Part shown: one piece after another, positions 1-64,000 of the stretch | Layout of the letters: each line of letters opens with the position of its first letter | How positions within the stretch are numbered: position 1 is the first letter of the stretch | From: an uncultured Clostridia bacterium | Lineage (GTDB): Bacteria; Bacillota; Clostridia; Oscillospirales; CAG-272 | NCBI GenBank assembly: GCA_944393415.1 | Contig: CALYAD010000012.1 | Coordinates: 1 to 64,000, forward strand | Reading direction: 5' to 3' | DNA length: 64,000 nt | Position numbers and translations under genes: made by a program | The notes under the pieces: model-generated | The model's input: the letters and a program-made list of their open reading frames with translations, nothing else | What the model was told of the DNA's origin: nothing | Databases searched by the model: none

Positions 1-11
1 AGTTGTCATTT

Positions 12-110
12 CGACCGAAACGAACGAAGTGAGTGAAGCGGAGAAATCTCAAAAAAACAAATCAATATATAAGAGATTTCTCCACGCGCTCATTACATTC
101 GCTTCGGTCG
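12..110. repeat. Long imperfect inverted repeat, MITE-like
   Basis: The left arm from 12 (CGACCG...) and the right arm ending at 110 (...CGGTCG) are imperfect reverse complements. They enclose a perfect inner stem, ggagaaatctc at 40-50 against gagatttctcc at 73-83, around an AT-rich loop. No coding potential is seen. It could be a miniature inverted-repeat element or a large intergenic stem-loop. Calling it mobile is inference. Confidence 0.6.
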
Positions 111-197
111 CAAGGAGCGTAAGCGACGGAATAGCGATTGCTACCGTCAGGTCAATCGCGTCAATGACACTTATTATAAAATAACCAACGTGCGCAA

Positions 198-240
198 GGC
201 GAATTTAGTTCGCCGCTTACGCGCGACACAATTTGTCGCG
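198..240. repeat. Two adjacent small hairpins
   Basis: GGCGAA/TTCGCC (198-214) and CGCGACA/TGTCGCG (222-240) are perfect short stems following the inverted repeat. I see no gene with support between positions 1 and 492; this stretch holds palindromic intergenic DNA only. Confidence 0.45.
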
Positions 241-492
241 TGAGCGAGCTCACCGGAAGTGAATGGTGGCATTTTTATAATCGTGGGCCCTTAATTATGC
301 CGCCAGAGAAACCTGGTTTCTCAAATTCACGGAATTTTTCGCACTCGGCCAGGGCGAAAAATTCGTGAACTCTTTTTTGTGGTGGAACTGAAAGCCGCAA
401 AAACGCACACTGTATTATATCAGATAAATAGAACTGAATACTATTGCCAAGTCGATTTGCCGCTATCAGATTATCCGCTATACGGCAAACAA

Positions 493-687
493 TTAGTCGC
501 AAGCCGGGGCTAATGCCTTGCCGCCGGCTTGCTCCGCGCAAACGGCTGTCATTGCGTCTTTATAGATCCGCTTTGACAGCCGTTTTGCTTGCTCTTTATC
601 GGGCGGAAAATCGGCATATATATTTTTGCTTTCGTCGTTAAAGTAAATCACGCTTATTCCAAGCGGCAATGCCTTTGCATTTTTCAT
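493..687 (-). CDS. Small hypothetical protein (64 aa)
   Basis: This short ORF has an AGGTGGG Shine-Dalgarno sequence 7 nt before its ATG. The protein starts MKNAKALPLGISVIYFNDES and has a charged middle (DFPPDKEQAKRLSKRIYKD). There is no signal peptide or membrane segment, and I do not recognise a family. It is the first ORF downstream of the secreted protein at 898-1320, the place where partner proteins sit elsewhere in this locus, so it could be a remnant partner. It could also be an unrelated small cargo gene. The 210 bp between it and 898 hold no supported gene. Confidence 0.4.
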   Translation of the reverse strand: MKNAKALPLGISVIYFNDESKNIYADFPPDKEQAKRLSKRIYKDAMTAVCAEQAGGKALAPACD

Positions 688-897
688 AATTTATCCCACC
701 TAATAATTGATTATAGCCCACCCTATCCCGCCCAAACGGAATTAGAAAGGCATTGTTCCGTCGTCTGCAATCTCTATGAGCGTAGGCGGCTTTGCCCGTT
801 TGGTTACGGGTGCAGAAGATCGGCGGGCAAAACGTAAATGAGCGCTTCGCTCTTTCGCTTTCTCCGTTCTTCCGCTTGCCGCCGTTTCTGCCCCCGC

Positions 898-1320
898 CTA
901 AGTTGCCGAAAATCTTTCATAAGTTCCCGCGTTACAAACTTTGTATTCTTGTTCAGAATTTACTATTTCATCTACAGTTTGACTAGGACTGACAACCTCG
1001 TGAATATGAATAATATTCCCGGGACAAATAACTATTGCGTCAGGACGCCATGTTCCAACCAAACCTGCAGTACTTAATTGTTTGTTCTGATATGTATCCG
1101 TAGCTTCAGGATAACTTGCAATAAAGCTATCTATTGCTTGTTGGTGTTCTGAGGTCCCATGGCACCCGTTAGCCATTAATGGCATAATTTCTTCATAACT
1201 GCTATCAGAAGAAATATCCGTCTCAAGTGCGCTGACAGGAATGCATATGGCACTGACAAGTGTCATTAATACTAAGAATAATGACAAAAGTTTAGTTTTC
1301 ATAGTGTTTTTCATTTTCAA
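898..1320 (-). CDS. Secreted EEIMP-leader protein 1, toxin-like C-terminus
   Basis: This 140-aa protein has a good SD (AAAGGAGG) 8 nt before ATG. Its N-terminus (MKMKNTMKTKLLSLFLVLMT, then CIPVSA) is a Sec signal peptide, followed by an acidic stretch and YEEIMPLMANGC. The same leader plus EEIMP plan recurs at 5954-6307, 7023-7406, 8321-8637 and 9401-9799 with unrelated C-termini. Here the C-terminus contains WRPDAIVICPGNIIHIHEVV followed by SPSQT. That (R)PD-x(n)-(H)EV-x-SPSQ pattern resembles restriction-endonuclease-like toxin domains, but the family is not proven. It is the last leader gene of the array and the only one in the 0-3 kb block. Secretion is well supported; a toxin role is inference. 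Confidence 0.75.
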   Translation of the reverse strand: MKMKNTMKTKLLSLFLVLMTLVSAICIPVSALETDISSDSSYEEIMPLMANGCHGTSEHQQAIDSFIASYPEATDTYQNKQLSTAGLVGTWRPDAIVICPGNIIHIHEVVSPSQTVDEIVNSEQEYKVCNAGTYERFSAT

Positions 1321-1416
1321 ATCCTCCTTTGATTTTGTAATGAATCATTTTCACGCTCCGCCCCTTTCTGATTATCAAGAAAATTACTTTTTTAGAATCG
1401 CATCTATGTTTTTTTA

Positions 1417-2759
1417 TTATTTAACCCTATACTTTATATCAAAGTATGGGGGTGCATACGTATTGTCGGTAGAAGCAAAAACGGCATACCCGGAGGTTTC
1501 ATCTTTTATTTTGAAAACTATCGAGTTATCTATCAGCCTGTCATAATCGTCGTCTATCAGCTCTTTTACATAATCAGTCAGATCTATACTGTACCAGCCG
1601 GATTCAGTAATTGTAAACTCACCTATCTGCTTTTTAAAGTCCGGCTTGTTTTTCCAGCTTAACGTCCAGCTGCACCAATCTCCCGGAACCTTGTATACCT
1701 CAATAGTCGTCTCTCCCTTAACATCCATTGCATACATATTAAGCACCACTGAATCGACCAGACTTGATTTTGGTGGAGTATATGATCTGAGGTTGAATTT
1801 CATATATGTATAGCATCCGTCGTCACTACCGGACGTATCGAATATGCTTATATTGCTGAAAAGTGAATTTACTCCTGAAGTATTCTGATACGCCGAGGTA
1901 TCAAAGAACATTTTCTCAGTGTAATAATCCAGGTGAAAGGCGAGTTTTCTGCATTCAATATTATCCGGTATGTCTGCAACCAGATATATTCCATCCCCCT
2001 CCCTTTTTATCTGTATCTCATTCAGCACATGAAGTTTGGCTTCTGTGTCAGCAATTATCGGACGGTGTACTATCGCTTTTTCAACTTCATCCTTCTCCAG
2101 CATGACATAACCGGCGTCTTCGTTTTCATAATCCAAATCGCCTATATCTATTTTGCATTTGAACTGTTTTACCGAATTATCTATATTATATTCAAAAAGC
2201 AGTCCGCTGTACGTCAGAGTAACATACAATGAGATATCCGTTCCCTGCACATATCTCACGCTTTTTTAGCTTCACTATAAACATTAATATAATCTTCCGA
2301 AAGTGAACACCCTGGGCTGCCGCTTATATCAAACGTTATTTGAGTACCTCCGTTTTGCGAAAGCCGTATGCTATTTGAATAAAAATCCGAACTGTAGTTT
2401 GCATTATATACCGAATAGCCATAATCGGATTTTTCTATATTTATATCGCAGTATATATATTCATTATCCACTGACTTACGTACAGGATTAGCAAATATAT
2501 ATGAATGTCTGTTGTTTTCGTCTTTATACAGTATACTGTACTTTGTGGAAACCTCAGGAACATCGTTATCTTTTGACAGTATACTCTTTATTATTTCTTC
2601 AGTTGAGGTGTAGTTATTTTGATTATCCACAAGCAAATTTTTGTTATTCCGTTGAAGCTTGTCCTCATTTAAAAATATTATCACAGCTCTGAATATCATA
2701 CAAATGACTACTACTAAAACGGAAACAACAATTATCTTCTTCTTTTCTTTTATATTCAT
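1417..2759 (-). pseudogene. Membrane-anchored DNRLRE-domain protein, split by a frameshift
   Basis: Two adjacent ORFs read as one broken gene. The upstream part (2256-2759, 167 aa) has an N-terminal membrane segment (IIVVSVLVVVICMIFRAVII) and an extracellular region. The downstream part (1417-2259, 280 aa, GTG start overlapping the previous stop) ends in a DNRLRE-type beta domain with the usual W-S..TLSWKNKP and YSIDLTDYV pattern. The break lies in an A6 run (plus-strand T run at 2262-2267). Adding one A joins the frames as EAKKSVRYVQGTDIS, which gives a continuous protein of about 447 aa. The joined protein resembles the N-terminal part of wall-associated (WapA/YD-repeat) proteins, ending right after the DNRLRE domain. 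It could be a true mutation, a phase-variable tract or an assembly error. SD AGGAG precedes the ATG and belongs to the structured repeat upstream. Confidence 0.7.
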
Positions 2760-2952
2760 TTTAATCTCCTATGTCGCCTCAGGTGACAAAAAACGTTTTA
2801 ATCAGTTTTTAATAGACGTGAAAAATTTTCGTGTTTTGCAAAGCAAAACAAAAAGCGTCCAGCTTTTTAGAAAATTTATGCGTGAAACCAGCCGCATTCC
2901 GATGCGATGTAATATATTTTTCACGCTAATCTCCTATGTCGCCTCAGGCGAC
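2760..2952 (-). repeat. Structured 5'-leader repeat, copy E1, with hairpin-SD ends
   Basis: Read on the minus strand, this element begins AGCGTGAAA and returns TTTCACGC (outer stem). It continues through AAATTTTCTAAAAAGC and GCTTTTTG segments and GCAAAACACGAAAATTTTTCA, and ends in the hairpin GTCACCTGAGGCGAC followed by ATAGGAGATTAAA and the ATG at 2759. The same hairpin plus SD (GTCGCCTGAGGCGAC, 2938-2952) also lies just before its 5' end, as if a tail of another copy abuts it. Homologous copies lie at 12808-12951, 16937-17079 and 59634-59782. Confidence 0.75.
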
Positions 2953-2959
2953 TCAAACG

Positions 2960-4011
2960 CTATGATTTTAACAGTAATTTTTCAGCTCTGCTTTCACACG
3001 CAAACCAATCACGAAAATCCATATCGTAATACAGAGTGCATTTTTCCTGTGGATTTACTATTTCCTTCATAAATCCTGTATCCTCCGGGCGTATCATATT
3101 TTTAAAATTCTCAAAACCGACAATTTCATTAAGCCTCGGAAAAATAACGAAAGAGTTTTCAAAAGTATAATAGCATGGCTTTTCAAGACCAAGCTCTTTT
3201 ATCTTGAGGCTCAGCTTTTCAAAAAATCTGAAGACGCGAATTTGCGCAGAAATACGTTGATATCGCTGAATTTATACAGCATCAGATCCCTTTGAGTTTT
3301 GACCCAATTATATGTAGTGGCTTCCTTATACAAATGACAGCATAAATGAATAAGAAATTCAGTACTGTCTAACGTATAAAAATATGCATCTCCCACCGGA
3401 ATTTTTATTGAATGGTTAAGGAGTTCAGATACTATGCCACTATCCTCCGACGGTTTATAATCAACCGAAAAATTAATGTCCACTTCAAGCATATTCCCGG
3501 AAATGAGCTTTATAAACGGTATAGTTTCTCCATAATTCATTCTTGAATTGATAATCTCCTTACGTGAAGCCGGAATAATAACGTTATTTATTAAGTCGTA
3601 TTTTCCCTGAACAAATCCGTTGTTTTTAAGGAGCTCCTGAAGCTCAGTTATATCATCTTTATTTATAAGTATATCTATATCATTTGACGTCCTGTGTCCT
3701 TTCTTATACAGCTGAGTTGTCAGAAAAGCCCCTTTAAGCAGAGCATATTTGAATTTGCATCCGGAAAGCAACCGAGACAGATAAACAAGATTAGCGCAAA
3801 AAATTTCAGTATCTTGAATATTTTTTTCGTATAGTGAAATAAAGGCTTTTCTTAGCTCTTTATTATTAAAAGTATCTATAATTTTATCGTATGCGATACC
3901 GACTATCTTATTTTTGATTATTCCGCAAAAAAGTTTATCCAAATCCATTTCATAATCAGCGAGGTTGATTTTTTCATCTGACATTTCATCCGAAAGTTTA
4001 TATAATAGCAT
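2960..4011 (-). pseudogene. Nucleotidyltransferase-family protein (PF14907-like), frameshifted
   Basis: The N-terminal 266 or so residues carry the family signature KYALLKGAFLTTQLYKKGHR then TSNDIDILI, with G-A-F and DID as the likely nucleotide/metal site. The frame stops at 3211. One more base in the homopolymer at 3217-3222 (A6 on the plus strand) would restore the frame to FFEKLSLKIKELGLEKP and onward to a stop at 2960, giving about 350 aa, the family's usual size. I chose ATG 4011 because GGAG lies 6 nt before it; ATG 4023 is also in frame. A hairpin (4027-4039) sits just before the SD. It lies downstream of a thymidylate-kinase-like gene. Substrate unknown. Confidence 0.7.
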
Positions 4012-4013
4012 AA

Positions 4014-4039
4014 CATTCTCCATTCCGGCGCTCTGCGCC
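4014..4039 (-). promoter_or_regulatory. Hairpin joined to the SD of the nucleotidyltransferase gene
   Basis: On the minus strand GGCGC-AGA-GCGCC (4027-4039) is followed by GGAATGGAG and the ATG at 4011. The arrangement is the same as in the E-type repeats (short GC stem, then AT, then SD), but without the rest of the element. Confidence 0.5.
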
Positions 4040-4081
4040 TATTTTCAGTCATTTTCCTGTCGTTTTCTTTATTTATTCGTT

Positions 4082-4714
4082 TCATGCGACCGCGCTGGAA
4101 CATATATTATGAAAATGTTTCAGCACTGCATCAAAACAATCCGATATACTCTGTGCAGTATTTATCGTTATCTCGTCATACTGACCGGCAATAATTTCAT
4201 ACTCGGATTTTAATCTATACTGCAGCTCGATATTTATATATGTATCCCTCTCGTCAATTCGGGAGCGAACCCTTTTCAGGGCAGTTTCAACATCGATATT
4301 CAAAAAGAAAGCAAGGTCCGGCTTTACAGCGTGGGATAATATTTCATATATCCATTTATCCTGTATATAGCCCCTTGCTTTCAGATTTGCCAGACATGAA
4401 TAAAAATATCTGTCGCTTATAACTATACTGCCTTGCTCCAGAGCAGGTAATATTGTATTAAAACAATGCTGAAGCCTGTCCCCTGCCGCCATCAATGACA
4501 TCGCACGATAATCATAACCTATGTGATCAGGGGTATCCTGTACGCTTCGGAATATATTGCTTCTACGGAATTCCTCTGTCGGCTGTTTTGTAAGCAATAC
4601 GTCATACCCCTGCTCTGTCAGATATTCATTAAGCATAGTTATTAATGTTGTTTTTCCGCATCCGTCAAGTCCGCAGAATGTTATCAGCTTTCCAGAAGTA
4701 TTATGTTTCTGCAT
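4082..4714 (-). CDS. Thymidylate-kinase-like P-loop kinase
   Basis: This 210-aa protein has a Walker A motif at its N-terminus (CGLDGCGKTT), the DRY-type motif of dTMP kinases (VISDRYFYSCLA) and a lid-like region with arginines (ALKRVRSRIDERDTY). The family phosphorylates dTMP to dTDP. Here the sequence is divergent and lies in an accessory region beside a nucleotidyltransferase, so another nucleoside monophosphate or a specialised role is possible. ATG at 4714 is preferred: AAGGAAG is 8 nt upstream, while the in-frame GTG three codons earlier lacks spacing. No membrane segment or signal. Family call secure, substrate inferred. Confidence 0.75.
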   Translation of the reverse strand: MQKHNTSGKLITFCGLDGCGKTTLITMLNEYLTEQGYDVLLTKQPTEEFRRSNIFRSVQDTPDHIGYDYRAMSLMAAGDRLQHCFNTILPALEQGSIVISDRYFYSCLANLKARGYIQDKWIYEILSHAVKPDLAFFLNIDVETALKRVRSRIDERDTYINIELQYRLKSEYEIIAGQYDEITINTAQSISDCFDAVLKHFHNICSSAVA

Positions 4715-4885
4715 TTTTTGCACTTCCTTTCCTTAATGTTATTAATATTTTAGAGCTTTATAATTTTTGGCAGCTACCGTGTACCTTTATATCAGATACT
4801 CTGTAGCTGAAGCTTCATGTAATTACCTAACTAAATTATACCGAACATCCGGAAATGCATTTAATCATTATCAAGCGGCGTTTGC

Positions 4886-5683
4886 TCAGTCATCCGCTCC
4901 GTCTTTTTTATTTATACATAAAGTCCCGTTTTCTATCATATGAAATATCCTCTTTTCAACTAATCCGAGATTGATATAAACCGGCATTCTTTTCATTACC
5001 TCTCCGATCGCACGCTTTAAAGTGAAATTTTGTGTGGGCAAAATGTTCAAAATAAGCTTATCGTAATAATCCGGCGTAACAGATCTGATCGTTCCGTCGG
5101 AATAAACACGAAGTAGTGAATTTTCTTTTTTAAGACTACGCCATAAATCGCTGTTCCTTTGTTTTTCCATCTTTGTGATTTCTTTCGCTTCCGATAAATA
5201 TGTATAATATTCCCCGGGTTTGAGTATTCCCCAATGCGAATACCCAAACGATGACGTAATGTCCCGTTTTTCCTTCGGAAAATCAACAATTGAAATATCA
5301 CATTCTATATCTCTCAGCATATCGCATAGTAAGTAAACACCGCAAATAGAAAATGCCATCTCACAATTCCAGATACGTATGCTTTTCCCGGATAGTGCTG
5401 CGGCAATTATTCTTTCTGCCTCATTCCTGTATACTGAAAATCTCTCATCGATATTCCATAACTGACCTATATCCCGGTTACCGCAAATCAAATCGCTCAA
5501 ACTTTTTTTCCGTACATCTCCATACAGATCACAATTCAAGCTACCTAAATCAAGCAAATACCCTAAACAAAGAATATCATCAGAAATAGATTCCTTATTT
5601 TTATTATTCTTATTTACCCCACAAGTAACAATCTCATCCCTGAGTGAATTTCTGGTAATTTCATCAAAAACAATTTCAACCAT
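4886..5683 (-). CDS. DUF1835/DUF3658-domain protein
   Basis: This 265-aa cytoplasmic protein of unknown function resembles the DUF1835 family in its first half (VEIVFDEITRNSLRDEI, then IRIWNCEMAFSICGVYLLCD). Its second half resembles the linked DUF3658 domain (WRSLKKENSLLRVYSDGTIR, TPDYYDKLIL, LVEKRIFHMIENGTL). The canonical N-terminal DS-AGSLK-like turn is degenerate (DEITRNSLRDE). ATG 5683 fits the family start and has AAGG 6 nt upstream; an in-frame start at 5746 would add 21 residues with no family counterpart. It stands between the leader gene at 5954-6307 and the kinase-like gene, so it could act as a partner protein, but nothing in the sequence proves this. Confidence 0.65.
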   Translation of the reverse strand: MVEIVFDEITRNSLRDEIVTCGVNKNNKNKESISDDILCLGYLLDLGSLNCDLYGDVRKKSLSDLICGNRDIGQLWNIDERFSVYRNEAERIIAAALSGKSIRIWNCEMAFSICGVYLLCDMLRDIECDISIVDFPKEKRDITSSFGYSHWGILKPGEYYTYLSEAKEITKMEKQRNSDLWRSLKKENSLLRVYSDGTIRSVTPDYYDKLILNILPTQNFTLKRAIGEVMKRMPVYINLGLVEKRIFHMIENGTLCINKKDGADD

Positions 5684-5953
5684 AAATACCTTACTCTCGC
5701 TTAATTTTTTTGTAAAGGTGACAAAACGTATTTCCGTAATCAGCAAAAACTTTAATGGAGCAACCTAAATAATGGAAGTTTTAACGTAAAATACTTGCTC
5801 TTCTTCCTCGTTTCAAATAACTACGAATTACCAAAAATCATACCTTGTAACCTGCAGCAACCTCTTTTCATCACAGACGTTGCTTTCCGAACACGACGAT
5901 ATTACTTTGATATAGGATAGATCCGGCAATAGCCAAAATTTTTTGAATTTACA

Positions 5954-6307
5954 TTATGCATGCCAACAATAGAATAAATCAACTTCATTACCATTTTTAT
6001 CCCAAATAGTAACACATTGATAATCATGGGATCCTGCTGGAGCCATTGAATATGTATATCCATTCGTTAATGTATATGGATGACTATTCCCCTCAAAATC
6101 AAAATTATACCATCGACCGACCTCAATAAAAAGAGTTGGTAAATTATTATAAATACACAGATTTGCAACTATCGGCATTATTTCCTCAATGCCGACATTT
6201 TCATCTATATCCGGTTCAGCTGCGTTTATCGGTATAAACAACGCGCTGAACAGAGTTAACAGCACCAATAACAGTGCCGAAATTCTTGTTTTCTGTGTCT
6301 TTTTCAT
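5954..6307 (-). CDS. Secreted EEIMP-leader protein 2
   Basis: This 117-aa protein starts MKKTQKTRISALLLVLLTLF and continues SALFIPINAAEPD, a Sec signal peptide with a likely Ala-x-Ala cleavage site (INA). An acidic linker leads to GIEEIMPIVANLC. The mature C-terminal part (FIEVGRWYNFDFEGNSHPYT ... VTIWDKNGNEVDLFYCWHA) matches no family I recognise and differs from all other copies. AAGGAGA precedes the ATG. The signal peptide and EEIMP region are almost the same as in 7023-7406 at both DNA and protein level. This fits a shared export leader carrying a swapped effector domain. Confidence 0.75.
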   Translation of the reverse strand: MKKTQKTRISALLLVLLTLFSALFIPINAAEPDIDENVGIEEIMPIVANLCIYNNLPTLFIEVGRWYNFDFEGNSHPYTLTNGYTYSMAPAGSHDYQCVTIWDKNGNEVDLFYCWHA

Positions 6308-6422
6308 TGTTTTTTCTCCTTTTCTTTTTTATTGTTATTTGTTTTTTTGAATATAAGAATGGCAAATTATATTTTATTTCCTCCTTTTTATAAGTATATA
6401 TCGAAATCTCCATTATTCATAG

Positions 6423-6947
6423 CTAATTTTTATAAATGTTAATTTGTAAAAAGCGCTTCCATTCTCCAAACTTTGCTATTTCTTCCTGAATAATTTTGCC
6501 TACACCGCTATAAACGCAGGTATGTACTGCTCGGTTTTTGTAATAATCTATTATATATCCAACGTTAAAGCATAAATATGTTACAAACTCTTCTTTTAAT
6601 ATTTCACCAAAAAACTCCTCAATTTTTGCTATCTGCGTTTTGCTTATATTTACGCTATTATTACTGTGATTTGTATTATTTATATAGATTGGTTCAAATA
6701 ATTTATCACAATTGCTGTAAAAAGCTGACTCTGATAAATTAAAAAGTAAACCATTTCCGTTTGCAACGCCATTTATTTTAAACTCATCTTTATAAAATTC
6801 TGTATCCCACGGTGCAAGATTTGCTCCCAATAAAAGTCCTATACGTCTTTTTGTCGCTTCCTCCATTAAAGAAAAAGAAAAATCATTTAAATATTTTTCC
6901 TCTATTGATGATTTAAAATATATTACTCCATTTGCAGTTAGACTCAT
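6423..6947 (-). CDS. Immunity-like hypothetical protein, paralogous to 11362-11883
   Basis: This 174-aa cytoplasmic protein lies directly downstream of the leader gene at 7023-7406. ATG 6947 has GAAGGAG 9 nt upstream, so I prefer it to the ATG nine codons earlier. It shares a plan with the protein at 11362-11883: a start with G-x-I-x-F, then ATKRRIGLLLGANL (there AIDNRIGINLYCNL), and later AKIEEFFGEILKEEFVTYLC (there TRLQHFYEEILGHEYISNVT). I see no named family. Position after a secreted variable protein and the paralogue in the orphan block suggest an immunity protein; this is inference. Confidence 0.6.
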   Translation of the reverse strand: MSLTANGVIYFKSSIEEKYLNDFSFSLMEEATKRRIGLLLGANLAPWDTEFYKDEFKINGVANGNGLLFNLSESAFYSNCDKLFEPIYINNTNHSNNSVNISKTQIAKIEEFFGEILKEEFVTYLCFNVGYIIDYYKNRAVHTCVYSGVGKIIQEEIAKFGEWKRFLQINIYKN

Positions 6948-7022
6948 AATTAACGCTCCTTCTTTTATAAACACAATTTATATATTCAACAACCAAACAT
7001 ATCCATGACATTCGAAGAATTA

Positions 7023-7406
7023 TCACTGCCATTCTCTAAAATTTTTATATGTTGGAGCATCTGTTCTATTTATTTGCCCTTCCGGTCCTATATGGTATGT
7101 AAAATTATGTTGATGTGGAAGCCGATATTCACCGTCTATAAAATGAGGTTTTCCCTGATAATCAATACGAGTTTCTTCACGCCCATAACTATCATAAAAC
7201 GTTACACTATATGGCTCTCCATTGAAATATTCAACCTCTATCCATGGTTCCAGGCATCCAAATGATCGCTTCGGCATAATTTCCTCAATGCCCATATCCT
7301 CCGGCGTCTCCGGCTCAGCGGCGTTTATCGGTATAAACAGCGCGGTGAACAGAGTGAGAAGCACCATAAACAGTGCTATTAGCTTTGTTTTCTGTGTCTT
7401 TTTCAT
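7023..7406 (-). CDS. Secreted EEIMP-leader protein 3, toxin-like C-terminus
   Basis: This 127-aa protein has leader MKKTQKTKLIALFMVLLTLF then TALFIPINAAEPE, followed by MGIEEIMPKRSFGC. Its C-terminal region reads SYGREETRIDYQGKPHF, then YRLPHQHNFTYHIGPEG. A G-R-x-x-x-R-x-D-(Y/F)-x-G-x-PH...PH-x-H pattern is what I recall from C-terminal toxin tips of Rhs/CDI-type proteins, where the histidines would be catalytic or metal-binding. No search was run. SD AGGAGA with good spacing. The gene at 6423-6947 directly downstream is the candidate immunity gene. Export is well supported; toxicity is inferred. Confidence 0.75.
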   Translation of the reverse strand: MKKTQKTKLIALFMVLLTLFTALFIPINAAEPETPEDMGIEEIMPKRSFGCLEPWIEVEYFNGEPYSVTFYDSYGREETRIDYQGKPHFIDGEYRLPHQHNFTYHIGPEGQINRTDAPTYKNFREWQ

Positions 7407-7620
7407 TTCTTTATCTCCTTTTCTTTTTTGATTTTTGTGATTATGCGGTTGTTTACTGGCTTATGTATTTTTTGTTTTCTTATCGCCTCCTTACTATAAT
7501 TATTTTTCTTCAACAGCTTCTGTGTATCATTCTTTTCTTTATCAGATACACAGAGGTGGATTTAAATTCAGAAGTTCTCTAAAACAGATATTTGTAACTT
7601 CTGAGCTGTTTATATTTTTT

Positions 7621-8292
7621 CTAAAACAACGAGACATTTAAATTTTCAAGTTTTCCTGAAAGACTTACAAATATCGGTCGCTTACCAAGAAGCATTTCTG
7701 ATTGCCGTTTTAGTATATCAATTAAATCACTTGTGCTTACATCATCTCCTGATATAAAACAAGATTTAATAGATTCCCATAAACCGCCAAAACGATTCAA
7801 TACTGCGAAAATATTCATTTCTAAAGTCCTTATAACAGTTCCATTTTTGTTTTTTGACAAATCTATGTTCATCTGACTGAGAAACTCTAAGTCACCTTTA
7901 CTTATGTTTGACAAAATATCGGTACAAAGTTTATCTTCCGATATCTCAATACATTCGTAATTTTTAATAAAGTCTTCAACTATCTCGATAAGTCTAAAAT
8001 CTTTTTCTTCCAAAACGATGTCAGGCATCTTAAATAAATAAGTAACCCTGATATTTCGTTTGTTTTCCAAGATTTCAAGTATCTCCATAAGCTGGTCATC
8101 ACTATACGATAACTCCGGTATTTCCGCCAAAACTCGCACAATATCATCTAAAACAAGAAAATCATATGAACAGTAATCAGTATAAACCATAACCTTAGGT
8201 TTTATTTCATTTGCTTTCAGCTTTAATTCATTCCGGCTGATGTCACCTTTCAAATACTGATTAATAATTTTAATTATAGCTTTGGGATTCAT
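7621..8292 (-). CDS. Immunity-like hypothetical protein (223 aa)
   Basis: This soluble protein lies 28 bp downstream of the decayed leader gene at 8321-8637. It starts MNPKAIIKIINQYLKGDISR, an amphipathic helical opening with a G-(D/E)-I-S turn of the kind seen in several small bacteriocin-immunity folds. The rest is helical and acidic (LMEILEILENKRNIRVTYLF, DILSNISKGDLEFLSQMNID). No signal peptide, membrane segment or catalytic motif is seen. Its pairing with a secreted variable protein is the only functional hint. A 215-bp AT-rich gap separates it from the next leader gene. Confidence 0.55.
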   Translation of the reverse strand: MNPKAIIKIINQYLKGDISRNELKLKANEIKPKVMVYTDYCSYDFLVLDDIVRVLAEIPELSYSDDQLMEILEILENKRNIRVTYLFKMPDIVLEEKDFRLIEIVEDFIKNYECIEISEDKLCTDILSNISKGDLEFLSQMNIDLSKNKNGTVIRTLEMNIFAVLNRFGGLWESIKSCFISGDDVSTSDLIDILKRQSEMLLGKRPIFVSLSGKLENLNVSLF

Positions 8293-8320
8293 AATATTAT
8301 GTTATTCCTATTCTTCGCAA

Positions 8321-8637
8321 TTACAAATGATAAAAATACACTTCAGGATATGAATTGTTATACCAATAATGACACTCATATATATCATAAGCTCCGACTC
8401 CATAAGTCTCCATTCTATAACGCCAAGTGCCATTTACATACCCTAAATTATATACATAATTAGCAAATGCATCACTTTTATTTGGTCCTTCCTCTGACCT
8501 AATTAGATTTGCTCCTTCAGGGACATATGGTTTACCGCTTACATAACACGAATATGCCGCCATCGGCATTATTTCCTCAAAGCCGACATTCTCAGAAGTA
8601 TCCGGTTCAGCTGCGTTTATCAGTTTAAAAGCGCGGC
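8321..8637 (-). pseudogene. Decayed EEIMP-leader gene 4 (leader truncated and frameshifted)
   Basis: From about 8626 one frame reads LINAAEPDTSENVGFEEIMP then MAAYSC and an own C-terminus (YNLGYVNGTWRYRMETYG ... YECHYWYNNSYPEVYFYHL), ending at 8321. The upstream hydrophobic half of the signal peptide is missing. Aligned with the intact leaders, the DNA matches up to CCGCGCT but lacks one base in the TTT-ATA region, so the frame runs back into a stop with no start codon. The first in-frame ATG is inside EEIMP, which would give an unexported 82-aa fragment. The leftover leader DNA supplies the stop codon of the upstream gene 8620-8994. Confidence 0.65.
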
Positions 8638-8994
8638 GACATTTTCCTTTCTATCGAAATATTTTGTATACACTAAGCCTATTTGTTCTTTTGCAAGTTT
8701 TTGTAAAGTAGGTAAATTTATTTGTATTCCACCCGTCGTGCTGGAATGTTGTACAATTACTATATCAATCTCTTTTTTTGTAATAACCTTTATTTCTTTA
8801 TTATTGGTATATGAATTTACTATTTTATTAATTATTACTTCAAGATCACTTTGACTTGAGTAGTTATAACAAAATAATTTACATATGCATTGATTCCCCA
8901 CTATCTTAATATTCTTCGTATATTCCTTAATCATATTATTTTTATAAAAATCAAATGGAATTCTTAGTTCCAGATATATTTGTAAATCAAACAT
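8620..8994 (-). CDS. DUF4279-like immunity candidate, second of a tandem pair
   Basis: This 124-aa soluble protein overlaps the upstream gene (its ATG lies in TAATG) and has a GGGGG SD inside that gene, so the two are probably translated together. Near its end it has IDIVIVQHSSTTGGIQINLP then TLQKLAKEQIGLVYTKYFD, the same strand-helix pattern as the end of its neighbour. That pattern resembles DUF4279 proteins. Its last residues (NVAALLN) are encoded by leftover signal-peptide DNA of the decayed gene 8321-8637, so the original C-terminus was probably replaced by recombination. The immunity role is inferred from position. Confidence 0.55.
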   Translation of the reverse strand: MFDLQIYLELRIPFDFYKNNMIKEYTKNIKIVGNQCICKLFCYNYSSQSDLEVIINKIVNSYTNNKEIKVITKKEIDIVIVQHSSTTGGIQINLPTLQKLAKEQIGLVYTKYFDRKENVAALLN

Positions 8995-9323
8995 TAATCT
9001 ACCCCCAAGCTGATCCCAAAATCTGATAACTCATTAATTATATATGGTGGGAAATATATTGTCCCATCACCATTAGAAAGCATGTAAGTAATATATAGCT
9101 CAATTTTTCCTCCTGACATATTAATTAAATCAAACAACGATTTATTATTCTTAACAATTTTCAATACATCCATTATACATTTAATAACTGATTTTCCATC
9201 ATTATATGAAGCTATACTATTTGTATAAAAATTCTCAACTTTACCTTCTTTGAATATTACGCTATTACGAAGTGTTTCTTTTATACTATCATCAATGTTA
9301 AAAATTCTTATTGTAGCAACCAT
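8994..9323 (-). CDS. DUF4279-like immunity candidate, first of a tandem pair
   Basis: This 109-aa protein has GGAGAG 7-8 nt before ATG 9323; an in-frame TTG at 9338 would overlap the SD and is less likely. The C-terminus GTIYFPPYIINELSDFGISL then GVD resembles the end of DUF4279 proteins (I-S-x-x-x-L-x-x-L-x-x-L-G-L-S-L-D). It directly follows the silenced leader gene 9401-9799 and overlaps the second DUF4279-like gene, so it is probably the immunity protein for that leader gene. No signal peptide or membrane segment. The family is tentative. Confidence 0.55.
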   Translation of the reverse strand: MVATIRIFNIDDSIKETLRNSVIFKEGKVENFYTNSIASYNDGKSVIKCIMDVLKIVKNNKSLFDLINMSGGKIELYITYMLSNGDGTIYFPPYIINELSDFGISLGVD

Positions 9324-9400
9324 TATATTTCTCTCCAATTTCTTAATGATAGTATTAACTTGAATATATTATAATATATTCAAGTTAATACTTCAATGCA

Positions 9401-9799
9401 CTACCCTGTTATCAAATTACCTAAGTATTCCCCATATTGATTATATACACCTCCTGTAAAATCAAATATGCAGTTATAATTCGCAGGTAAACCATAGCTA
9501 TATTTTATATTATGAAGTCTTTCTGAGGCATTGTCTTTTGATATACCATGGTATTTATATAGATGATTAGAAATATAATCAAAATCATCTGACCATCTAC
9601 CTCCATTAAGAAAATCATCTGGCAAATTATAATTATTTCCACAACAATTATTCGCCGCCATCGGCATTATTTCTTCGCTGCCGAAATTTGTATCCGTCTC
9701 AGAAATATTTACCGCGCCTACAGGTATAAACAGCGCGCTGAGCAGCGTTATCAGTACCAATAATAGTGATGTAAGTTTTGTTTTATTTGTCCCGATTAT
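9401..9799 (-). pseudogene. EEIMP-leader gene 5, start codon mutated to ATA
   Basis: The frame reads TKLTSLLLVLITLLSALFIP then VGAV, an acidic linker, and GSEEIMPMAANNCC. The C-terminus has ASERLHNIKYSYGLPANYNC then IFDFTGGVYNQYGEYLGNLI. R-L-H-x-I-K...(I/V)FD-x-TG-x-VY...GE-x-(I/L)G-x-L is a pattern I recall from Rhs-type C-terminal toxins. The gene aligns base by base with the intact leader at 7406, but the ATG is ATA (9797-9799) and GGAGAT has become AGAGAT, so normal initiation should fail. The only alternative start is TTG at 9758-9760, which would cost the positively charged N-terminus and has no SD. 66 bp of leader (9719-9784) are identical to 10494-10559. Confidence 0.7.
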
Positions 9800-9824
9800 T
9801 TCTAAATCTCTTTATTCTACTAAC

Positions 9825-10415
9825 TTATTCTTTCATAAATCCCTCCAAGTCGGATATTACACTTTCACATAGATAAAATCCTTGTTCATAATCATATTCT
9901 CTTATTAAACTTCTCCTTTTTGATGCTATTTTGCATACGATTGCAGATATATTAAAATCATAACTAATATCGCAAATTACATCATCCTTTACATTAATTA
10001 CCCGTCCTTCTTTAACCACACGTTTAAAACCCAAACTCTCTAATTTATCTATCAGGCAGTTATTTTTATAAAATTCAATAATATACATTTGAAATATGCT
10101 GTAAAAGTCGTATTCAGAATAATTATACTTTGAAATATAATCAAAACCAAGTTTTTCTACTTCCTCAGGCTGAAGCATTGATACAGGAATTGCCACTCCC
10201 TCAGTATCCTCATAAACTCCGAGTAATGCTTCATTATAACTAAGGGCACATTCGATTTGTATACCATTATCCCAACGGCATAATCGTAAATAATGCGGTG
10301 ATTTAAATAAGTCTTTACCTATTATATAGTTCTTATACCCATTTATAATTACGCATTTCATACCGTGCATAATCATTAACTTCTCAATTTTTTCTATTAT
10401 TAAATCTGTGTTCAT
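9825..10415 (-). CDS. Hypothetical protein, immunity candidate (196 aa)
   Basis: This soluble acidic protein has AGGAGATT before its ATG and no signal or membrane segment. It begins MNTDLIIEKIEKLMIMHGMK and continues with alternating strands and helices (YLRLCRWDNGIQIECALSYN, ISAIVCKIASKRRSLIREYD). I do not recognise the family. It lies between the leader-only remnant at 10452-10565 and the silenced leader gene at 9401-9799, exactly where a partner gene would be if the toxin part of 10452-10565 had been deleted. Confidence 0.55.
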   Translation of the reverse strand: MNTDLIIEKIEKLMIMHGMKCVIINGYKNYIIGKDLFKSPHYLRLCRWDNGIQIECALSYNEALLGVYEDTEGVAIPVSMLQPEEVEKLGFDYISKYNYSEYDFYSIFQMYIIEFYKNNCLIDKLESLGFKRVVKEGRVINVKDDVICDISYDFNISAIVCKIASKRRSLIREYDYEQGFYLCESVISDLEGFMKE

Positions 10416-10451
10416 ATTTACAATCTCCTATTGCTTAATATCTTGTACCGT

Positions 10452-10565
10452 CTAATTTAAACAGGTGTGTTGTATATGTACCCGATGATTGTTTACAGGT
10501 ATAAACAGCGCGCTGAGCAGCGTTATCAGTACCAATAATAGTGATGTAAGTTTTGTTTTTTTCAT
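10452..10565 (-). pseudogene. Leader-only EEIMP remnant (gene 6)
   Basis: A strong SD (AGGAGAG) and ATG precede MKKTKLTSLLLVLITLLSAL then FIPV, identical to the leader of gene 5. The frame then passes into an unrelated 13-residue tail (NNHRVHIQHTCLN) and stops, 37 aa in all. The EEIMP motif and the whole effector domain are missing. The 66 bp at 10494-10559 are identical to 9719-9784. It could be the scar of a cassette deletion or a spare leader available for recombination. A functional 37-aa peptide cannot be excluded. Confidence 0.65.
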
Positions 10566-10586
10566 TTTTACATTCTCTCCTTTTTG

Positions 10587-11234
10587 CTAATCCCAAATAG
10601 CCAAGCTCCTACGATATACCGGTTCAGAATTATCATCGAAAGAATACATTATAGACTTATCAACTAATCTTTCGGAAACTTTTCCGTATACGTCTAAGTA
10701 TACCGTAGAATTTCTTACTGAATAATGCAAAAGATACGCGTCACTGAAGGATTTCGCGACATTCATAAATCCCTCAGAATACTTCCCGCGCTCAAAATCA
10801 GCTTTATTTTTACTAAGCGACTGATAGATCTGCCCATATTCCGCGTTACCAAGTATCGCGTGCACACAAAGTATTACATTAGATACTTCGTCTTTACTAT
10901 TTTCAGCAGACTTAACCCCGAAATATATTTTTTCTTCGCCTACAATATAGGCGTTATCATACTCTCCCGGCTCTATATGCATCATGCCCCAAACCTTTTT
11001 GTAATCAGTTATACGGGTACAGTCATTTATATGTACCGTTCGGTGACATATAAAATACCTATTGTACTCAGAAAAGTCAATAGTCTTTTCTAATAATTCG
11101 TCCCAACATTTCGGTGTACCAGGACGATGAAAAGAGTTTTCGGTATCACTGCTTGATAGCAATCTGAGAGCGGAAAATCTGATAAAGTCTGATTTCTTCT
11201 CAGGATAATTATAAATATACATATTCAAAACCAA
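10587..11234 (-). CDS. Hypothetical protein, orphan immunity candidate (215 aa)
   Basis: This soluble protein probably starts at TTG 11234, because AAGGA lies about 6 nt upstream; the ATG four codons later is too far from it. It contains WDELLEKTIDFSEYNRYFIC, VWGMMHIEPGEYDNAYIVGE and SDAYLLHYSVRNSTVYLDVY, with no motif I recognise, no signal and no membrane segment. It directly precedes the leader-only remnant. It may be a leftover partner from a lost cassette, or an unrelated accessory gene. Confidence 0.55.
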   Translation of the reverse strand: MVLNMYIYNYPEKKSDFIRFSALRLLSSSDTENSFHRPGTPKCWDELLEKTIDFSEYNRYFICHRTVHINDCTRITDYKKVWGMMHIEPGEYDNAYIVGEEKIYFGVKSAENSKDEVSNVILCVHAILGNAEYGQIYQSLSKNKADFERGKYSEGFMNVAKSFSDAYLLHYSVRNSTVYLDVYGKVSERLVDKSIMYSFDDNSEPVYRRSLAIWD

Positions 11235-11361
11235 AAATGTTCCTTTACTTCTGTAGTTGTACTGTCATCGTTTTTTATTTTTAAATTATAATGTCTGTTA
11301 ACGGTACCGGCATCAAAGACATCGTCCGGTGTATGCTTGTAAATTACTCAGCTGCTAAAAT

Positions 11362-11883
11362 TTATTTTACAATTTTCAGCCGCACATCAGGAAATTCATC
11401 GTAATCTCTATCAAGCGGCGTATTTTCAATTTCAGTGCATAACCGGCTTGCTTTGATTTCCTTATTATACACATCTGTTTTTAATCTCAAGTCGGTATCA
11501 CTGCTATGCTTGTCATAAAACCGCACTGTTACGTTTGAAATATATTCATGCCCAAGGATTTCCTCATAAAAATGCTGAAGGCGTGTTACACCTGACTTTG
11601 CTGCATTGGCAATTCTTCTCCTCCCATACGATATGTTCTTAAACAAATGAGAACATTCGTTTGTTAGGGGATCGTCAAGTATTTCGTAAGGAATAAAACC
11701 TTCCTTTATATAATTTTTTATCGGGAAAAAATACTCTCCCTCGCTTGTTAGATTACAGTATAAATTTATTCCGATACGGTTGTCTATTGCCTTCTGCGTC
11801 AAATAATAGGAGATTTCTACTACATCATCTCTCTCAAGCTTTTCGGAAAATACTATTTTACCTACTATATTACAATATGGCAT
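11362..11883 (-). CDS. Orphan immunity-like protein, paralogue of 6423-6947
   Basis: This 173-aa soluble protein has AAAGGAG 9 nt before the ATG. It shares with 6423-6947 an opening strand with G-x-I-x-F, the RIGI-(N/L)-L-x-x-NL block (AIDNRIGINLYCNLTSEGEY) and a late FYEEILGHEYISNVTVRFYD block. Two members of one soluble family within 5 kb, one directly after a secreted variable protein and one with no leader gene beside it, is the usual look of cognate plus orphan immunity genes. This is an interpretation from context and by-eye alignment. Confidence 0.6.
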   Translation of the reverse strand: MPYCNIVGKIVFSEKLERDDVVEISYYLTQKAIDNRIGINLYCNLTSEGEYFFPIKNYIKEGFIPYEILDDPLTNECSHLFKNISYGRRRIANAAKSGVTRLQHFYEEILGHEYISNVTVRFYDKHSSDTDLRLKTDVYNKEIKASRLCTEIENTPLDRDYDEFPDVRLKIVK

Positions 11884-12045
11884 GCTTATCTTCTCCTTTG
11901 AGCTTAAATAATTTTTTATTCATTCAGATGCTTCAGGTGCTCAATTAATTTTAATGTTATCTCCCCATTACTTGGTTGGAATATCTATTTTGAAAGCTCA
12001 CATGTACCCTTTTTTATCAGTTACACAGAAGCTGATTTTTTGGAC

Positions 12046-12498
12046 TCAAACATCTACACTGTAGTCTATTTTTCTCCAAAATGCTTTTTCGCACCGCAAC
12101 CACATTGCCTCATCATTAAACCCCTGTTCATTTAATTTTCCAAATCCTAAATCACCGAAATACAATAATCCATCAATATACTCCATCTTTACCTGGTCTA
12201 TAAATTCAATATCATATATATTTTCAGGACAAAAATTAAGTTTATCAAGATTACTGAATAATACTTCTATTCGTTTTATTCTTGCGCACTCGGTAATATC
12301 TATAATTTTATCAAATATTAAAATCAACGCGTCCGGAATATGAACAGATGTATCCGTATGGACAATATGCATTGAGCGGGTAAAATACATTTCTACGATA
12401 TGAGATTCATTGAAATCGTAATTTTCAAGAAACTCTTTAATATCTTTTTCCGTTCTTATTGGTACCCACTGTTTATTTTCACTATGACATATTCTCAT
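12046..12498 (-). CDS. Hypothetical protein, first gene of the cassette array (150 aa)
   Basis: AGGAGGG lies 8 nt before ATG 12498; the ATG two codons upstream is too close to it. The soluble protein contains TEKDIKEFLENYDFNESHIV, PDALILIFDKIIDITECARI and ends DEAMWLRCEKAFWRKIDYSV, then DV. No family is recognised. It is the first gene after the sigma-A promoter at 12675-12703, which points down the whole array. Like the next two genes it has no leader gene next to it, so it may be an orphan partner. Confidence 0.55.
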   Translation of the reverse strand: MRICHSENKQWVPIRTEKDIKEFLENYDFNESHIVEMYFTRSMHIVHTDTSVHIPDALILIFDKIIDITECARIKRIEVLFSNLDKLNFCPENIYDIEFIDQVKMEYIDGLLYFGDLGFGKLNEQGFNDEAMWLRCEKAFWRKIDYSVDV

Positions 12499-12674
12499 GA
12501 TCATTCCCTCCTGTTAAGGATCATATATCGGATAACCTTTTTAAAATTTACAACTAAGACATAAATATTAATTTTTATTTCAAAAAACAGATTTTGTATT
12601 ACATTCACAAATCGACATACTGGGATTTGTTGATATCGCACTATTTAATGATATAAATCAATATTATTATTTGT

Positions 12675-12703
12675 ATTATATCACAAATTTCACTTCAAGT
12701 CAA
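12675..12703 (-). promoter_or_regulatory. Sigma-A promoter for the minus-strand cassette array
   Basis: On the minus strand TTGACT (12698-12703), a 17-bp spacer and TATAAT (12675-12680), preceded by TGTG, form a near-consensus promoter. Transcription would start near 12668, about 170 nt before the first array gene. Confidence 0.65.
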
Positions 12704-12739
12704 GATATTATTCGACATATATTAATTATTTTTTTACTA

Positions 12740-12768
12740 TTGACTAAAAACTTATTTTATGATAACAT
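12740..12768 (+). promoter_or_regulatory. Possible divergent promoter
   Basis: TTGACT (12740-12745), 17 bp, TAACAT (12763-12768). It would read through the E2 repeat in antisense toward 13.3 kb. It is weaker than the opposing promoter and unproven. Between 12505 and 13311 I find no supported gene: only these promoters, repeat E2 and a terminator-like hairpin. Confidence 0.3.
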
Positions 12769-12807
12769 ATTAATGATATGAGGGCTATTTTGTAAATATT
12801 TATAATA

Positions 12808-12951
12808 ATCCCCCATGCTGCCCAAGGCAGCACAAATAGGCATGAAAAATTTTCGGGCTTCGCTTTGCGAAGCAAAAAGCGTTTAGCTTTTTAGAAAATT
12901 TGGGCGTGAAACTATCTGCATTTTGTTGCGATCAGATTGATCTTTCACGCT
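12808..12951 (-). repeat. Structured leader repeat, copy E2 (no gene attached)
   Basis: On the minus strand it reads AGCGTGAAAG ... TTTCACGC, CAAATTTTCTAAAAAGC, GCTTTTTGCTTCG, CAAAGCGAAG, CCCGAAAATTTTTCATGCC, then hairpin GCTGCCTTGGGCAGC (12817-12831) and ATGGGGGATTATT. It is nearly identical to copy E3 at 59634-59782 over its whole length. Unlike the other copies no start codon follows the SD-like GGGGG, so it is an orphan copy. Confidence 0.75.
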
Positions 12952-13104
12952 AACTCTCTAGATATGATTGCACCGGATAAAGCTGAACGCAGCGGCGAGT
13001 ATATATAAATATACGAGCTTGTTTTACTGCCTCCCCTAAAACGGATGCCTGAAATAATACCAACTCTATACAAAAAAGTACCATGGAATTTTGTACATAA
13101 ACTG

Positions 13105-13127
13105 AAAAGGCAGTCCTTCTGCCTTTT
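13105..13127. terminator. Bidirectional terminator-like hairpin
   Basis: aaaaggcag (13105-13113) and ctgcctttt (13119-13127) form a 9-bp stem with a 5-nt loop, with A-rich and T-rich flanks on the two sides. It lies in a gene-free stretch between the array promoter and the DUF2726 gene. Confidence 0.5.
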
Positions 13128-13311
13128 ATATACGAAACTTGTTTTATGTGTTTCGACTTTTCCAAGCTACCTTAATAATGTAACTGAATTAGAATTCCGG
13201 CGTAAAGTAACGTTTACAGTAGAAACCGGAATTGAAAAATTTAGGTTATCATGGTATGATGAGATCTGTACAGATTTGATAACATTAATTTAAAAAGTTA
13301 AAAAGGACGGA

Positions 13312-14241
13312 ATGTTTATGAAATGTAAAGTATGCGGTGCCGAAAGCGGTAAATATCCTCTTTGCAAAATTTGCAATATAAAAAAAGAACAAGGAATGAT
13401 AATAAAATGTAATGTCTGTAATCAGTGGCATTATATAAACGAAGAATGTCCTATACCCCAAAACTCGTCATATGAACAATATCTGTATAACGCTAAAACT
13501 TTAATTTCAAGCTCCGAACAGTCTTATTTTGAAGCGATCAAAGCTTGTATTCCTGATGAGTATTATGTGTTCCCGCAGATCAACCTTGCCGCTTTTATCA
13601 ATCGGACAGATAATTCGCGTTATCATAACGAACTTTTCAGAAATGTAGATTTTCTTATTACCGATAATCAATATTTTCCCAAAATTGCAGTTGAAGTCAA
13701 CGATCAATCACATTTTTCAGCTGACAGACGCGAGCGCGATTAAAAGGTTCAAAACATACTTGAAGAAGCAGGAATACATATTATTAAATTATGGACTACT
13801 TATGGCGTCAACACTGATTATATAAGAGGAAAAATTACAGAGATGTTAAGCTCCCCCGTCGCCCGTATACATCATTTTTCAAGTCAGCAACCGCCTCAAC
13901 CACCTTCTGCTCCTCAAGATACTCAGAAACTTCCGGCTTTCAATGAGTCTCCGATAAGAAGAAGCAAAAAAAAGCAAGGTTGCTATATCGCCACTTGTGT
14001 GTACGGTTCTTACGATTGCCCGCAGGTGTGGACCCTTCGGCGTTACCGGGATTATTACCTATCCTCTACATGGTTTGGAAGATTTTTTATACAAATTTAT
14101 TACAGAGTAAGCCCCATTTTAGTGAAATATTTTGGTGATTTAAAATTCTTTCGGAAGCTTTGTAAAAGAATACTTGACCGAAAGATACAAAGATTAATGT
14201 TAAAAGGATATGATAATCATTTTTACTCAGATAAAGAATAA
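13312..14241 (+). pseudogene. DUF2726 / CFI-box protein with an internal stop codon
   Basis: The frame has a TAA at 13741-13743 but stays coding on both sides, about 309 residues in all. The first part has an N-terminal zinc ribbon (CKVCGAESGKYPLCKIC and CNVCNQWH) and a DUF2726-like nuclease-fold domain (NVDFLITDNQYFPKIAVEVN, DQSHFSADRRERD). After the stop the domain continues (KVQNILEEAGIHIIKLW), followed by the C-terminal CFI-box domain (CYIATCVYGSYDCPQVWTLR RY region). RD-K(K)-V is expected at the stop, so AAA to TAA is the likely mutation. Other genes here use TAA normally, so reassignment is not a sensible reading. SD AAAGGACGG lies 10 nt before ATG 13318; ATG 13312 is also in frame. Function of intact relatives unknown. 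Confidence 0.7.
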
Positions 14242-14264
14242 AGCGCTAAGAATTGAGGATTGAA

Positions 14265-16589
14265 ATGAGAAGAAAAATATGCTTGAACGACGGTTGGTTA
14301 TTTCACAAAGGTGATATAAAAATCATCGCTCCCGGAGATAAAGGTCCGGTTTATGCTCAGAGCAAAACCGAACGCAAAAAGACAGGTCCAGCGGCGTATG
14401 CTTATCCGGATAAGCCCGACCAATTCGATTCCCCTTCCGGTATCCTGAGCCACGAAAAATGGCAAATTATTGACCTTCCCCATGATTATGTAATAGCTCA
14501 GGATTTAGATGAAAACGAAAACGGCGCGTTAGGCTACCTTCATTACGATAACGCATGGTACAGAAAGCATTTTATCTTGCCCGAAGGAATGGAACATATG
14601 CGCGTTTTACTAAGGTTCGACGGTATTGCCGGTAAGTCTACGATTTATCTCAACGGCTGTCTTATGTATCATAACTTTTCATCTTACAATACCTTTGAAA
14701 TCGATATAAGCGATATTGTTAACTTTGATAAAGAAAACGTTATCGCCGTATATGTAAACACTGAGGAATGGGAGGGATGGTGGTATCAGGGCGGCGGCAT
14801 TTACCGCGATGTGCATTTGGAAATTACCGAACTCACAGCCATTGATCTTTGGGGTGTTTATGCCCCGTATAAAAAAATCGATGAAAACGCCTGGCGCATA
14901 GATTTTGAAACAACTGTTGTAAACTCGGATTATGAGGACAGCTTTGTCACCGCAGAAAGCAGCGTTATAGATATCAATAATAACCGCATAGCGGCTTCCA
15001 TAGGACAAGGCATTATCGCACAGCGGGAAAATTGCATCATTAACTATTCCGCAGTTGTAAAAAATCCTCTGCTATGGGACTGTGAAAATCCCAATCTTTA
15101 CACAGTAAAAACCGTACTCAAAAAAGACGGAAAGGTAATTGATGAAAATATTACGCGCATAGGCTTCAGAACGGTTGAAATATCCGCTGAAAAAGGGTTG
15201 CTGCTTAACGGCAGGAAAACTATTATCAAAGGCGTATGCGCTCATCAGGATTTCGGTCTTACCGGACTTGCCGTACCCGATAACATTGCAAGGTATAAGG
15301 TAAAGCTCATAAAAGAAATGGGCGCCAACGGCTACAGAACGAGCCATTATCAGCAAACTGCCGCTTATATGGACGCTTTCGACGAAATGGGTTTTCTCGT
15401 AATGAATGAGGCCAGATGGTTTGAAAGCACAAATGAGAGTATAAAGCAGCTGGAATCGCTTATAAAGCGTGATCGGAACAGACCAAGCGTTATTTTTTGG
15501 TCTACCGGCAACGAAGAGCCTTTCCATATTACCGATGTCGGAAGACGGCTTCACAGAGCTTTGGCGGCGCATATCCGCAAGCTTGACAAAACCAGATTCA
15601 TAACCGCCGCTGAGGATAAAACGCCTGAGCATTCCACTATTTATGATTATTGTGATGTTATCGGTATAAATTATAATCTGGATATTTACGATACCGTACA
15701 CGAAATGTGCCCTAACAAGGCTGTTTTTGCTTCGGAATGCTGCGCAACCGGTACCACAAGAAATTGGAATTTTCCCTCAGACGGTAACGGAAGGCTGTGT
15801 GACAAGGACGCAGATACAAACAACTGGTTCTTAGGTCGTGAGAAAACCTGGAAATTCCTTATGCAACGTCCGTACGTATTCGGAGCGTATCAATGGGCGG
15901 CGGTTGAGCACCGCGGCGAGGCGATGTGGCCCGCGATATGCTCAAAGTCAGGAGCGCTTGACCTGTTTTTACAGAAAAAAGGAGCCTTTTATCAAAATAA
16001 ATCTCACTGGACAGAGGAACCAATGGTATACATTGTACCTCATTGGAACTTCAAAGGACTTGAGGGACAGAATATAACAGTTACCGTTTATACCAACTGT
16101 GAAGAGCTTGAGCTGTTTTTAAACGGTAAAAGTTTCGGCAGAAAACAAATCGAAAAATATGGACACGGCGAATGGAATGTCCCCTATGCTTGCGGGATTC
16201 TTAAGGCTTCAGGCTACAGGGACGGAAAGCTTGCGGCGGAAGCTGAGCGAGTAACCACCGGAAAGCCTGAAATACTTCGGCTTACCTTAGATAATGAGTT
16301 TAAAGCAAATGGTAAGGATATCGCTTTATTTACCTGCATGTGTCTGGACGGCGAGGGCAGGATGGTTCCGGACGCCGCCGAATATGTACGCTTTTCAGTA
16401 TCCTCAGACGCTGTAATTATCGGCACCGGATCCGATAACTGTGATCATAAGAGCGTTACAAGCACAGAACGCAAAATGTATATGGGTAAAATACGTGTAG
16501 CGGTCAAACCACGGAAGAATTCAGAAGAGTTTACGTTATATGCATTTAGTGACAATTGCGGTATCACCGCATTACAGGTTAAATGTTGA
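14265..16589 (+). CDS. Glycoside hydrolase family 2 protein (beta-galactosidase-like)
   Basis: This 774-aa protein has the GH2 layout: N-terminal sugar-binding domain (DGWLFHKGD, WQIIDLPHDYVIAQ, YRKHFILPEGM), immunoglobulin-like domain, TIM barrel and C-terminal beta domains. The acid/base glutamate is in VIFWSTGNEEP and the nucleophile glutamate probably in AVFASECCATGT. The GVCAHQDFGLTGLAVPDN loop is the usual GH2 barrel entry. There is no signal peptide, so it acts on sugars already taken up. GH2 enzymes cleave beta-galactosides, glucuronides or mannosides; the exact substrate cannot be read here. ATG 14265 has GAGG 6 nt upstream; a TTG four codons earlier is in frame but overlaps the SD. 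No transporter or regulator is adjacent. Confidence 0.85.
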   Translation: MRRKICLNDGWLFHKGDIKIIAPGDKGPVYAQSKTERKKTGPAAYAYPDKPDQFDSPSGILSHEKWQIIDLPHDYVIAQDLDENENGALGYLHYDNAWYRKHFILPEGMEHMRVLLRFDGIAGKSTIYLNGCLMYHNFSSYNTFEIDISDIVNFDKENVIAVYVNTEEWEGWWYQGGGIYRDVHLEITELTAIDLWGVYAPYKKIDENAWRIDFETTVVNSDYEDSFVTAESSVIDINNNRIAASIGQGIIAQRENCIINYSAVVKNPLLWDCENPNLYTVKTVLKKDGKVIDENITRIGFRTVEISAEKGLLLNGRKTIIKGVCAHQDFGLTGLAVPDNIARYKVKLIKEMGANGYRTSHYQQTAAYMDAFDEMGFLVMNEARWFESTNESIKQLESLIKRDRNRPSVIFWSTGNEEPFHITDVGRRLHRALAAHIRKLDKTRFITAAEDKTPEHSTIYDYCDVIGINYNLDIYDTVHEMCPNKAVFASECCATGTTRNWNFPSDGNGRLCDKDADTNNWFLGREKTWKFLMQRPYVFGAYQWAAVEHRGEAMWPAICSKSGALDLFLQKKGAFYQNKSHWTEEPMVYIVPHWNFKGLEGQNITVTVYTNCEELELFLNGKSFGRKQIEKYGHGEWNVPYACGILKASGYRDGKLAAEAERVTTGKPEILRLTLDNEFKANGKDIALFTCMCLDGEGRMVPDAAEYVRFSVSSDAVIIGTGSDNCDHKSVTSTERKMYMGKIRVAVKPRKNSEEFTLYAFSDNCGITALQVKC

Positions 16590-16653
16590 TAAAGACCACT
16601 TTAAGTCGGTATTTCAGAATCTTATAGCTGCAGCAAGATCAGGTATTCAATAA

Positions 16654-16688
16654 GGGGCTGAGCCCCGTGGGAGATGGTATCTCCCACT
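16654..16688 (+). terminator. Tandem hairpins after the GH2 gene
   Basis: GGGGCT-G-AGCCCC (16654-16666) is followed at once by GTGGGAGA/TCTCCCAC (16667-16688) and then by CTGAAAAAAATTAAG. The two GC-rich stems directly after the gene are likely to end transcription, although the U-tract is weak. Confidence 0.45.
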
Positions 16689-16694
16689 GAAAAA

Positions 16695-16736
16695 AATTAA
16701 GATGGCGTCCGCCGCGGCGGACGCCATCTTAATTTA
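16695..16736. repeat. Perfect 42-bp palindrome
   Basis: aaattaagatggcgtccgcc and its exact reverse complement meet at a central GCGC-type junction (16715/16716) with no loop. The A-rich and T-rich ends make it a possible bidirectional terminator, but the perfect dyad without a loop is unusual. No coding potential. The rest of 16737-16936 shows nothing I can assign. Confidence 0.7.
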
Positions 16737-16936
16737 GTTATAAAACGATCAAACAGTACTTTTCTGCGCGAAATCCAGCAGCTTGGCAGAAAAGCCTTGG
16801 CCCCGCACATCTCAAGGAATTTATTACAAGAACATTATGTTATCCATTCGCATAATATATCTTTAGAAATGTGCGGAAATATAAATTTACAGCAGGAAAG
16901 TAAACTTCCGCGTAACACGGAAGCGTTAAGGATTTT

Positions 16937-17079
16937 AGCGTGAAGGAAGATTACATCACGTCAAAATACAGATGACTTCACGCTTAAATTCTCTCAAAAG
17001 CCGATCGCTTTTGTATATGCAAAACACGAATATTTGTCATATTTATTTGAGCCGCCTTCGGGCGGCATGGAGGATTATC
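16937..17079 (+). repeat. Structured leader repeat, copy E4, 5' UTR of the SOD-like gene
   Basis: AGCGTGAAG ... CTTCACGCTTAAATTCTCT, CAAAAGCCGATCGCTTTTG, ATGCAAAACACGAATATTTG follow the same order as copies E1-E3. It ends in hairpin GCCGCC-TTCG-GGCGGC (17051-17066), then AT, SD GGAGG (17069-17073), ATTATC and the ATG at 17080. It is more diverged in sequence than E2/E3 but the stems are kept, including CATC/GATG inside the first stem. This copy is on the opposite strand to the others. Confidence 0.7.
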
Positions 17080-17616
17080 ATGCAAAACAACCCAAACTTT
17101 ATATCTTCACTACCGCCCCTGATCTCGGTTTTGCGCGGCAGACCTCAGGCATACGCTTACATAGAGGGAGATACCGTAAATTATCCTGAGCTTCTCGGGG
17201 CAGCGCGCTTTTATCAAACAAGATCGGGTGTGATCGTTTTTACAGAAGTAAGAGGTCTGCCAATTGCCGAAACCGACTGTAACGCTCCTGTATTTGGATT
17301 TCATATACATGAGGGTACCTCCTGCGGCGGAAGTATGAACGATCCGTTTTCGGCGTCAATGTCACATTATAACCCCAATAATTGCCCTCATCCTTATCAT
17401 TCCGGAGACCTTCCGCCGTTATTCGGCAACAACGGTTTCGCGGTAAGCCTGGTACTTACAGACCGCTTTAATGTTGATGAAATCATAGGAAAAACAATAA
17501 TTATTCATGACCGACCGGACGACTTCAGCACACAGCCGTCCGGAAACTCAGGTACAAAGATTGCCTGCGGAATCATAAAAGCCAACTACAGGCTACCGCG
17601 TTCCTATCAGCGTTAA
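17080..17616 (+). CDS. Cu/Zn superoxide dismutase-family protein
   Basis: This 178-aa protein keeps the complete metal ligand set: GFHIHEG (two Cu histidines), SMSHYNPN (bridging His), CPHPYHSGDLPP (Zn His, His and Asp), and TIIIHDRPDD (Cu His). The active-site Arg before the ACG motif is Lys here (GNSGTKIACGII). A Cys pair that could form the usual disulfide is present (SCGG and IACG). No signal peptide, so it would act in the cytosol, unlike typical secreted SodC. It would convert superoxide to oxygen and peroxide if active; the Arg to Lys change may lower the rate. ATG 17080 is chosen for its GGAGG SD; the longer in-frame ORF upstream covers the repeat. Its stop overlaps the convergent DUF1848 gene by 4 bp. 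Confidence 0.8.
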   Translation: MQNNPNFISSLPPLISVLRGRPQAYAYIEGDTVNYPELLGAARFYQTRSGVIVFTEVRGLPIAETDCNAPVFGFHIHEGTSCGGSMNDPFSASMSHYNPNNCPHPYHSGDLPPLFGNNGFAVSLVLTDRFNVDEIIGKTIIIHDRPDDFSTQPSGNSGTKIACGIIKANYRLPRSYQR

Positions 17617-18569
17617 TCGTCGTCAAAGAGCGACCTTTGAACGCATTCATTCTTAAGAAAGCTTTTCTGAGAACCGACCTTTATAGCGTCGCCGTCATTT
17701 AGATTACCGATTATTATCGGCGACGACGGATCATGATATTTATAGTTTTCAAGAGCCTTTTTATGGCTTCTGTTGGCATAGCAGTATCGGCAGCCATTGA
17801 GGCAGGTATCGTATTCTCCGATATCCCGGCTTTCAATACAATGGCAGCCCTGCCGCATCCCCTTATGCTTTAATTCCCGGAATTCACAGCCGTTGGCTTT
17901 TCCGAGTATATCAAGCGTGGCACATCCTGAAGAATGTATGCCGTACTTTGAGTAATCGCCATTTGTTCCGCAGGTCTGCAGATGTATGCCGTACCGATTC
18001 GCTGTCTCTCCAAGCCCCTTTGCCAGCGTTTCTTTATCCGCGTCTGTAATTTCCCTCAGCTCCGGCATATTGGTCTTAAGCTTTTTGTATACCTCGACAA
18101 AACTGAAAATACAGCGGTCTATATACGGTGCGAGTTTTTTTGCCATTTTCTCAAAGGTATTAAAATGTATTTCCATCGTATATTTGTCGGTCAGCAGTAC
18201 CGGATCGTACCTCCAGGCTATTCTTTCTCTTCCGACAATTGATGAAAGCTTTATAAGTGTCTGTATACTTTCCTCTGTCTCCGGAACCCCCGGTTCGATA
18301 TCCTTTCCGTATGCCGTGACGGTATAGTAAAAGTATGTGCGGTATTTATCGGTTATCTCCCGTATTCTCGGAAGTATCGGCGCATAATTTTTCGAGCAGA
18401 ACAGCACCGCGTCGATTTTATCCGGAGACAGCTCGTATCTCGTTACATTGTTAGGAAAAAGCGGATTGCGCACATAAACAAAGCCTTCTTCAAAACGTTT
18501 CAGCAGCCAATCGGAAAAATACTGAACCGTATCGGTTCTCGCCCCGGTATTCAAAATCATTTGCGTCAT
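17613..18569 (-). CDS. DUF1848 family protein (cysteine-rich, radical-SAM-like)
   Basis: This 318-aa protein matches the DUF1848 pattern: an N-terminal barrel-like region (MILNTGARTDTVQYFSDWLL, DAVLFCSKNYAP, RIAWRYDPVLLTDKY) and a C-terminal cysteine cluster (CHCIESRDIGEYDTCLNGCR, then YCYAN) suited to an iron-sulfur cluster. The family has no settled function; the cluster suggests a redox or radical enzyme. It is convergent with the SOD-like gene and overlaps its stop, and stands apart from the oadG/oadB genes upstream by a terminator. Soluble, with no signal peptide. Confidence 0.8.
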   Translation of the reverse strand: MTQMILNTGARTDTVQYFSDWLLKRFEEGFVYVRNPLFPNNVTRYELSPDKIDAVLFCSKNYAPILPRIREITDKYRTYFYYTVTAYGKDIEPGVPETEESIQTLIKLSSIVGRERIAWRYDPVLLTDKYTMEIHFNTFEKMAKKLAPYIDRCIFSFVEVYKKLKTNMPELREITDADKETLAKGLGETANRYGIHLQTCGTNGDYSKYGIHSSGCATLDILGKANGCEFRELKHKGMRQGCHCIESRDIGEYDTCLNGCRYCYANRSHKKALENYKYHDPSSPIIIGNLNDGDAIKVGSQKSFLKNECVQRSLFDDD

Positions 18570-18612
18570 TCTCCTTTTTAGTAACTTCCGTATTTTCGTT
18601 AAATAATTCCAA

Positions 18613-18642
18613 AGAAAAGCCGGACCCTTACATGGATCCGGT
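18613..18642 (-). terminator. Terminator after oadG
   Basis: On the minus strand ACCGGATCC and GGGTCCGGC form a stem closed by a 6-nt loop, followed by TTTTCTTT. It lies just after the OadG stop and before the DUF1848 gene. Confidence 0.6.
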
Positions 18643-18669
18643 TATTGTTCGCTTGAAACTTTAAATATC

Positions 18670-18825
18670 CTATTCTTTATCGGATTTATCCGAACCTGAG
18701 GTAAGTTTGTTAAGTAGTGTAACAATTAGTATGATCACGCCGGTAACTATGAAAATACCGAGCATACCCATACCCATAATAGGCAGAGCCTGAAGCAAAT
18801 TATCAACGCTTATGCTTAAATCCAT
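18670..18825 (-). CDS. OadG-like small subunit of a sodium-pumping decarboxylase
   Basis: This 51-aa ORF has one membrane segment (MGMLGIFIVTGVIILIVTLL) and a short charged tail (TSGSDKSDKE), the size and shape of OadG/gamma subunits. AAAGG precedes the ATG. It lies 89 bp downstream of oadB on the same strand. In the complex, gamma anchors the carboxyltransferase alpha subunit to the beta subunit and helps assembly. The alpha and biotin carrier subunits are not in this window. The family call rests on topology plus context, because the protein is too short for strong motifs. Confidence 0.7.
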   Translation of the reverse strand: MDLSISVDNLLQALPIMGMGMLGIFIVTGVIILIVTLLNKLTSGSDKSDKE

Positions 18826-18914
18826 TTTTAAACCAGCCTTTCTTGATTTTCGGAGTAACGCTTAGTTTTTTAATTACTCCGCGGGAAACTTTTTTAAGTA
18901 GCGACAGGAATCCT

Positions 18915-20024
18915 TTATCCTCCGATTATATTCTGAACAAAGGAAAGTAAGAGTCCGCCGGCGATAACTGAGGCTATCTGTCCGGAAACGTTAACTCCGA
19001 TAGAATGCATAAGAAGGAAATTCTGGTTATCCTCTTCAAGCCCAAGCTTGTTTACCACTCTTGCCGACATCGGAAACGCCGAGATCCCGGCGGCTCCTAT
19101 CATCGGATTGATCTTATTCTTTGTAAACAGGTTCATGAGCTTTGCTATCATAACACCGCCGAATGTATCAAATACAAAAGCGAAAAGTCCGAGTCCCATT
19201 ATTAAGAGCGTTTCAATTCTTAGAAATTCAGCCGCAGTCATTTTGGACGCGATAGTAATTCCAAGGAATATCGTTATAAGATTGGCAAGCACCTTCTGAG
19301 CGGTCTCGGAGAGGGAATCCAGAACCCCGCACTCACGAATCAGGTTACCGAACATCAGAAAGCCGATAAGCGCCACCGCGTCCGGCGCCACAAGACCTAC
19401 TATAACCGTAACCACTATCGGGAAAAGAATCTTGGTAAGCTTTGACACCGGTTTCCCTACGTAGGGCATACGGATCATACGTTCTTTTTTCGTAGTGCAT
19501 AGCTTGATTATCGGGGGCTGTACTATCGGCACAAGCGCCATATAAGAGTACGCTGCGACCATGATAGCCGCCGTATAATTGGAAGCAAGCTGTATCGCTA
19601 CGAAGATAGAGGTAGGACCGTCCGCCGCCCCTATTATCGCGATAGACGCCGCGTCCTTAAGCTCAAAGCCCAGGAAAGAGGCAAGGCAAAGCGTAAAAAA
19701 TATGCCGAACTGCGCCGCCGCGCCAAATATCATCAGTTTAGGGTTTGTAAGCAGAGGAGCAAAATCTATCATTGCGCCTATTCCTATAAACAATATCAGC
19801 GGCATCAGCTCATTGTCATTTATTCCGATATTGAACAGGTGGTCAATTACATGCTTGGCGCCGGAATTAGGAAGATTTATAAGTATAGCGCCGAAGCCCA
19901 TCGGAAGCAGTAGAGACGGCTCCATCTGTTTTTTGATAGCCAGAAAAATAAGTACACCGCCGATCAGCCACATAACGACCTGCTGCCACGTTATACTAAG
20001 TAGATTTTCATAAAGAACACTCAT
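18915..20024 (-). CDS. oadB: Sodium-translocating decarboxylase beta subunit
   Basis: This 369-aa, multi-spanning membrane protein has the hallmark OadB/GcdB/MmdB segments: GIGAMIDFAPLLTNPKLMIF, GAADGPTSIFVAIQLASNYT and GGVMIAKLMNLFTKNKINPM then IGAAGISAFPMSARV. The subunit couples decarboxylation of carboxybiotin to export of Na+ across the membrane. Which acid is decarboxylated (oxaloacetate, glutaconyl-CoA or methylmalonyl-CoA) depends on an alpha subunit that is not here. A small hairpin (20039-20054) sits just upstream of the SD. It is the first gene of a short oadB-oadG unit and is separated by 226 bp from hisK. Confidence 0.9.
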   Translation of the reverse strand: MSVLYENLLSITWQQVVMWLIGGVLIFLAIKKQMEPSLLLPMGFGAILINLPNSGAKHVIDHLFNIGINDNELMPLILFIGIGAMIDFAPLLTNPKLMIFGAAAQFGIFFTLCLASFLGFELKDAASIAIIGAADGPTSIFVAIQLASNYTAAIMVAAYSYMALVPIVQPPIIKLCTTKKERMIRMPYVGKPVSKLTKILFPIVVTVIVGLVAPDAVALIGFLMFGNLIRECGVLDSLSETAQKVLANLITIFLGITIASKMTAAEFLRIETLLIMGLGLFAFVFDTFGGVMIAKLMNLFTKNKINPMIGAAGISAFPMSARVVNKLGLEEDNQNFLLMHSIGVNVSGQIASVIAGGLLLSFVQNIIGG

Positions 20025-20038
20025 GATATCCCTTTCCC

Positions 20039-20054
20039 GTCGCCCGATGGCGAC
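20039..20054 (-). promoter_or_regulatory. Hairpin joined to the SD of oadB
   Basis: On the minus strand GTCGCC-ATCG-GGCGAC is followed by GGGAAAGGGATATC and the oadB ATG. Stem sequence and position match the hairpins that end the E1 repeat and its abutting copy (GTCGCC/GGCGAC before the SD). Confidence 0.5.
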
Positions 20055-20250
20055 ATTGTAATTTTAACGGTATTTTAACACCATGATGAAAAAAATACCG
20101 TATTATCTAAAATATACATTACGGTTTAATATTATATCATAAACTGTTGCAAATGTCAATGCTATTTTGTATTAAAATATGCTTTTTTACATCAATTCTG
20201 AATAAGTATCACGTAAAGAAAAGGTAAAATAACGCGTTATTTACGAAAAT

Positions 20251-21012
20251 TCAAAGCAGTGAATCGATATATTCACGCCATTTGTCGAACTCAAAGCATA
20301 GAGTATCGGTTCTGTGAGAATCGCTTGACAGCACTACGCTTCCTCCGTTTTTGATAATATAGCGCAGAAACTCCGGAACCGGGTATGGTATATCCCGTCT
20401 GCCGCGAGATATCGCTCCGGTATTTACTTCAAAGCTCAGACCCTTTTTCAGCAGCTTATCGGCAGCCGCTTTCCCCGCGGCGAGGTATCTGCTGTTATTC
20501 TCGTCAAAAAATCTGTTGCCCTTGTTAAAAACGGCAATAAGGTCAAAATGCCCAACGATATCCGCGCCCATATCCGCAACGGAGCTTATATTTTCAAAAT
20601 ACTCCTCCGCCATCCGGTAATAATCGCCGCCGTAATACTTCCTTGCCGCTTCTTCAAAAACTTCCGGGCTGTAGTCAATCGCAATGTAATTACCGTCATC
20701 CTTTTTGAGATAATGGGACGAGCCTATTATATAGTCGTACCCTTCGGCGGGAAAATCGGAAAACAGCTCCTGCTCTATTCCGCACAGAATTTCTATCCTA
20801 TCCGAATATTTCTCTTTCAGGCGCCGTATTTCCTTTTTATATTCCTCAGTACCTTCTATAGTCATACAACAGCTGCTGTCAAACGAGGTATATGAATGTC
20901 CGGAAAAGCCTATTCTTTGCATTTTCCGCTCTATCGCGGCAAGCACCATTTCCTCCGGCGTATTTTCCCCGTCGCAAAAGGTTGTATGGACATGCAGATC
21001 GGAAAGCGTCAT
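20251..21012 (-). CDS. hisK: Histidinol-phosphatase, PHP family
   Basis: This 253-aa PHP-domain protein has the metal-binding motifs [32 protein letters not shown] and SSDSHR in order. It removes phosphate from histidinol phosphate, the penultimate part of histidine synthesis. Its ATG overlaps the stop of hisIE (ATGA), so it is the last gene of the his operon and probably translationally coupled. PHP-type HisK instead of the HAD-type enzyme is the usual Firmicute choice. Confidence 0.9.
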
Positions 21013-21659
21013 TTCGTCATCTTCTCCTGTTTTACCTTATGGTCGATAACATGGCGTGACGCAAGCTCGTTATAAATATCCTCAAGCGATATTCCGAGCT
21101 GTATCATGAGCACCATTACATGATAAGCAAGATCCGATATCTCATATATCGTTTCTTTTTTATCCTCGGCTTTTCCGGCTATTATGACCTCGGTGCATTC
21201 CTCTCCGACCTTTTTCAGTATCTTATCGAGCCCCTTTTCAAACAGGTAAGTAGTATAAGATCCCTCTTTTTTCTCTGTCTTTCTGCCTTCGATAAGCTTC
21301 ATCAGCGACTCAAGCGAAAATTCATGCAGCTCCTCGCTCTGCCAAACCGGATTTTCAAAGCAGCTTACGGTTCCCAGATGACATGCCGGACCGTCCGGCT
21401 CTACCAACACTTCGAGAGCGTCTTTATCGCAGTCCGCGGTTATGGAAACTATATGCTGATAGTTTCCGCTGGTCTCGCCTTTGAGCCAGAGCTTCTGACG
21501 GGAACGGCTGTAAAAGCAGGTAAGCCCCTTTTCCATGGATATCTGAAGGCTTTCCCTGCTCATATAAGCAAGCGTAAGCAGCTTCTTTGTTTTTGCATCT
21601 ATAACCACAGCGGGAATAAGTCCCTTTTCATCAAATTTAAGCTCGTTTATATCTATCAT
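21009..21659 (-). CDS. hisIE: Phosphoribosyl-AMP cyclohydrolase / phosphoribosyl-ATP pyrophosphatase
   Basis: This is a 216-aa bifunctional protein. Residues 1 to about 115 are HisI, with the zinc/catalytic region [20 protein letters not shown] and [18 protein letters not shown], then GPACHLG. The rest is HisE, with [18 protein letters not shown] and a C-terminal helix ([20 protein letters not shown]). It performs steps 2 and 3 of histidine synthesis, PR-ATP to PR-AMP to ProFAR. It sits 35 bp after hisF and overlaps hisK. Confidence 0.95.
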
Positions 21660-21694
21660 TTTTGTTATTTCCTTTACAGATCTTTATTTATGCT

Positions 21695-22453
21695 TCAAAG
21701 TCTTACCGGTATACCGTGAGACGAAAGCTCTTTTTTAAGTGCCATTATATCCACCTCTCCGAAATGGAAAACCGACGCGGCAAGTCCGGCGTCCACTTTA
21801 GGCAGCTTTGTAAAAAGCTCCGTAAAATCCTCTATGCACCCGGCTCCTCCTGACGCGATCACCGGAACGGAAACGGCATTGCAGACCGCGTCAAGCATTT
21901 CAAGGTCAAAGCCCTTCTTTACGCCGTCTGTATCTATAGAGTTAAGCACTACTTCACCCGCGCCCATATCAACGCATCTGCGTATCCATTCTATCGCTTC
22001 CATACCTGTGTTTTCTCTGCCGCCCTTTGAAAATACGCGGAAAACTCCGTCCACCCGTTTGACGTCCGCAGAAATAACGACGCACTGATTGCCGTACAGC
22101 CTTGCGGCTTCGCTTATCAGTGAAGGATTCCTGACAGCGCCGGAATTTACGCTTACCTTATCCGCTCCGCATTTAAGCACACGATCAAAGTCCGCGACGG
22201 TATTGATGCCCCCGCCCACCGTCAGCGGAATGAATATGCTGCTCGCAACTTCCTTTAAAATGTCGGTAAACAGCGAGCGGTCCTCAGCCGACGCCGTGAT
22301 ATCGTAAAACACCAGCTCATCCGCACCGTTTTCACTGTAATACCTGCCCAGCTCCACCGGTGAGGAAACGTCGCTCAGTCCTTTGAAATTAACACCTTTT
22401 ACTACTCTTCCGTTTTTAACGTCGAGACACGGTATTATACGTTTTGTTATCAT
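21695..22453 (-). CDS. hisF: Imidazole glycerol phosphate synthase cyclase subunit
   Basis: This 252-aa beta/alpha barrel has the hallmarks RIIPCLDVKNGRVVKGVNFK, the catalytic aspartates in CLDV and VVISADVKR, and the phosphate-binding loops LTVGGGIN and VIASGGAG. With HisH it makes imidazole glycerol phosphate and AICAR from PRFAR; AICAR feeds into the purine pathway encoded at 44-51 kb. ATG overlaps the hisA stop by 4 bp. Confidence 0.95.
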   Translation of the reverse strand: MITKRIIPCLDVKNGRVVKGVNFKGLSDVSSPVELGRYYSENGADELVFYDITASAEDRSLFTDILKEVASSIFIPLTVGGGINTVADFDRVLKCGADKVSVNSGAVRNPSLISEAARLYGNQCVVISADVKRVDGVFRVFSKGGRENTGMEAIEWIRRCVDMGAGEVVLNSIDTDGVKKGFDLEMLDAVCNAVSVPVIASGGAGCIEDFTELFTKLPKVDAGLAASVFHFGEVDIMALKKELSSHGIPVRL

Positions 22454-23163
22454 TTTGACACACCTATCGCTTCCTTAAGCGAGATCGCCTTTGTATAATA
22501 AGCCTTTCCGATTATAGCTCCGTGAAGTCCGAGCGAGGCAAGATATTTTACATCGTCCAGCGTGGAAACGCCGCCGGAAGCGATGATATTCATATCAAGA
22601 CTTTCCGAAAGCGTTTTGTAGAGTTCTCTGTTGGTTCCCTGCATCGCTCCGTCCTTGGATATATCGGTACATATAACTGTATCTATGCCGATGCTGCTCA
22701 TTCTTTTGCAAAAATCAATCGCGTCCTCGTCGGCGGTCTCCGTCCAGCCCTTTATAGCTATGCGTCCGTCCTTGATATCCACGCCTACAGCGACTTTCCC
22801 CGGAAACTCCTTTGCCGCTTCTTCGGCAAAGCCATCTTTGGTTATTGCCGCGGTTCCGAGTATCACTCGCCCGCAGCCGGCGTTTATGTACGCTTCAATG
22901 GTTTTCAGCTCGCGTATACCTCCGCCCACCTCCGTAAAAAGCTTACTGGCGAAAACCAGTCTTTTAACGGTATCAAGATTCGGAGTTTCTCCGCTTTTCG
23001 CCCCCTCAAGGTCAACAATATGCATACACTTTGCACCCTGAGACTCAAAATCGCTTACTATTTCCGCCGGATCGTCGCTGTAAACCGTCATCTCATCATA
23101 ATTTCCCTTATACAGTCTGACGGCTTTTCCGCCGTACAGATCTATTGCCGGATAAATCAGCAT
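22450..23163 (-). CDS. hisA: ProFAR isomerase
   Basis: This 237-aa barrel enzyme carries YPAIDLYGGKAVRLYKGNYD (first catalytic Asp), VGGGIRELKTIE, VICTDISKDGAMQGTN (second catalytic Asp) and IIASGGVSTLDD. It isomerises ProFAR to PRFAR, step 4 of histidine synthesis. It overlaps hisF and follows the acetyltransferase gene by 54 bp, so two unrelated ORFs separate it from hisH. Confidence 0.95.
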   Translation of the reverse strand: MLIYPAIDLYGGKAVRLYKGNYDEMTVYSDDPAEIVSDFESQGAKCMHIVDLEGAKSGETPNLDTVKRLVFASKLFTEVGGGIRELKTIEAYINAGCGRVILGTAAITKDGFAEEAAKEFPGKVAVGVDIKDGRIAIKGWTETADEDAIDFCKRMSSIGIDTVICTDISKDGAMQGTNRELYKTLSESLDMNIIASGGVSTLDDVKYLASLGLHGAIIGKAYYTKAISLKEAIGVSK

Positions 23164-23217
23164 TTTTTAACCGTGGCTTTTATTTTACAAAAGCTTCCTT
23201 TCTTCAATATTATAAAC

Positions 23218-23706
23218 TCAGAGTTGATTTACATAGCGCAGCTCAGTAAGTTCCTCCCCGCCTATATTTATTACCGACGTATCTCCGTTAAAAAAGAAAC
23301 CCATAGCCTTATAAAAAGCTCTCGCTCTGTGATTTTCCTCAAGTACCCATAAATAGATTTTCTCAAAGCCGTCATTTTTAAGCTGCTCTACATCATGCTC
23401 AAACAAAAGCTTTCCATACCCGTTTCTGAAATATTCGGGAAGCACATACAAAGAGACAATTTCTCCCCAGCCCTTCATATTCCCATCTCTTGCCGGAGAA
23501 ACCGAAGATGCCGCAACATATCTGCCGTTATCTTCAAGTATATAATCTTTATAAACAGCTTCCTTAAATCTGGGCGTCCAGCTCCCGGTTGTGAGTCCGT
23601 CAAGGTATTTTTGCGGAATAATTCCTTTATAGCCGACTTTCCACGATAAAGCGTAAATACGGCTTGCCGCAGACGCAGTTTGCTCTGATACTTTTTCTAT
23701 CTTCAT
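23218..23706 (-). CDS. GNAT-family N-acetyltransferase
   Basis: This 162-aa protein has the GNAT core: IVSLYVLPEYFRNGYGKLLF, with the acetyl-CoA loop R-x-x-G-x-G in the form FRNGYGK, then a late LWVLEENHRARAFYKAMGFF. Substrate unknown. It lies inside the his operon between hisH and hisA with no promoter of its own that I can see, so it is likely co-transcribed. Its link to histidine synthesis is not evident; it may be a passenger gene. Confidence 0.8.
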   Translation of the reverse strand: MKIEKVSEQTASAASRIYALSWKVGYKGIIPQKYLDGLTTGSWTPRFKEAVYKDYILEDNGRYVAASSVSPARDGNMKGWGEIVSLYVLPEYFRNGYGKLLFEHDVEQLKNDGFEKIYLWVLEENHRARAFYKAMGFFFNGDTSVINIGGEELTELRYVNQL

Positions 23707-23735
23707 AGTTCAGTCCGAATATTATACTGCCGCAA

Positions 23736-24119
23736 TCAGGTTTCACCTAAGTAAATATCTACCTGATAATACTTATTATTTACAGCATATTGATAATCAG
23801 GTGAATTTCTGATAAAATCAAAAATATTTTCGTCTATATCCTCATTCCAGACCGTCGTATTGAAAGACGCGTTTTCGGATGAGGGTTTATATAAAACATC
23901 CACGTGCAACTGGTAAAATTCGTCGTCCTCCGACGGACACTGTCTGACCAAAGAAAAGTAAAACAGCTCTTCACCGGTAAAATTATACGTTCCGGTTTCA
24001 AATAAAATCATATCCTCGTCGACAGGCGTCTGACACATTTTTTCAAATATATCAACTATTTCCTCTAATGTCATATCGTCTGTTATCGTATTTTTAAGAT
24101 ATTCAAGCAAATGCTCCAT
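23736..24119 (-). CDS. Hypothetical protein inside the his operon
   Basis: This 127-aa soluble, acidic protein starts MEHLLEYLKNTITDDMTLEE and has a beta-rich second half (FYFSLVRQCPSEDDEFYQLH, NKYYQVDIYLGET). No motif, signal peptide or membrane segment is recognised. An AAAACCTCC-complement (GGAGGTTTTTT) supplies a strong SD. Together with the acetyltransferase it forms a two-gene insertion between hisH and hisA. Confidence 0.65.
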   Translation of the reverse strand: MEHLLEYLKNTITDDMTLEEIVDIFEKMCQTPVDEDMILFETGTYNFTGEELFYFSLVRQCPSEDDEFYQLHVDVLYKPSSENASFNTTVWNEDIDENIFDFIRNSPDYQYAVNNKYYQVDIYLGET

Positions 24120-24152
24120 AAAAAACCTCCGCTTTTTGATAGTATTTTTTTA

Positions 24153-24767
24153 TTAACCTATTTCACAAAAAGCCTTAAGGATATTCAGCCCAACGTTTCC
24201 GCTTTTCTCAGGATGGAACTGACAGCCGTAAACATTTCCGCGCGCTACCGCCGCGGTAAGATGCGCGCCGTACTCTGTCGTTGCTATGACAGAAGCGTCA
24301 CAGTCCGCGGCGTAATACGAATGAACGAAATATACAAAATCCCCGTCGCTGATATATTTAAACAGCGGGCTTTTATCTCCCCTGAACTCAAGCGCGTTCC
24401 AGCCTATATGCGGAATTTTGTACCCGCTTGGGATTACGTCAGATATCGGGCGGATCTCTCCGGGAATAAGTCCCAATCCCTCATGAACTCCGTACTCATA
24501 GCTTCTCTCAAGCAGAAGCTGCATTCCAAGACATATGCCAAGCAGCGGCTTGCCGCCCTCCGCTTCGGATCTGACTGTTTCCGCAAGACCTCCGCGCTTC
24601 AGCTTTTCCGCCGCGTCGCCGAAAGCGCCGACTCCCGGCAGTACTATCTTATCCGCGGTTTTCAGCTTTGATGTATCAGAGGTCACCTCTGCGTCCGCGC
24701 CCACCATCTCAAAAGAGCTTTTAAGCGAAAACAGGTTGCCCACCCCATAATCAACTATAGCTATCAC
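24153..24767 (-). CDS. hisH: Imidazole glycerol phosphate synthase glutaminase subunit
   Basis: This 204-aa class I glutamine amidotransferase has the nucleophile elbow LLGICLGMQLLLERS (Cys), the oxyanion region LPGVGAFGDA, and the His/Glu pair in GCQFHPEKSG. It supplies ammonia to HisF. It begins directly after the hisB stop with no gap. HisF is encoded 1.7 kb downstream, beyond two extra ORFs and hisA. Confidence 0.95.
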   Translation of the reverse strand: MIAIVDYGVGNLFSLKSSFEMVGADAEVTSDTSKLKTADKIVLPGVGAFGDAAEKLKRGGLAETVRSEAEGGKPLLGICLGMQLLLERSYEYGVHEGLGLIPGEIRPISDVIPSGYKIPHIGWNALEFRGDKSPLFKYISDGDFVYFVHSYYAADCDASVIATTEYGAHLTAAVARGNVYGCQFHPEKSGNVGLNILKAFCEIG

Positions 24768-25355
24768 TCAGAGTACTCCTTTCGTTGACGGAACATCCTC
24801 GGAAAACCCGGCATCTATCGCCGCGGCCTGACGCAAGGCTCTCGCCGCGGCTTTAAAGCCGCACTCTATTATATGATGTGAATTTTCCCCGTCAAGCTGC
24901 CTCAGATGCAGTGTACAGCCAGAGGTGCGGGTAAACGCAAGCCAGAATTCTTTTGCCAGCTCAGTATCGAAGTCCCCTACCTTTTCCGTCGGAATATCGA
25001 ATTTATACCCGAGATATCCTCTTCCTGAGATATCGACCGAGGCAAGCACCAGCGCTTCGTCCATCGGTAAAACAACGCTGCCGTACCGGTTTATCCCCTT
25101 TTTATCAGCCAGCGCCTTTGCAAACGCCTGACCGAGACAAATTCCGATATCCTCAGTTGTGTGATGATAATCAACCGCGGTATCACCTTTACAGGAAATA
25201 TCAAGATCGAACCTGCCGTGTTTGGCAAGCAGCGTGAGCATATGGTCAAGAAAACCGCATCCGCTGTTTATTTCAGATATACCTTTTCCGTCTATATTAA
25301 GTCCGAGCTTTATATCCGTCTCGGCAGTACTGCGTTCAATTTTTGCCGTTCTCAT
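24768..25355 (-). CDS. hisB: Imidazoleglycerol-phosphate dehydratase
   Basis: This 195-aa monofunctional HisB has the manganese-binding motifs GFLDHMLTLLAKHGRFDL, DYHHTTEDIGICLGQ and GENSHHIIECGFKA. It dehydrates IGP to imidazole acetol phosphate. It lacks the N-terminal HAD phosphatase domain of the enterobacterial fusion, which agrees with the separate hisK here. Gap to hisC is 3 bp, to hisH none. Confidence 0.95.
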   Translation of the reverse strand: MRTAKIERSTAETDIKLGLNIDGKGISEINSGCGFLDHMLTLLAKHGRFDLDISCKGDTAVDYHHTTEDIGICLGQAFAKALADKKGINRYGSVVLPMDEALVLASVDISGRGYLGYKFDIPTEKVGDFDTELAKEFWLAFTRTSGCTLHLRQLDGENSHHIIECGFKAAARALRQAAAIDAGFSEDVPSTKGVL

Positions 25356-25358
25356 AAA

Positions 25359-26429
25359 TTATAACTCCTCTCTGCCGCCGATTATATCCGCCAGCGCGTC
25401 CCTGAGTATCCGCATTTCTTCAAATGTTCCTATCGTTATACGGTTGTATTCCGCTATCCGCTCGGTCTCAAAATGACGCACAAGTATACCGCGCTGTCTC
25501 AAGGCCAGATAAAGCTCTTTTCCGGATATTTTCGGATGCTTCGCAAAAACAAAGTTGGTTTTTGAATCCGTCAAAATAAAACCGAGTCCGCGAAGCTCTG
25601 CGCTTATATAATCTCTGTTCGTCTGAATTGCCCTGCAGTTTGACGCGGTATATTCTTCATCTTCAAGCATTCCTATACCGGCAGCCATAGTCATCGAGTT
25701 TACATTATACGGATTTGTTGAGTACTTTATGGTATTCAGATCATTTATCAGAGACCTGCATCCGATACCGTAGCCAAGGCGCGCTCCCGCCATAGACCTT
25801 GACTTTGAAAAAGTCTGAGTGACCAGCAGGTTATCATACTTATGTATAAGCGGTACGCAGCTCTCTCCTCCGAAATCCACATAAGCCTCGTCCACTACAA
25901 CCACGTTTTCCGGATTGGATCTGATTATTTCTTCTATCTGTTCCCTGTTCAGCGCTATTGCCGTAGGAGCATTGGGATTTGCAATGAACACCGTTTTGTT
26001 TATTCCGATGTAATCTCCTGTGTCAATTGTGAAATCATCTTTTAAAGGTATTTCCGTATACGGTATTCCGTTCAGCTTCGCAAATACTTTATAAAAACCG
26101 TAGGTTATATCGGCAAAAGCCGCCGGGTGCTTATCGTCGCAGAACGCCATGAAAGCAAAATTGAGTATCTCATCGGATCCGTTGGTCGGAAGTACTTCGT
26201 CACGGTCAATACCGTAACGCGCCGCAAGGGCTTCTTTAAGCGCGGTGCATTCCGGATCGGAATACAGCATCAGCTTTTTTGCCGCCGTCGACGCGGCTCT
26301 GACCGCCTTTTCAGACGGCGGGAACGGGGACTCATTTGTATTTAGCTTGATATACTTCATATCTCTCGGCTGCTCACCCGGAGTGTACGGCACGAGAGCT
26401 TTATATTTTTCGCTGAAAAATCCGCTCAT
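25359..26429 (-). CDS. hisC: Histidinol-phosphate aminotransferase
   Basis: This 356-aa fold-type I PLP enzyme has the N-terminal LNTNESPFPPS motif, the NPNAPT substrate loop, VVVDEAYVDFGG, and the PLP lysine in VTQTFSKSRSMAGARLGYGI. It converts imidazole acetol phosphate to histidinol phosphate using glutamate. Its ATG overlaps the hisD stop by 4 bp. Confidence 0.95.
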   Translation of the reverse strand: MSGFFSEKYKALVPYTPGEQPRDMKYIKLNTNESPFPPSEKAVRAASTAAKKLMLYSDPECTALKEALAARYGIDRDEVLPTNGSDEILNFAFMAFCDDKHPAAFADITYGFYKVFAKLNGIPYTEIPLKDDFTIDTGDYIGINKTVFIANPNAPTAIALNREQIEEIIRSNPENVVVVDEAYVDFGGESCVPLIHKYDNLLVTQTFSKSRSMAGARLGYGIGCRSLINDLNTIKYSTNPYNVNSMTMAAGIGMLEDEEYTASNCRAIQTNRDYISAELRGLGFILTDSKTNFVFAKHPKISGKELYLALRQRGILVRHFETERIAEYNRITIGTFEEMRILRDALADIIGGREEL

Positions 26430-27718
26430 TTCCGCTCAGCATCCTTTCGCTCGGTTCTTATCATCGCGCTTTTCGCGTGAGCAGTAAGTCCCTCTTTTTC
26501 CGCAAAGAAAGCTACGTCTTTGGCTGCCTTTTCCAGTGCCTGCGCTGTATAATAGGTATACTGTGTCTTTTTTATAAAATCGTCTACCGACAGCGGGCTC
26601 GAAAATCTCGCGCTTCCGCCCGTAGGAAGTGTATGGTTCGGTCCGGCAAAATAGTCGCCGAGTGCTTCCGGACAGTTTCTTCCCATAAATACCGAACCTG
26701 CATGACGTATCTTATCAAGATAATCAAACGGGTTGTCAAGGCAAAGCTCCAGATGCTCCGGCGCTATATCGTTTGAAATTTCTACCGCCGTAAGTATATC
26801 CGGAGATACGATTATTTTGCCGTTATTGTCAATAGACGCTCTGGCTATTTCGGCGCGCAGAAGCAGCGGTATCTGTTTTTCAAGCTCGTCTCTTACCGCG
26901 TATGCAAGCTCTTCGGAATCGGTAACCAGCACCGCGCTCGCCATTTTGTCATGCTCTGCCTGTGAAAGCAAATCGGCCGCCGCGACCGCCGGATCGCTCT
27001 TTCCGTCCGCAATTATAAGTATCTCGCTCGGTCCGGCTATCATATCTATTGAAACCACACCGAAAACCTGCTTTTTTGCTTCCGCCACAAATGCATTCCC
27101 CGGACCTACTATCTTATCCACCTTAGGAACGCTTTCGGTACCGTACGCAAGCGCTGCGACAGCCTGAGCTCCGCCAACTTTGAATATCCTGTCGATACCG
27201 GCTGTTTTTGCCGCCGCAAGTATCACCGGGCTTACCTTGCCGTCCTTACCGGGAGGAGTGACCATAACCACCTCGCGGCAGCCCGCTATCTTTGCCGGAA
27301 TAGCGTCCATAAGCACAGTGGAAGGATACGCCGCGGTTCCGCCGGGGACGTACAGCCCGGCTCTGTCTACCGGGATTATTTTCTGCCCTATCACTATGCC
27401 GTCGCTGTTATTGATAATAAAGCTGTTTCTCACCTGTTTTTCATGGAAAGCCTTAATATTTGACGCCGCTTTTTTAAGTACATCTATAAACTGCGGTTCG
27501 ACTGAATTTACCGCTTCTTCTATTTCTGTTTCCGAGACAAGCAGACCGGCAAGCCTTACCCGGTCAAATTTTTCCGTGTATTCTATAAGTGCCCTGTCTC
27601 CGTTTTCTCTGACGTTTTTTATTATTTCGGAAACTGTAGCTTCAACGTTTACCGCGGGAACCGAACGCGCGAATATCTCGCTGTTATCCACTTCACCGTA
27701 TCTGAGTATCTTTATCAT
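26426..27718 (-). CDS. hisD: Histidinol dehydrogenase
   Basis: This 430-aa zinc enzyme has the signature LSQAEHDKMASAVLVT (zinc ligands Gln and His), IDMIAGPSEILIIAD, and the C-terminal GPNHTLPTGGSARFSSPLSV. It oxidises histidinol to histidine in two NAD-dependent steps. It sits 28 bp after hisG and overlaps hisC. Length is typical. Confidence 0.95.
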   Translation of the reverse strand: MIKILRYGEVDNSEIFARSVPAVNVEATVSEIIKNVRENGDRALIEYTEKFDRVRLAGLLVSETEIEEAVNSVEPQFIDVLKKAASNIKAFHEKQVRNSFIINNSDGIVIGQKIIPVDRAGLYVPGGTAAYPSTVLMDAIPAKIAGCREVVMVTPPGKDGKVSPVILAAAKTAGIDRIFKVGGAQAVAALAYGTESVPKVDKIVGPGNAFVAEAKKQVFGVVSIDMIAGPSEILIIADGKSDPAVAAADLLSQAEHDKMASAVLVTDSEELAYAVRDELEKQIPLLLRAEIARASIDNNGKIIVSPDILTAVEISNDIAPEHLELCLDNPFDYLDKIRHAGSVFMGRNCPEALGDYFAGPNHTLPTGGSARFSSPLSVDDFIKKTQYTYYTAQALEKAAKDVAFFAEKEGLTAHAKSAMIRTERKDAERK

Positions 27719-27746
27719 GCCGTTTAAATCCTTTCAGGGTATTAAT

Positions 27747-28388
27747 TCAAGGCTTTTCGCTTATTTGCTCCGCGATGCTTTCTTTTATCCGTTCAATGAT
27801 CTGTCCTTTGAATTTGAAGCTTGCCTTGTTGGCAATAAGTCTTGCGCTTATCGGCACTATCGTTTCTATAACCTCAAGATCGTTTTCTTTAAGTGTAGTA
27901 CCGGTTTCAACAATATCAACTATAACATCCGACAATCCGAGTATCGGCGCAAGCTCGATTGAACCGTTAAGATGTATGATATCTATATCGCGTCCAAGAG
28001 AGGCGTAATAATTCCTTGCTATATTTGTGAATTTGGTCGCAACCTTCAGCGTTCTTGCCGGATCGTCGCGAAAGCCGGATTTCGCCGCCACCGCCATGAG
28101 GCATTTACCGGTATTAAGGTCGAGAAGCTCATATATGTCAGGGTTATATTCAAGCAGTATATCCTTACCGGCAACACCGATATCCGCCGCGCCGCGCTCA
28201 ACGTATATCGCCACGTCCGATGGCTTTACCCAAAAATAACGCACTCCGCGCTCCGGATTTTCAAATATAAGCTTACGGCTGTTTTCCATTACCGCATGAC
28301 ATTCATAGCCCGCCTTTTCAAACATTGAGTAAACCTTTTCCCCGAGCCTTCCTTTAGGAAGCGCCACATTAAGCATTGTCATCAGCAA
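27747..28388 (-). CDS. hisG: ATP phosphoribosyltransferase, short form catalytic subunit
   Basis: At 213 aa this is the short HisG, lacking the C-terminal ACT-like histidine-binding domain. It has VALPKGRLGE, a substrate region RGAADIGVAGKDILLEYNPD, and the PRPP loop VDIVETGTTLKENDLEV. Short HisG works and is feedback-inhibited only with HisZ, which is encoded directly upstream with a 20-bp overlap. First committed step of histidine synthesis. Confidence 0.95.
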   Translation of the reverse strand: MLMTMLNVALPKGRLGEKVYSMFEKAGYECHAVMENSRKLIFENPERGVRYFWVKPSDVAIYVERGAADIGVAGKDILLEYNPDIYELLDLNTGKCLMAVAAKSGFRDDPARTLKVATKFTNIARNYYASLGRDIDIIHLNGSIELAPILGLSDVIVDIVETGTTLKENDLEVIETIVPISARLIANKASFKFKGQIIERIKESIAEQISEKP

Positions 28389-29496
28389 TTTCCGCCTCCG
28401 TTCCGTTCATACGCATAAGGCGCCTGTATCTTAGTTTTTGCGGCACCGTTCTCTGCGCGCTGACACTGATACCCTTTTCCGTAAACGCGCGCACTGTCCT
28501 ATTCAAAGCGGCAACGTCGGTTTTCTCATCATAAAGAAGCACCGCGTCGACATCAAACTCCCCTTGTCTGACCGATAACTCATCCAGGAGATCAAGATAC
28601 ACCGCAAAACCTATCGCGCCCGATTTTTTCCCCATTCTGTGCATGAGATTATCATACTGACCTCCGGAAAGTACGCTTGCAGGTATTCCGCTTGCGAAGC
28701 CCTTGAATACTATACCGTTATAGTAATTCATATCGTTTATAACGGAAAAGTCTATCCTGATTTTATCCACAGGAACCGTTCCGTCAATAGATGATACTAT
28801 ATCCGACAGCTCGTACAAATATTTTTTAACGTTATCGTCCGGAAGTATATCATTAAGCTTTTTTATTACCTCCGATGGTTTCCCATAGGTATTGACAAGC
28901 AGCTTTAAAAGCTCCGTGTTTTGTTTATCGGCTTTTTCACGCAGGCAGATATCGTTTATACCGTGCTGATTTTTTTCTCCGATACAAACAAGAAGCTCCG
29001 ACCTTGAAGCTTCCGAAAGCTCAAGTCTGTCAATCAGCGCGGAAACCAATCCTAAGTGCGAAATATCAAGCACGTAATCCTCCGCTATCAGCGACAGGCT
29101 TTCGAGAGCAAGAATTATAACCTCGCATATCCTGTATTTGTCTATTTCTCCGATACATTCAAGACCGACCTGCATGATCTCCTTATAGTCATAATTATCC
29201 TTCGACATTCTGTATACATTTTCGTTATAGTATACCTTAAGTAAATCACCGGCGGTATCTCTGCTGTTTTTAACTATAGAAAGGGTAACGTCCGGCTTTA
29301 ACGCCATAAGCTTACCCATGGCATTGGTGAAAGTAATTATATTTTCCGATACAAGGAAATTCTTGTTTTTTGCATATAGCTCATATTCTTCGAATTTGCT
29401 CATTTTAAAATGAGTATAACCATAGCTCTGATAGAGCGAGCGGAGACTGAACACAGCCTTCTCGTCGTTTTTCAGTACATTGTCACCTATAAACAT
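28369..29496 (-). CDS. hisZ: ATP phosphoribosyltransferase regulatory subunit
   Basis: This 375-aa class II tRNA-synthetase-like protein is related to HisRS but lacks the anticodon-binding domain and the intact catalytic motifs. It keeps RSLYQSYGYTHFKMSKFEEY, the motif-2 like LMALKPDVTLSIVKN, and GGQYDNLMHRMGKKSGAIGF. HisZ binds histidine and controls short HisG. It is the first structural gene of the operon, 63 bp after the TrpR-like regulator gene. Confidence 0.9.
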   Translation of the reverse strand: MFIGDNVLKNDEKAVFSLRSLYQSYGYTHFKMSKFEEYELYAKNKNFLVSENIITFTNAMGKLMALKPDVTLSIVKNSRDTAGDLLKVYYNENVYRMSKDNYDYKEIMQVGLECIGEIDKYRICEVIILALESLSLIAEDYVLDISHLGLVSALIDRLELSEASRSELLVCIGEKNQHGINDICLREKADKQNTELLKLLVNTYGKPSEVIKKLNDILPDDNVKKYLYELSDIVSSIDGTVPVDKIRIDFSVINDMNYYNGIVFKGFASGIPASVLSGGQYDNLMHRMGKKSGAIGFAVYLDLLDELSVRQGEFDVDAVLLYDEKTDVAALNRTVRAFTEKGISVSAQRTVPQKLRYRRLMRMNGTEAEIADDNA

Positions 29497-29559
29497 ATAG
29501 ATAATTCCATTCCTTTTATTTAGGTATATCTGTCCGCCGTCGGATAATGAGGCAAAATA

Positions 29560-29859
29560 TCATAATTTTCCGTCGTTCTTTTTTGCCTTGGAAAGAACGT
29601 TTCTGTAACCTCCGCTTCCGTACACAAGGCACTTGTTGACCCTTGATATCGTCGCAGTGCTTGCTCCGGTCTCCCTTGAAATTTCCTGATAGTTTTTCCC
29701 GCTATCCAGCATTTCCGCGACCGAGAGTCTCTGAGCCATATCCTGTATTTCCTTTATTGTACATATATCTTCAAAAAAAGCTTCGCATTCCTTTTCGTTT
29801 TCAAGATAAAGCACCATTCGGTACAGCCGTTCAAGGGCTTTTGAATGAATTTTTTCCAT
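29560..29859 (-). CDS. TrpR-like (YerC/YecD) regulator, probable his regulator
   Basis: This 99-aa protein has the Trp-repressor-like helical fold of YerC/YecD proteins, with the helix-turn-helix MLDSGKNYQEISRETGASTA then TISRVNKCL. Such regulators are associated with histidine genes in several Firmicutes. It is the first gene of the his operon, between the promoter at 29963-29991 and hisZ, so autoregulation and control of the whole operon by histidine is the simple model. I see no T-box leader here, which fits repressor control. The effector is inferred. Confidence 0.75.
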   Translation of the reverse strand: MEKIHSKALERLYRMVLYLENEKECEAFFEDICTIKEIQDMAQRLSVAEMLDSGKNYQEISRETGASTATISRVNKCLVYGSGGYRNVLSKAKKNDGKL

Positions 29860-29962
29860 TTCAAGACCATATCTGTTGCATAAGCAAAAGACGCTACCTT
29901 TCTTCAGGAATTTTTTATAATCAATCCTCCGCGTAAATACTTTTACACGTTACCCAGCTAAC

Positions 29963-29991
29963 ATTTTAACACGCTAAATCGCTAAAGTCAA
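29963..29991 (-). promoter_or_regulatory. his operon promoter with repeated GCTAA motifs
   Basis: On the minus strand TTGACT (29986-29991), 17 bp, TAAAAT (29963-29968). Plus-strand GCTAA appears three times across it (from about 29957, 29973 and 29981), which would suit operator half-sites for the TrpR-like protein. The operator role is inference. Confidence 0.55.
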
Positions 29992-30030
29992 TAAAAATCC
30001 ATATAGTTTACAAATTATTATCATTTACTC

Positions 30031-30076
30031 CAAAAATTAAACCGGCTTTGCTGCAGTTTACGCAAATAAGCCGGTT
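30031..30076 (-). terminator. Terminator of the pyrimidine operon
   Basis: On the minus strand AACCGGCTT and AAAGCCGGTT form a GC-rich stem followed by TAATTTTT. It lies directly after the pyrBI stop. Confidence 0.7.
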
Positions 30077-30083
30077 AGAGAAA

Positions 30084-31172
30084 TCAAAGCGTCGCTTTTC
30101 CCTCACAGTAGATACATCTGTATATTCCGTTTTCGGTCGCTCTGAATATCTGATCAAGCTCCCGCTCTTCTGAGCAGATACATCTCGGATTTGAGCATTT
30201 AAGCTTGTTGACGATAAATCCGTCTCCGCTGTAATCAGGAATTTCCCGCTTTTTATCCTTTGCTGTTTCAAGAAGATACAGTATGAGTGCCATCCGCATC
30301 AGTTTACCGTTATAAACCTGCTTGAAATAACATGCTCTCGGGTCTTCGTCAACCTTTACGCTAATCTCGTTAACCCGCGGAAGCGGATGAAGTATCGACA
30401 TATCCGGCTTAGCGTTTTTCAGCTTGTCCAGGGTAAGTATGTAGCTGTCCTTAAGCCTCTCATACTGCCGTAAATCCGTAAAACGCTCTCTTTGTACTCT
30501 GGTCATGTAAAGAATATCAAGTTCCGGCATAGCCTCGTCAAGCGACAGGGTCTGTCTATAGCTCATACCGTTCTTCTCTATTATCTCATTTTTCACATAG
30601 CCGGGAAGCTTAAGCTCATCCGGCGAAATAAGCACAAGCTTTATGCCGCTGTACCTCGAGAGAGCAGCGATAAGAGAATGTACCGTCCTTCCGTATTTAA
30701 GATCGCCGCAAAATCCGACGGTAAGCTCCGATAGCCTGCCTTTTTCACGGTAGATCGTCAATATATCCGCCAGAGTCTGTGTGGGATGGCAATGCCCCCC
30801 GTCGCCTGCGTTGATCACCGGTATTCCCGCGCTTCGCGAAGCCACAAGAGGCGCGCCTTCTTTTGGGTGCCGCATCGCGATAATATCGGCATAAGCCGTA
30901 ATTACCTTTGCAGTATCCGAAACGCTTTCTCCTTTTGAAGCAGACGAGGAGCTCGCCTCCGAAAAGCCTATCGCGTTTCCCCCCAGCTCCAGCATAGCCG
31001 CCTCGAAGCTGAGACGGGTCCTTGTTGACGGCTCAAAAAACAGCGTGGCTATTTTTTTACCTCTGCACCTGTCCGCGTACATAGCGGGATTCGCCGCGAT
31101 ATCACACGCGGTTTTTATCAGAGAATCTATCTCGGACTTTGACAGATCCAGAATATCTATTACACTTTTCAT
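30084..31172 (-). CDS. pyrB: Aspartate carbamoyltransferase, catalytic chain fused to regulatory zinc domain
   Basis: Residues 1 to about 305 are a full PyrB: carbamoyl-phosphate loop [31 protein letters not shown], and [11 protein letters not shown]-terminal 50-residue segment has [20 protein letters not shown] ... YRCIYCEGK, the four-cysteine zinc domain normally found at the C-terminus of PyrI. The allosteric N-terminal domain of PyrI is missing, so this is a PyrB-(PyrI zinc) fusion of 362 aa, known from some clostridia and Thermotoga. It makes carbamoyl aspartate and is the last gene of the operon. Confidence 0.9.
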
Positions 31173-31226
31173 TTAGGACGCTCCTCTTCTTTATTACGGC
31201 GTTGCTTAATTTTAATCTGTTATTTA

Positions 31227-31859
31227 TTATTTTGATATCCAGCTTTCGTCTGACGGATTATCTCTGAACGCCAAAAGACGCTTAACGTCCTCCGGCTTTA
31301 TATAACCTTCCTCGGCTGCAAGCTGCGCTATAACGTCGAAATCGGTAAGAGATATATTTTTCACACCCGCTTCGGCGAGTCTGTCAAGTCCCTTTTTCAT
31401 ACCGTAAGTAAAAATACTGACAATTCCGAGTACCTCTGCGCCAGCCTCTCTGAGCGCTTCCACCACCTCAATAACGCTTCCTCCGGTGGAAATAAGGTCC
31501 TCAACCACGACGACCTTCTGGCCGGGCTCAAGCTTGCCCTCGATACGGTTCTGCCTTCCGTGGTCCTTAGCTCCGGAACGCACGTATCCCATCGGCATTC
31601 CGAGTATATGCGCGGTAATAGCCGCGTGCGCGATACCTGCCGTGGAAGTCCCCATCAGCACCTCCGCGTCAGGATAATTCGCTTTTATAAGCTCCGCAAG
31701 GCCGTTTTCAATATCGTTTCTTACCTCCGGCGCAGTCAGTGTGAGACGGTTATCGCAGTACACCGGGCTTTTAATTCCGCTCGCCCAGATAAACGGTTCC
31801 TCCGGGCGGAAAAACACCGCTTTGATGGACAGCAGATCCTTTGCTATTTTCTTTTTCAT
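31227..31859 (-). CDS. pyrE: Orotate phosphoribosyltransferase
   Basis: This 210-aa type I PRTase has the PRPP motif KVVVVEDLISTGGSVIEVVE and the lysine-rich flexible loop region RSGAKDHGRQNRIEG. It adds ribose phosphate to orotate, giving OMP for PyrF. It lies 30 bp downstream of pyrF and 54 bp upstream of pyrB. Confidence 0.95.
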   Translation of the reverse strand: MKKKIAKDLLSIKAVFFRPEEPFIWASGIKSPVYCDNRLTLTAPEVRNDIENGLAELIKANYPDAEVLMGTSTAGIAHAAITAHILGMPMGYVRSGAKDHGRQNRIEGKLEPGQKVVVVEDLISTGGSVIEVVEALREAGAEVLGIVSIFTYGMKKGLDRLAEAGVKNISLTDFDVIAQLAAEEGYIKPEDVKRLLAFRDNPSDESWISK

Positions 31860-31889
31860 AAAATTCGTTTCCTTTCATTTATCCGAGTA

Positions 31890-32600
31890 TCAGTCGACAA
31901 ATTCAGCGACGCATCTCTCATATGCCTTTACAGGGTCCTGAGAAGCGGTTATAGGTCTGCCCACTACAATATAGTCCGAACCTATATTTTTTGCCTGCTT
32001 GGGAGTCATGACCCGTTTCTGGTCGCCTAACTCTCCGTCCGCGAAACGTACGCCCGGCGTGACCGTTAAAAACTTACTTCCGCATACCTTATGCACCTCA
32101 GCCGCTTCAAGCGGAGAGCATACCACGCCGTCAAGTCCCGCTATTTTCGCGTTATGTGCGTAATGCATTACCACTTCCGTCAGCGGTTTATCAATAAGCA
32201 GCTCACGTTTCATTCTTTCTTCATCGGTAGAGGTAAGCTGTGTGACGGCGATAAGAAGAGGTCTCGTACCGTCCTCTCTCGTAAGCCCTTCAAGCGCCGC
32301 CTCCATCATGGAAATCGTTCCGGCGGCGTGAAGATTACACATATCCACGTCCAGCTTTGACAGCACCGCCATTGATTTTTTTACGGTATTCGGTATATCA
32401 TGGAGCTTAAGGTCAAGAAATATCCTGTGTCCCAGCTCCTTTATTTTTTTTACTATCTGAGGCCCCTCCGCGTAGTAAAGCTCCATCCCGATCTTTACAA
32501 ACGGTTTTCTGCCTTTGAACAGCGAAAGAAAATCGAAAGTTTTCTCCGCGCTGTCAAAATCGCATGCGATTATAACATCCTTTCCCATAACTCTGACCAT
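31890..32600 (-). CDS. pyrF: Orotidine 5'-phosphate decarboxylase
   Basis: This 236-aa barrel has the catalytic D-x-K-x-x-D motif in FLDLKLHDIPNTVKKS, the N-terminal IIACDFDSAEKT and the phosphate loop DYIVVGRPIT. It converts OMP to UMP. The start may be the in-frame ATG four codons later (MGKDVIIACDF); the AAAGGG SD is 2 nt before the first and about 14 nt before the second, so neither is ideal. Standard group I length. Confidence 0.95.
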   Translation of the reverse strand: MVRVMGKDVIIACDFDSAEKTFDFLSLFKGRKPFVKIGMELYYAEGPQIVKKIKELGHRIFLDLKLHDIPNTVKKSMAVLSKLDVDMCNLHAAGTISMMEAALEGLTREDGTRPLLIAVTQLTSTDEERMKRELLIDKPLTEVVMHYAHNAKIAGLDGVVCSPLEAAEVHKVCGSKFLTVTPGVRFADGELGDQKRVMTPKQAKNIGSDYIVVGRPITASQDPVKAYERCVAEFVD

Positions 32601-32647
32601 GACCCTTTCTATCTGTATTTTTTAATATTCGGTTTATGCGGACAGGG

Positions 32648-33556
32648 TCATGCCCTGCCTATTATATCGCGAAGGTTCTCTATACCGTACTTCTCCATTA
32701 CTCCGGGAAGATCATTTATTATATCCCGGCAGATAAACGGATCTACCAGATTAGCCGCGCCTATTCCAACCGCGGTTGCTCCCGCGAGCATCATTTCAAC
32801 TACGTCCTCAGCGCTTGAAACGCCGCCCATACCTATAACCGGTATACTGACCGCCTTCGACACCTGATATACCATCCTGAGCGCTACCGGGAATACCGCG
32901 CTTCCTGAAAAACCGCCCATTTTATTGGCTATTATCGGTTTTTTAGTCCTCAGATCTATCCGCATACCGAGAAGCGTGTTAATCAGGCTTATACCGTCCG
33001 CGCCCGCGTCAGCGCAGGCTTTAGCAATTTCCGTTATGTCCGTTACATTCGGAGAAAGCTTGATTATCACCGGTTTTTCCGTTACATTCTTCACCGCGCG
33101 CGTGACCTCGGCCGCCGCCTCTGGAGAAGTGCCGAAGCTCATGCCTCCGCCGTGAACGTTGGGACAGCTTATATTGACTTCAAACCAGCCGATCTGTTCG
33201 CACCCGTTCAGTCTTTGACAGGTATATGCATAATCCTCCACTGAAAATCCGCTGACGTTTGCCATGACCTTTTTTGCAAAGCATTTACTGAGCTTTGGAA
33301 GCTCCTCGCTTATAACCTTCTCCACTCCGGGATTCTGAAGTCCTACCGCGTTTATCATACCCTGAGGACATTCCGCAATACGCGGTGTCGGATTACCGAA
33401 ACGCGGGTCTTTCGTCGTACCTTTAAAGGAAAACGTACCGAGGATATTTATATCGTACAGCTCCGCAAATTCATAACCGTATCCGAATGTACCGCTTGCC
33501 GGGATTATCGGATTATCAAGAGGTATTCCGCAAAGTTCTACATTCAGCCTTCCCAC
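32648..33556 (-). CDS. pyrD: Dihydroorotate dehydrogenase, class 1B catalytic subunit
   Basis: This 302-aa FMN barrel has NPIIPASGTFGYGYEFAELY, the catalytic cysteine in VNISCPNVHGGGMSFG, and IIKLSPNVTDI plus VIGMGGVSS for FMN and phosphate binding. Class 1B enzymes need PyrK to pass electrons to NAD, and pyrK overlaps it upstream by 13 bp. Cytosolic. Confidence 0.95.
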   Translation of the reverse strand: MGRLNVELCGIPLDNPIIPASGTFGYGYEFAELYDINILGTFSFKGTTKDPRFGNPTPRIAECPQGMINAVGLQNPGVEKVISEELPKLSKCFAKKVMANVSGFSVEDYAYTCQRLNGCEQIGWFEVNISCPNVHGGGMSFGTSPEAAAEVTRAVKNVTEKPVIIKLSPNVTDITEIAKACADAGADGISLINTLLGMRIDLRTKKPIIANKMGGFSGSAVFPVALRMVYQVSKAVSIPVIGMGGVSSAEDVVEMMLAGATAVGIGAANLVDPFICRDIINDLPGVMEKYGIENLRDIIGRA

Positions 33557-34278
33557 AGTATCTCCTCCTTTTTCATCACCGGACCTTCCTTGCAGATGCG
33601 CTTGTTTCCGGTCAGCGTTTTACAGGAGCAGCCCATACAGGCACCGAAACCGCAGCCCATTCTTTCCTCAAAGCTGAATTGTCCCTGTGATGTGGTATTT
33701 TTATATACAGCCTTCAGCATCGGCTCCGGTCCGCAGGTATAAAAATATGAATACTTCATTCCCTCAAGCGCTTTCGTTACAAAACCCTTTATACCGTATG
33801 AGCCGTCCGCAGTTGCAACATATACTTCCGTGCCGAGCGACCTAAACTCATTTTCGTAAAAAATCTCTTTTGCGGTATTAAAACCAAGTACGACTTTAAC
33901 TTGCTTTCCCTCCTCCGTCAAGCGCTTTGCCAGCATATACAGCGGAGGTACTCCAACTCCGCCGCCTATTAAAACAGGCGTTTGGCCGGAAAGAGAAAGG
34001 TCATAGCCGTTACCCAGTCCCGTCAGTAAATCAAGGCTGCCTTTTTCCATATGGCTCATCGCCTCTGTGCCATGCCCGACTACCTTATAAATTAAAGTCA
34101 GAACCTCGCCCTCGCAATCGCAGACCGATATCGGTCTGCGAAGGAAGAAGCCATCAAGCCTGATATTGACAAACTGTCCCGGCGCCGCTACCGCGGAGGT
34201 ATCTCCTTTGAGACGCATACGGTAGACGTTTTCCGCAAGCTCTACATTCTCAATAATCTCAAATAATCCCTGTTTCAT
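33544..34278 (-). CDS. pyrK: Dihydroorotate dehydrogenase electron transfer subunit
   Basis: This 244-aa ferredoxin-reductase-like protein has the FAD region FLRRPISVCDCEG, nucleotide-binding LIGGGVGVPPLYMLAKRL and the C-terminal [2Fe-2S] cysteines MGCGFGACMGCSCKTLTG, then KRICKEGPV. It links PyrD to NAD. ATG 34278 gives the usual N-terminus (MKQGLFEI); the in-frame start at 34341 would add 21 residues with no family match. Confidence 0.9.
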   Translation of the reverse strand: MKQGLFEIIENVELAENVYRMRLKGDTSAVAAPGQFVNIRLDGFFLRRPISVCDCEGEVLTLIYKVVGHGTEAMSHMEKGSLDLLTGLGNGYDLSLSGQTPVLIGGGVGVPPLYMLAKRLTEEGKQVKVVLGFNTAKEIFYENEFRSLGTEVYVATADGSYGIKGFVTKALEGMKYSYFYTCGPEPMLKAVYKNTTSQGQFSFEERMGCGFGACMGCSCKTLTGNKRICKEGPVMKKEEILWEG

Positions 34279-34346
34279 AGAAATGAATGCTCCCTTCTTT
34301 AGACAAATCGCGTTTTGCTGTGTCTGCCGCGCAAAGGTCAAAGGAT

Positions 34347-37300
34347 TTAAGCATCTATTGTCGATATGCGAAGAGTTGTCTCGTCGAGTACGTCGAGCAG
34401 CACCTTAACAGTGTCAAGCGATGTGAACATTGTAACGTTGCTCTCGGTTGCGCATTTGCGTATTCTGTAACCGTCGCTCATCTGATCTGAGGAGCCGACA
34501 TCGCTTGTATTTATAACGTAAGCGATATGCCCCTGCTGTATGGAGTCAGGTATTTCCTCGCTGCCGTCGCTGATCTTTTTAAGCACGTGCGTACGGATAC
34601 CGTTTTCCTTAAGGAACTTAGCCGTTCCCTCCGTGGCTTCGATATTGAAGCCCAGATCATAGAAGCGGCGTATCAGCGGAAGCGCCTCCTCCTTATCGCT
34701 GTCCGCTATGGTAGCAAGAACCGTTCCGTAATTCTGCAGGTGCATACCGGACGCCTGGAGAGCCTTATAAAGTGCGCGATTGAGCTTATCGTCATATCCG
34801 ATTGCCTCGCCCGTGGATTTCATCTCCGGCGAAAGATAAGCGTCAAGTCCTCTGATTTTATTGAAGGAAAATACCGGAACCTTTACATACCATCTGTTCT
34901 TTTCCTTCGGATAGATATCGAATATTCCCTGTTCCTTCAGGGATCTTCCCAGTATCACCTCGGTCGCGATATCAGCCAGGCTGTAGCCGGTGGCTTTTGA
35001 TAGGAACGGAACGGTTCTTGAAGAACGCGGATTTACCTCTATGATGAACACATTTTCATTTTTATCGACTATAAACTGGATATTGTAAAGACCTACTATT
35101 CCAATACCCAGACCGAGCATCTTGGCGTACTGAAGAATGGTGCCTTTTACTTTATCCGAAATACTGAAAGTGGGATATACGCTGATGGAGTCGCCGGAAT
35201 GTATACCGGTACGCTCGACAAGCTCCATTATCCCCGGGACAAATACGTCTCTTCCGTCGCATATAGCGTCGACCTCGACCTCTTTGCCTATAATATATTT
35301 ATCCACAAGGACAGGCTTATCCTCGTCTATTTCGACCGCGGTCTTAAGATACTGCCTGAGCTGTGTCTCGTTTGCCACTATCTGCATGGCTCTGCCTCCG
35401 AGAACAAAGCTCGGACGAACCAAAACCGGATATCCGATCTTTTCCGCGGCTTTGACGCCGTCCTCGATCTTTGTTACCGCTCTGCCCTCAGGCTGAGGAA
35501 TGCCGAGGCTTTCCAGAACTTTTTCGAAAAGATCCCTGTTTTCCGCGCGGTCTATCGCGTCGCAGTCCGTACCTATTATCTTGACACCGCGTCTCATAAG
35601 AGGGTCGGCGAGATTTATTGCGGTCTGACCTCCGAGCGACGCGATAACTCCCTCCGGATTTTCAAAATCCACTATGTTCATTACATCCTCAGGCGTAAGA
35701 GGCTCAAAATAAAGCTTATCGCTGGTAGTATAATCCGTCGAGACCGTTTCCGGATTATTGTTTATGATTATCGCCTCGTATCCGGATTTTTTAATCGTCG
35801 TTACCGCATGTACGGTGGAATAATCAAACTCAACTCCCTGACCTATTCTGATCGGTCCAGCACCCAGGACCACAGCCTTCTTTTTATTCGTCAGCACTGA
35901 CGCGTTTTCCCCGGTATATGAGGAATAGAAATACGGTATATAAGCGCCGGTGTGCAGGGTATCCACCATACGGAATACCGGAACTATACCGTTCGACTTT
36001 CTCATCGCGCAGACCTCCGCTTCCCCGACGTTCCAGAGCGAAGCTATGAACTTATCGGAAAATCCCATTTTCTTAGCCTGTTTCAGCGTTTCAAGGTCTT
36101 TTACATTATTTCTGAGCAGCGTTTCCTCATCCGTAATACGCTTTATGGCTTCAAGGAAATAGCTTGTAATACCGGTAAGCTTGTGTACCTCGTCCAGCGA
36201 AACGCCGAGGCGGATCAGCTGTGCTACCGCGAATATACCGTCTGATCTGAAATCGCTAAGGTATTCCTGCATCTCACTTACCGTCATGGTATCGAATTTA
36301 GGGTGATGAAGATGACAGACTCCGATCTCGAGCGAGCGTACCGATTTAAGCATACATTCCTCAAGGTTTGAGCCTATTCCCATAACCTCTCCGGTAGCCT
36401 TCATCTGCGTTCCGAGAACATTTGACGCAGAAGTAAATTTATCAAACGGAAAACGAGGAAACTTCGCCACGACATAATCAAGGCTCGGTTCTCTTGCCGC
36501 GGTATCGTTTGCTATTTTTATCTCCTCAAGCGCCATTCCGACTGCGATTTTCGCGGTTACTCTCGCTATAGGATATCCGCTTGCCTTTGAGGCCAGCGCG
36601 GAAGAGCGGGAAACTCTCGGGTTTACCTCTATAAGATAATATTTTCCGGATTCCGGATCAAGAGCGAACTGAATGTTGCAGCCTCCTGCTATTTTAAGCT
36701 CGCGTATTATCTTAATGGCGCTGTCATTGAGCATTTTAAGCTCGCTGTCGCTCAGCGTCATTATCGGAGCGACGACTATAGAGTCACCGGTATGTACTCC
36801 CACGGGATCAACGTTTTCCATACCGCATATAGTTATCGCGTGGTCGTATGAATCGCGCATTACCTCAAATTCTATCTCCTTATATCCCTTGACACTCTTT
36901 TCGACGAGCACCTGGTGAACCGGAGAGAGCTTAAAGCCGTTCGCCGCTATCTCTTTCAGTTCTTCCTCATTGTTGGCAAATCCTCCGCCCGTTCCTCCAA
37001 GCGTAAACGCGGGGCGGAGTACCACCGGATATCCGATGTGCTTTGCCGCCGCCACCGCCTCCTCAAGGCTATAGGTGATCTCAGACGGTATGGTAGGCTC
37101 TCCGATGGATTGACACAGCTCCTTGAAGAGCTCTCTGTCCTCAGCTCTCTCTATACTTTCGCTGCTCGTCCCCAAAAGCTCAACTCTACATTCCCTGAGG
37201 ATGCCTTTTTTCTCGAGCTGCATGGCAAGGTTAAGTCCTGTCTGACCTCCGATTCCCGGAACTATCGCGTCAGGTCTTTCGTAACGCAGAATCTTCGCGA

Positions 37301-37520
37301 TATATTCAAGCGTGAGCGGCTCCATATATACCTTATCCGCTATAGTCGTATCAGTCATTATAGTCGCGGGATTGGAATTTACGAGCACAACCTCGTAGCC
37401 CTCCTCCTTCAGCGCCAGACACGCCTGCGTACCCGCATAGTCAAACTCCGCCGCCTGTCCTATCACAATAGGTCCTGAGCCTATTATAAGTATTTTTTTG
37501 ATATCCGTTCTCTTTGCCAT
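34347..37520 (-). CDS. carB: Carbamoyl-phosphate synthase large subunit
   Basis: This 1057-aa protein has two ATP-grasp halves, each opening with a related motif (KILIIGSGPIVIGQAAEFDY and KAVVLGAGPIRIGQGVEFDY), ATP loops RPAFTLGGTGGGFANN and RPSFVLGGRAMQIV, and a C-terminal MGS-like domain (LKENGIRTHVLKKISDG) where UMP or IMP usually bind. It makes carbamoyl phosphate for pyrimidine and arginine synthesis. The glutaminase subunit carA that normally precedes it is absent from this window; pyrC occupies that position. Confidence 0.95.
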   Translation of the reverse strand: MAKRTDIKKILIIGSGPIVIGQAAEFDYAGTQACLALKEEGYEVVLVNSNPATIMTDTTIADKVYMEPLTLEYIAKILRYERPDAIVPGIGGQTGLNLAMQLEKKGILRECRVELLGTSSESIERAEDRELFKELCQSIGEPTIPSEITYSLEEAVAAAKHIGYPVVLRPAFTLGGTGGGFANNEEELKEIAANGFKLSPVHQVLVEKSVKGYKEIEFEVMRDSYDHAITICGMENVDPVGVHTGDSIVVAPIMTLSDSELKMLNDSAIKIIRELKIAGGCNIQFALDPESGKYYLIEVNPRVSRSSALASKASGYPIARVTAKIAVGMALEEIKIANDTAAREPSLDYVVAKFPRFPFDKFTSASNVLGTQMKATGEVMGIGSNLEECMLKSVRSLEIGVCHLHHPKFDTMTVSEMQEYLSDFRSDGIFAVAQLIRLGVSLDEVHKLTGITSYFLEAIKRITDEETLLRNNVKDLETLKQAKKMGFSDKFIASLWNVGEAEVCAMRKSNGIVPVFRMVDTLHTGAYIPYFYSSYTGENASVLTNKKKAVVLGAGPIRIGQGVEFDYSTVHAVTTIKKSGYEAIIINNNPETVSTDYTTSDKLYFEPLTPEDVMNIVDFENPEGVIASLGGQTAINLADPLMRRGVKIIGTDCDAIDRAENRDLFEKVLESLGIPQPEGRAVTKIEDGVKAAEKIGYPVLVRPSFVLGGRAMQIVANETQLRQYLKTAVEIDEDKPVLVDKYIIGKEVEVDAICDGRDVFVPGIMELVERTGIHSGDSISVYPTFSISDKVKGTILQYAKMLGLGIGIVGLYNIQFIVDKNENVFIIEVNPRSSRTVPFLSKATGYSLADIATEVILGRSLKEQGIFDIYPKEKNRWYVKVPVFSFNKIRGLDAYLSPEMKSTGEAIGYDDKLNRALYKALQASGMHLQNYGTVLATIADSDKEEALPLIRRFYDLGFNIEATEGTAKFLKENGIRTHVLKKISDGSEEIPDSIQQGHIAYVINTSDVGSSDQMSDGYRIRKCATESNVTMFTSLDTVKVLLDVLDETTLRISTIDA

Positions 37521-37591
37521 CTTTATGATTATTCCTTTCTTTCACATGATTTTTTATGTGTGCCTTATGACCCCGCCACACAGATTTGAGC

Positions 37592-38806
37592 TTAAACTTT
37601 TTTGTCCCTGAATACCGTCTTACCGTTATAAACAGTCAGCATATTGACTCCCGACAGCCGCATACCCTCAAACGGCGTAGACCTTCCCTTGGAAATAAAT
37701 TCGCTCGGATCAACCGTAAATTCTTCGTCGAGATTCCATACCGAAAAGCTGTTGTCGTCCGGTATTCCGAATCTTTTTCGCGGGTTATCCGAAAGCAGTT
37801 TTACAAGGGTCTTAAGCGATATTACTCCTCTTTTCACAAGATTTGTATAAAGCACCGGCAGCGCCGTCTCTATACCGACTATTCCAAACGCGCTTTTTTC
37901 CAGACCTTTTGATTTTTCCTCTTCGGAATGAGGAGCATGATCGGTCGCGATCATGTCTATAGTTCCGTCTTCAATTCCCTCTATAAGGGCTTCCCTGTCG
38001 CAAGCTGAGCGCAGAGGCGGATTCATTTTATATTTTCCGTCCTCTCTCAGGTCGTTTTCATCAAGTATAAGGTAATGCGGCGCGGTTTCGCAGGTCACAT
38101 CAACGCCCTCGCGCTTGGCCTTTCTTATCAGCTCTACGCTTTCCATTGCTGAGATATGGCATACATGATACGCGCATCCTGTCTCCTTCGCAAGTCTTAG
38201 GTCTCTTTCTATCTGCGCGTATTCGCTTTCCGAGCATATACCTCTGTGTCCGTGTGCTCTCGCATATTCACCGTCGTGGATATATCCGCCTTTGAGCAGG
38301 CTGTTTACCTCGCAGTGAGCGACGATCATCTTTCCAAGTCTTTTGGCGGTGAGCATCGCCTGCCTCATAAGCTCTTCGTCCTGCACGCCTCTACCGTCAT
38401 CCGAAAATGCCACCACATTTTCGGAAATAGCTTCCATATCCGAGAGCCGCTCCCCCATCTGAGCCGCCGTAATGGACCCGTATGGATACACGGCGATAAC
38501 AGCGTCCTTTTTTATGAGCTCAGTCTGTACCGTAAGATGTTCAACACTGTCCGGAACCGGCGAAAGATTCGGCATAGTACAAACCGCCGTGTAACCGCCT
38601 CTTGCCGCGGCGGTCGTGCCGCTGAGGATTGTTTCCTTATAAGAAAAACCCGGCTCACGAAAATGCACATGCACATCGCAAAAGCCGGGAAAAATCGTAT
38701 ATTTATCATTCAATAAAGAAACAAGCCCGTTATCGGACAAAAAGCCTTTTATAAATGTCTGTTTTTTTATATCGGAAATAAATACTTCTGATTTAAATAC
38801 TGACAT
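37592..38806 (-). CDS. pyrC: Dihydroorotase
   Basis: This 404-aa amidohydrolase has the zinc motif FCDVHVHFREPGFSYKETIL, further histidines in MIVAHCEVN and CHISAMESV, and the catalytic Asp in MIATDHAPHSEEEK. It closes carbamoyl aspartate to dihydroorotate. ATG 38806 has AGGGAG 8 nt upstream; a longer in-frame start at 38881 would code unrelated residues. It is the first gene of the pyr operon, about 110 nt after the promoter. Confidence 0.9.
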   Translation of the reverse strand: MSVFKSEVFISDIKKQTFIKGFLSDNGLVSLLNDKYTIFPGFCDVHVHFREPGFSYKETILSGTTAAARGGYTAVCTMPNLSPVPDSVEHLTVQTELIKKDAVIAVYPYGSITAAQMGERLSDMEAISENVVAFSDDGRGVQDEELMRQAMLTAKRLGKMIVAHCEVNSLLKGGYIHDGEYARAHGHRGICSESEYAQIERDLRLAKETGCAYHVCHISAMESVELIRKAKREGVDVTCETAPHYLILDENDLREDGKYKMNPPLRSACDREALIEGIEDGTIDMIATDHAPHSEEEKSKGLEKSAFGIVGIETALPVLYTNLVKRGVISLKTLVKLLSDNPRKRFGIPDDNSFSVWNLDEEFTVDPSEFISKGRSTPFEGMRLSGVNMLTVYNGKTVFRDKKV

Positions 38807-38922
38807 TGCTTTACTCCCTTCGTAACGGATATAGCCAAAAAGCGTAATAAATAAAATACCATTAAGCCTATACGCGCTCATATAATATTTTCAATAATCC
38901 ATTGTCGCTTTTCTAATAGAGT

Positions 38923-38951
38923 ATTATACCACATTCAGAAAGATTTGTCAA
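38923..38951 (-). promoter_or_regulatory. Sigma-A promoter of the pyr operon
   Basis: On the minus strand TTGACA (38946-38951), 17 bp, TATAAT (38923-38928): full consensus. The leader before pyrC shows no clear PyrR-type anti-antiterminator to me. Confidence 0.75.
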
Positions 38952-38979
38952 GCATAAAGTCAAATTTTAATAATTTTTT

Positions 38980-39032
38980 CGCAACGCGGTCATATTAGCC
39001 GATAATTTTATCTCGATATAAACCGCGTTGCG
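38980..39032. terminator. Large stem-loop between purL and pyrC
   Basis: CGCAACGCGGT (38980-38990) and ACCGCGTTGCG (39022-39032) form an 11-bp perfect stem around a second small stem (CGATAATTTTATCTCG). It lies after the purL stop. In the purL direction it is followed by A-rich rather than T-rich sequence, so it may act as a 3' stabilising or weak termination structure. Confidence 0.5.
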
Positions 39033-39053
39033 TTATTGCTTAAGCTTTATCAA

Positions 39054-42000
39054 TTACAGAAAATATTTGACAGCCGATTCAAACATCTTCATATCGTATA
39101 TACCTTCAACGTTTTTGTAAAGCCCGGAACCGATACGTTCACTGTGCCCCATTTTCCCGAATACTCTTCCGTCCGGAGATGTGATACCTTCTATCGCGTA
39201 TGCGGAGTTATTGGGATTAAAACGTATATCGTCAGTGGCGCTGCCTTCAAAATCAACATATTGAGTCGCTATCTGACCGTTTTCGGCAAGCCTCTTTATC
39301 GTCTCGTCGGAGGCAAGGAATCTTCCCTCACCATGCGATATCGGCACAGTGTAAATATCTCCTACCGCTGTTCCCCTGAGCCATGGAGATTTATTGGAGG
39401 CCACACGTATACGTACTAATTTGGACTGATGGCGCGCGATCGTGTTGAAGGTCAGCGTCGGGCTGTCCTCTGCGCCGTCCGTGATCCTGCCGTATGGAAC
39501 GAGCCCTAGCTTAATAAGAGCCTGGAAGCCGTTACAGATACCGCACATAAGACCATCGCGCCTATCAAGAAGTTCATGTACGCGTTCCTTGATCTCCGCG
39601 TTGCGGAAAAAAGCCATAATGAATTTACCTGAGCCGTCCGGTTCGTCGCCGCCTGAAAAACCTCCCGGAATAAACACTATCTGAGAATCCTTAAGTTCTT
39701 TTGCAAATCTCTCAACACTTAAGGCTATTCCGTCCGACGTCAGGTTGTTTATAACAAACGTCGATACCTCGGCGCCGGCGTCCCGCAGGACTTTAGCGGA
39801 ATCGTATTCGCAATTGGTCCCCGGGAATACCGGTATAAGGACTTTAGGTCTTGCGTGCTTTACCGCCGGAGCTATAATTTCTCCTTCCGTGTACGAAAAG
39901 GTCTCAAGCTTTTTAACGTCGTCTTTCTCAAGACAGGGGAAAACGCTCTCAAGCCGTCCTTCGTAAATTCCGGAAAGCTCTTTTAACGAAATACTTTCTC
40001 CGCCGCGTGTTATCATGCCGTCGTCGGTAATAAACCCTAAAGTCTTACCGTCAGTTTCAGCTTCGACCTCAAGCAGGAAGGAACCGTAACGGTATCCGAA
40101 AACGTCTTCGTTTTTAACCGAGTCGTCGTATTTAAACCCGAAACCGTTTCCCATGCACATTTTCATAACGGCTTCCGCAATCCCTCCATAAACCGGAGTA
40201 TACGCCGCGAAGACCTTTCCGCCGCGCATAAGAGAATTTACGTACTCAAAACATTTTTTAAGAGAGGATGAAACCGGAATCCCTGTCTCATCGTACTCCG
40301 GACAAATAAATATGACTTTATGACCGGCTTTTTTAAAATCATTTGAAATGACGTCCGAGCATTTTCCTGTAGTCACCGCAAAGGAAACAAGTGTCGGAGG
40401 AACATCAAGGTCTTCAAAGGAGCCGCTCATTGAATCCTTTCCGCCGATGGAGGCTATTCCGAGCTCAAGCTGCGCCTTGAATGCTCCCAGAAGCGCAGCA
40501 AACGGTTTTCCCCACCGCTTTCCGTCCTTGCCGAGTTTTTCAAAATACTCCTGAAAGGTCAGATAAATGTCTTTGAACGCGGCCCCGGTGGCTATAAGCT
40601 TTGAAACACTCTCCACAACAGCGAGATAAGCGCCGTGATAAGGACTTTTTTCAGAGATATAAGGGTTATATCCCCAGGACATAAACGAACAGTCGTCCGT
40701 GTGCTTTTCCTCAACGGATATCTTGTGTACCATCGCCTGAATCGGAGTCAGCTGGTACCTGCCTCCGAAAGGCATCAGAACGGTACCGGCTCCTATAGTT
40801 GAGTCGAAGCGTTCCGAAAGCCCGCGCTTTGAACATATATTGAGGTCCGAGGCAAGCGTCCTCAAGCCCTCCGTAAAGCTTTCCGGGATAGCTTTTACAT
40901 ACTTTCCCGGTTTTTCGGGCGTTATTCTTATATGCTTTTCAGCTCCGTTGGAATTCAGGAATTCTCGTGATACGTCAACAATTGTCTTTCCGTTCCAATG
41001 CATACGGAGTCTCAGCTCCTCGGTAACACGGGCTATAACCGTAGCCTCAAGATTTTCCGAAAGCGCCAGTTCCATAAATCGAGGCGCGTCCGCTTTATCG
41101 ACGACCACCGCCATTCTCTCCTGAGATTCGCTTATCGCAAGCTCCGTGCCGTCCAGTCCCTCGTATTTTTTCGGCACTGCTCCCAGGTCTATATCAAGAC
41201 CGTCCGCAAGCTCCCCTACCGCGACAGACACTCCTCCCGCGCCGAAGTCATTGCAGCGCTTTATCATACGACAGGCATCCTCTCTTCTGAAAAGCCGCTG
41301 GAGCTTTCGTTCCTCCGGAGCGTTACCCTTCTGAACCTCCGCGCCGCAGGTCTCAAGGGATGAAAGCGTGTGCTTTTTTGATGAGCCTGTCGCTCCTCCG
41401 CAGCCATCGCGTCCCGTTCTGCCGCCGAGCAGTATCACAAGATCACCGTCTTCAGGTCTTTCACGGCGCACATTAGCTTCAGGAGCGGCGGCTATTACCG
41501 CACCGATCTCCATACGCTTAGCCGCATATCCGCCGTGGTATATCTCATCCACTATACCCGTGGCAAGCCCGATCTGGTTACCGTAGGAGGAATATCCAGC
41601 CGCCGCGGTCTGTACTATTTTCCGCTGCGGCAGCTTTCCCTTTATTGTTTCCGATACCGGAACCGTAGGATCAGAGGCTCCCGTTACGCGCATCGCAGCG
41701 TAAACGTATGCCCTTCCGGAAAGGGGATCACGGATAGCCCCGCCGATACATGTCGCGGCTCCTCCGAAAGGCTCGATCTCAGTCGGATGGTTATGAGTTT
41801 CGTTTTTGAAAAGCAGGAGCCACGGCTCCTTTACTCCGTCCGCCTCTATCTCAATTTTTACCGTACAGGCGTTTATCTCCTCGGACTCGTCAAGCTTGTC
41901 AAGCATACCCTGATCTTTCAGATATTTTGCCGCGACCGTCGCTATATCCATAAGGTTCTGCGGCTTTGTCCTCCCAAGCCTGCGGCGTACCTCGAGATAA

Positions 42001-42740
42001 TCGTTATACGCCCTTTCAAGCATCTCGTCGGAAAAGCTGACGCTGTCAATCGTCGTCAGAAACGTGGTGTGGCGGCAATGATCCGACCAGTACGTGTCTA
42101 TCATCCTGATCTCTGTCAACGTAGGATCGCGCTTTTCCGTACGGAAATAGTCCCGGCAGAAGCGTATATCGTCAATATCCATCGCAAGCCCGTATTTTGC
42201 TATAAATGCGCTGAGTCCGTCCTCACCAAGCTGACAGAAGCCGGACAGCGTGGGTACTTCAGTCGGGATCTCATATTTTAAAGCAAGAGTTTCCGGCAGC
42301 TCAAGCGCTGCCTCCCGCGCCTCGACCGGGTTTATGACGTATTTTTTTATGTCGGCTATATCCTTCTCGCTCAGCGCGCCTCCGAGAACATATACCTTAG
42401 CCGTCCTGATATCCGGTCTTTCACCGCGTGAGATTATCTGAATGCACTGCGCCGCGGAATCCGCCCTCTGATCAAACTGTCCCGGAAGATACTCCACCGC
42501 AAAAACATATCCTCCGTCCGCATCAAGCTTTTCCGACGCAATATCAAGCTGAGGCTCGGAAAAAACGGTACGCACCGCTTCATTGAACAGCTCGGGAGAT
42601 ATATTTTCAACGTCGTAACGATTGAGCAGCCGCACGTATGTCAGCTCTTTGATCCCAAGAAGATTCCGAAGCTCGGACAAGAGGGCCTGCGCCTCATTTG
42701 CCAGTCCTTCTTTCTTTTCCACATAAATTCTGTATACCAT
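39054..42740 (-). CDS. purL: Phosphoribosylformylglycinamidine synthase, single-chain
   Basis: This 1228-aa protein includes a PurS-like N-terminus (MVYRIYVEKKEGLANEAQAL), two AIR-synthetase-like halves with FKNETHNHPTEIEPFGGAAT and ASIGGKDSMSGSFEDL, and a C-terminal glutaminase: VFPGTNCEYDSAKVL, IPGGFSGGDEP, and the nucleophile in CGICNGFQALIKLG. Its N-terminus suggests the Firmicute/Bacteroidetes clade of long PurL rather than the enterobacterial one. It makes FGAM from FGAR, so no purS or purQ is needed. Last gene of the pur operon. Confidence 0.95.
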   Translation of the reverse strand: MVYRIYVEKKEGLANEAQALLSELRNLLGIKELTYVRLLNRYDVENISPELFNEAVRTVFSEPQLDIASEKLDADGGYVFAVEYLPGQFDQRADSAAQCIQIISRGERPDIRTAKVYVLGGALSEKDIADIKKYVINPVEAREAALELPETLALKYEIPTEVPTLSGFCQLGEDGLSAFIAKYGLAMDIDDIRFCRDYFRTEKRDPTLTEIRMIDTYWSDHCRHTTFLTTIDSVSFSDEMLERAYNDYLEVRRRLGRTKPQNLMDIATVAAKYLKDQGMLDKLDESEEINACTVKIEIEADGVKEPWLLLFKNETHNHPTEIEPFGGAATCIGGAIRDPLSGRAYVYAAMRVTGASDPTVPVSETIKGKLPQRKIVQTAAAGYSSYGNQIGLATGIVDEIYHGGYAAKRMEIGAVIAAAPEANVRRERPEDGDLVILLGGRTGRDGCGGATGSSKKHTLSSLETCGAEVQKGNAPEERKLQRLFRREDACRMIKRCNDFGAGGVSVAVGELADGLDIDLGAVPKKYEGLDGTELAISESQERMAVVVDKADAPRFMELALSENLEATVIARVTEELRLRMHWNGKTIVDVSREFLNSNGAEKHIRITPEKPGKYVKAIPESFTEGLRTLASDLNICSKRGLSERFDSTIGAGTVLMPFGGRYQLTPIQAMVHKISVEEKHTDDCSFMSWGYNPYISEKSPYHGAYLAVVESVSKLIATGAAFKDIYLTFQEYFEKLGKDGKRWGKPFAALLGAFKAQLELGIASIGGKDSMSGSFEDLDVPPTLVSFAVTTGKCSDVISNDFKKAGHKVIFICPEYDETGIPVSSSLKKCFEYVNSLMRGGKVFAAYTPVYGGIAEAVMKMCMGNGFGFKYDDSVKNEDVFGYRYGSFLLEVEAETDGKTLGFITDDGMITRGGESISLKELSGIYEGRLESVFPCLEKDDVKKLETFSYTEGEIIAPAVKHARPKVLIPVFPGTNCEYDSAKVLRDAGAEVSTFVINNLTSDGIALSVERFAKELKDSQIVFIPGGFSGGDEPDGSGKFIMAFFRNAEIKERVHELLDRRDGLMCGICNGFQALIKLGLVPYGRITDGAEDSPTLTFNTIARHQSKLVRIRVASNKSPWLRGTAVGDIYTVPISHGEGRFLASDETIKRLAENGQIATQYVDFEGSATDDIRFNPNNSAYAIEGITSPDGRVFGKMGHSERIGSGLYKNVEGIYDMKMFESAVKYFL

Positions 42741-42800
42741 AAGTCACCGTCCCGCCCCTGGAGGCCATGTATTTTTATTGATTTGCCTTGTACTGTTTCT

Positions 42801-44066
42801 TTAAATATTTGCTTTAAGAGCTTTTGCTCCGATGTCATTACGATAAAAGGAATTATCAAAATGAATCTTACCGACCGAGGCGTATGCCTTGCCGACAGCC
42901 TCCTCCAAGGTGTCAGCTACCGCGGTCACTCCAAGTACACGTCCTCCGTTCGTTACCAGAACGCCGTCTTTTATCTCCGCGCCGGCAATATATACACTGT
43001 CTTCAACTTCCCGCGGAATCGTGATCTCATACCCCTTTTCATACTTAACGGGATATCCCTTCGACGCCATAATTACGCAGCATGCGCTTTTATCGCTGAA
43101 TTTTACTTCTGTTTCCGCAAGCGTGCCGTTAGTTACTGCCTGCATAACCGTCAGCAGATCGCTCCTTAGCAGCGGTAACACTACCTGTGTCTCCGGATCT
43201 CCGAAACGGCAATTGTATTCAATGACTTTAGGTCCCTTCGGAGTGATCATCAGACCAAAATATAAGCATCCCTTAAAGATTCTGCCCTCTTTTTTCATAG
43301 CCCTTATAGTCGGCAGGAAAATTTTTTCCATACATTCCGCTGCTACCTCCGGAGTGTAATACGGATTAGGCGCTACCGTTCCCATTCCGCCGGTGTTGAG
43401 ACCGGTATCGTTATCTCCCGCTCTTTTGTGATCCATTGAAGATATCATGGGAACTATAGTTTCCCCGTCCGTAAAGGAGAGCACTGACACTTCCGGACCT
43501 GTCAGAAACTCTTCTATAACAACGCGGTCGCCGCTGCTTCCGAAGACCTTGTCAGCCATCATTGAACTGACAGCCGCCTTTGCCTCTTCCTTAGTCTGTG
43601 CGATGATAACTCCTTTACCGAGCGCGAGTCCGTCAGCCTTTATCACAACCGGGATCTCCGAGCTGTCTATATAGGCAAGCGCCTTATCCATATCGTCAAA
43701 TATCTCGTATTCGGCGGTTGGAATACCGTACTTCTTCATAAGCTCCTTGGCAAAAGCCTTGCTTCCTTCAATAACCGCGGCGTCAGCCGTCGGTCCGAAG
43801 CACGGAATGTCTTTTTCATTCAGGGCGTCAACGGCGCCGAGTACCAAAGGATCGTCCGGCGCCACCACAGCATAATCTATACCGTTCTCCGATGCGAATT
43901 TAACTATTCCGTCAATATCCTTCGCGCCTATCGGCACGCATACAGCGTCCTGCGCAATTCCTCCGTTACCCGGCAGAGCGTAAATTTCCGTCACGTTTTT
44001 ATTTTCTTTGAGTTTTTTAATGATGGCATGCTCTCTGCCGCCACCGCCGACAACCATTAATTTCAT
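42801..44066 (-). CDS. purD: Phosphoribosylamine-glycine ligase (GAR synthetase)
   Basis: This 421-aa ATP-grasp enzyme has MKLMVVGGGGREHAIIKKLK, the ATP region VIKADGLALGKGVIIAQT, the GDNDTGLNTGGMGTVAPNPY hallmark, and EYNCRFGDPETQ for magnesium. It joins phosphoribosylamine, the unstable PurF product, with glycine. It lies 60 bp upstream of purL and 55 bp after the transformylase gene. Confidence 0.95.
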   Translation of the reverse strand: MKLMVVGGGGREHAIIKKLKENKNVTEIYALPGNGGIAQDAVCVPIGAKDIDGIVKFASENGIDYAVVAPDDPLVLGAVDALNEKDIPCFGPTADAAVIEGSKAFAKELMKKYGIPTAEYEIFDDMDKALAYIDSSEIPVVIKADGLALGKGVIIAQTKEEAKAAVSSMMADKVFGSSGDRVVIEEFLTGPEVSVLSFTDGETIVPMISSMDHKRAGDNDTGLNTGGMGTVAPNPYYTPEVAAECMEKIFLPTIRAMKKEGRIFKGCLYFGLMITPKGPKVIEYNCRFGDPETQVVLPLLRSDLLTVMQAVTNGTLAETEVKFSDKSACCVIMASKGYPVKYEKGYEITIPREVEDSVYIAGAEIKDGVLVTNGGRVLGVTAVADTLEEAVGKAYASVGKIHFDNSFYRNDIGAKALKANI

Positions 44067-44121
44067 ACTTACGATATTTACCTTTCAGACGATTGTAAAA
44101 TTACGGATCCGATAACAAAAA

Positions 44122-45306
44122 TCAATGGTGGAATAAACGTATTCCGGTAAACGCAAGAGTGATGCCGTATTTATTGCAGCAGGAAATCACCGCGTCGTCG
44201 CGTATCGACCCGCCCGGCTCGGCAATATATTTTACTCCGCTGCGTCTGGCACGCTCAATATTATCGTCAAACGGGAAAAATGCGTCCGAACCGAGAGCCA
44301 CTCCGTCAATCGTATCCAAATAAGCTCGGATCTCTCCGTCAGTCAATGGGTCAGGACGTCTGGTAAAATATTTTTGCCATACTCCGTCCGCGCAGACATC
44401 CTCCTCGTTTCTATTAATATATCCATCTATGACATTATCTCTGTCAGGGCGCCCAAGCATATCCTTGAACGGAAGCGCCAGCACCTTTTCGTGTCTGCGC
44501 AAAAACCATGTGTCAGCCTTGTTACCCGCAAGTCTGGTGCAGTGAATTCTCGATTGCTGTCCCGCACCAACCCCTATCGCCTGTCCTTCGAATGCATAGC
44601 AAACGGAATTTGACTGGGTATATTTAAGAGTGGTAAGAGCGATTATAAGATCACGCGCGGCGCTGTCCGGAAGAGCCTTACTGTCCGAAACGACATTATC
44701 AAGCATCGCGCGATCTATTTTAATGTTATTTCTTCCCTGCTCAAAGGTTATTCCGAAAACCTGTTTACGCTCTTTCTCCTCCGGCACATAGTCCGGGTCG
44801 ATCTTAACGATATTGTATGCGCCTTTCTTTTTGGTCTTAAGTATTTCCAGCGCCTCCGGCTCATATCCCGGAGCGATTATACCGTCGGAAACCTCACGCT
44901 TTATAAGCCTGGCCGTTGTCACGTCGCATACATCGGAAAGGGCTATCCAGTCACCGAAAGAGCTCATTCTGTCGGTCCCCCTGGCTCTTGCATATGCGCA
45001 TGCAAGAGGCGACGAGTCAAGCTCCGGAATATCGTCGACAAAACAGGCTTTTTTAAGATCCGCGGGGAGCGGAATACCGACAGAAGCCGAAGTCGGGCTC
45101 ACATGTTTAAAGGATGCTGCCGCCGGCATTTGCAAAGTCTCTTTGAGTTCCTTCACCAGCTGCCATGAATTAAAGGCGTCCAGAAAATTTATATATCCCG
45201 GTCTGCCGGAAAGTATTTCTATCGGAAGCTCCCCTCCGTTACTCATAAATATCCTAGCCGGCTTCTGATTAGGATTACAGCCGTATTTCAGCTCATATTC
45301 TTTCAT
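44122..45306 (-). CDS. AICAR transformylase, stand-alone (PurH C-terminal domain only)
   Basis: This 394-aa protein corresponds to the formyltransferase half of bifunctional PurH: LKYGCNPNQKPARIFM at the start, the active-site Lys-His in SFKHVSPTSASVG, LTTLKYTQSNSVCYA, and SDAFFPFDDNIERARRSGVK near the end. The N-terminal IMP cyclohydrolase (MGS-like) domain is missing. It formylates AICAR with 10-formyl-tetrahydrofolate. The next step is supplied by the separate cyclohydrolase encoded just upstream (45366-46085), so the two together replace PurH. Confidence 0.9.
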   Translation of the reverse strand: MKEYELKYGCNPNQKPARIFMSNGGELPIEILSGRPGYINFLDAFNSWQLVKELKETLQMPAAASFKHVSPTSASVGIPLPADLKKACFVDDIPELDSSPLACAYARARGTDRMSSFGDWIALSDVCDVTTARLIKREVSDGIIAPGYEPEALEILKTKKKGAYNIVKIDPDYVPEEKERKQVFGITFEQGRNNIKIDRAMLDNVVSDSKALPDSAARDLIIALTTLKYTQSNSVCYAFEGQAIGVGAGQQSRIHCTRLAGNKADTWFLRRHEKVLALPFKDMLGRPDRDNVIDGYINRNEEDVCADGVWQKYFTRRPDPLTDGEIRAYLDTIDGVALGSDAFFPFDDNIERARRSGVKYIAEPGGSIRDDAVISCCNKYGITLAFTGIRLFHH

Positions 45307-45365
45307 TATCCCTTACCATCACTTTCTTAAAATCAAAACAAAGGCTAAATTTTCTATTGTTCAAA

Positions 45366-46085
45366 TTATCCGTTTTTATTTATAAGCCTGCTTTCTGTCT
45401 TTCCGGTCGCTATATCGGTATATCTTACGTAAAGAGAAATCTTATTGTCAGGATCAAGCGCGGTCCATAGGGTGTCGGAAAACTCGTCAATGCTGTCGGG
45501 AATAATTACGCGCTCCGGTTCTCCCTGGAAAGTCGGGATAGGATTTCCGTCGCACACGTAAGTATGGATAAAATGCCCGAGTCCCGCAACCGCAGGATAA
45601 GAAAACGTGTATCTGCAGCAGGCGCTGCCCTGCGCGTCCGCGCTTTTAAGTATACTGATTTGATATGTGAAGTCTTTTTCCCCAAAAGCAACCATCCCGC
45701 TTATCCTCGGAGTAAAGTTCGGAGCGTCGGGTTCAAATTCTCTGCTCTCAAGAGCCTGCGCGAAGGTTTTTCCCTCCTTAATACCGTTATAAATGGTATC
45801 TGTCTGGTCTCCGTTTGTGACGATCAGCTTATTATCCAGGCTGCGGAGCGCGGCATAAATTATAAGACTTGGATCCTCTACCTTTGAAGCGTCAAACGGC
45901 TCGGTAAACAGTTCGCCGTTACGCTCTTTAAAGACCCTGTTGCGGCTGTTGGCGCTTCTGCCCATTATAAAATACGCGGTACACGCCTTTTTCCCGTTCT
46001 CGGTCTTTCCTATGACGATTCCTCTGCCGACATAAGAATTATTTTTTATCAGCTCTGCAATATTGTTTATCTTATAGACATCCAT
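45366..46085 (-). CDS. purO: IMP cyclohydrolase, PurO type
   Basis: This 239-aa protein matches the archaeal-type IMP cyclohydrolase family: YVGRGIVIGKTENGKKACTA, YFIMGRSANSRNRVF, IIYAALRSLDNKLIVTNGDQ, TPRISGMVAFG, and the C-terminal GLGHFIHTYVCDGNPIPTF. It closes FAICAR to IMP. It is found in archaea and in some anaerobic bacteria that lack the PurH N-terminal domain, and the adjacent stand-alone transformylase fits that exactly. Soluble. Confidence 0.9.
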   Translation of the reverse strand: MDVYKINNIAELIKNNSYVGRGIVIGKTENGKKACTAYFIMGRSANSRNRVFKERNGELFTEPFDASKVEDPSLIIYAALRSLDNKLIVTNGDQTDTIYNGIKEGKTFAQALESREFEPDAPNFTPRISGMVAFGEKDFTYQISILKSADAQGSACCRYTFSYPAVAGLGHFIHTYVCDGNPIPTFQGEPERVIIPDSIDEFSDTLWTALDPDNKISLYVRYTDIATGKTESRLINKNG

Positions 46086-46093
46086 TCAACAGG

Positions 46094-46705
46094 TCATCCT
46101 CTTTCTTTAAGTATTCGAGCGCACACTTGCTCCGCAGCCTCGGGAAGAATCTTCCATTCGGCAAGGCGCATGACGCGCTTCTGTAAGGTCTCGGGAGTAT
46201 CGTTGTCTCTGACAGATACCGCCTTCTGCATTATAATCTCTCCGCCGTCGGTTATTTCGTTTACAAAATGCACCGTAGCTCCTGTGACCTTCACCCCATA
46301 GTCGAGCGCGGCCTTATGTACGTTCAGCCCGTAAAAGCCCTTTCCGCAGAACGACGGTATGAGCGACGGATGTACATTGATTATCCTTTTGGGATACGCT
46401 TTTGTGAAGTTCTCGCTCAGTATAGACATAAACCCGGCAAGTACTATAACATCGATATTGTTTTCCGAAATAAGAGACATCAGCTTTGCTTCAAAAGCCT
46501 CGGTTGAACCGAGCTGTTTTTTTATCACGGTTTCAGTTTTTATCCCGGCGCTTTTCGCTCTTTCAAGCGCAAATGCGTCCGCTTTATTCGAAATAACAAG
46601 CTCTACCTTACCGCTGACCAGCTTTTCCGCCTTTTCCGCATCGATCAAGGCCTGAAGATTTGTTCCTCCGCCTGAAACCAGAACGGCTATGCGCGCTTTA
46701 TTCAT
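46094..46705 (-). CDS. purN: Phosphoribosylglycinamide formyltransferase
   Basis: This 203-aa protein has VLVSGGGTNLQALIDAEK, the folate-binding LAGFMSILS, the catalytic Asn/His in IINVHPSLIPSFCGKG, and TVHFVNEITDGGEII with the catalytic Asp. It formylates GAR using 10-formyl-tetrahydrofolate. 8 bp separate it from purO and 17 bp from purM. Confidence 0.95.
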   Translation of the reverse strand: MNKARIAVLVSGGGTNLQALIDAEKAEKLVSGKVELVISNKADAFALERAKSAGIKTETVIKKQLGSTEAFEAKLMSLISENNIDVIVLAGFMSILSENFTKAYPKRIINVHPSLIPSFCGKGFYGLNVHKAALDYGVKVTGATVHFVNEITDGGEIIMQKAVSVRDNDTPETLQKRVMRLAEWKILPEAAEQVCARILKERG

Positions 46706-46722
46706 GATACGAGCATTCCTTT

Positions 46723-47763
46723 CTATAACATGATCTTTTCGTCCGATGAAACGATCTCACCTATTATATAAGCGTCCTCGCCGTTTTCACTGAGCACGCG
46801 CAGAGCCTTATCGGCATTCTCCGGCGAAACTACTATACTCATGCCTACGCCCATGTTAAAGGTGTTGAACATGTCCCGCTCACTGATACCTCCGGTTTTC
46901 GCGATCAGATCAAATATCGGGAGCACTCTCACTGCCGTTTTATCTATCTTAGCGCCCAGACCGTCCGGAATACTTCTCGGGATATTTTCGTAAAATCCAC
47001 CGCCGGTTATATGTGATATTCCCTTAACGGTCACTTTTTCAAGAAGTGCGAGCACGGGTTTTACGTATATTTTTGTGGGAGTAAGCAGGGTCTCGCCGAT
47101 AGAGCGTCCGCCCAGCTCCGCCACCGGTTTTTTTAGATCGCTGTTTTCAACGTCGAAAACCTTGCGCACAAGCGAAAAACCGTTTGAATGGACACCCGAA
47201 GAAGGAAGGGCTATTACGGTATCGCCCGCCTTCATCCTGCTGTTGTCAATAATTTTCGATTTATCGACTATTCCGGTGCTGTATCCCGCGAGGTCATATT
47301 CATCGACCGGATAAAAGCCCGGCATCTCAGCGGTCTCTCCGCCAATCAGGGCCGCGCCGGCCTGCACGCATCCGTCACATACCCCTTTTACGATATCCGA
47401 GATACGCTCCGGTATATTCTTTCCGCAAGCAATGTAATCAAGGAAGAAAAGCGGTTTTGCGCCGCAGCAGATTATATCGTTGACGCACATAGCCACACAG
47501 TCTATCCCCACCGTATCATGCTTGTCCATCAGAAAAGCTATCTTCAGCTTGGTTCCCACGCCGTCGGTTCCGCTCACAAGCACCGGCCTTGTCATTCCGG
47601 TAACATCAAGCTCGAACAGACCGCCGAAGCCGCCCACGTCCGAGCATACCCCCTCGGTAACGGTCTTTGCGATATGCTTTTTCATAAGCTCTACCGCTTT
47701 GTATCCGGCGGTTATATCGACTCCCGCCGCCGCGTAACTGTCTGATCTGGATTTATAATTCAT
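46723..47763 (-). CDS. purM: Phosphoribosylformylglycinamidine cyclo-ligase (AIR synthetase)
   Basis: This 346-aa PurM has [50 protein letters not shown] and [15 protein letters not shown]. It converts FGAM to AIR, using the purL product. 6 bp downstream of purF. Typical length. Confidence 0.95.
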
Positions 47764-47769
47764 ACCCGG

Positions 47770-49206
47770 TTATTCCTTTCCGTTCCAGCAATAGGTGCAA
47801 AGCTTGCACGGATCAATTCCTATAGCCTTTATTATTCCCTCAAGCGATTGAAACTCCAGCGACGCGAAGTGGAATTTATCACAGATGGCCTGTCTTAGCT
47901 TCTTCCCGCGCTCTGTTGAAGAGTCGCTGTATTCTTCAAGATAATTGAAGCCGTCTTCTCCTTCAAGCTCAAGTATAGTCCTACGAGCTATAAGCTCCAT
48001 TTCGCTTGTGGACCTTGAAAAATTCAGGTATTTACAGCTGTACATTATAGGGGGACAGGCTGAACGCATATGCACCGCCTTCGCTCCGTTGTCGTAAAGA
48101 AACTCAACCGTTTCCTTCAGCTGGGTTCCGCGAACTATCGAATCGTCCACGAACAAAAGATTTTTATCTTTTATAAGCTCATGCACCGGTATCAGCTTCA
48201 TTTTAGCGACTTTGTTACGGTCTTTCTGGTTTGCGGGCATAAAGCTGCGCGGCCAGGTCGGAGTATACTTTATAAACGGCCTGGAAAACGGTATGCGGCT
48301 CTTGTTCGCGTATCCTATAGCGTGTGGTGTCCCTGAATCCGGAACACCTCCGACATAGTCAACCCCTGTGTTCAGCCCCTGACGCTCGTCATTTTCCGCC
48401 ATTATTTCACCGTTGCGATACCTCATGGCCTCAACGTTGACACCCTCGTAGTTTGAGGTAGGATATCCATAGTACGACCATAAAAACGCGCAAATGCGCA
48501 TTTCCTTACCGGGGGCGGAAAGCTGCTTTATCCCATTCGGCTTTATCTCAATTATCTCTCCCGGTCCCAATTCCTTTTCATCCTCAAAGCCGAGTTTCTT
48601 ATAGGCAAAGGATTCGAAGGTAACGCAGTAGCCGTCAGCGTTTTTGCCTATCAGCACCGGCAGTCTGCCGAACCTGTCGCGCGCGGCTATAATCGTACCG
48701 TCATTTTTCAGTATAAGTATCGATGCCGTTCCTTCTATCACCCTCTGGGCAAAGCGTATTCCGTCGGTAAAATTGCTTTTCTGGTTGATCATCGCCGCCA
48801 CCAGCTCAGTGGAGTTAACGCTTCCCCCGGTCATCGCGTCAAAATGTCCGCCGCTGAACGAAAGATACTGATTGATCAGCGCCTCGTAATTATTGATCAC
48901 TCCTATCATGCATATGGCGTATGTCCCGAGATTAGAACGGATAAGCAGCGGCTGAGGATCATAGTCACTTATACATCCTATTGCCGAGTTTCCTTTCATT
49001 TCCTCAAATACATGCTCGAATTTCGTTCTGAACGGAGAATTCTCGATATTATGTATTGATCTCTGCAGTCCAATCTCCGTATCATACGCCGCTATCCCCG
49101 CGCGGCGAGTTCCGAGATGAGAATGGTAGTCCACACCGAAAAAAACATCAGTCATGCAGTCGCGTTTCAAGGCAACTCCGAAAAAACCACCCATTTTATT
49201 AACCAT
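47770..49206 (-). CDS. purF: Amidophosphoribosyltransferase-like protein without N-terminal cysteine
   Basis: This 478-aa protein has a class II glutaminase-like N-terminal domain (GTRRAGIAAYDTEIGLQRS, GGSVNSTELVAAMI) and a PRTase domain with the PRPP loop NLLFVDDSIVRGTQLKE. In canonical PurF the processed protein begins with a catalytic Cys (C-G-V-F-G). Here the matching region reads MGGFFGVALKRDC, with Gly at the Cys position, as in a subgroup I know from Bacteroides and some clostridia. The enzyme may use free ammonia or another route. The C-terminus ends CKLCTYCWNGKE, a small cysteine cluster. The ATG at 49194 (MGGFF) is probably the true start; 49206 is 4 codons upstream and very close to the SD. 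Confidence 0.85.
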   Translation of the reverse strand: MVNKMGGFFGVALKRDCMTDVFFGVDYHSHLGTRRAGIAAYDTEIGLQRSIHNIENSPFRTKFEHVFEEMKGNSAIGCISDYDPQPLLIRSNLGTYAICMIGVINNYEALINQYLSFSGGHFDAMTGGSVNSTELVAAMINQKSNFTDGIRFAQRVIEGTASILILKNDGTIIAARDRFGRLPVLIGKNADGYCVTFESFAYKKLGFEDEKELGPGEIIEIKPNGIKQLSAPGKEMRICAFLWSYYGYPTSNYEGVNVEAMRYRNGEIMAENDERQGLNTGVDYVGGVPDSGTPHAIGYANKSRIPFSRPFIKYTPTWPRSFMPANQKDRNKVAKMKLIPVHELIKDKNLLFVDDSIVRGTQLKETVEFLYDNGAKAVHMRSACPPIMYSCKYLNFSRSTSEMELIARRTILELEGEDGFNYLEEYSDSSTERGKKLRQAICDKFHFASLEFQSLEGIIKAIGIDPCKLCTYCWNGKE

Positions 49207-49328
49207 GCCTTTCTTTCGGAATTCGTGCCGGATTCATTCAGTTTGATCCCGATGCTCTTTTCGGCACGTAACATTTACATTAATGATAAATCAGCTTTTA
49301 TAATGATAAATCACAAATATTTTCCTGA

Positions 49329-50009
49329 TCAAGAGAAAAATAATTCTGAAAGCGCCATCGGCTCTATATACTTTCCGTCTTTATAAACACGCATGTTCCC
49401 TGACGCTATCTCGTCGATAAGCATTACCTTACCGTCTTTGTCATATCCGAACTCAAACTTTATATCATAAAGAACAAGACCTCTTGTCTTCAGGTCGTCC
49501 GCAACTATGCGTGTTATCTTCTGAGTCATTTCCTTTATATCGTCGTACTGCTGCGCGCTCATCACTCCGAGAACAATAAGCCCGTCCTTTGTAACAAGCG
49601 GATCGCCCTTTTCATCGTTTTTAAAGGTCATCTCAACATAATCCGGCAAATCGGCACCCTCTTTGACATAATCGCTGTAACGGCGATAAAAGCTTCCGAC
49701 CGCCTTGTGACGGCATATCACCTCAAGACCCTTTCCGAATACCTTGGCAGGCAAAACCTCCATTGTCGTATTTTTAAGATCCGCGCTGACATAGTGAGTT
49801 CTGATTCCGGCGGCGTTGAGCTTTTCAAAATAGTAAACCGACATACGGAGATTTACGTCTCCCACGCCCTCGATAGTAAGCCCTACGGAGTTTTCACCCG
49901 GATCAAAAACTCCGTCCTTTCCGGTACAATCGTCCTTGAACTTTAGCAGATAATTGCCGTTATCAAGCTTGAATACGTCCTTAGTCTTTCCTGTGTATAT
50001 CTTTTCCAT
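49329..50009 (-). CDS. purC: Phosphoribosylaminoimidazole-succinocarboxamide synthase
   Basis: This 226-aa SAICAR synthetase has the N-terminal [40 protein letters not shown] with the conserved R-x-x-A-x-GS, and a C-terminal [16 protein letters not shown]. It adds aspartate to CAIR. A 122-bp gap with no gene follows before purF. The purB lyase that completes the step is not in the window. Confidence 0.95.
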
Positions 50010-50041
50010 TTTATATTTCCTCCAAAATATATTTTTGTTTT

Positions 50042-50536
50042 TTACTTATTGAACCTACCGGCTATTTCCGCGTCCTTTTTCAGAACCTTGTCGGCGTCGG
50101 AAACGCGCTTTGCGTTTAGTTTTTCCGCAAGAGACGGTTCGCTTATCGCGAGTATCTGGGCAGCAAGCAAAGCGGCATTGACCCCACCGTCTATCGCAAC
50201 GGTAGCGACAGGTATGCCGGAGGGCATCTGTACCGTTGACAGAAGAGCGTCAATGCCGTCAAGTTTCGCGGAGCTGCAGGGTATGCCTATTACGGGCAGA
50301 GTCGTCTGAGCGGCTACCGCTCCCGCAAGATGCGCTGCCATGCCCGCGGCCGCTATAATTACGGCAAACCCGTTTTCACGCGCATTGCGCGCAAATTCAG
50401 CCGCCTGAGCGGGAGTCCTGTGAGCGGAATATACATGTACCTCGTACGGTATCCCGAAAGCATCAAGCGTATCCGCGGTTTTCTGGACCGTGGGCAGATC
50501 GCTGTCGCTTCCCATAACTATCCCGATCTTTTTCAT
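50042..50536 (-). CDS. purE: N5-carboxyaminoimidazole ribonucleotide mutase / AIR carboxylase
   Basis: This 164-aa protein opens [20 protein letters not shown] and has [20 protein letters not shown] and [20 protein letters not shown], the PurE active site. No purK is present, so it may be the class II form that uses CO2 directly; the window alone cannot settle this. ATG 50536 fits the family; the ORF runs upstream to 50659 through leader sequence after the riboswitch terminator. First gene of the pur operon. Confidence 0.9.
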
Positions 50537-50662
50537 AAATAATGACCATTCCTTTCCTTTTGACATACAGTATCCGTATGTCTTATCGCTTTTAGCTTTA
50601 TCGTCTCTTAAACGCATGAAAATAAAACCGTTTAAGCCCTCAGATTTATACCGCCACACGAT

Positions 50663-50707
50663 AAAATCAAAAAGGGCGCACCTATTCCGTTATAAAATAA
50701 GTGGCCC
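50663..50707 (-). terminator. Expression-platform terminator of the ZTP riboswitch
   Basis: On the minus strand GGGC-CACTTATT pairs with AATAGGTG-C-GCCC (one bulge, one G-T pair) and is followed by TTTTTGATTTT. The 5' arm is the conserved CUGGGCC end of the riboswitch, so ligand binding and termination exclude each other. Confidence 0.75.
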
Positions 50708-50795
50708 AGACGGTCGGCGTTCGGAGCATATGCTCAGGCAGTATAATCTCTGCTCCCCCGTGGTAGACCCACTTATCCGTCAGTTGCAGAAACCT
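50701..50795 (-). ncRNA. ZTP (pfl) riboswitch controlling the purine operon
   Basis: On the minus strand the conserved parts of the ZTP/pfl motif appear in order: CAACTGACGGATAA, the hairpin GTGGG-TCTA-CCAC, GGGGGAGC, and after a variable stem (GAGCATATGCTC) the 3' half CCGACCGTCTGGGCC. Compare the well-studied pattern ACUGGCG ... GGUGGGAAACCACC-GGGGAGC ... CCGCCUGGGC. Riboswitches of this class sense ZMP/ZTP, which build up when 10-formyl-tetrahydrofolate is short, and turn on purine and folate genes. The location before purE and the overlapping terminator fit. Confidence 0.9.
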
Positions 50796-50825
50796 TGTAT
50801 ATTACATTTGATTTATAATACTATT

Positions 50826-50854
50826 ATCATACCACATTTTCCGTCATGTGTCAA
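50826..50854 (-). promoter_or_regulatory. Sigma-A promoter of the purine operon
   Basis: On the minus strand TTGACA (50849-50854), 17 bp, TATGAT (50826-50831), placing the start about 25 nt before the riboswitch. 50855-51018 holds nothing else I can assign. Confidence 0.75.
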
Positions 50855-51018
50855 GTAAAGTACACAAATTTACATTTTATTTATAATTTCCTGTCTGTAT
50901 GACAGGCGTCGCGATAATGTGTTAAATGTTCATATATCCTGCCGCAGCGAGCGGAAAAGCCGAAAAACTGTTGTTCATAAAACAACGGACATACGTTGGA
51001 GACAAGCTTGTACTGAAG

Positions 51019-51663
51019 CTAACAGTCACTTTTTCTCTTTATTTTGTTAAAACATAAGCCTATCCACATTCCCGCAAGAGAGACGAGCGCTCCGATTGGC
51101 AGCATTACAAATAACGGAAATCTGAATATATGGAACGCAACCATATTCGCCGCCCTGAAAGTAGCGTAGTCAGCCAGCATATACATGACGCCAAAAGCTA
51201 CGGTAAATATCCATTTCCGCGCTTCCCAATAATTATTTTTCCCGATTAAAAATGAAATAATGAAGGTCACGACCGGGAGCAATACCACCAAAAACATAAT
51301 ATTATAGCCCAAAGCGTCCGACCCCCTGGCAAAAACCCAAAATACGATTATTGAGATCGCCCAGATCGCGAGATAGGTAGTAAGCAAAATCAGTCTGGAC
51401 AGCTTGTTTTTGCTCTTTACAGTGTTTGCACTCTCTTCAAGAAAATTCAGATATTCCGACACAGCATCTTCCTCCTTAAGCAGGATGTCAAGACTTATAT
51501 CGTATAGGTCGCTCATTTTAACGACACTCACAATATCGGGATATGTTTTTTCATTTTCCCAATTAGAAACCGTCTGTCGGCTTACGCCGAGAGCCTCCGC
51601 GACCTGCTCCTGAGTCATGGCGGCTTTTATTCGCGCGTTTCTTATTTTTGTACCTATATCCAT
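51019..51663 (-). CDS. XRE-family regulator with C-terminal membrane domain
   Basis: This 214-aa protein has residues 1-60 as an XRE helix-turn-helix (MTQEQVAEALGVSRQTVSNW ENEKTYPD) and then about four membrane segments (LILLTTYLAIWAISIIVFWV, YNIMFLVVLLPVVTFIISFL, IFTVAFGVMYMLADY, FPLFVMLPIGALVSLAGMWI). A membrane-tethered regulator could sense an envelope signal. A consensus promoter and repeated TTTGACA sites precede it (51694-51770), suggesting autoregulation. SD GAGGAG. Its other targets are unknown; it stands alone between the pur operon and manA. Confidence 0.8.
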   Translation of the reverse strand: MDIGTKIRNARIKAAMTQEQVAEALGVSRQTVSNWENEKTYPDIVSVVKMSDLYDISLDILLKEEDAVSEYLNFLEESANTVKSKNKLSRLILLTTYLAIWAISIIVFWVFARGSDALGYNIMFLVVLLPVVTFIISFLIGKNNYWEARKWIFTVAFGVMYMLADYATFRAANMVAFHIFRFPLFVMLPIGALVSLAGMWIGLCFNKIKRKSDC

Positions 51664-51693
51664 ATAGCCTCACTCCTCTTTGTTTATATTTAG

Positions 51694-51770
51694 ATTATAA
51701 ACAACGGAAGTAATTTTGTCAATCAAATCTCTTTGACATTACACATTTTCCCTGTCAAAATACTTTGACA
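51694..51770 (-). promoter_or_regulatory. Promoter and repeated TTTGACA operator candidates before the XRE gene
   Basis: Promoter on the minus strand: TTGACA (51717-51722), 17 bp, TATAAT (51694-51699). The plus strand has TTGTCAA at 51716-51722, TTTGACA at 51732-51738 and the perfect dyad TGTCAAA-ATAC-TTTGACA at 51753-51770. Evenly placed inverted half-sites overlapping a promoter suit an XRE dimer. Confidence 0.6.
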
Positions 51771-51808
51771 AATATATTTTAATTTGAAATAACGCTGAAA
51801 TTACAAAC

Positions 51809-51890
51809 GGGGCTGAGTCATTGAGGAATGATTTACTCAGCCCCGGAAAAGAATTTTTCTTCATAACCCCTTTTTGAAAAAGGGGTTATG
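51809..51890. terminator. Two strong hairpins after manA
   Basis: GGGGCTGAGT/ACTCAGCCCC (51809-51844) and CATAACCCCTTTTT with GAAAAAGGGGTTATG (51862-51890). They lie between the manA 3' end and the XRE promoter region and probably end manA transcription. No gene is seen in 51771-51960. Confidence 0.55.
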
Positions 51891-51960
51891 AAACTTCCCA
51901 AAAACTTTTCTCTAATGATAATTATTAACTTTTTGAAGAAACCTTCTTAAAGCTTCAATA

Positions 51961-52905
51961 TCATAATTTAGACCTGATAACCGTCATATTACCGTCAAGA
52001 GCAAGCTCGCCCGCTCCGGCAAAAGCAAATACCGTATCCCCTTTTTTAAGCCGCAATCTGTCTTCACAGCACTCAATGCTACCAGAACCCTGCGTAACCG
52101 TAAACGAGGAAAAGCTGTCGTCTCCGACAGTAACGCAGCTTTTTCCGTTTACATCAACTCTCGAAACCGTGAAATAATCACACGTCACCAGAATGTTTTC
52201 ATTACCAATCCGCTCCCCCTTCTCATAAAAATGATCCGGCGGAATAAGGCATGACGCTATCTTTCCTTTTTCAATATGAAGTTCTCGCTTTTTCCCTCCT
52301 GCGTCCACCCTGTCATAGTCATAAAGTCTGTATGTAGTGTCGGAGGTCTGCTGTATCTCACACAAAGTTATACCGGCGCCTATGGCGTGAACGGTGCCTG
52401 CTTTGATAAAAAACGTGTCTCCCGGGTTTACGTATATCTTATTAAGCTTCTCGGTTATGGTTCCATCCGATATAGCCTCGGCAAAGGTCTCCGGCTTGAT
52501 ATTATCCTTTACTCCGAAATAAATGTACGCGTCCTTTTCCGCCTCGCATATTATCCACATTTCCGTTTTACCGCCGTCGGCGCCGAGAAGCTTTGCGTTT
52601 TTATCGTCCGGATGGACCTGTATCGACAGAGGAGCCGCGGAATCTATAAATTTTATAAGTATAGGAAACCCTTCTCCATCCTTTGCCTTTGAGCCGAGTA
52701 TACCTCTTCCGAAGGTATCAATAAGCCCGCTCAGCGTCATACCGTCGAGCTCTCCCCCGCTTACCCTGCTCTCTTTTCCCGGGTATCCCGAAAGCTCCCA
52801 TGCTTCAGCCACGTCGAAATCCGCTTCCTTACCGTACCGGGCCTTTAATTTTTTTCCCCCCCATATCGCTCCTGTGCAATAAGGTCTCATCCTGACGATC
52901 TTCAT
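51961..52905 (-). CDS. manA: Mannose-6-phosphate isomerase, class I
   Basis: This 314-aa cupin enzyme has the zinc-site motifs LSIQVHPDDKNAKLLGADGG, KTEMWIICEAE and FIKAGTVHAIGAGITLCEIQ, then QTSDTTYRLYDYDR. It interconverts mannose-6-phosphate and fructose-6-phosphate. The short class I form is usual in Firmicutes. It follows the amidase gene on the same strand with a 73-bp gap. Confidence 0.9.
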   Translation of the reverse strand: MKIVRMRPYCTGAIWGGKKLKARYGKEADFDVAEAWELSGYPGKESRVSGGELDGMTLSGLIDTFGRGILGSKAKDGEGFPILIKFIDSAAPLSIQVHPDDKNAKLLGADGGKTEMWIICEAEKDAYIYFGVKDNIKPETFAEAISDGTITEKLNKIYVNPGDTFFIKAGTVHAIGAGITLCEIQQTSDTTYRLYDYDRVDAGGKKRELHIEKGKIASCLIPPDHFYEKGERIGNENILVTCDYFTVSRVDVNGKSCVTVGDDSFSSFTVTQGSGSIECCEDRLRLKKGDTVFAFAGAGELALDGNMTVIRSKL

Positions 52906-52978
52906 TTTTATCTTCCTTTCTTATAAACTTTATATTTTCTGTGTTCTTACCGTTTCGGTGAAACTGCCGTTCGTTTTT

Positions 52979-53545
52979 TCAGGATAGTCCGTAATATTCC
53001 CTTATACCGTTATATATCCCTCTTGCGTAAAGCCGCGGGTTATCCGCCATAAACCTTGCCTCCTCGGGATTTGTGATAAACCCGAGCTCCACCAGCACCG
53101 CCGGCATCCGCGTATTACGAAGCACATAAAGCGAAGGTCTTATAAAAACACCTCTGTTTGGAAAACCCGTCGCCTCGGAAAGATTCATAACTATATCCTC
53201 GGCAAGATCATATGCCGCCGAGCCTCTGCTGAAAACATAAGCCTCGCTTCCGGTTGCCGATGTTATATCGGAGGCGTTTACGTGTATTGAAATAAACGCG
53301 TCCGCGCCCCAGTTATTTGCCGCCGTGGTTCTTGCCGAAAGACTGGTTGCCGTAGAGGTCCCGAGTATTTCATCAGGTGAATTTCTGGATAAAAGCACCT
53401 CAAAATTCGGATCCAATCTCAGTAGTTCCGCCAGTGCCACCCCGACCGCATATGTTATATCCTGTTCTCTTAATCCGTTACCCTCCGCTCCGGCGTTCGG
53501 GTTTCTCGGATTATGTCCCTGATCTATGAAAATTTTAATTGCCAT
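52979..53545 (-). CDS. N-acetylmuramoyl-L-alanine amidase (Amidase_3)
   Basis: This 188-aa zinc amidase domain has the ligands in IFIDQGHNPRNPNAGAEGNG (His, then Glu), FISIHVNASD (His) and the catalytic Glu in AVLVELGFITNPEEARFMAD. It cleaves the bond between muramic acid and the peptide. There is no signal peptide or cell-wall binding domain, so it may act on taken-up fragments, in sporulation, or be released by another route; this is not resolved by the sequence. Confidence 0.85.
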   Translation of the reverse strand: MAIKIFIDQGHNPRNPNAGAEGNGLREQDITYAVGVALAELLRLDPNFEVLLSRNSPDEILGTSTATSLSARTTAANNWGADAFISIHVNASDITSATGSEAYVFSRGSAAYDLAEDIVMNLSEATGFPNRGVFIRPSLYVLRNTRMPAVLVELGFITNPEEARFMADNPRLYARGIYNGIREYYGLS

Positions 53546-53647
53546 TTATGTTTCCCCCTTTGTCGGTTTACTTCATTATACGCAATGAGCGTGGGGTTTG
53601 ACATAGGTAATTTTCAATCTCCTGAGCCTTCAGGCAAAAGACAGCTT

Positions 53648-55003
53648 TCAGTTTACATGGGTATTAATCTGAATTTTCTTTTTCCATATACCGCTGAAAT
53701 AAAACACCGCTGAAATTATCGCGGCAATAATCCACCCGATCGGCCACGAATACCATATTCCGGTCTCTCCGAAAATCGGAAACAGTATATAGGAAAGCGC
53801 CACTCGGAGCACCAGATCGGAAAACGTCGTTATCATGAACAGAAGCATCGCGCGCGCTCCTCTCAGCACACCGTCACATATCAGCTTTATACATACCAGC
53901 GCATAGAAAGGCGCCGCGATTATCAAAAACTCTTTTCCTGTCGCCATCGCAGCCGCACTGGTATCCTCCATAAAAATGGAAAGCGGATACTGCCCGATAA
54001 ATGTATAACAAAGAGTAAACGGAATCGTTATGATAAGCGCGATCATTATGCCGGCGGAAAAGCCTTTTTTGACCCTGTCGAATTTTCCCGCGCCGATATT
54101 CTGCGCGGTAAACGAAGATACTCCGCTCGCTATAGTCGTCATGGAGGTAATCGCGAAGGTGTTCAGCTTAAACGCAGCGGAAAAACCGGCTATTACCGAT
54201 TCTCCGCAGGAATTGATAAGGCTTTGTATGAACAGATTTCCCACAGATACAAAGCTGCTCTGCAGTATGCTGGGGACAGCTATTGCAAGTATAACCCCGA
54301 GCATACCGAATGAGAACAAGCGTATTTTTTCAGCGCTCTCCGTTTCTATCCTGCGCAGGCGGCGGAAAAGCAGTATGACCGAAAGCACGCACGCCACACC
54401 CTGCATAATGAAGGTGGCCCAAGCGGCTCCGGCAACTCCCCAACGAAATATCGCGACAAGAATATAATCGAGCACTACATTTCCGAGTGAGGATAGTATC
54501 AGCAAATACAGCGGAGTCTTTGAGTCTCCCATTGCGTTGAAAACACCGTTTGCCACATTATACAGATATAAAAAGAGAAAACCGCCGAGATATATATTCA
54601 TGTATATTTCCGCGTCAGCAAAAATACTCTCCGGGGTTTGAATCGCTCTTAGCATCATAGGCGAACATATCAAAGCGGCAGCGGTAAGAACGAGCGACAG
54701 TACCGTTCCGAATATCATAGTCGTATATGCCGCGGTCTTCAGACCGCCGTAACGCCTCGCGCCGAAATACTGGGATATAACGACTGTAACGCCGACACTG
54801 CTTCCTGTCGCTACCGCCATAAAAATCATTGTAATAGGATATGACGCGCCTATCGCCGCAAGCGCGCTCTCCCCCGCGAACTTTCCCGCTATCGCGCTGT
54901 CGGCTATATTGTAAAACTGCTGGAAAACAACGCTTATAAACATTGGCAGCGTATACTTCCAAAGTGTGGTACTCGGTTTTCCGACAGTCAGATCGCAGTT
55001 CAT
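53648..55003 (-). CDS. MATE-family efflux transporter
   Basis: This 451-aa protein has about 12 membrane segments in two related halves, beginning VGKPSTTLWKYTLPMFISVV FQQFYNIADSAIAGKFAGESALAAIGASYP, the usual MATE opening. It would export drugs or metabolites using an ion gradient; the substrate is unknown. ATG 55003 is preferred (CGGAGC about 10 nt upstream) to the in-frame start at 55042, which adds a polar tail unlike the family. Confidence 0.85.
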   Translation of the reverse strand: MNCDLTVGKPSTTLWKYTLPMFISVVFQQFYNIADSAIAGKFAGESALAAIGASYPITMIFMAVATGSSVGVTVVISQYFGARRYGGLKTAAYTTMIFGTVLSLVLTAAALICSPMMLRAIQTPESIFADAEIYMNIYLGGFLFLYLYNVANGVFNAMGDSKTPLYLLILSSLGNVVLDYILVAIFRWGVAGAAWATFIMQGVACVLSVILLFRRLRRIETESAEKIRLFSFGMLGVILAIAVPSILQSSFVSVGNLFIQSLINSCGESVIAGFSAAFKLNTFAITSMTTIASGVSSFTAQNIGAGKFDRVKKGFSAGIMIALIITIPFTLCYTFIGQYPLSIFMEDTSAAAMATGKEFLIIAAPFYALVCIKLICDGVLRGARAMLLFMITTFSDLVLRVALSYILFPIFGETGIWYSWPIGWIIAAIISAVFYFSGIWKKKIQINTHVN

Positions 55004-55183
55004 TAAAGCATGCTCCGTTTCTGGATAAATTGATAAACACAAAACCAGTTTTTATTATAGCATATTATGATATTTTTGTCAAGGCGATTTCTTAGCTTGA
55101 CCACGGCAACAGCATTTACTTTTTTTATTTTAGCGAGAAAAAGCAAGTTAACTCACCTTCCGCATAAAAGTGGAGAAAAAGGG

Positions 55184-55213
55184 TTGACAAAACGGAAAAT
55201 ATTGTTGTATACT
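55184..55213 (+). promoter_or_regulatory. Sigma-A promoter for the LRR lipoprotein
   Basis: TTGACA (55184-55189), 18 bp, TATACT (55208-55213). It gives a long leader of about 255 nt before the ATG at 55478, holding several stem-loops. Confidence 0.6.
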
Positions 55214-55252
55214 ATAACCATACCACGCAAGCTAATTAATGCTCTAATTATA

Positions 55253-55310
55253 AAGGTATGCGGATTTTCACCTTGGTAAAAAAATATACTCTTGTTTCGC
55301 ATACTTTTTT
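55253..55310 (+). terminator. Attenuator-like hairpin in the LRR gene leader
   Basis: GTATGCG (55256-55262) and CGCATAC (55298-55304) form a stem followed by TTTTTT (55305-55310). The same 5' region, AAGGT (55253-55257), can pair with ACCTT (about 55270-55274), an alternative that would prevent the terminator stem. A conditional terminator is possible; no ligand motif is recognised. Confidence 0.5.
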
Positions 55311-55387
55311 ACATATAGAGCGTTCATAACAGCTTGTGTAACGCAGGTAGTACGGTTTTCGGTCTTCTGTTTCACCTTTGCCTCATT

Positions 55388-55455
55388 GTCAAATCGACTC
55401 CGAATGCACGGCGTCGATTTGACAGGAGCAAGCCGCACAAAACGCCGATTCGGCG
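55388..55455 (+). promoter_or_regulatory. Two leader hairpins, the second joined to the SD
   Basis: GTCAAATCGAC and GTCGATTTGAC (55388-55423) form a perfect 11-bp stem. CGCCGATTCGGCG (55443-55455) then stands directly before TAAGAAAGGAATGG and the ATG, the same hairpin-plus-SD layout as in the E-type repeats. Confidence 0.5.
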
Positions 55456-55477
55456 TAAGAAAGGAATGGTCATAGAT

Positions 55478-56992
55478 ATGAAAGTATTGAAAAAAATCTT
55501 GTTTTTTGCGCTTTTCTGTTGTTTTGTCTGTGTATTTTTCGCCTGTAAAAATAATGACAAAAACGAAAATACTGATAAATATGTCAAAGAGCTTGAGTAT
55601 ACTTTAAGCCATGACGGAACATATTATATCGTAAGCGACATAGGCACATACAACGATACCCTGATTAACATTCCGAGAACATATAACGGTAAGCCGGTTA
55701 CTTCTATTGACCGCAGCGCGTTCCAAGGCTGCGAAAGCCTCACAAGCATCACTATTCCTGACAGCATTACTTTTATCGGCGACAACGCGTTCAGCGGCTG
55801 CGAAAGCCTCAAAAGCATCACTATTCCTGACAGCGTTACTTCTATTGGCGATAGGGTGTTTTATGAGTGCACAAATCTTACAAGCGTTAAGCTTTCCGGC
55901 AGTGTTACTTCTATTGGTGATTCCATGTTTTATGAGTGCACAAATCTTACAAGCATTACTATTCCTGACAGCGTTACTTATATTGACAGCGACGCGTTCA
56001 GCTGCTGCGATAGCCTCAAAAGTATCACTATTCCTGACAGCGTTACTTCTATTGGCAATGATGCTTTCTCTAGCTGCGATAGCCTCAAAAGCATCACTAT
56101 TCCTGACAGCGTTACTTCTATGGGAAACAGTATATTCGAGTGGTGCAAAAGCCTTACAAGCGTTACTATTCCTGACAGCGTTACTTCTGTTGGCAAATCC
56201 GCGTTCGCCTACTGCGAAAGCCTCACAAGCGTCACCATTCCTGACAGCGTTACTTCTATTGGCATCTGGGCGTTCCAAGGGTGCGGAAAGCTTACAAGCA
56301 TTATTATCCCAAACAGCGTTACTTACATTGGCGATTGGGCGTTCGATGGCTGCGACAGTCTATCTGAAATTACTGTAGCGGAAAATAATAGCGCATACAA
56401 AACAGTAGAAGACAGCTTATACACTAAGGACGGAAAAATTTTGGTAAAGTATGCCATCGGTAAAACAAATACAGACTTTACTGTTCCCGACGGCGTTACT
56501 ACCATTTGCAGCGGCGCGTTCCAAAACTGCACCAGCCTTACAAGCATTACTATTCCCGACAGCGTCACTTCCATTAGTAGCGATGCGTTCGATGGCTGCG
56601 GCAGCCTATCTAAAATTATTGTAGCAGAAAACAACAGTGTGTACAAATCAATAGATGACAGCTTATACACTAAAGACGGAAAAACTTTGGTAAAGTATGC
56701 CATCGGTAAAACAAATACAGGCTTTACTATTCCCGACAGCGTTACTACCATTTGCAATTCCGCGTTTTCTTTCTGCAGCAGCCTTACAAGCGTTACTATT
56801 CCTGACAGCGTTACTTACATTGGCGATTATGCGTTCTATAACTGTCACAACCTTGAAAGCGTTACGTTTAACGTCACAGAAAACTGGAAATGCGGTTCAA
56901 CCTCGCTTTCCTCACATGACCTCGCCGATCCCTCGACCGCCGCAGAGTTCTTAAAAATGTCTTACTTCGGGATGATATGGAGAAATGGCTGA
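55478..56992 (+). CDS. BspA-type leucine-rich-repeat lipoprotein
   Basis: This 504-aa protein starts MKVLKKILFFALFCCFVCVF then FACKNND, a lipoprotein signal with Cys after FFA, so it should be anchored on the outer face of the membrane. About 14 LRR_5 repeats follow, each near 23 residues of the form SLTSITIPDSVTSIGDNAF(S)GC. Two longer interruptions (SLYTKDGKILVKYAIGKTNT type) are almost identical to each other. BspA-type proteins bind host or cell-surface ligands. The repeats are so similar at the DNA level that repeat number could change by recombination. ATG 55478 was chosen for its lipoprotein signal and AAAGGA SD; the frame is open further upstream. Confidence 0.85.
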   Translation: MKVLKKILFFALFCCFVCVFFACKNNDKNENTDKYVKELEYTLSHDGTYYIVSDIGTYNDTLINIPRTYNGKPVTSIDRSAFQGCESLTSITIPDSITFIGDNAFSGCESLKSITIPDSVTSIGDRVFYECTNLTSVKLSGSVTSIGDSMFYECTNLTSITIPDSVTYIDSDAFSCCDSLKSITIPDSVTSIGNDAFSSCDSLKSITIPDSVTSMGNSIFEWCKSLTSVTIPDSVTSVGKSAFAYCESLTSVTIPDSVTSIGIWAFQGCGKLTSIIIPNSVTYIGDWAFDGCDSLSEITVAENNSAYKTVEDSLYTKDGKILVKYAIGKTNTDFTVPDGVTTICSGAFQNCTSLTSITIPDSVTSISSDAFDGCGSLSKIIVAENNSVYKSIDDSLYTKDGKTLVKYAIGKTNTGFTIPDSVTTICNSAFSFCSSLTSVTIPDSVTYIGDYAFYNCHNLESVTFNVTENWKCGSTSLSSHDLADPSTAAEFLKMSYFGMIWRNG

Positions 56993-57054
56993 AAACCTGT
57001 GCTTGATATAGCACAGATTGATCCTGTAAAAACCGAAAACCCGATACTTCCAGT

Positions 57055-57095
57055 CCGCGGGCAGCTCATTTGCAGCTTGCCCGCGGTTCTTTTTA
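57055..57095 (+). terminator. Terminator after the LRR lipoprotein
   Basis: CCGCGGGCAGC (57055-57065) pairs with GCTTGCCCGCGG (57075-57086), followed by TTCTTTTTAAT. Confidence 0.75.
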
Positions 57096-57222
57096 ATATG
57101 GTGTAAACAGGCGGCAAAGTCCGGATAAAAAATTACATCCTTATTCAAAAAATTCTCCTGCTTTTGGAAAGACTTTGAAAAAAGCTTTTCATACTTCAGC
57201 TCTGTTTGCCTGAGCACGGAAA

Positions 57223-57258
57223 ATAAAAAAGAAAACCTGCATTAAAACAGGTTCTCTT
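57223..57258 (-). terminator. Terminator after the SPFH gene
   Basis: On the minus strand GAGAACCTG and CAGGTTTTC form a stem followed by TTTTTTATT, just after the stop at 57268. Confidence 0.7.
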
Positions 57259-57267
57259 AGAATAAAA

Positions 57268-58536
57268 TCAGTTTCCGTATTTTTCCCCGCACTGAGGACA
57301 AAACTTGAAAGGCTTTTCAGAATGGTAACCGCATTTGCAGGTATATCCTGCCTCCGGCTTACGGGTTCCGCACTCCGAACAGAATTTCCCGGTATTTACT
57401 GCTCCGCAGGAACATTTCCAGGTTCCTTCCTGTACAGGCTCCGGTCTCTTCTGACCACAGTTTCCGCAGAATTTTCCGGTATTCGTTGCTCCGCAGGAGC
57501 ATTTCCAGCTGTTTTCAGCCGTTTTTCCCTGTTGGTTAAGCCTCTCCGCCGTGCCGAGCAGAGTCCCCTGGGACTGTGAGGCGTTTCCCATCGCGTTCTG
57601 CATCATACCAAGCCCCATAAAGCCTGTCATGGCGCCGTTAGAATTTTCCGCCGCCTTCTGCATCGCCTCCATCTGTGCGTACGCAAGACCTCCCGCCATA
57701 GCGTTGGGATTAGAATGCATTACATTTGTATCGAATTTTTCAATTCTTTCACGGCTGGTGTCGTCCGGCGTTACCTTGGCGATAGCTACCGCGACTATAT
57801 CCATTCCGCGGCGCTGTCTCCACTCCTCGTCCAGAGTATCCGACATATACCCGGCTATCTCACGCTGCCTCATAGGTATCTGACTGAACTTCACCCCGTC
57901 GGCAGAAAGCCTCGCGAGGGCGCTGTCAAGCGCGGTCATAAACTCATCCCGACACATTCCCATCAGTGTATCCTTAGTATACACTTCGTTTACAGCGCCG
58001 GATATCGAACGGAAAAACAGTATGGGATCGCTTATACGGAAGGAAAACTGCCCGAAATAACGGATATAAAGAGCGGTCTTATAGTATGGGTCGTCATACA
58101 TCATCGGCGTTGTGGTGCCGAATTTATTATCCATTATCTCTTTTGTATTTACAAAATATACTCTTTGATTTTTGGCGTTGTCTCCTCCGAAGGTGAAGCG
58201 TTCTCCGAACTTTTTAAACGAATCTATCAGTCCTTTGAAAAATCCTCCGCAGAACATCGAGGGCTCGGTCGAAGAATCCCAGACAAAACGTCCCGGTTCG
58301 GCGCAGAATTCCACAATCTTTCCATCCTCTACTATCAGAGCGACCTGACCGTCCGCTACCGCCACTACGGAACCGTTGGAGATTATGTCATCTCCTCCCT
58401 TGTTGTTGCCTTTTGTCTCCTTATGTCCTTTTACAACCAGTTGATCCGACGTCATCGAATCCGCTCTGAAATATTCCTTCCACTGATCGGCAAGTACGCT
58501 GCCGCCTGCCGAGAGCGCAGCTCTGATAAGTCCCAT
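57268..58536 (-). CDS. SPFH-domain protein with C-terminal zinc ribbons
   Basis: This 422-aa protein has an SPFH/virion-core-like domain (MGLIRAALSAGGSVLADQWK ... VVADGQVALIVEDGKIVEFC) in its first 280 residues. A glycine/methionine/asparagine-rich linker follows (FMGLGMMQNAMGNASQSQGT), then three zinc-ribbon modules of the C-x-C-G...CG-x-C-G kind (WKCSCGATNTGKFCGNCGQK, WKCSCGAVNTGKFCSECGTR, YTCKCGYHSEKPFKFCPQCG). Such proteins are usually cytoplasmic or membrane-associated scaffolds of unknown role. ATG 58536 fits the family and its AAGGATGG SD; the ORF opens upstream to 58581. Confidence 0.85.
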   Translation of the reverse strand: MGLIRAALSAGGSVLADQWKEYFRADSMTSDQLVVKGHKETKGNNKGGDDIISNGSVVAVADGQVALIVEDGKIVEFCAEPGRFVWDSSTEPSMFCGGFFKGLIDSFKKFGERFTFGGDNAKNQRVYFVNTKEIMDNKFGTTTPMMYDDPYYKTALYIRYFGQFSFRISDPILFFRSISGAVNEVYTKDTLMGMCRDEFMTALDSALARLSADGVKFSQIPMRQREIAGYMSDTLDEEWRQRRGMDIVAVAIAKVTPDDTSRERIEKFDTNVMHSNPNAMAGGLAYAQMEAMQKAAENSNGAMTGFMGLGMMQNAMGNASQSQGTLLGTAERLNQQGKTAENSWKCSCGATNTGKFCGNCGQKRPEPVQEGTWKCSCGAVNTGKFCSECGTRKPEAGYTCKCGYHSEKPFKFCPQCGEKYGN

Positions 58537-58640
58537 TTTATGTACCATCCTTTCATTTATCGGAAATAGCTCACAATGCAACGGCGTAAGCCGTTTGATT
58601 ATATTATAGCTTATTTTTGTGAATAAATCAAGCGTTACGC

Positions 58641-59633
58641 TTAGTTTTTCTTTTCCATTTCTCCGAGCGCGCGCAGTATCTGACCCCGATATCCCTGTAC
58701 AACTTCCTCCGGTGAGAGGATTTCAAGCGCCCCGTCAAAACCAAAGACCCATCCGTAAAAGCGTACGCTTACCTCGACACGAGCGTAAAACTCAAAATAA
58801 CCGTCGTATTCCTTGATCACAAGCTCCTTACCGAATCGGTCAAACATAGCTCCGGCAAGTCGGTTTTCACATCTGAAGCGTACATTATACTCCTCGCCTC
58901 TGAACATTTCAAAAACGGTACTGCAGTAGCTTGCCAAAGAAACCTTTGAAAATTCCTCCTTTCCCAGCCTCGGGTCTCCGGTACGTCTTATGTTTTCCAT
59001 ACGATCCACACGGTAATGCCGTATGCTCTGCGTAGCGTGATCATAAGCGACAAGATAATAATTTTCCTCTCTCCATATAAGCGCCCACGGGCTCACGGTA
59101 TAAATAGCTCCGCCGTGCTTGGGCACAATCTGCTTTGACGGGGTCGTTTCGGTGTATCTGAAGGTCACGGAGGTGTTTTCGGATATCGCACCGTGAAGAG
59201 CGTCAGTTAGATAAAGCACATTGCTGGATCTCTCATCGGGTCGGTCGTATACATAAACGCTCCTTGAAAGCTGTTTTTCGCCGTAAACGCTGGTAAGCGA
59301 CGAAAGCTTTTTTATAAGGGATTTGCACTGTTTGTTTGATATAAATCGCGACGACTGTACCGCGTCCACCAATATTTTCAGCTCAGCCAGCTCAAAATCC
59401 CGGCTGAGTACGCGAAAACCCCCGTTCCGTCCTTCGGTATTCCCTATATCGAGCAAACCCGAATCCTTCAGCGCTTCTATATCTCTGTAAATACTTTTTC
59501 TTTCCGCTTCGATGCCGTAGGCTCCGAGCTTTTCCTCAAGCTGCCCCGCGCTCAGCGAATGCTCCTCATCTGTTTCTCTTAAAAGTATATCTTTCAGGCG
59601 TAATATTTTTAGCTTTTGATTTTCCCGTTTCAT
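58641..59633 (-). CDS. WYL-domain transcriptional regulator
   Basis: This 330-aa protein has an N-terminal DeoR-type helix-turn-helix (LSAGQLEEKLGAYGIEAERK, SIYRDIEALKDSGLL) followed by a WYL domain (VSPWALIWREENYYLVAYDH ... RHYRVDRMENI). WYL domains sense nucleotides or single-stranded nucleic acid. Targets unknown. Its SD (GGGGGATT) and leader come from repeat copy E3 directly upstream, so its expression should depend on that element. Confidence 0.85.
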   Translation of the reverse strand: MKRENQKLKILRLKDILLRETDEEHSLSAGQLEEKLGAYGIEAERKSIYRDIEALKDSGLLDIGNTEGRNGGFRVLSRDFELAELKILVDAVQSSRFISNKQCKSLIKKLSSLTSVYGEKQLSRSVYVYDRPDERSSNVLYLTDALHGAISENTSVTFRYTETTPSKQIVPKHGGAIYTVSPWALIWREENYYLVAYDHATQSIRHYRVDRMENIRRTGDPRLGKEEFSKVSLASYCSTVFEMFRGEEYNVRFRCENRLAGAMFDRFGKELVIKEYDGYFEFYARVEVSVRFYGWVFGFDGALEILSPEEVVQGYRGQILRALGEMEKKN

Positions 59634-59782
59634 AATAATCCCCCATGCTGCCCAAGGCAGCGCAAAACAGGCATGAAAAATTTTCGGGCTTCGCTTTGCG
59701 AAGCAAAAAGCGTTTAGCTTTTTAGAAAATTTGGGCGTGAAACTATCTGCATTTTGTTGCGATCAGATTGATCTTTCACGCT
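59634..59782 (-). repeat. Structured leader repeat, copy E3, 5' UTR of the WYL regulator
   Basis: On the minus strand AGCGTGAAAG ... TTTCACGCCCAAATTTTCT, AAAAAGCTAAACGCTTTTTG, CTTCGCAAAGCGAAG, CCCGAAAATTTTTCATGCC, then hairpin GCTGCCTTGGGCAGC (59647-59661), ATGGGGGATTATT and ATG 59633. It is nearly identical to E2, 47 kb away, which points to recent duplication or strong conservation. Confidence 0.8.
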
Positions 59783-59895
59783 ATTCTCCATGCTGCCATT
59801 GGCGCCTAAAAACCGTTTTAATCGGTTTTTATAGATACGAAAAATTTCGTGTTTTGCTGTGCAAAAAAATTTATGCTTGAAATGGTTTTTACGCT
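59783..59895 (-). repeat. Degenerate structured repeat, copy E5, in tandem with E3
   Basis: On the minus strand it reads AGCGTAAAAACC, GCATAAATTTTTTTGCACAG, CAAAACACGAAATTTTTCG, AAAAACCGATTAAAACGGTT and an imperfect hairpin (about 59792-59806), then ATGGAGAATAGCGTGAAAG leading into E3. Its first stem is eroded. The tandem order mirrors the extra hairpin-SD before E1. 59896-60063 holds no supported gene. Confidence 0.55.
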
Positions 59896-60063
59896 GCCTC
59901 AGTTTAACTTAACCTTAACGCTAATCACACATACGGCCTTTGCGGATTTTATTAATAAATCCGTCAGAAAATCCAGAAAGCCTGACACGATCAGGTATAA
60001 CCTTCATGTTAATGCATCATGCGTGTACAATCCGCTGTGAAAGAATTGAAACTTTTCTTGCGC

Positions 60064-61437
60064 TCAAGCCATTACTATCTCCACGAATTTTTCTCCGCGT
60101 TTTTCATAGTTTTCAAACATATCAAAGCTCGCGGATGCCGGAGAGAGCAAAACAGTCGCCTGACCGCTCTGCGCCGCATTTATATATCCAAGCGCTGATG
60201 CCCGTCTTACCGCATCGTAAAAATCCTTTTCTCTGTATATCGCAAGAGTACCCCTGCCGTGTTTTTCAAACGCGGCTAATATTTTGTCAGCGTTCTCACC
60301 GGTGATCACGACATTATCGGCGTATTTAAGCAGAGCTTTGACAAATATGTCATATTCCAGGTTTTTATCGTATCCGCCGCATATTACGGTCATTGGGTGT
60401 CCGAAGCAGCCCACCGTAACGGCGGATCGGGAAGGCGTCGAGTCAATAGAGCTGTCGTAAAATCTTACCCCTTTTTTCTCACACACGAGCTGCATCCTGT
60501 GCGCCACACCTTTGAAGTTAAACGCTGTTTCCCGAACCGCCTCGGCGTCGGCAATACCTTCAGTCAGACCTATCGCGGTAAGATAATTCTCGCGATTATG
60601 TAACCCGGGCAGCAATATATCATCCACACGCATCACTTTTTCACCCTTTACGATTATAAAACCGTCCTTAACGTATACTCCGGTCCTGCTCCTTCCGGGC
60701 GAGGTATACATTACCTCCGGCGGAGCAATTCTCTCCGGAAGATGTATTTTTGAGGCTGTTTTACGGTTGATGACAAGCCGTTGGCAGCCTTCATTGACAA
60801 ATATCCTGCATTTGGAATCGATATATTCCTTCATATCGGCGTGCCAGTCAAGATGATTTTCCGTAATATTTGTGATCGCCGCGCGGTATGGGGATACCTC
60901 AAGAGTCATCAGCTGAAAGCTTGACATTTCTGCGACGGTAATATCATCCTCGCCTATATCTTTTAAAAACGAAGTGAAAGGTACTCCGATATTTCCGCCC
61001 AGAAATACCCTTTTCCCATTGTCTTTAAAAGCTCTTTTAAGTATTTCCGCGGTTATCGCCGAGGTAGTCGTCTTACCGTCGCTGCCTGTGACCCCGATAA
61101 TTTTTCCTTTCGCAGCCGAAAGGAAAAGCTCCGTCTCTCCGGTCAGCACAGCTCCCCGCTCCACCGCTGCGGTTATTTCAGGAGAATCCGGTCTCATACC
61201 CGGAGAGCGGAATACAAAATCGGCGGGCGGCGGACTGCCGTATTCAAAAAAACCGTATTCTTTTATTCCTTCTTTTTCGAGTGTATCCTCTATTTCTTTT
61301 TGCGACTTCCTTTTATCGCTGATCAAGACCCTCGCGCCCTCGCCGCGCAGATAACGCGTAAGCGATATACCGGTCTTTCCCACACCGTATATCAGACACG
61401 AAGCCCCCGAAAAGCTTTTCGGAAGAATTTGCTCCAA
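60064..61437 (-). CDS. murD: UDP-N-acetylmuramoylalanine-D-glutamate ligase
   Basis: This 457-aa Mur ligase has IIGVTGSDGKTTTSAITAEI (ATP P-loop), VAEMSSFQLMTLE, ITNITENHLDWHADMKEYID, and DSSIDSTPSRSAVTVGCFGH in the C-terminal part. It adds D-glutamate to UDP-MurNAc-Ala in the cytosol during wall synthesis. The start is TTG (61435-61437): AAAGGAGG lies 9 nt upstream and the next ATG is far inside. It follows rnpB and its terminator. Confidence 0.92.
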   Translation of the reverse strand: MEQILPKSFSGASCLIYGVGKTGISLTRYLRGEGARVLISDKRKSQKEIEDTLEKEGIKEYGFFEYGSPPPADFVFRSPGMRPDSPEITAAVERGAVLTGETELFLSAAKGKIIGVTGSDGKTTTSAITAEILKRAFKDNGKRVFLGGNIGVPFTSFLKDIGEDDITVAEMSSFQLMTLEVSPYRAAITNITENHLDWHADMKEYIDSKCRIFVNEGCQRLVINRKTASKIHLPERIAPPEVMYTSPGRSRTGVYVKDGFIIVKGEKVMRVDDILLPGLHNRENYLTAIGLTEGIADAEAVRETAFNFKGVAHRMQLVCEKKGVRFYDSSIDSTPSRSAVTVGCFGHPMTVICGGYDKNLEYDIFVKALLKYADNVVITGENADKILAAFEKHGRGTLAIYREKDFYDAVRRASALGYINAAQSGQATVLLSPASASFDMFENYEKRGEKFVEIVMA

Positions 61438-61474
61438 GTAATATAACCTCCTTTACAAAAACAGACTTTCAATA

Positions 61475-61514
61475 AACAAAAGGCCGTACAGTTTTTTCAA
61501 CTTCACTGTACGAC
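61475..61514 (-). terminator. rnpB terminator
   Basis: On the minus strand GTCGTACAGT pairs with ACTGTACGGCC, followed by TTTTGTTTATTG. It lies between rnpB and murD. Confidence 0.7.
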
Positions 61515-61530
61515 CGCTTGTCGCTATCTC

Positions 61531-61903
61531 GGATGAGCGGACTTATAAGCCGGGTTCTGTAACGGTCAAAAAACCGTCCGCAATTATCTATCTTGACGTC
61601 ATGTCGCCATAACGTTCTTTGCCACCTGCGAAATTCCGTCGGGCAAACGTGGTTTCTATCCCCTTTCGCTTACGGTGTTGCTTCGGATAGGGTTTACAGC
61701 ATACCCCGGTTACCCGGGATACGGGTGAGCTCTTACCTCGCCTTTCCATCCTTACCCGCGTAAGCGGGCGGTATATCTCTGTTGCACTTTCCCGGAGGTC
61801 GCCCTCGGCTGACGTTATCAGTTATCCTGCCCTGTGAAGCCCGGACTTTCCTCATGATAATACCTTTCGGCTTGATATCACGCAATTGCGCCGTCCGCTC
61901 ACC
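61531..61903 (-). ncRNA. rnpB: RNase P RNA (class A)
   Basis: On the minus strand the ends pair (GGTGAGCGGACGG with CCGCTCATCC), and the conserved blocks appear in order: GAGGAAAGTCCGGGC near the 5' side, CAGGGCAGGATAACTG, and near the 3' side AACCCGGCTTATAAGTCCGC, all standard for bacterial RNase P RNA. It is the catalytic part of the enzyme that trims tRNA 5' ends. Length about 370 nt. A consensus promoter (61912-61940) and a terminator bracket it. Confidence 0.95.
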
Positions 61904-61911
61904 TTTATATT

Positions 61912-61940
61912 ATTATACACATTGCTTTTATTTTTGTCAA
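61912..61940 (-). promoter_or_regulatory. Sigma-A promoter of rnpB
   Basis: On the minus strand TTGACA (61935-61940), 17 bp, TATAAT (61912-61917), a perfect consensus as expected for a stable RNA. It lies within 10 bp of the end of the upstream phosphatase gene. Confidence 0.85.
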
Positions 61941-61948
61941 GCAATTTT

Positions 61949-62593
61949 TCATACATTTTTGGGTATAGTGATCATTCCGCTTAAATGCCCGCTATAGCCG
62001 TCCGTCACCATTTCCGGTTTTCCGCCGCACATATCAATTACAGTTACAGAAGCGTTCGCCGGTCCCTTTGAGCTTACTCCGGCTAAACCAAGACCGAGCG
62101 AAACGGCACGCATAACTCTTATGGGAGTAGCGTGAGTCGCTATACAGACCGTCATTCCATCGTACATATCCGCCAGTCTGACAACCTCGGCTTCAACTCT
62201 TTCAAGAACCTCCTTAACGCTTTCTCCCCCGGTGCATACCGCAAAACCGAGCTCGTTACGCCATTTACGGAAATCCTCGGGATACATTTCAGAAATCTCG
62301 TCGTATTTCATTCCCTCCCACTTTCCGGCGTATATCTCCCTGAAGGCGGTATCGGCAATTATTGAAAGCCCCCTCCTGTCCGCTATTTGCTCCGCGGTCT
62401 GCCATGCTCTCTTCAAATCACTGGAATATATAGCGTCTATAGGCATACTGTCAAGATACCTTGCCGTAAGAGACGCCTGCCTGTGACCGAGCGGGGTAAG
62501 CTCAAGATCTGTATGACCGAGAAATATGTTATTCAGATTCCCCTCGCTTTCTCCATGTCGAACAAATAAAAATCTGCATTTTTTCATATACAT
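61949..62593 (-). CDS. Histidine phosphatase (phosphoglycerate-mutase-like)
   Basis: This 214-aa protein has the RHG motif FLFVRHGESEGN, the acidic loop TAFREIYAGKWEGMKYDEIS and the second catalytic His in VCIATHATPIRVMR. The family includes phosphoglycerate mutases and many phosphatases (for example of alpha-ribazole phosphate or sugar phosphates). The substrate cannot be read from sequence. AAGG lies 8 nt before ATG 62593. Confidence 0.85.
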   Translation of the reverse strand: MYMKKCRFLFVRHGESEGNLNNIFLGHTDLELTPLGHRQASLTARYLDSMPIDAIYSSDLKRAWQTAEQIADRRGLSIIADTAFREIYAGKWEGMKYDEISEMYPEDFRKWRNELGFAVCTGGESVKEVLERVEAEVVRLADMYDGMTVCIATHATPIRVMRAVSLGLGLAGVSSKGPANASVTVIDMCGGKPEMVTDGYSGHLSGMITIPKNV

Positions 62594-62850
62594 TCAGTTA
62601 CCTTACAATTGACTGTTGTTATTAAACCGGGCAATCTTACACTGTCTCCGGATGATATCTGCAGTTGTATTATATCACAAAAAGCATTGTTTGTCAATCA
62701 TATAATAATTCTAACAAAATCCGTCAAATTATGCCTATGATTTTGTTTTTTGTCTTGTTTTGATTTCACAATTTAAGTCTTGTCAACGCAAAAATCAACA
62801 ACAAATAATGTCGTCTTAAATAAAATTTCAGAAAATAATTGATTTTACTA

Positions 62851-62879
62851 TTGCAATTCGTAAAAAATTGTGATATAAT
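62851..62879 (+). promoter_or_regulatory. Promoter of the AraC-type gene
   Basis: TTGCAA (62851-62856), 17 bp, TATAAT (62874-62879), the latter preceded by TGTGA. 62594-62850 is AT-rich with no other feature. Confidence 0.6.
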
Positions 62880-62922
62880 GTTCAGGCAAAGAATAAAATG
62901 CAACGAAACGAGGTAGACTCAG

Positions 62923-64000
62923 ATGATCCCATATTGTGAAAATCCAAGCGAACCCTTGCGTATACAAAAAGCAGTCGGTATTCGTATATCTCCGCACCTG
63001 CATACCGCATCAGAGATAATTTTCGTGGAAAACGGCGGGATCAAGCTGACGCTGGGCTCTCTGGAATATACTTTATCCGAGAAAGATTTCGCGTTTATTA
63101 TGCCTAGTATTCTGCACAGTATTACACCTGTATCGGATAATACTTCCGTATTCACAATAGACTGTAAGGACGAGGTTATTCCTGATATAAACAGAAGATT
63201 CGGCGGGCTTCGCCCCGCGTCTCCCGTCCTTCGCTCGATAGACGCTCCGGATACACTGTTTTACGCCCTTTCCGCGCTCACCTCAGAAAGGGACAAGTAT
63301 ATCGCTTTCAGCTGGGCAAATGTAATATGCTCCATTATAACCTCCAAGCTCAGATTTGCGGAAATACATGACGGGGTAACATCAAATCTGTCAAACAAAG
63401 TCATTACATATCTCAGCACTCATTTCAAGGATCAGATCAGCTTAGAGACCTTAGCTGACGAAATGGGGGTAAGCCGCTTTCATCTGTCGCATCTTTTTTC
63501 CTATAAGCTTGGAATAGGTTTCAAGGAATATTTAAACAATCTGAGGGTAGAGCACGCAAAGGGTCTTCTCCGCTCTACCGACGTACCGATATCAGAAATA
63601 TTTTCAGCCGCGGGGTTCGACAATCAACGCACCTTCAACCGAGTATTCAAAGACATGACAGGGGCGTCGCCGAGAGATTATCGTCTTCACCGAGAGGACT
63701 ACGGAACTGTAGCTCCTAAAAACGAAGTCTATGAAATACCAAATGACGTAAAGGAAGTACCGGAAGTCTCTGAGCCCGTGGTTATTTCCGACACCGAGAT
63801 AAACATTATTTCCCCTGATCCCTCCGACACGGAAAAAGCCTCTTCAAAGGCAACAGCGAGCCCTGTGAAAAAAGAATCTGACACGGAAAAAACAAAAACA
63901 GCTGCCAAAACAAATAATAAAAAGAAAACACTCAGCTCTGATGATACTGCCGCAAATAAAAGCGCAGATCAAAAGGCTCCCGTCAAGCAGGAATCAAAAA
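62923..64000 (+). CDS. AraC-family transcriptional regulator (3' end cut by window)
   Basis: ATG 62923 has GAGGTAG about 8 nt upstream; the frame is open to the window edge (359 codons). An N-terminal cupin-like sensing region (SPHLHTASEIIFVENGGIKL, FAFIMPSILHSITPVS) is followed by two HTH motifs of AraC type (LETLADEMGVSRFHLSHLFS and ISEIFSAAGFDNQRTFNRVF, then KDMTGASPRDYR). After about residue 265 comes an unusual low-complexity tail rich in Lys, Thr, Ser, Asp and Pro (KKESDTEKTKTAAKTNNKKK). Most AraC regulators end soon after the HTH, so this tail is notable. Ligand and targets unknown. Confidence 0.85.
   Translation, partial: MIPYCENPSEPLRIQKAVGIRISPHLHTASEIIFVENGGIKLTLGSLEYTLSEKDFAFIMPSILHSITPVSDNTSVFTIDCKDEVIPDINRRFGGLRPASPVLRSIDAPDTLFYALSALTSERDKYIAFSWANVICSIITSKLRFAEIHDGVTSNLSNKVITYLSTHFKDQISLETLADEMGVSRFHLSHLFSYKLGIGFKEYLNNLRVEHAKGLLRSTDVPISEIFSAAGFDNQRTFNRVFKDMTGASPRDYRLHREDYGTVAPKNEVYEIPNDVKEVPEVSEPVVISDTEINIISPDPSDTEKASSKATASPVKKESDTEKTKTAAKTNNKKKTLSSDDTAANKSADQKAPVKQESK

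What the first reader, a model, noticed from the sequence alone, without database searches (positions are those of the whole stretch)
8600..8660. Leader DNA of a broken cassette now encodes the end of the neighbouring immunity-like protein
Seen: the last residues and stop of the 8620-8994 gene (VAALLN-stop) lie on DNA that aligns, with one base missing, to the signal-peptide region of intact leaders. The downstream effector frame (LINAAEPD..EEIMP) has no start left. This is a direct picture of a cassette fusion junction near 8622-8640.
Basis: seen in the sequence. Interest (0 to 1): 0.55.

Follow-up and report, generated by a model that had tools for sequence, protein, structure and literature searches.

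The report
Toxin cassette cut off its start
In an uncultured gut-type bacterium, a break-and-join in the DNA fused a probable immunity gene to the middle of the next gene's secretion signal, leaving a small toxin-like gene without its start, in an array of such gene pairs that looks reshuffled and shared between species.

Summary
The last residues and stop of the 8620-8994(-) gene lie on DNA that aligns, with a one-base gap, to intact leaders; the anchored match to leader B was reached by 0 of 5000 non-leader positions. The join is at about 8641-8647. The effector frame behind it (8324-8623) has lost start and signal peptide but is open for 100 codons. Six leader copies are found in this genome, all in this window: A, B and F have their start; C lost its 5' part, D has ATA where relatives have ATG, E has lost the effector body. 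In a contig of the same genus (CALWJW010000019.1) cassettes D and C, about 2.3 kb, are absent, and D-like sequence gives way to B-like sequence within the leader's first ~40 nt. The shared block is 95% identical (900 nt without a difference), although the his genes tested match at 70% in short patches only. Best reading: a displaced, silenced orphan toxin-immunity cassette in an array whose leaders act as recombination seams: a new variant of a known kind. No homologue of 8620-8994 was found, so its original C-terminus stays unknown. Toxicity and immunity are inferred.

The parts
8620..8994 (-). immunity-like gene D2 (124 aa); its last codons and stop lie on leader DNA; its ATG overlaps the stop of the gene before it
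   Evidence: no family above a curated cut-off
8622..8641 (-). leader-derived DNA now coding VAALLN-stop; junction just upstream, about 8641-8647
   Evidence: alignment and null
8546..8641 (-). leader C, 5' part (about 58 nt of leader plus any spacer) missing
   Evidence: 58 of 66 nt shared with leader A, 53 of 66 with B, against 53 of 66 between A and B
8321..8623 (-). effector C frame, 100 codons open, no usual start or signal peptide; internal ATGs at 8569 and 8563
   Evidence: 5 of 10000 mononucleotide shuffles stay open
7621..8292 (-). immunity-like gene of cassette C (223 aa); paralogue at C48 of the same genome
   Evidence: 58% over 224 aa, dN/dS 0.32; 9 of 385 family genomes match, own included
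9401..9799 (-). cassette D: leader with ATA (9799-9797) where relatives have ATG, then effector D
   Evidence: in-frame TTG at 9760
8994..9323 (-). immunity-like gene D1; distant DUF4279 resemblance, below cut-off; paralogue at C60 of the same genome
   Evidence: 90.8% aa over 109, dN/dS 0.16
10435..10565 (-). cassette E remnant: leader joined out of frame to the last codons of a lost effector
   Evidence: leader tract 68 of 69 nt identical to leader D
9825..10415 (-). immunity-like gene left behind in cassette E; paralogue at C60
   Evidence: 57.9% aa over 190; its 3' end is the start of contig L010
7023..7406 (-). cassette B effector with complete leader; weak Ntox24 resemblance
   Evidence: Pfam E 0.0049, 17.6 bits, cut-off 24
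6423..6974 (-). immunity-like gene of cassette B
   Evidence: 95% aa identical in L010
5954..6307 (-). cassette A effector with complete leader; identical in L010
4886..5746 (-). gene after effector A, DUF1835/DUF3658 protein
   Evidence: Pfam E 1.8e-20 and 1.5e-5, both above cut-off
898..1320 (-). cassette F effector with complete leader, apart from the others

Best explanation
The junction is a one-sided, non-homologous join in an array of leader-effector-immunity cassettes. On its left is the second immunity-like gene of cassette D, on its right the 3' part of the leader of cassette C. Shown: the join, the leader homology, the loss of C's start and signal peptide, and that the immunity frame simply runs into leader DNA and stops there. 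Inferred: the effectors are small secreted toxins, the genes after them give immunity, and cassette C is an orphan whose toxin is silent while its immunity gene is kept. The most likely route is the one proposed for Vibrio immunity arrays: an incoming module pairs by its leader with a resident leader, and its far end is joined illegitimately, here inside the displaced resident leader. A plain deletion between the D immunity gene and leader C would leave the same join and is not excluded.
For: Anchored match 0 of 5000. Leader C is no more diverged from leader A (58/66) than A is from B (53/66) and its effector frame is open, so the break is recent or the frame is kept. Damage recurs: D has no ATG, E has lost its effector body while the immunity-like gene stays. 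Leaders are seams: L010 lacks D and C and changes from D-like to B-like within the leader's first ~40 nt, with 11 of 11 informative sites B-like after that; D and E share a 69-nt leader tract with one difference. The block moves: 95% over 2812 nt with 900 nt identical against 70% in two short patches of the his genes. A seven-gene cluster at C60 holds paralogues of array genes (at least 3 of 7) and no leader. Model text: PMC5361080 section 13.
Against: No homologue gives the original end of 8620-8994. The direction of change between the two genomes is not known: L010 may have lost D and C, or the window gained them. Informative sites within the first ~36 nt of the L010 leader are mixed, D-like and B-like. 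dN/dS of the two immunity-like genes shared with L010 is 0.64, weak constraint. No effector has a toxin family above cut-off. Both genomes are metagenome assemblies and the L010 contig begins inside the array.
Confidence: 0.66

Rival explanations
1. Plain deletion in a tandem array: immunity D2, spacer and a complete leader C once stood in line; one deletion took D2's stop, the spacer and the leader's 5' part. No incoming module is needed.
For: Complete junctions elsewhere in the array have short spacers (115, 214, 25 and 21 nt), so a deletion of modest size suffices. Cassette E is clearly an internal deletion. A 10-nt exact match between the D2 end and a leader sits at the join (10 or more in 89 of 4000 controls), as slipped mispairing could leave.
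Against: The 10-nt match depends on the stretch chosen: without the aligned part it is 9 nt, reached by 610 of 4000. It does not explain why leader D is a near copy of leader E.
Confidence: 0.24
2. Functional fusion: effector C is still made, from the internal ATG at 8569 or 8563 behind GAGGAAATA, as a protein without signal peptide, coupled to the immunity gene.
For: Frame open for 100 codons (5 of 10000 shuffles); Shine-Dalgarno-like GAGGA 4 to 10 nt before the ATGs (read).
Against: The same GAGGAAATAATG codes the conserved EEIMP in other cassettes, so it needs no start function. No expression data.
Confidence: 0.07
3. Assembly or sequencing artefact in a metagenome-assembled genome.
For: Repeated leaders are where short-read assemblies fail; L010 and the window both lie at contig ends.
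Against: The join is leader against unrelated gene, with point differences on both sides; damage of other kinds is seen in D and E.
Confidence: 0.03

Closest known systems
Orphan rhs-CT/rhsI modules of Salmonella (Koskiniemi 2014, PMC3967940; abstract and passages seen)
   Same: Displaced toxin fragment that keeps part of the conserved upstream coding sequence, lacks translation start and export signal, and has its immunity gene behind it.
   Different: There the conserved part is a long Rhs core (522 bp at 95%); here it is a signal-peptide leader of under 150 nt. Rearming by recombination was shown there, not here.
Vibrio cholerae T6SS effector-immunity arrays (Kirchberger 2017, PMC5361080; abstract and section 13 seen)
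   Same: New module displaces old effector, old immunity genes stay in a row; anchor homology plus one illegitimate end.
   Different: T6SS effectors with VgrG or other carriers; here small proteins with their own signal peptide, and the old leader, not the effector, is cut.
Tandem T7SS immunity genes esaG/tipC of firmicutes (Garrett 2022, PMC9484751; abstract and passages seen)
   Same: Gain and loss of array members by recombination between shared sequence blocks.
   Different: There the blocks lie in the immunity genes; here in the leaders of the effectors.
Sec-dependent polymorphic toxins incl. MafB-MafI of Neisseria (PMC3482391 passages; PMC4287609 abstract)
   Same: Signal peptide, shared N-terminal part, variable C-terminal part, immunity gene next door.
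   Different: Mature parts here are only about 70-95 residues after EEIMP; MafB has a large N-terminal domain (recalled).
Orphan immunity clusters (rAID) of gut Bacteroidales (PMC12247911 abstract)
   Same: Immunity genes kept without effectors, as at C60.
   Different: rAID is recombinase-associated; no recombinase was looked for at C60.

Membership tests
Polymorphic toxin-immunity system | Shared N-terminal part with variable C-terminal part | tested here: met
   Leaders align, mature parts differ; EEIMP then five residues then Cys in 5 of 5 window effectors
Polymorphic toxin-immunity system | C-terminal domain is a known toxin | tested here: inconclusive
   Only effector B resembles Ntox24, E 0.0049 and below cut-off; the other four give no hit at E up to 1
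Polymorphic toxin-immunity system | Adjacent gene gives immunity | not testable with these tools
   Position only; needs an assay
Displaced orphan toxin module (rhs-like) | Lacks translation start and export signal, keeps part of the conserved upstream sequence and its immunity gene | tested here: met
   immunity-like gene 7621-8292 intact
Displaced orphan toxin module (rhs-like) | Can recombine into an expressed gene | not testable with these tools
   L010 shows a leader-borne rearrangement, not rearming of C
Rhs element | Rhs core before the toxin part | tested here: not met
   No Rhs match in the ten array proteins scanned; an Rhs core protein lies about 8 kb away on the L010 contig
DUF4279 (for 8620-8994) | Profile match | tested here: not met
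   No hit at E up to 1; no relation to the 8994-9323 pair by hhalign

The most novel reading that the evidence does not exclude
The leaders are not only signal peptides but the seams of a switchable store of weapons: silenced cassettes such as C keep the 3' part of a leader so that a crossover with an upstream leader can put their toxin back under a secretion signal while deleting what lies between, as the D-to-B change in L010 suggests; the array is exchanged between species of the genus.
Probability: 0.2. Interest if true: 0.66.

Novelty: new variant of a known kind. Interest (0 to 1): 0.42.

Why it matters
Orphan immunity and toxin modules are known mainly from T6SS, Rhs and T7SS systems. 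Here the same life cycle (gain, displacement, silencing, immunity kept) can be read at base level for very small signal-peptide proteins in uncultured Clostridia. If leaders are the recombination seams, arrays in other strains should differ by whole cassettes with joins inside leaders, which is directly testable in metagenomes.

Tried and rejected
Chance resemblance of the tail to a leader: rejected for leaders B and L010, less clearly for A. Homologues of 8620-8994: five weak hits were re-examined; three gave no convincing match, one is 41 aa within an unrelated frame, one runs through stops; the hit lies in a frame that reads like a DNA-binding regulator (recalled). A truncated copy of the D2 gene behind the C60 paralogue of D1 was considered (alignment); the similarity covers about 50 nt and is too weak to use. 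Structure of 8620-8994: mean pLDDT 47.7, last strand 108-113, tail unstructured in the model; no fold search was run because the model is poor. Relation of 8620-8994 to DUF4279 by topology: hhalign gave nothing (one search likewise for the neighbour pair against the L010 DUF4279 protein). Effector C relatives: 4 of 385 family genomes, the leader part in two of them, one remnant with three stops in G358 (34% over 62 aa) and one weak hit in G017 inside a large unrelated frame. Relatives of 7621-8292: G013 has a lone gene without a leader gene seen next to it. Large proteins sharing the signal peptide (18 loci) do not show the EEIMP part in the stretches printed. A palindrome in leaders A and B as a site-specific recombination point: seen by eye, absent from leader F and broken in D, not tested further. 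Shuffle test was run in the wrong frame and replaced. PADLOC and NCBIfam gave no match near a useful score. Print: searches listed no paper on this leader family; most subscription papers are not held.

Full report
What is there. On the minus strand the array reads, from high to low coordinates: leader remnant E and the immunity-like gene 9825-10415; cassette D (9401-9799) with two immunity-like genes, 8994-9323 and 8620-8994; leader remnant C, effector C and gene 7621-8292; cassette B with gene 6423-6974; cassette A with gene 4886-5746; and, apart, cassette F. A search of the window's own genome with leader A found six leader copies, all in this window.

The join. The 8620-8994 frame ends on leader DNA. 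Aligned from the conserved GATAAAC leftwards, the stretch matches leader B and the L010 leader with one gap; 0 of 5000 random non-leader positions score as high, 24 of 5000 for leader A (a flawed first null is). Upstream of about 8641-8647 the similarity ends. About 58 nt of leader are missing. The effector frame behind it is open over 100 codons (5 of 10000 shuffles). The remaining leader is as close to leader A (58 of 66 nt) as any pair of different leaders in the window compared there (A and B 53 of 66), so there is no sign of long decay.

More damage of the same sort. Leader D has ATA where the aligned copies have ATG, with the rest of its frame open; translation might still begin at an in-frame TTG (9760). 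Leader E runs out of frame into the last codons of an effector whose body is gone, while the gene behind it is intact. Leaders D and E share 68 of 69 nt, with unlike sequence on either side.

A second genome. Contig C19 of G004, which is CALWJW010000019.1, an uncultured Clostridia MAG, starts in the 3' end of the gene corresponding to 9825-10415 and continues directly into a leader and effector B, then genes 6423-6974, A and 4886-5746. Cassettes D and C are absent. In a three-way comparison the spacer is D-like, sites in the first ~36 nt of the leader are mixed, and 11 of 11 later informative sites are B-like. The block of 2812 nt is 95.2% identical with nine consecutive 100-nt blocks, 6508-5609, without a difference, while effector B's first half differs by 6 to 16 per 100. 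The his region of the window finds in G004 only 185 and 163 nt at 70% of 2913. The array has therefore probably moved between these species, unless the contig was put in the wrong bin.

Immunity genes elsewhere. The same genome holds at C60 a row of seven open frames, of which C60_4694, C60_6057 and C60_8316 are paralogues of 9825-10415 (57.9% over 190 aa), 8994-9323 (90.8% over 109) and 11362-11883 (23.7% over 131); a fourth match is 23 residues only. At C48 lies a paralogue of 7621-8292 (58.5% over 224). No leader was found at either place. dN/dS is 0.16, 0.13 (dS saturated) and 0.32 for the three closest paralogue pairs, but 0.64 for the two immunity-like genes shared with L010 and 0.87 for effector B: constraint is clear for the older pairs only.

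How it most likely works. Inferred: each cassette makes a small secreted antibacterial protein and protects its maker by the gene behind it. The support is indirect: leader plus variable part, neighbour genes with paralogues in a leaderless cluster, a weak Ntox24 match of effector B, and an Rhs core protein on the L010 contig. Cassette C would then be an orphan: toxin silent, immunity kept. The join has homology on one side only, as expected of homology-facilitated illegitimate recombination, the model given for Vibrio arrays (PMC5361080, section 13); the state of cassette C is that of orphan rhs modules, which lack start and export signal (PMC3967940). A plain deletion gives the same join and I put it at 0.24.

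What speaks against it. There is no homologue of 8620-8994 to show the old C-terminus; function is untested; the direction of change is open; both genomes are metagenome assemblies; the 10-nt match at the join is weak evidence (89 of 4000, or 610 of 4000 for the narrower stretch).

Novelty. The parts of this life cycle are known from T6SS, Rhs and T7SS. What differs is scale and seam: mature parts of about 70 to 95 residues, and leaders of under 150 nt as the shared sequence. I found no paper on this leader family in six library searches. New variant of a known kind.

Noticed in passing
window 9351-9392: Perfect 42-nt inverted repeat without a spacer (two 21-nt arms) between effector D and gene 8994-9323; absent in the alignment with the C60 paralogue as far as it reaches.
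   Followed up: no
window 2811-2957, 12799-12958, 16929-17081, 59629-59811; start of contig C48: Dispersed repeat of about 150 nt, 97% between 12799-12952 and 59629-59783, which happens to stand on both sides of the array.
   Followed up: partly
window effectors A, B, C, D, F and L010:125-508: EEIMP is followed by five residues and then Cys in all five window effectors and in the L010 one; perhaps a processing site before a conserved first cysteine.
   Followed up: no
L010:9450-10874 and 11760-12000: Rhs core protein with a following small gene, and a second Rhs core, on the same contig as the array in the sister genome.
   Followed up: no
window 61530-61901 and 50697-50797: RNase P RNA class A and a ZMP/ZTP riboswitch, both minus strand.
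   Followed up: no
L053 about 3085-3261 (G358): Effector C-like remnant with three stops (34% over 62 aa) beside other unidentified genes.
   Followed up: no

What the first reader, a model, noticed from the sequence alone, without database searches (positions are those of the whole stretch)
59634..59895. A dispersed ~145-170 nt structured element forms the 5' leader and ribosome binding site of unrelated genes
Seen: four clear copies (2760-2928 minus, 12808-12951 minus, 16937-17079 plus, 59634-59782 minus) and one degenerate copy (59783-59895) share in order an outer stem AGCGTGAA/TTCACGC, an AAATTTTCT-AAAAAGC/GCTTTTTG block, a CAAAACACGAA-ATTTTTCA block, and a final GC hairpin followed by AT and the SD. 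Three copies end exactly at the ATG of unrelated genes (DNRLRE protein, SOD-like protein, WYL regulator). Stems are kept while loops differ (GATCAATCTGATC, ATCGCATCGG, CATCACGTC), which suggests RNA structure. Inference: either a novel cis-regulatory RNA class, or a small mobile repeat that brings its own ribosome binding site.
Basis: partly seen in the sequence, partly recalled or inferred. Interest (0 to 1): 0.82.

Follow-up and report, generated by a model that had tools for sequence, protein, structure and literature searches.

The report
Mobile repeat that invades ribosome-binding sites
A short folded DNA repeat has copied itself about 150 times around this bacterial genome, with many related copies in related bacteria, nearly always slipping in between a gene's ribosome-binding site and its start codon and supplying a replacement ribosome-binding site, so that even essential genes can carry it.

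Summary
The window carries four full copies of a ~150-nt element (2757-2928-, 12801-12952-, 16936-17082+, 59631-59783-) and degenerate upstream copies. Its genome holds at least 149. Relatives with quite different stem sequences occur in 21 of 71 genera of the family and in two other families of the order. The fold is real: compensatory changes occur in 41 of 45 pairs and 720 cells, against 221 after shuffling. Placement is extreme. In other genera 95 of 107 copies end exactly at a start codon, and most others are inner copies of tandem arrays. In the home genome 63 of 103 array ends do, where about 1 is expected. Downstream genes are unrelated and include dnaN, proS, lon, groEL and rplI. Sister species show empty sites, e.g. 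glpK GGTGAAATAATATG against GGTGAAATA[element]TAATATG. Arrays are mostly successive insertions. The best reading is a non-autonomous mobile element that inserts between Shine-Dalgarno and start codon and carries its own Shine-Dalgarno, not a regulon-type RNA. The mobilising enzyme is unknown: Y1 transposase and reverse transcriptase were not found in this genome, and IS110 does not track the element.

The parts
59631..59783 (-). Full-length element copy (gene-proximal copy of a two-copy array), from TAGCGTGAAA to the start codon of the WYL regulator
   Evidence: CM hit 175.5 bits with R1; 145.9 bits with R2, which was built only from other genomes
59735..59781 (-). Domain H1: outer stem GCGTGAAA/TTTCACGC with two small inner hairpins; inner sequence varies between subfamilies and genera
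59678..59732 (-). Domain H2: outer stem AAATTTTC/GAAAATTT enclosing two hairpins (three-way junction); stem sequence replaced with pairing kept in other genera
59647..59661 (-). Domain H3: terminal GC hairpin GCTGCC-TTG-GGCAGC just upstream of the Shine-Dalgarno
59640..59644 (-). Shine-Dalgarno GGGGG carried by the element, 6 nt before the ATG
   Evidence: the same spacing GGAG-6-ATG in 67 of 80 copies counted in other genera
58641..59633 (-). WYL/WCX transcriptional regulator whose start codon abuts the element
59784..59924 (-). Older degenerate upstream copy of the same array
   Evidence: nhmmer E 1.1e-17; direct repeat of the SD-hairpin end, spacing 145
2757..2928 (-). Element copy abutting the ATG of a 167-aa ORF (2256-2759)
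2926..3008 (-). Remnant of an older upstream copy
12801..12952 (-). Young element copy; ends at ATTATTATA, no long ORF follows directly
16936..17082 (+). Element copy abutting the ATG (17080) of a Cu/Zn SOD-like gene

Best explanation
A family of ~110-190 nt non-autonomous mobile elements that insert, in sense orientation, into the spacer between a gene's Shine-Dalgarno and its start codon. Left junction consensus is AAGGAGnnTA|GCGTGAAA; right junction is GGAGATTA|nnATG. The element ends in its own Shine-Dalgarno at the right distance, so translation can continue from the new site, and it rebuilds a target for the next insertion, which explains arrays whose oldest copies lie farthest from the gene. 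Shown: multicopy spread, conserved fold, placement, empty sites, serial insertion. Inferred: that the carried Shine-Dalgarno is used, that the fold is recognised as single-stranded RNA or DNA during movement, and that a trans-acting enzyme not yet identified moves it by recognising the SD-like purine run plus TA/ATG context, with selection then keeping copies at working gene starts.
For: Copies: 149 in the home genome. Family: 39 of 246 genomes, 21 of 71 genera; other families f10 and f20. No R2 hit at E<0.1 in any of the 45 named Lachnospiraceae-type loci L035-L079. Fold: 94.4% of cells paired and 31 against 11.1 compensatory cells in one genome; 91.9% paired and 720 against 221 across genera, slid controls 35-49%. 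Placement: 63 of 103 array ends exactly at a start codon opening an ORF of 50 aa or more, null 0.0092 per position; 95 of 107 in other genera. Left flank shows Shine-Dalgarno G at -8/-7 in 63-76% and TA at the junction. Host genes unrelated, including dnaN, rimO, dapL, rpe, proS, lon, groEL, L9, glmM. Core genes that carry it in G000 lack it in the congeneric orthologues examined. Empty sites between sister species: rplI, folC, glmM, groEL, glpK and others. In 26 of 39 adjacent array pairs each copy has at least five closer relatives elsewhere; the gene-proximal copy scores higher with the independent model R2 in 21 of 24 gene-start arrays (my count; sign test p about 3e-4).
Against: No mobilising enzyme found: Y1_Tnp absent from the home genome, reverse transcriptase absent from it and most carriers, IS110 absent from many carriers. 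Empty sites are between sister species, not strains; some native spacers differ by 1-4 nt from a strictly conservative insertion, so the exact borders (none or 2-nt TA duplication) are unsettled. In the youngest subfamily only 5 of 12 array ends abut a long ORF, so recognition may be of a sequence motif, with selection doing the rest. No transcript data.
Confidence: 0.86

Rival explanations
1. A cis-regulatory leader RNA class (riboswitch- or protein-binding-like) controlling the genes it precedes.
For: Strong covariation and constant leader position in sense orientation.
Against: 163 downstream proteins in 149 unrelated clusters; absent from orthologues in congeners; insertion polymorphism between sister species; tandem arrays of different subfamilies; up to 149 copies per genome.
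Confidence: 0.05
2. Mobile in origin but kept for a shared post-transcriptional function (e.g. RNase III processing, mRNA stability or a global translation regulator), making a large co-regulated gene set.
For: About 100 arrays share one folded leader; stems kept over long divergence; older copies are more often at gene starts than the youngest ones.
Against: Upstream copies decay freely; carriers differ between sister species; no function shown.
Confidence: 0.2
3. A HUH (IS200/IS605 or REP-type) single-strand non-autonomous element moved by a Y1 transposase in trans, with SD-like GGAG as the left cleavage site.
For: No clear target duplication, hairpins at both ends, strand-specific insertion 3' of a short motif, as in that family.
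Against: Y1_Tnp not found in a 97%-complete genome with many 96-97% identical copies; the left flank is a degenerate purine run, not one fixed tetranucleotide.
Confidence: 0.15
4. An ordinary intergenic MITE or palindromic repeat with no preference for gene starts.
For: Size and copy number are MITE-like.
Against: Placement is at start codons far beyond chance; no terminal inverted repeat found.
Confidence: 0.02

Closest known systems
Prokaryotic MITEs and MITE-like repeats (Correia/NEMIS, ERIC, RUP, BOX, SPRITE; PMC10969869, PMC3049150)
   Same: Under 200 bp, multicopy, folded, non-autonomous; Correia elements also lie close upstream of genes.
   Different: No terminal inverted repeats found; insertion concentrated in the spacer between Shine-Dalgarno and start codon; brings its own Shine-Dalgarno; fold conserved by covariation between genera.
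REP/BIME elements with RAYT (TnpA-REP) and IS200/IS605-derived elements (PMC8266576)
   Same: Terminal hairpins, strand-specific, no clear target duplication.
   Different: No GTAG-type tag at the hairpin foot; no Y1 transposase found in the home genome.
Mobile/repeat sequence candidates of structured-RNA surveys (e.g. MRSC-65-2, PMC11109978)
   Same: Covarying structured motif with dozens of copies per genome.
   Different: MRSC-65-2 is a single long stem sometimes near transposase genes; here three domains in sense orientation at gene starts.
HEARO/omega RNAs and IS110 bridge RNAs (from memory, leads only)
   Same: Structured RNA of similar size linked to transposition.
   Different: No Rfam match to the element above threshold; no consistent association with IS110.

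Membership tests
MITE | Terminal inverted repeats matching an IS | tested here: not met
   No inverted repeat linking the two ends in 59600-59940; ends TAGCGTGAAA and ...AATGGAGATTA are not complementary
MITE | Target-site duplication | tested here: inconclusive
   Empty sites show none or at most a 2-nt TA duplication
MITE | Small, multicopy, non-coding, mobile | tested here: met
   149 copies, empty sites
REP / IS200-IS605 derived element | Y1 (TnpA) transposase in the genome | tested here: not met
   PF01797 not found in G000; other carriers not tested
REP | GTAG-like tetranucleotide at hairpin foot | tested here: not met
   Left end is (T/C)A-GCGTGAAA
Group II intron / retron / other RT element | Reverse transcriptase in the genome | tested here: not met
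   PF00078 found in only 2 of 14 carriers tested, not in G000
IS110 with bridge RNA | IS110 recombinase in carriers | tested here: not met
   PF02371 found in G000, G077, G171, G184 but not in G132, G174, G214, G096, G186, G256 and others
Cis-regulatory RNA (riboswitch-like) | Conserved association with functionally related or orthologous genes | tested here: not met
Cis-regulatory RNA (riboswitch-like) | Covarying secondary structure | tested here: met
Any Rfam family | Match to a covariance model | tested here: not met
   No match over the window copies at gathering score; in eight loci at E up to 1, only one sub-threshold match (a miRNA model, 34.3 bits against a cut-off of 75) touches an element

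The most novel reading that the evidence does not exclude
A new class of mobile element whose insertion machinery recognises translation-initiation regions as such (Shine-Dalgarno plus start codon, perhaps through the transcript or the initiating ribosome), with at least two sequence-unrelated families in the same bacteria using the same niche.
Probability: 0.2. Interest if true: 0.95.

Novelty: new variant of a known kind. Interest (0 to 1): 0.85.

Why it matters
Small mobile repeats are known, but in the papers searched none is defined by insertion between the Shine-Dalgarno and the start codon. If right, one element has rebuilt the ribosome-binding sites of some 60-100 genes of one genome, essential ones included, and relatives have done the same across an order of bacteria. 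That offers a natural experiment on translation initiation, a new kind of site-specific insertion to explain, a possible way to place leaders in front of genes without breaking them, and a source of wrong leader and start annotation.

Tried and rejected
Naming the organism through its WYL regulator gave only 39-50% identical relatives in Lachnospiraceae-type MAGs: an accessory gene, no use for empty sites. A trp/thi-operon DNA search gave few aligned starts. Tandem duplication as the cause of arrays: rejected for most pairs, kept for a few 138-nt-period arrays. Y1, reverse transcriptase and IS110 as mobiliser. Phage and plasmid records and one exact pattern in viral contigs: no match. RNAalifold on the raw alignment found only 9 pairs because of indels; a hand-drawn structure was used. 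A G-U over A-C excess (146:74) hints that the sense strand folds, but the model itself favours G-U, so it was not used as proof. Literature searches found no precedent.

Full report
OBSERVATION. The element at 59631-59783(-) and its sister copies are real. blastn gave 60 matches in the home genome and a covariance model (R1) gave 149, the tool's scoring limit being 150; they form about 110 arrays of one to three or more head-to-tail units. A second model, R2, built only from other genomes, finds 146 matches in the home-genome stretches held, so the census does not depend on the training set.

ANATOMY. Read in the sense direction: (T/C)A-GCGTGAAA...TTTCACGC (H1, variable inner part); an AT-rich outer stem enclosing two hairpins (H2); a short linker, often TATTTGTG in other genera; a terminal GC hairpin (H3); then ATGGAGGATTA or AATGGAGATTA, two bases and the ATG. 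In other genera the H2 stems have quite different sequence (AATTTTC/GAAAATT, ACTTCACC/GGTGAAGT, CTCCTCG/CGAGGA and others) but still pair. The counts are 41 of 45 pairs with two-sided changes, 720 two-sided cells against 221 in shuffles, and 91.9% paired against 35-49% in slid controls. That alignment was fitted to the structure; the independent MAFFT alignment within one genome also supports it. The two small hairpins inside H1 are the weakest (about 70% paired).

DISTRIBUTION. 39 of 246 family genomes and 21 of 71 genera, patchy within the home genus (149 copies in G000, 11 in G004, none found in G001, G002, G005, G006), plus two more families of the order, G044/G417 and G286/G496. Each genome tends to have its own subfamily. 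No Rfam family matches the element above threshold and no phage or plasmid record does.

PLACEMENT. In the home genome 63 of 103 array ends have a start codon opening an ORF of 50 aa or more exactly at the model end; a random position does so with probability 0.0092, so about one is expected. In other genera 95 of 107 copies do; most of the twelve others are followed directly by another copy. The left flank of non-tandem copies shows a native Shine-Dalgarno at a fixed place: G in 63% and 76% at -8 and -7, T at -2 in 73%, A at -1 in 85%. The element's own Shine-Dalgarno lies 6 nt from the ATG in 67 of 80 copies. The genes are unrelated: 163 proteins, 149 clusters, 138 singletons. They include essential ones: dnaN, proS, rimO, dapL, rpe, lon, groEL, rplI and glmM confirmed by NCBIfam. 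rnpA, thiG, thiC, lysA, mutL and coaD are my reading of the N-terminal sequences.

INSERTION. Core genes carrying the element in G000 have orthologues in congeners without it; upstream of the NuoF-like gene of G006 the preceding gene's stop, TGATAGGAGGAAGATAAG and ATG follow directly. Between sister species of genus g72 the empty sites align across the junction: glpK, empty GGTGAAATAATATG against GGTGAAATA[GCGTG...GGAGAC]TAATATG; rplI, empty GGAGAACATATTATG against GGAGAACA[GCGTG...GGAGAT]TATTATG; also folC, glmM, groEL (between groES and groEL) and others (glpK and folC named by my reading). The clean cases fit a conservative insertion or a 2-nt TA duplication; other sites differ by 1-4 nt, so the exact border is open. 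Arrays are mostly successive events: in 26 of 39 adjacent pairs each copy has at least five closer relatives elsewhere, and the gene-proximal copy has the higher R2 score in 21 of 24 gene-start arrays (my count). With R1 over all arrays the trend is weaker, 25 of 39, p=0.11. A third kind of evidence is nesting: on contig C38 (L130) the element lies inside the SD-ATG spacer of a different repeat.

MECHANISM. Shown: a mobile, multicopy, folded element that goes into the SD-ATG spacer and leaves an SD at a working distance. Inferred: translation then uses the carried SD, which is why essential genes tolerate it; the rebuilt target explains the arrays. How the site is found is unknown. A caution: in the youngest subfamily only 5 of 12 array ends abut a long ORF, and several of the rest still end at ATTAnnATG/A. 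This suggests that an SD-like purine run plus a TA/ATG-like context is recognised, with selection sorting the survivors; decayed or very small genes are another possibility. Three enzyme classes were tested: Y1 (home genome only), reverse transcriptase and IS110. None tracks the element. Other recombinases were not tested.

NOVELTY. It works like a MITE or REP (small, folded, non-autonomous, multicopy) but fails the tested defining features of each (membership table). The placement rule and the carried ribosome-binding site are what is new; the broad kind, a small mobile repeat, is known, hence 'new variant'.

LIMITS. The taxon was not named.

Noticed in passing
window 55360-55482 (+) approx.; also L025, L113, L129, L134, L140, L154 (home genome), L189 and L192 (G004): A second, sequence-unrelated repeat family with the same placement...AACGCnGATTyGGCGTAAGAAAGGAATGGTCATaaATATG. 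12 distinct copies in held home-genome stretches, most with the ORF start about 11 nt after GGAA; in L189 its left border also follows a native Shine-Dalgarno (AAGGGAGGTAATTA|GTTTGAAAA).
   Followed up: partly
L130 (G000 contig C38) near position 1928 of the minus strand: First-family element inserted directly after the Shine-Dalgarno of a second-family repeat (AAGAAAGGAATGGTCAT|TAGCGTGAAAG), a nested insertion.
   Followed up: partly
L022, L125/L028, L161/L025 (G000 C66, C13, C6): Arrays with ~138-nt period whose inner units end ...GAACGTCATATGCAAGACA instead of the GC hairpin plus Shine-Dalgarno; adjacent units are often close relatives, so some look like true tandem duplications.
   Followed up: partly
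G000 contig ends: C3, C48, C52, C56, C61, C66, C69: Many element copies lie at contig ends, so the assembly probably breaks at them and the true copy number is probably higher.
   Followed up: no
window 50697-50797 (-) and 61530-61901 (-): ZMP/ZTP riboswitch and RNase P RNA class A.
   Followed up: no
L032 (G015), L033 (G027): GC hairpin plus a GGGGGATT Shine-Dalgarno at the ATG without the rest of the element; remnants or a common leader design in this family.
   Followed up: no
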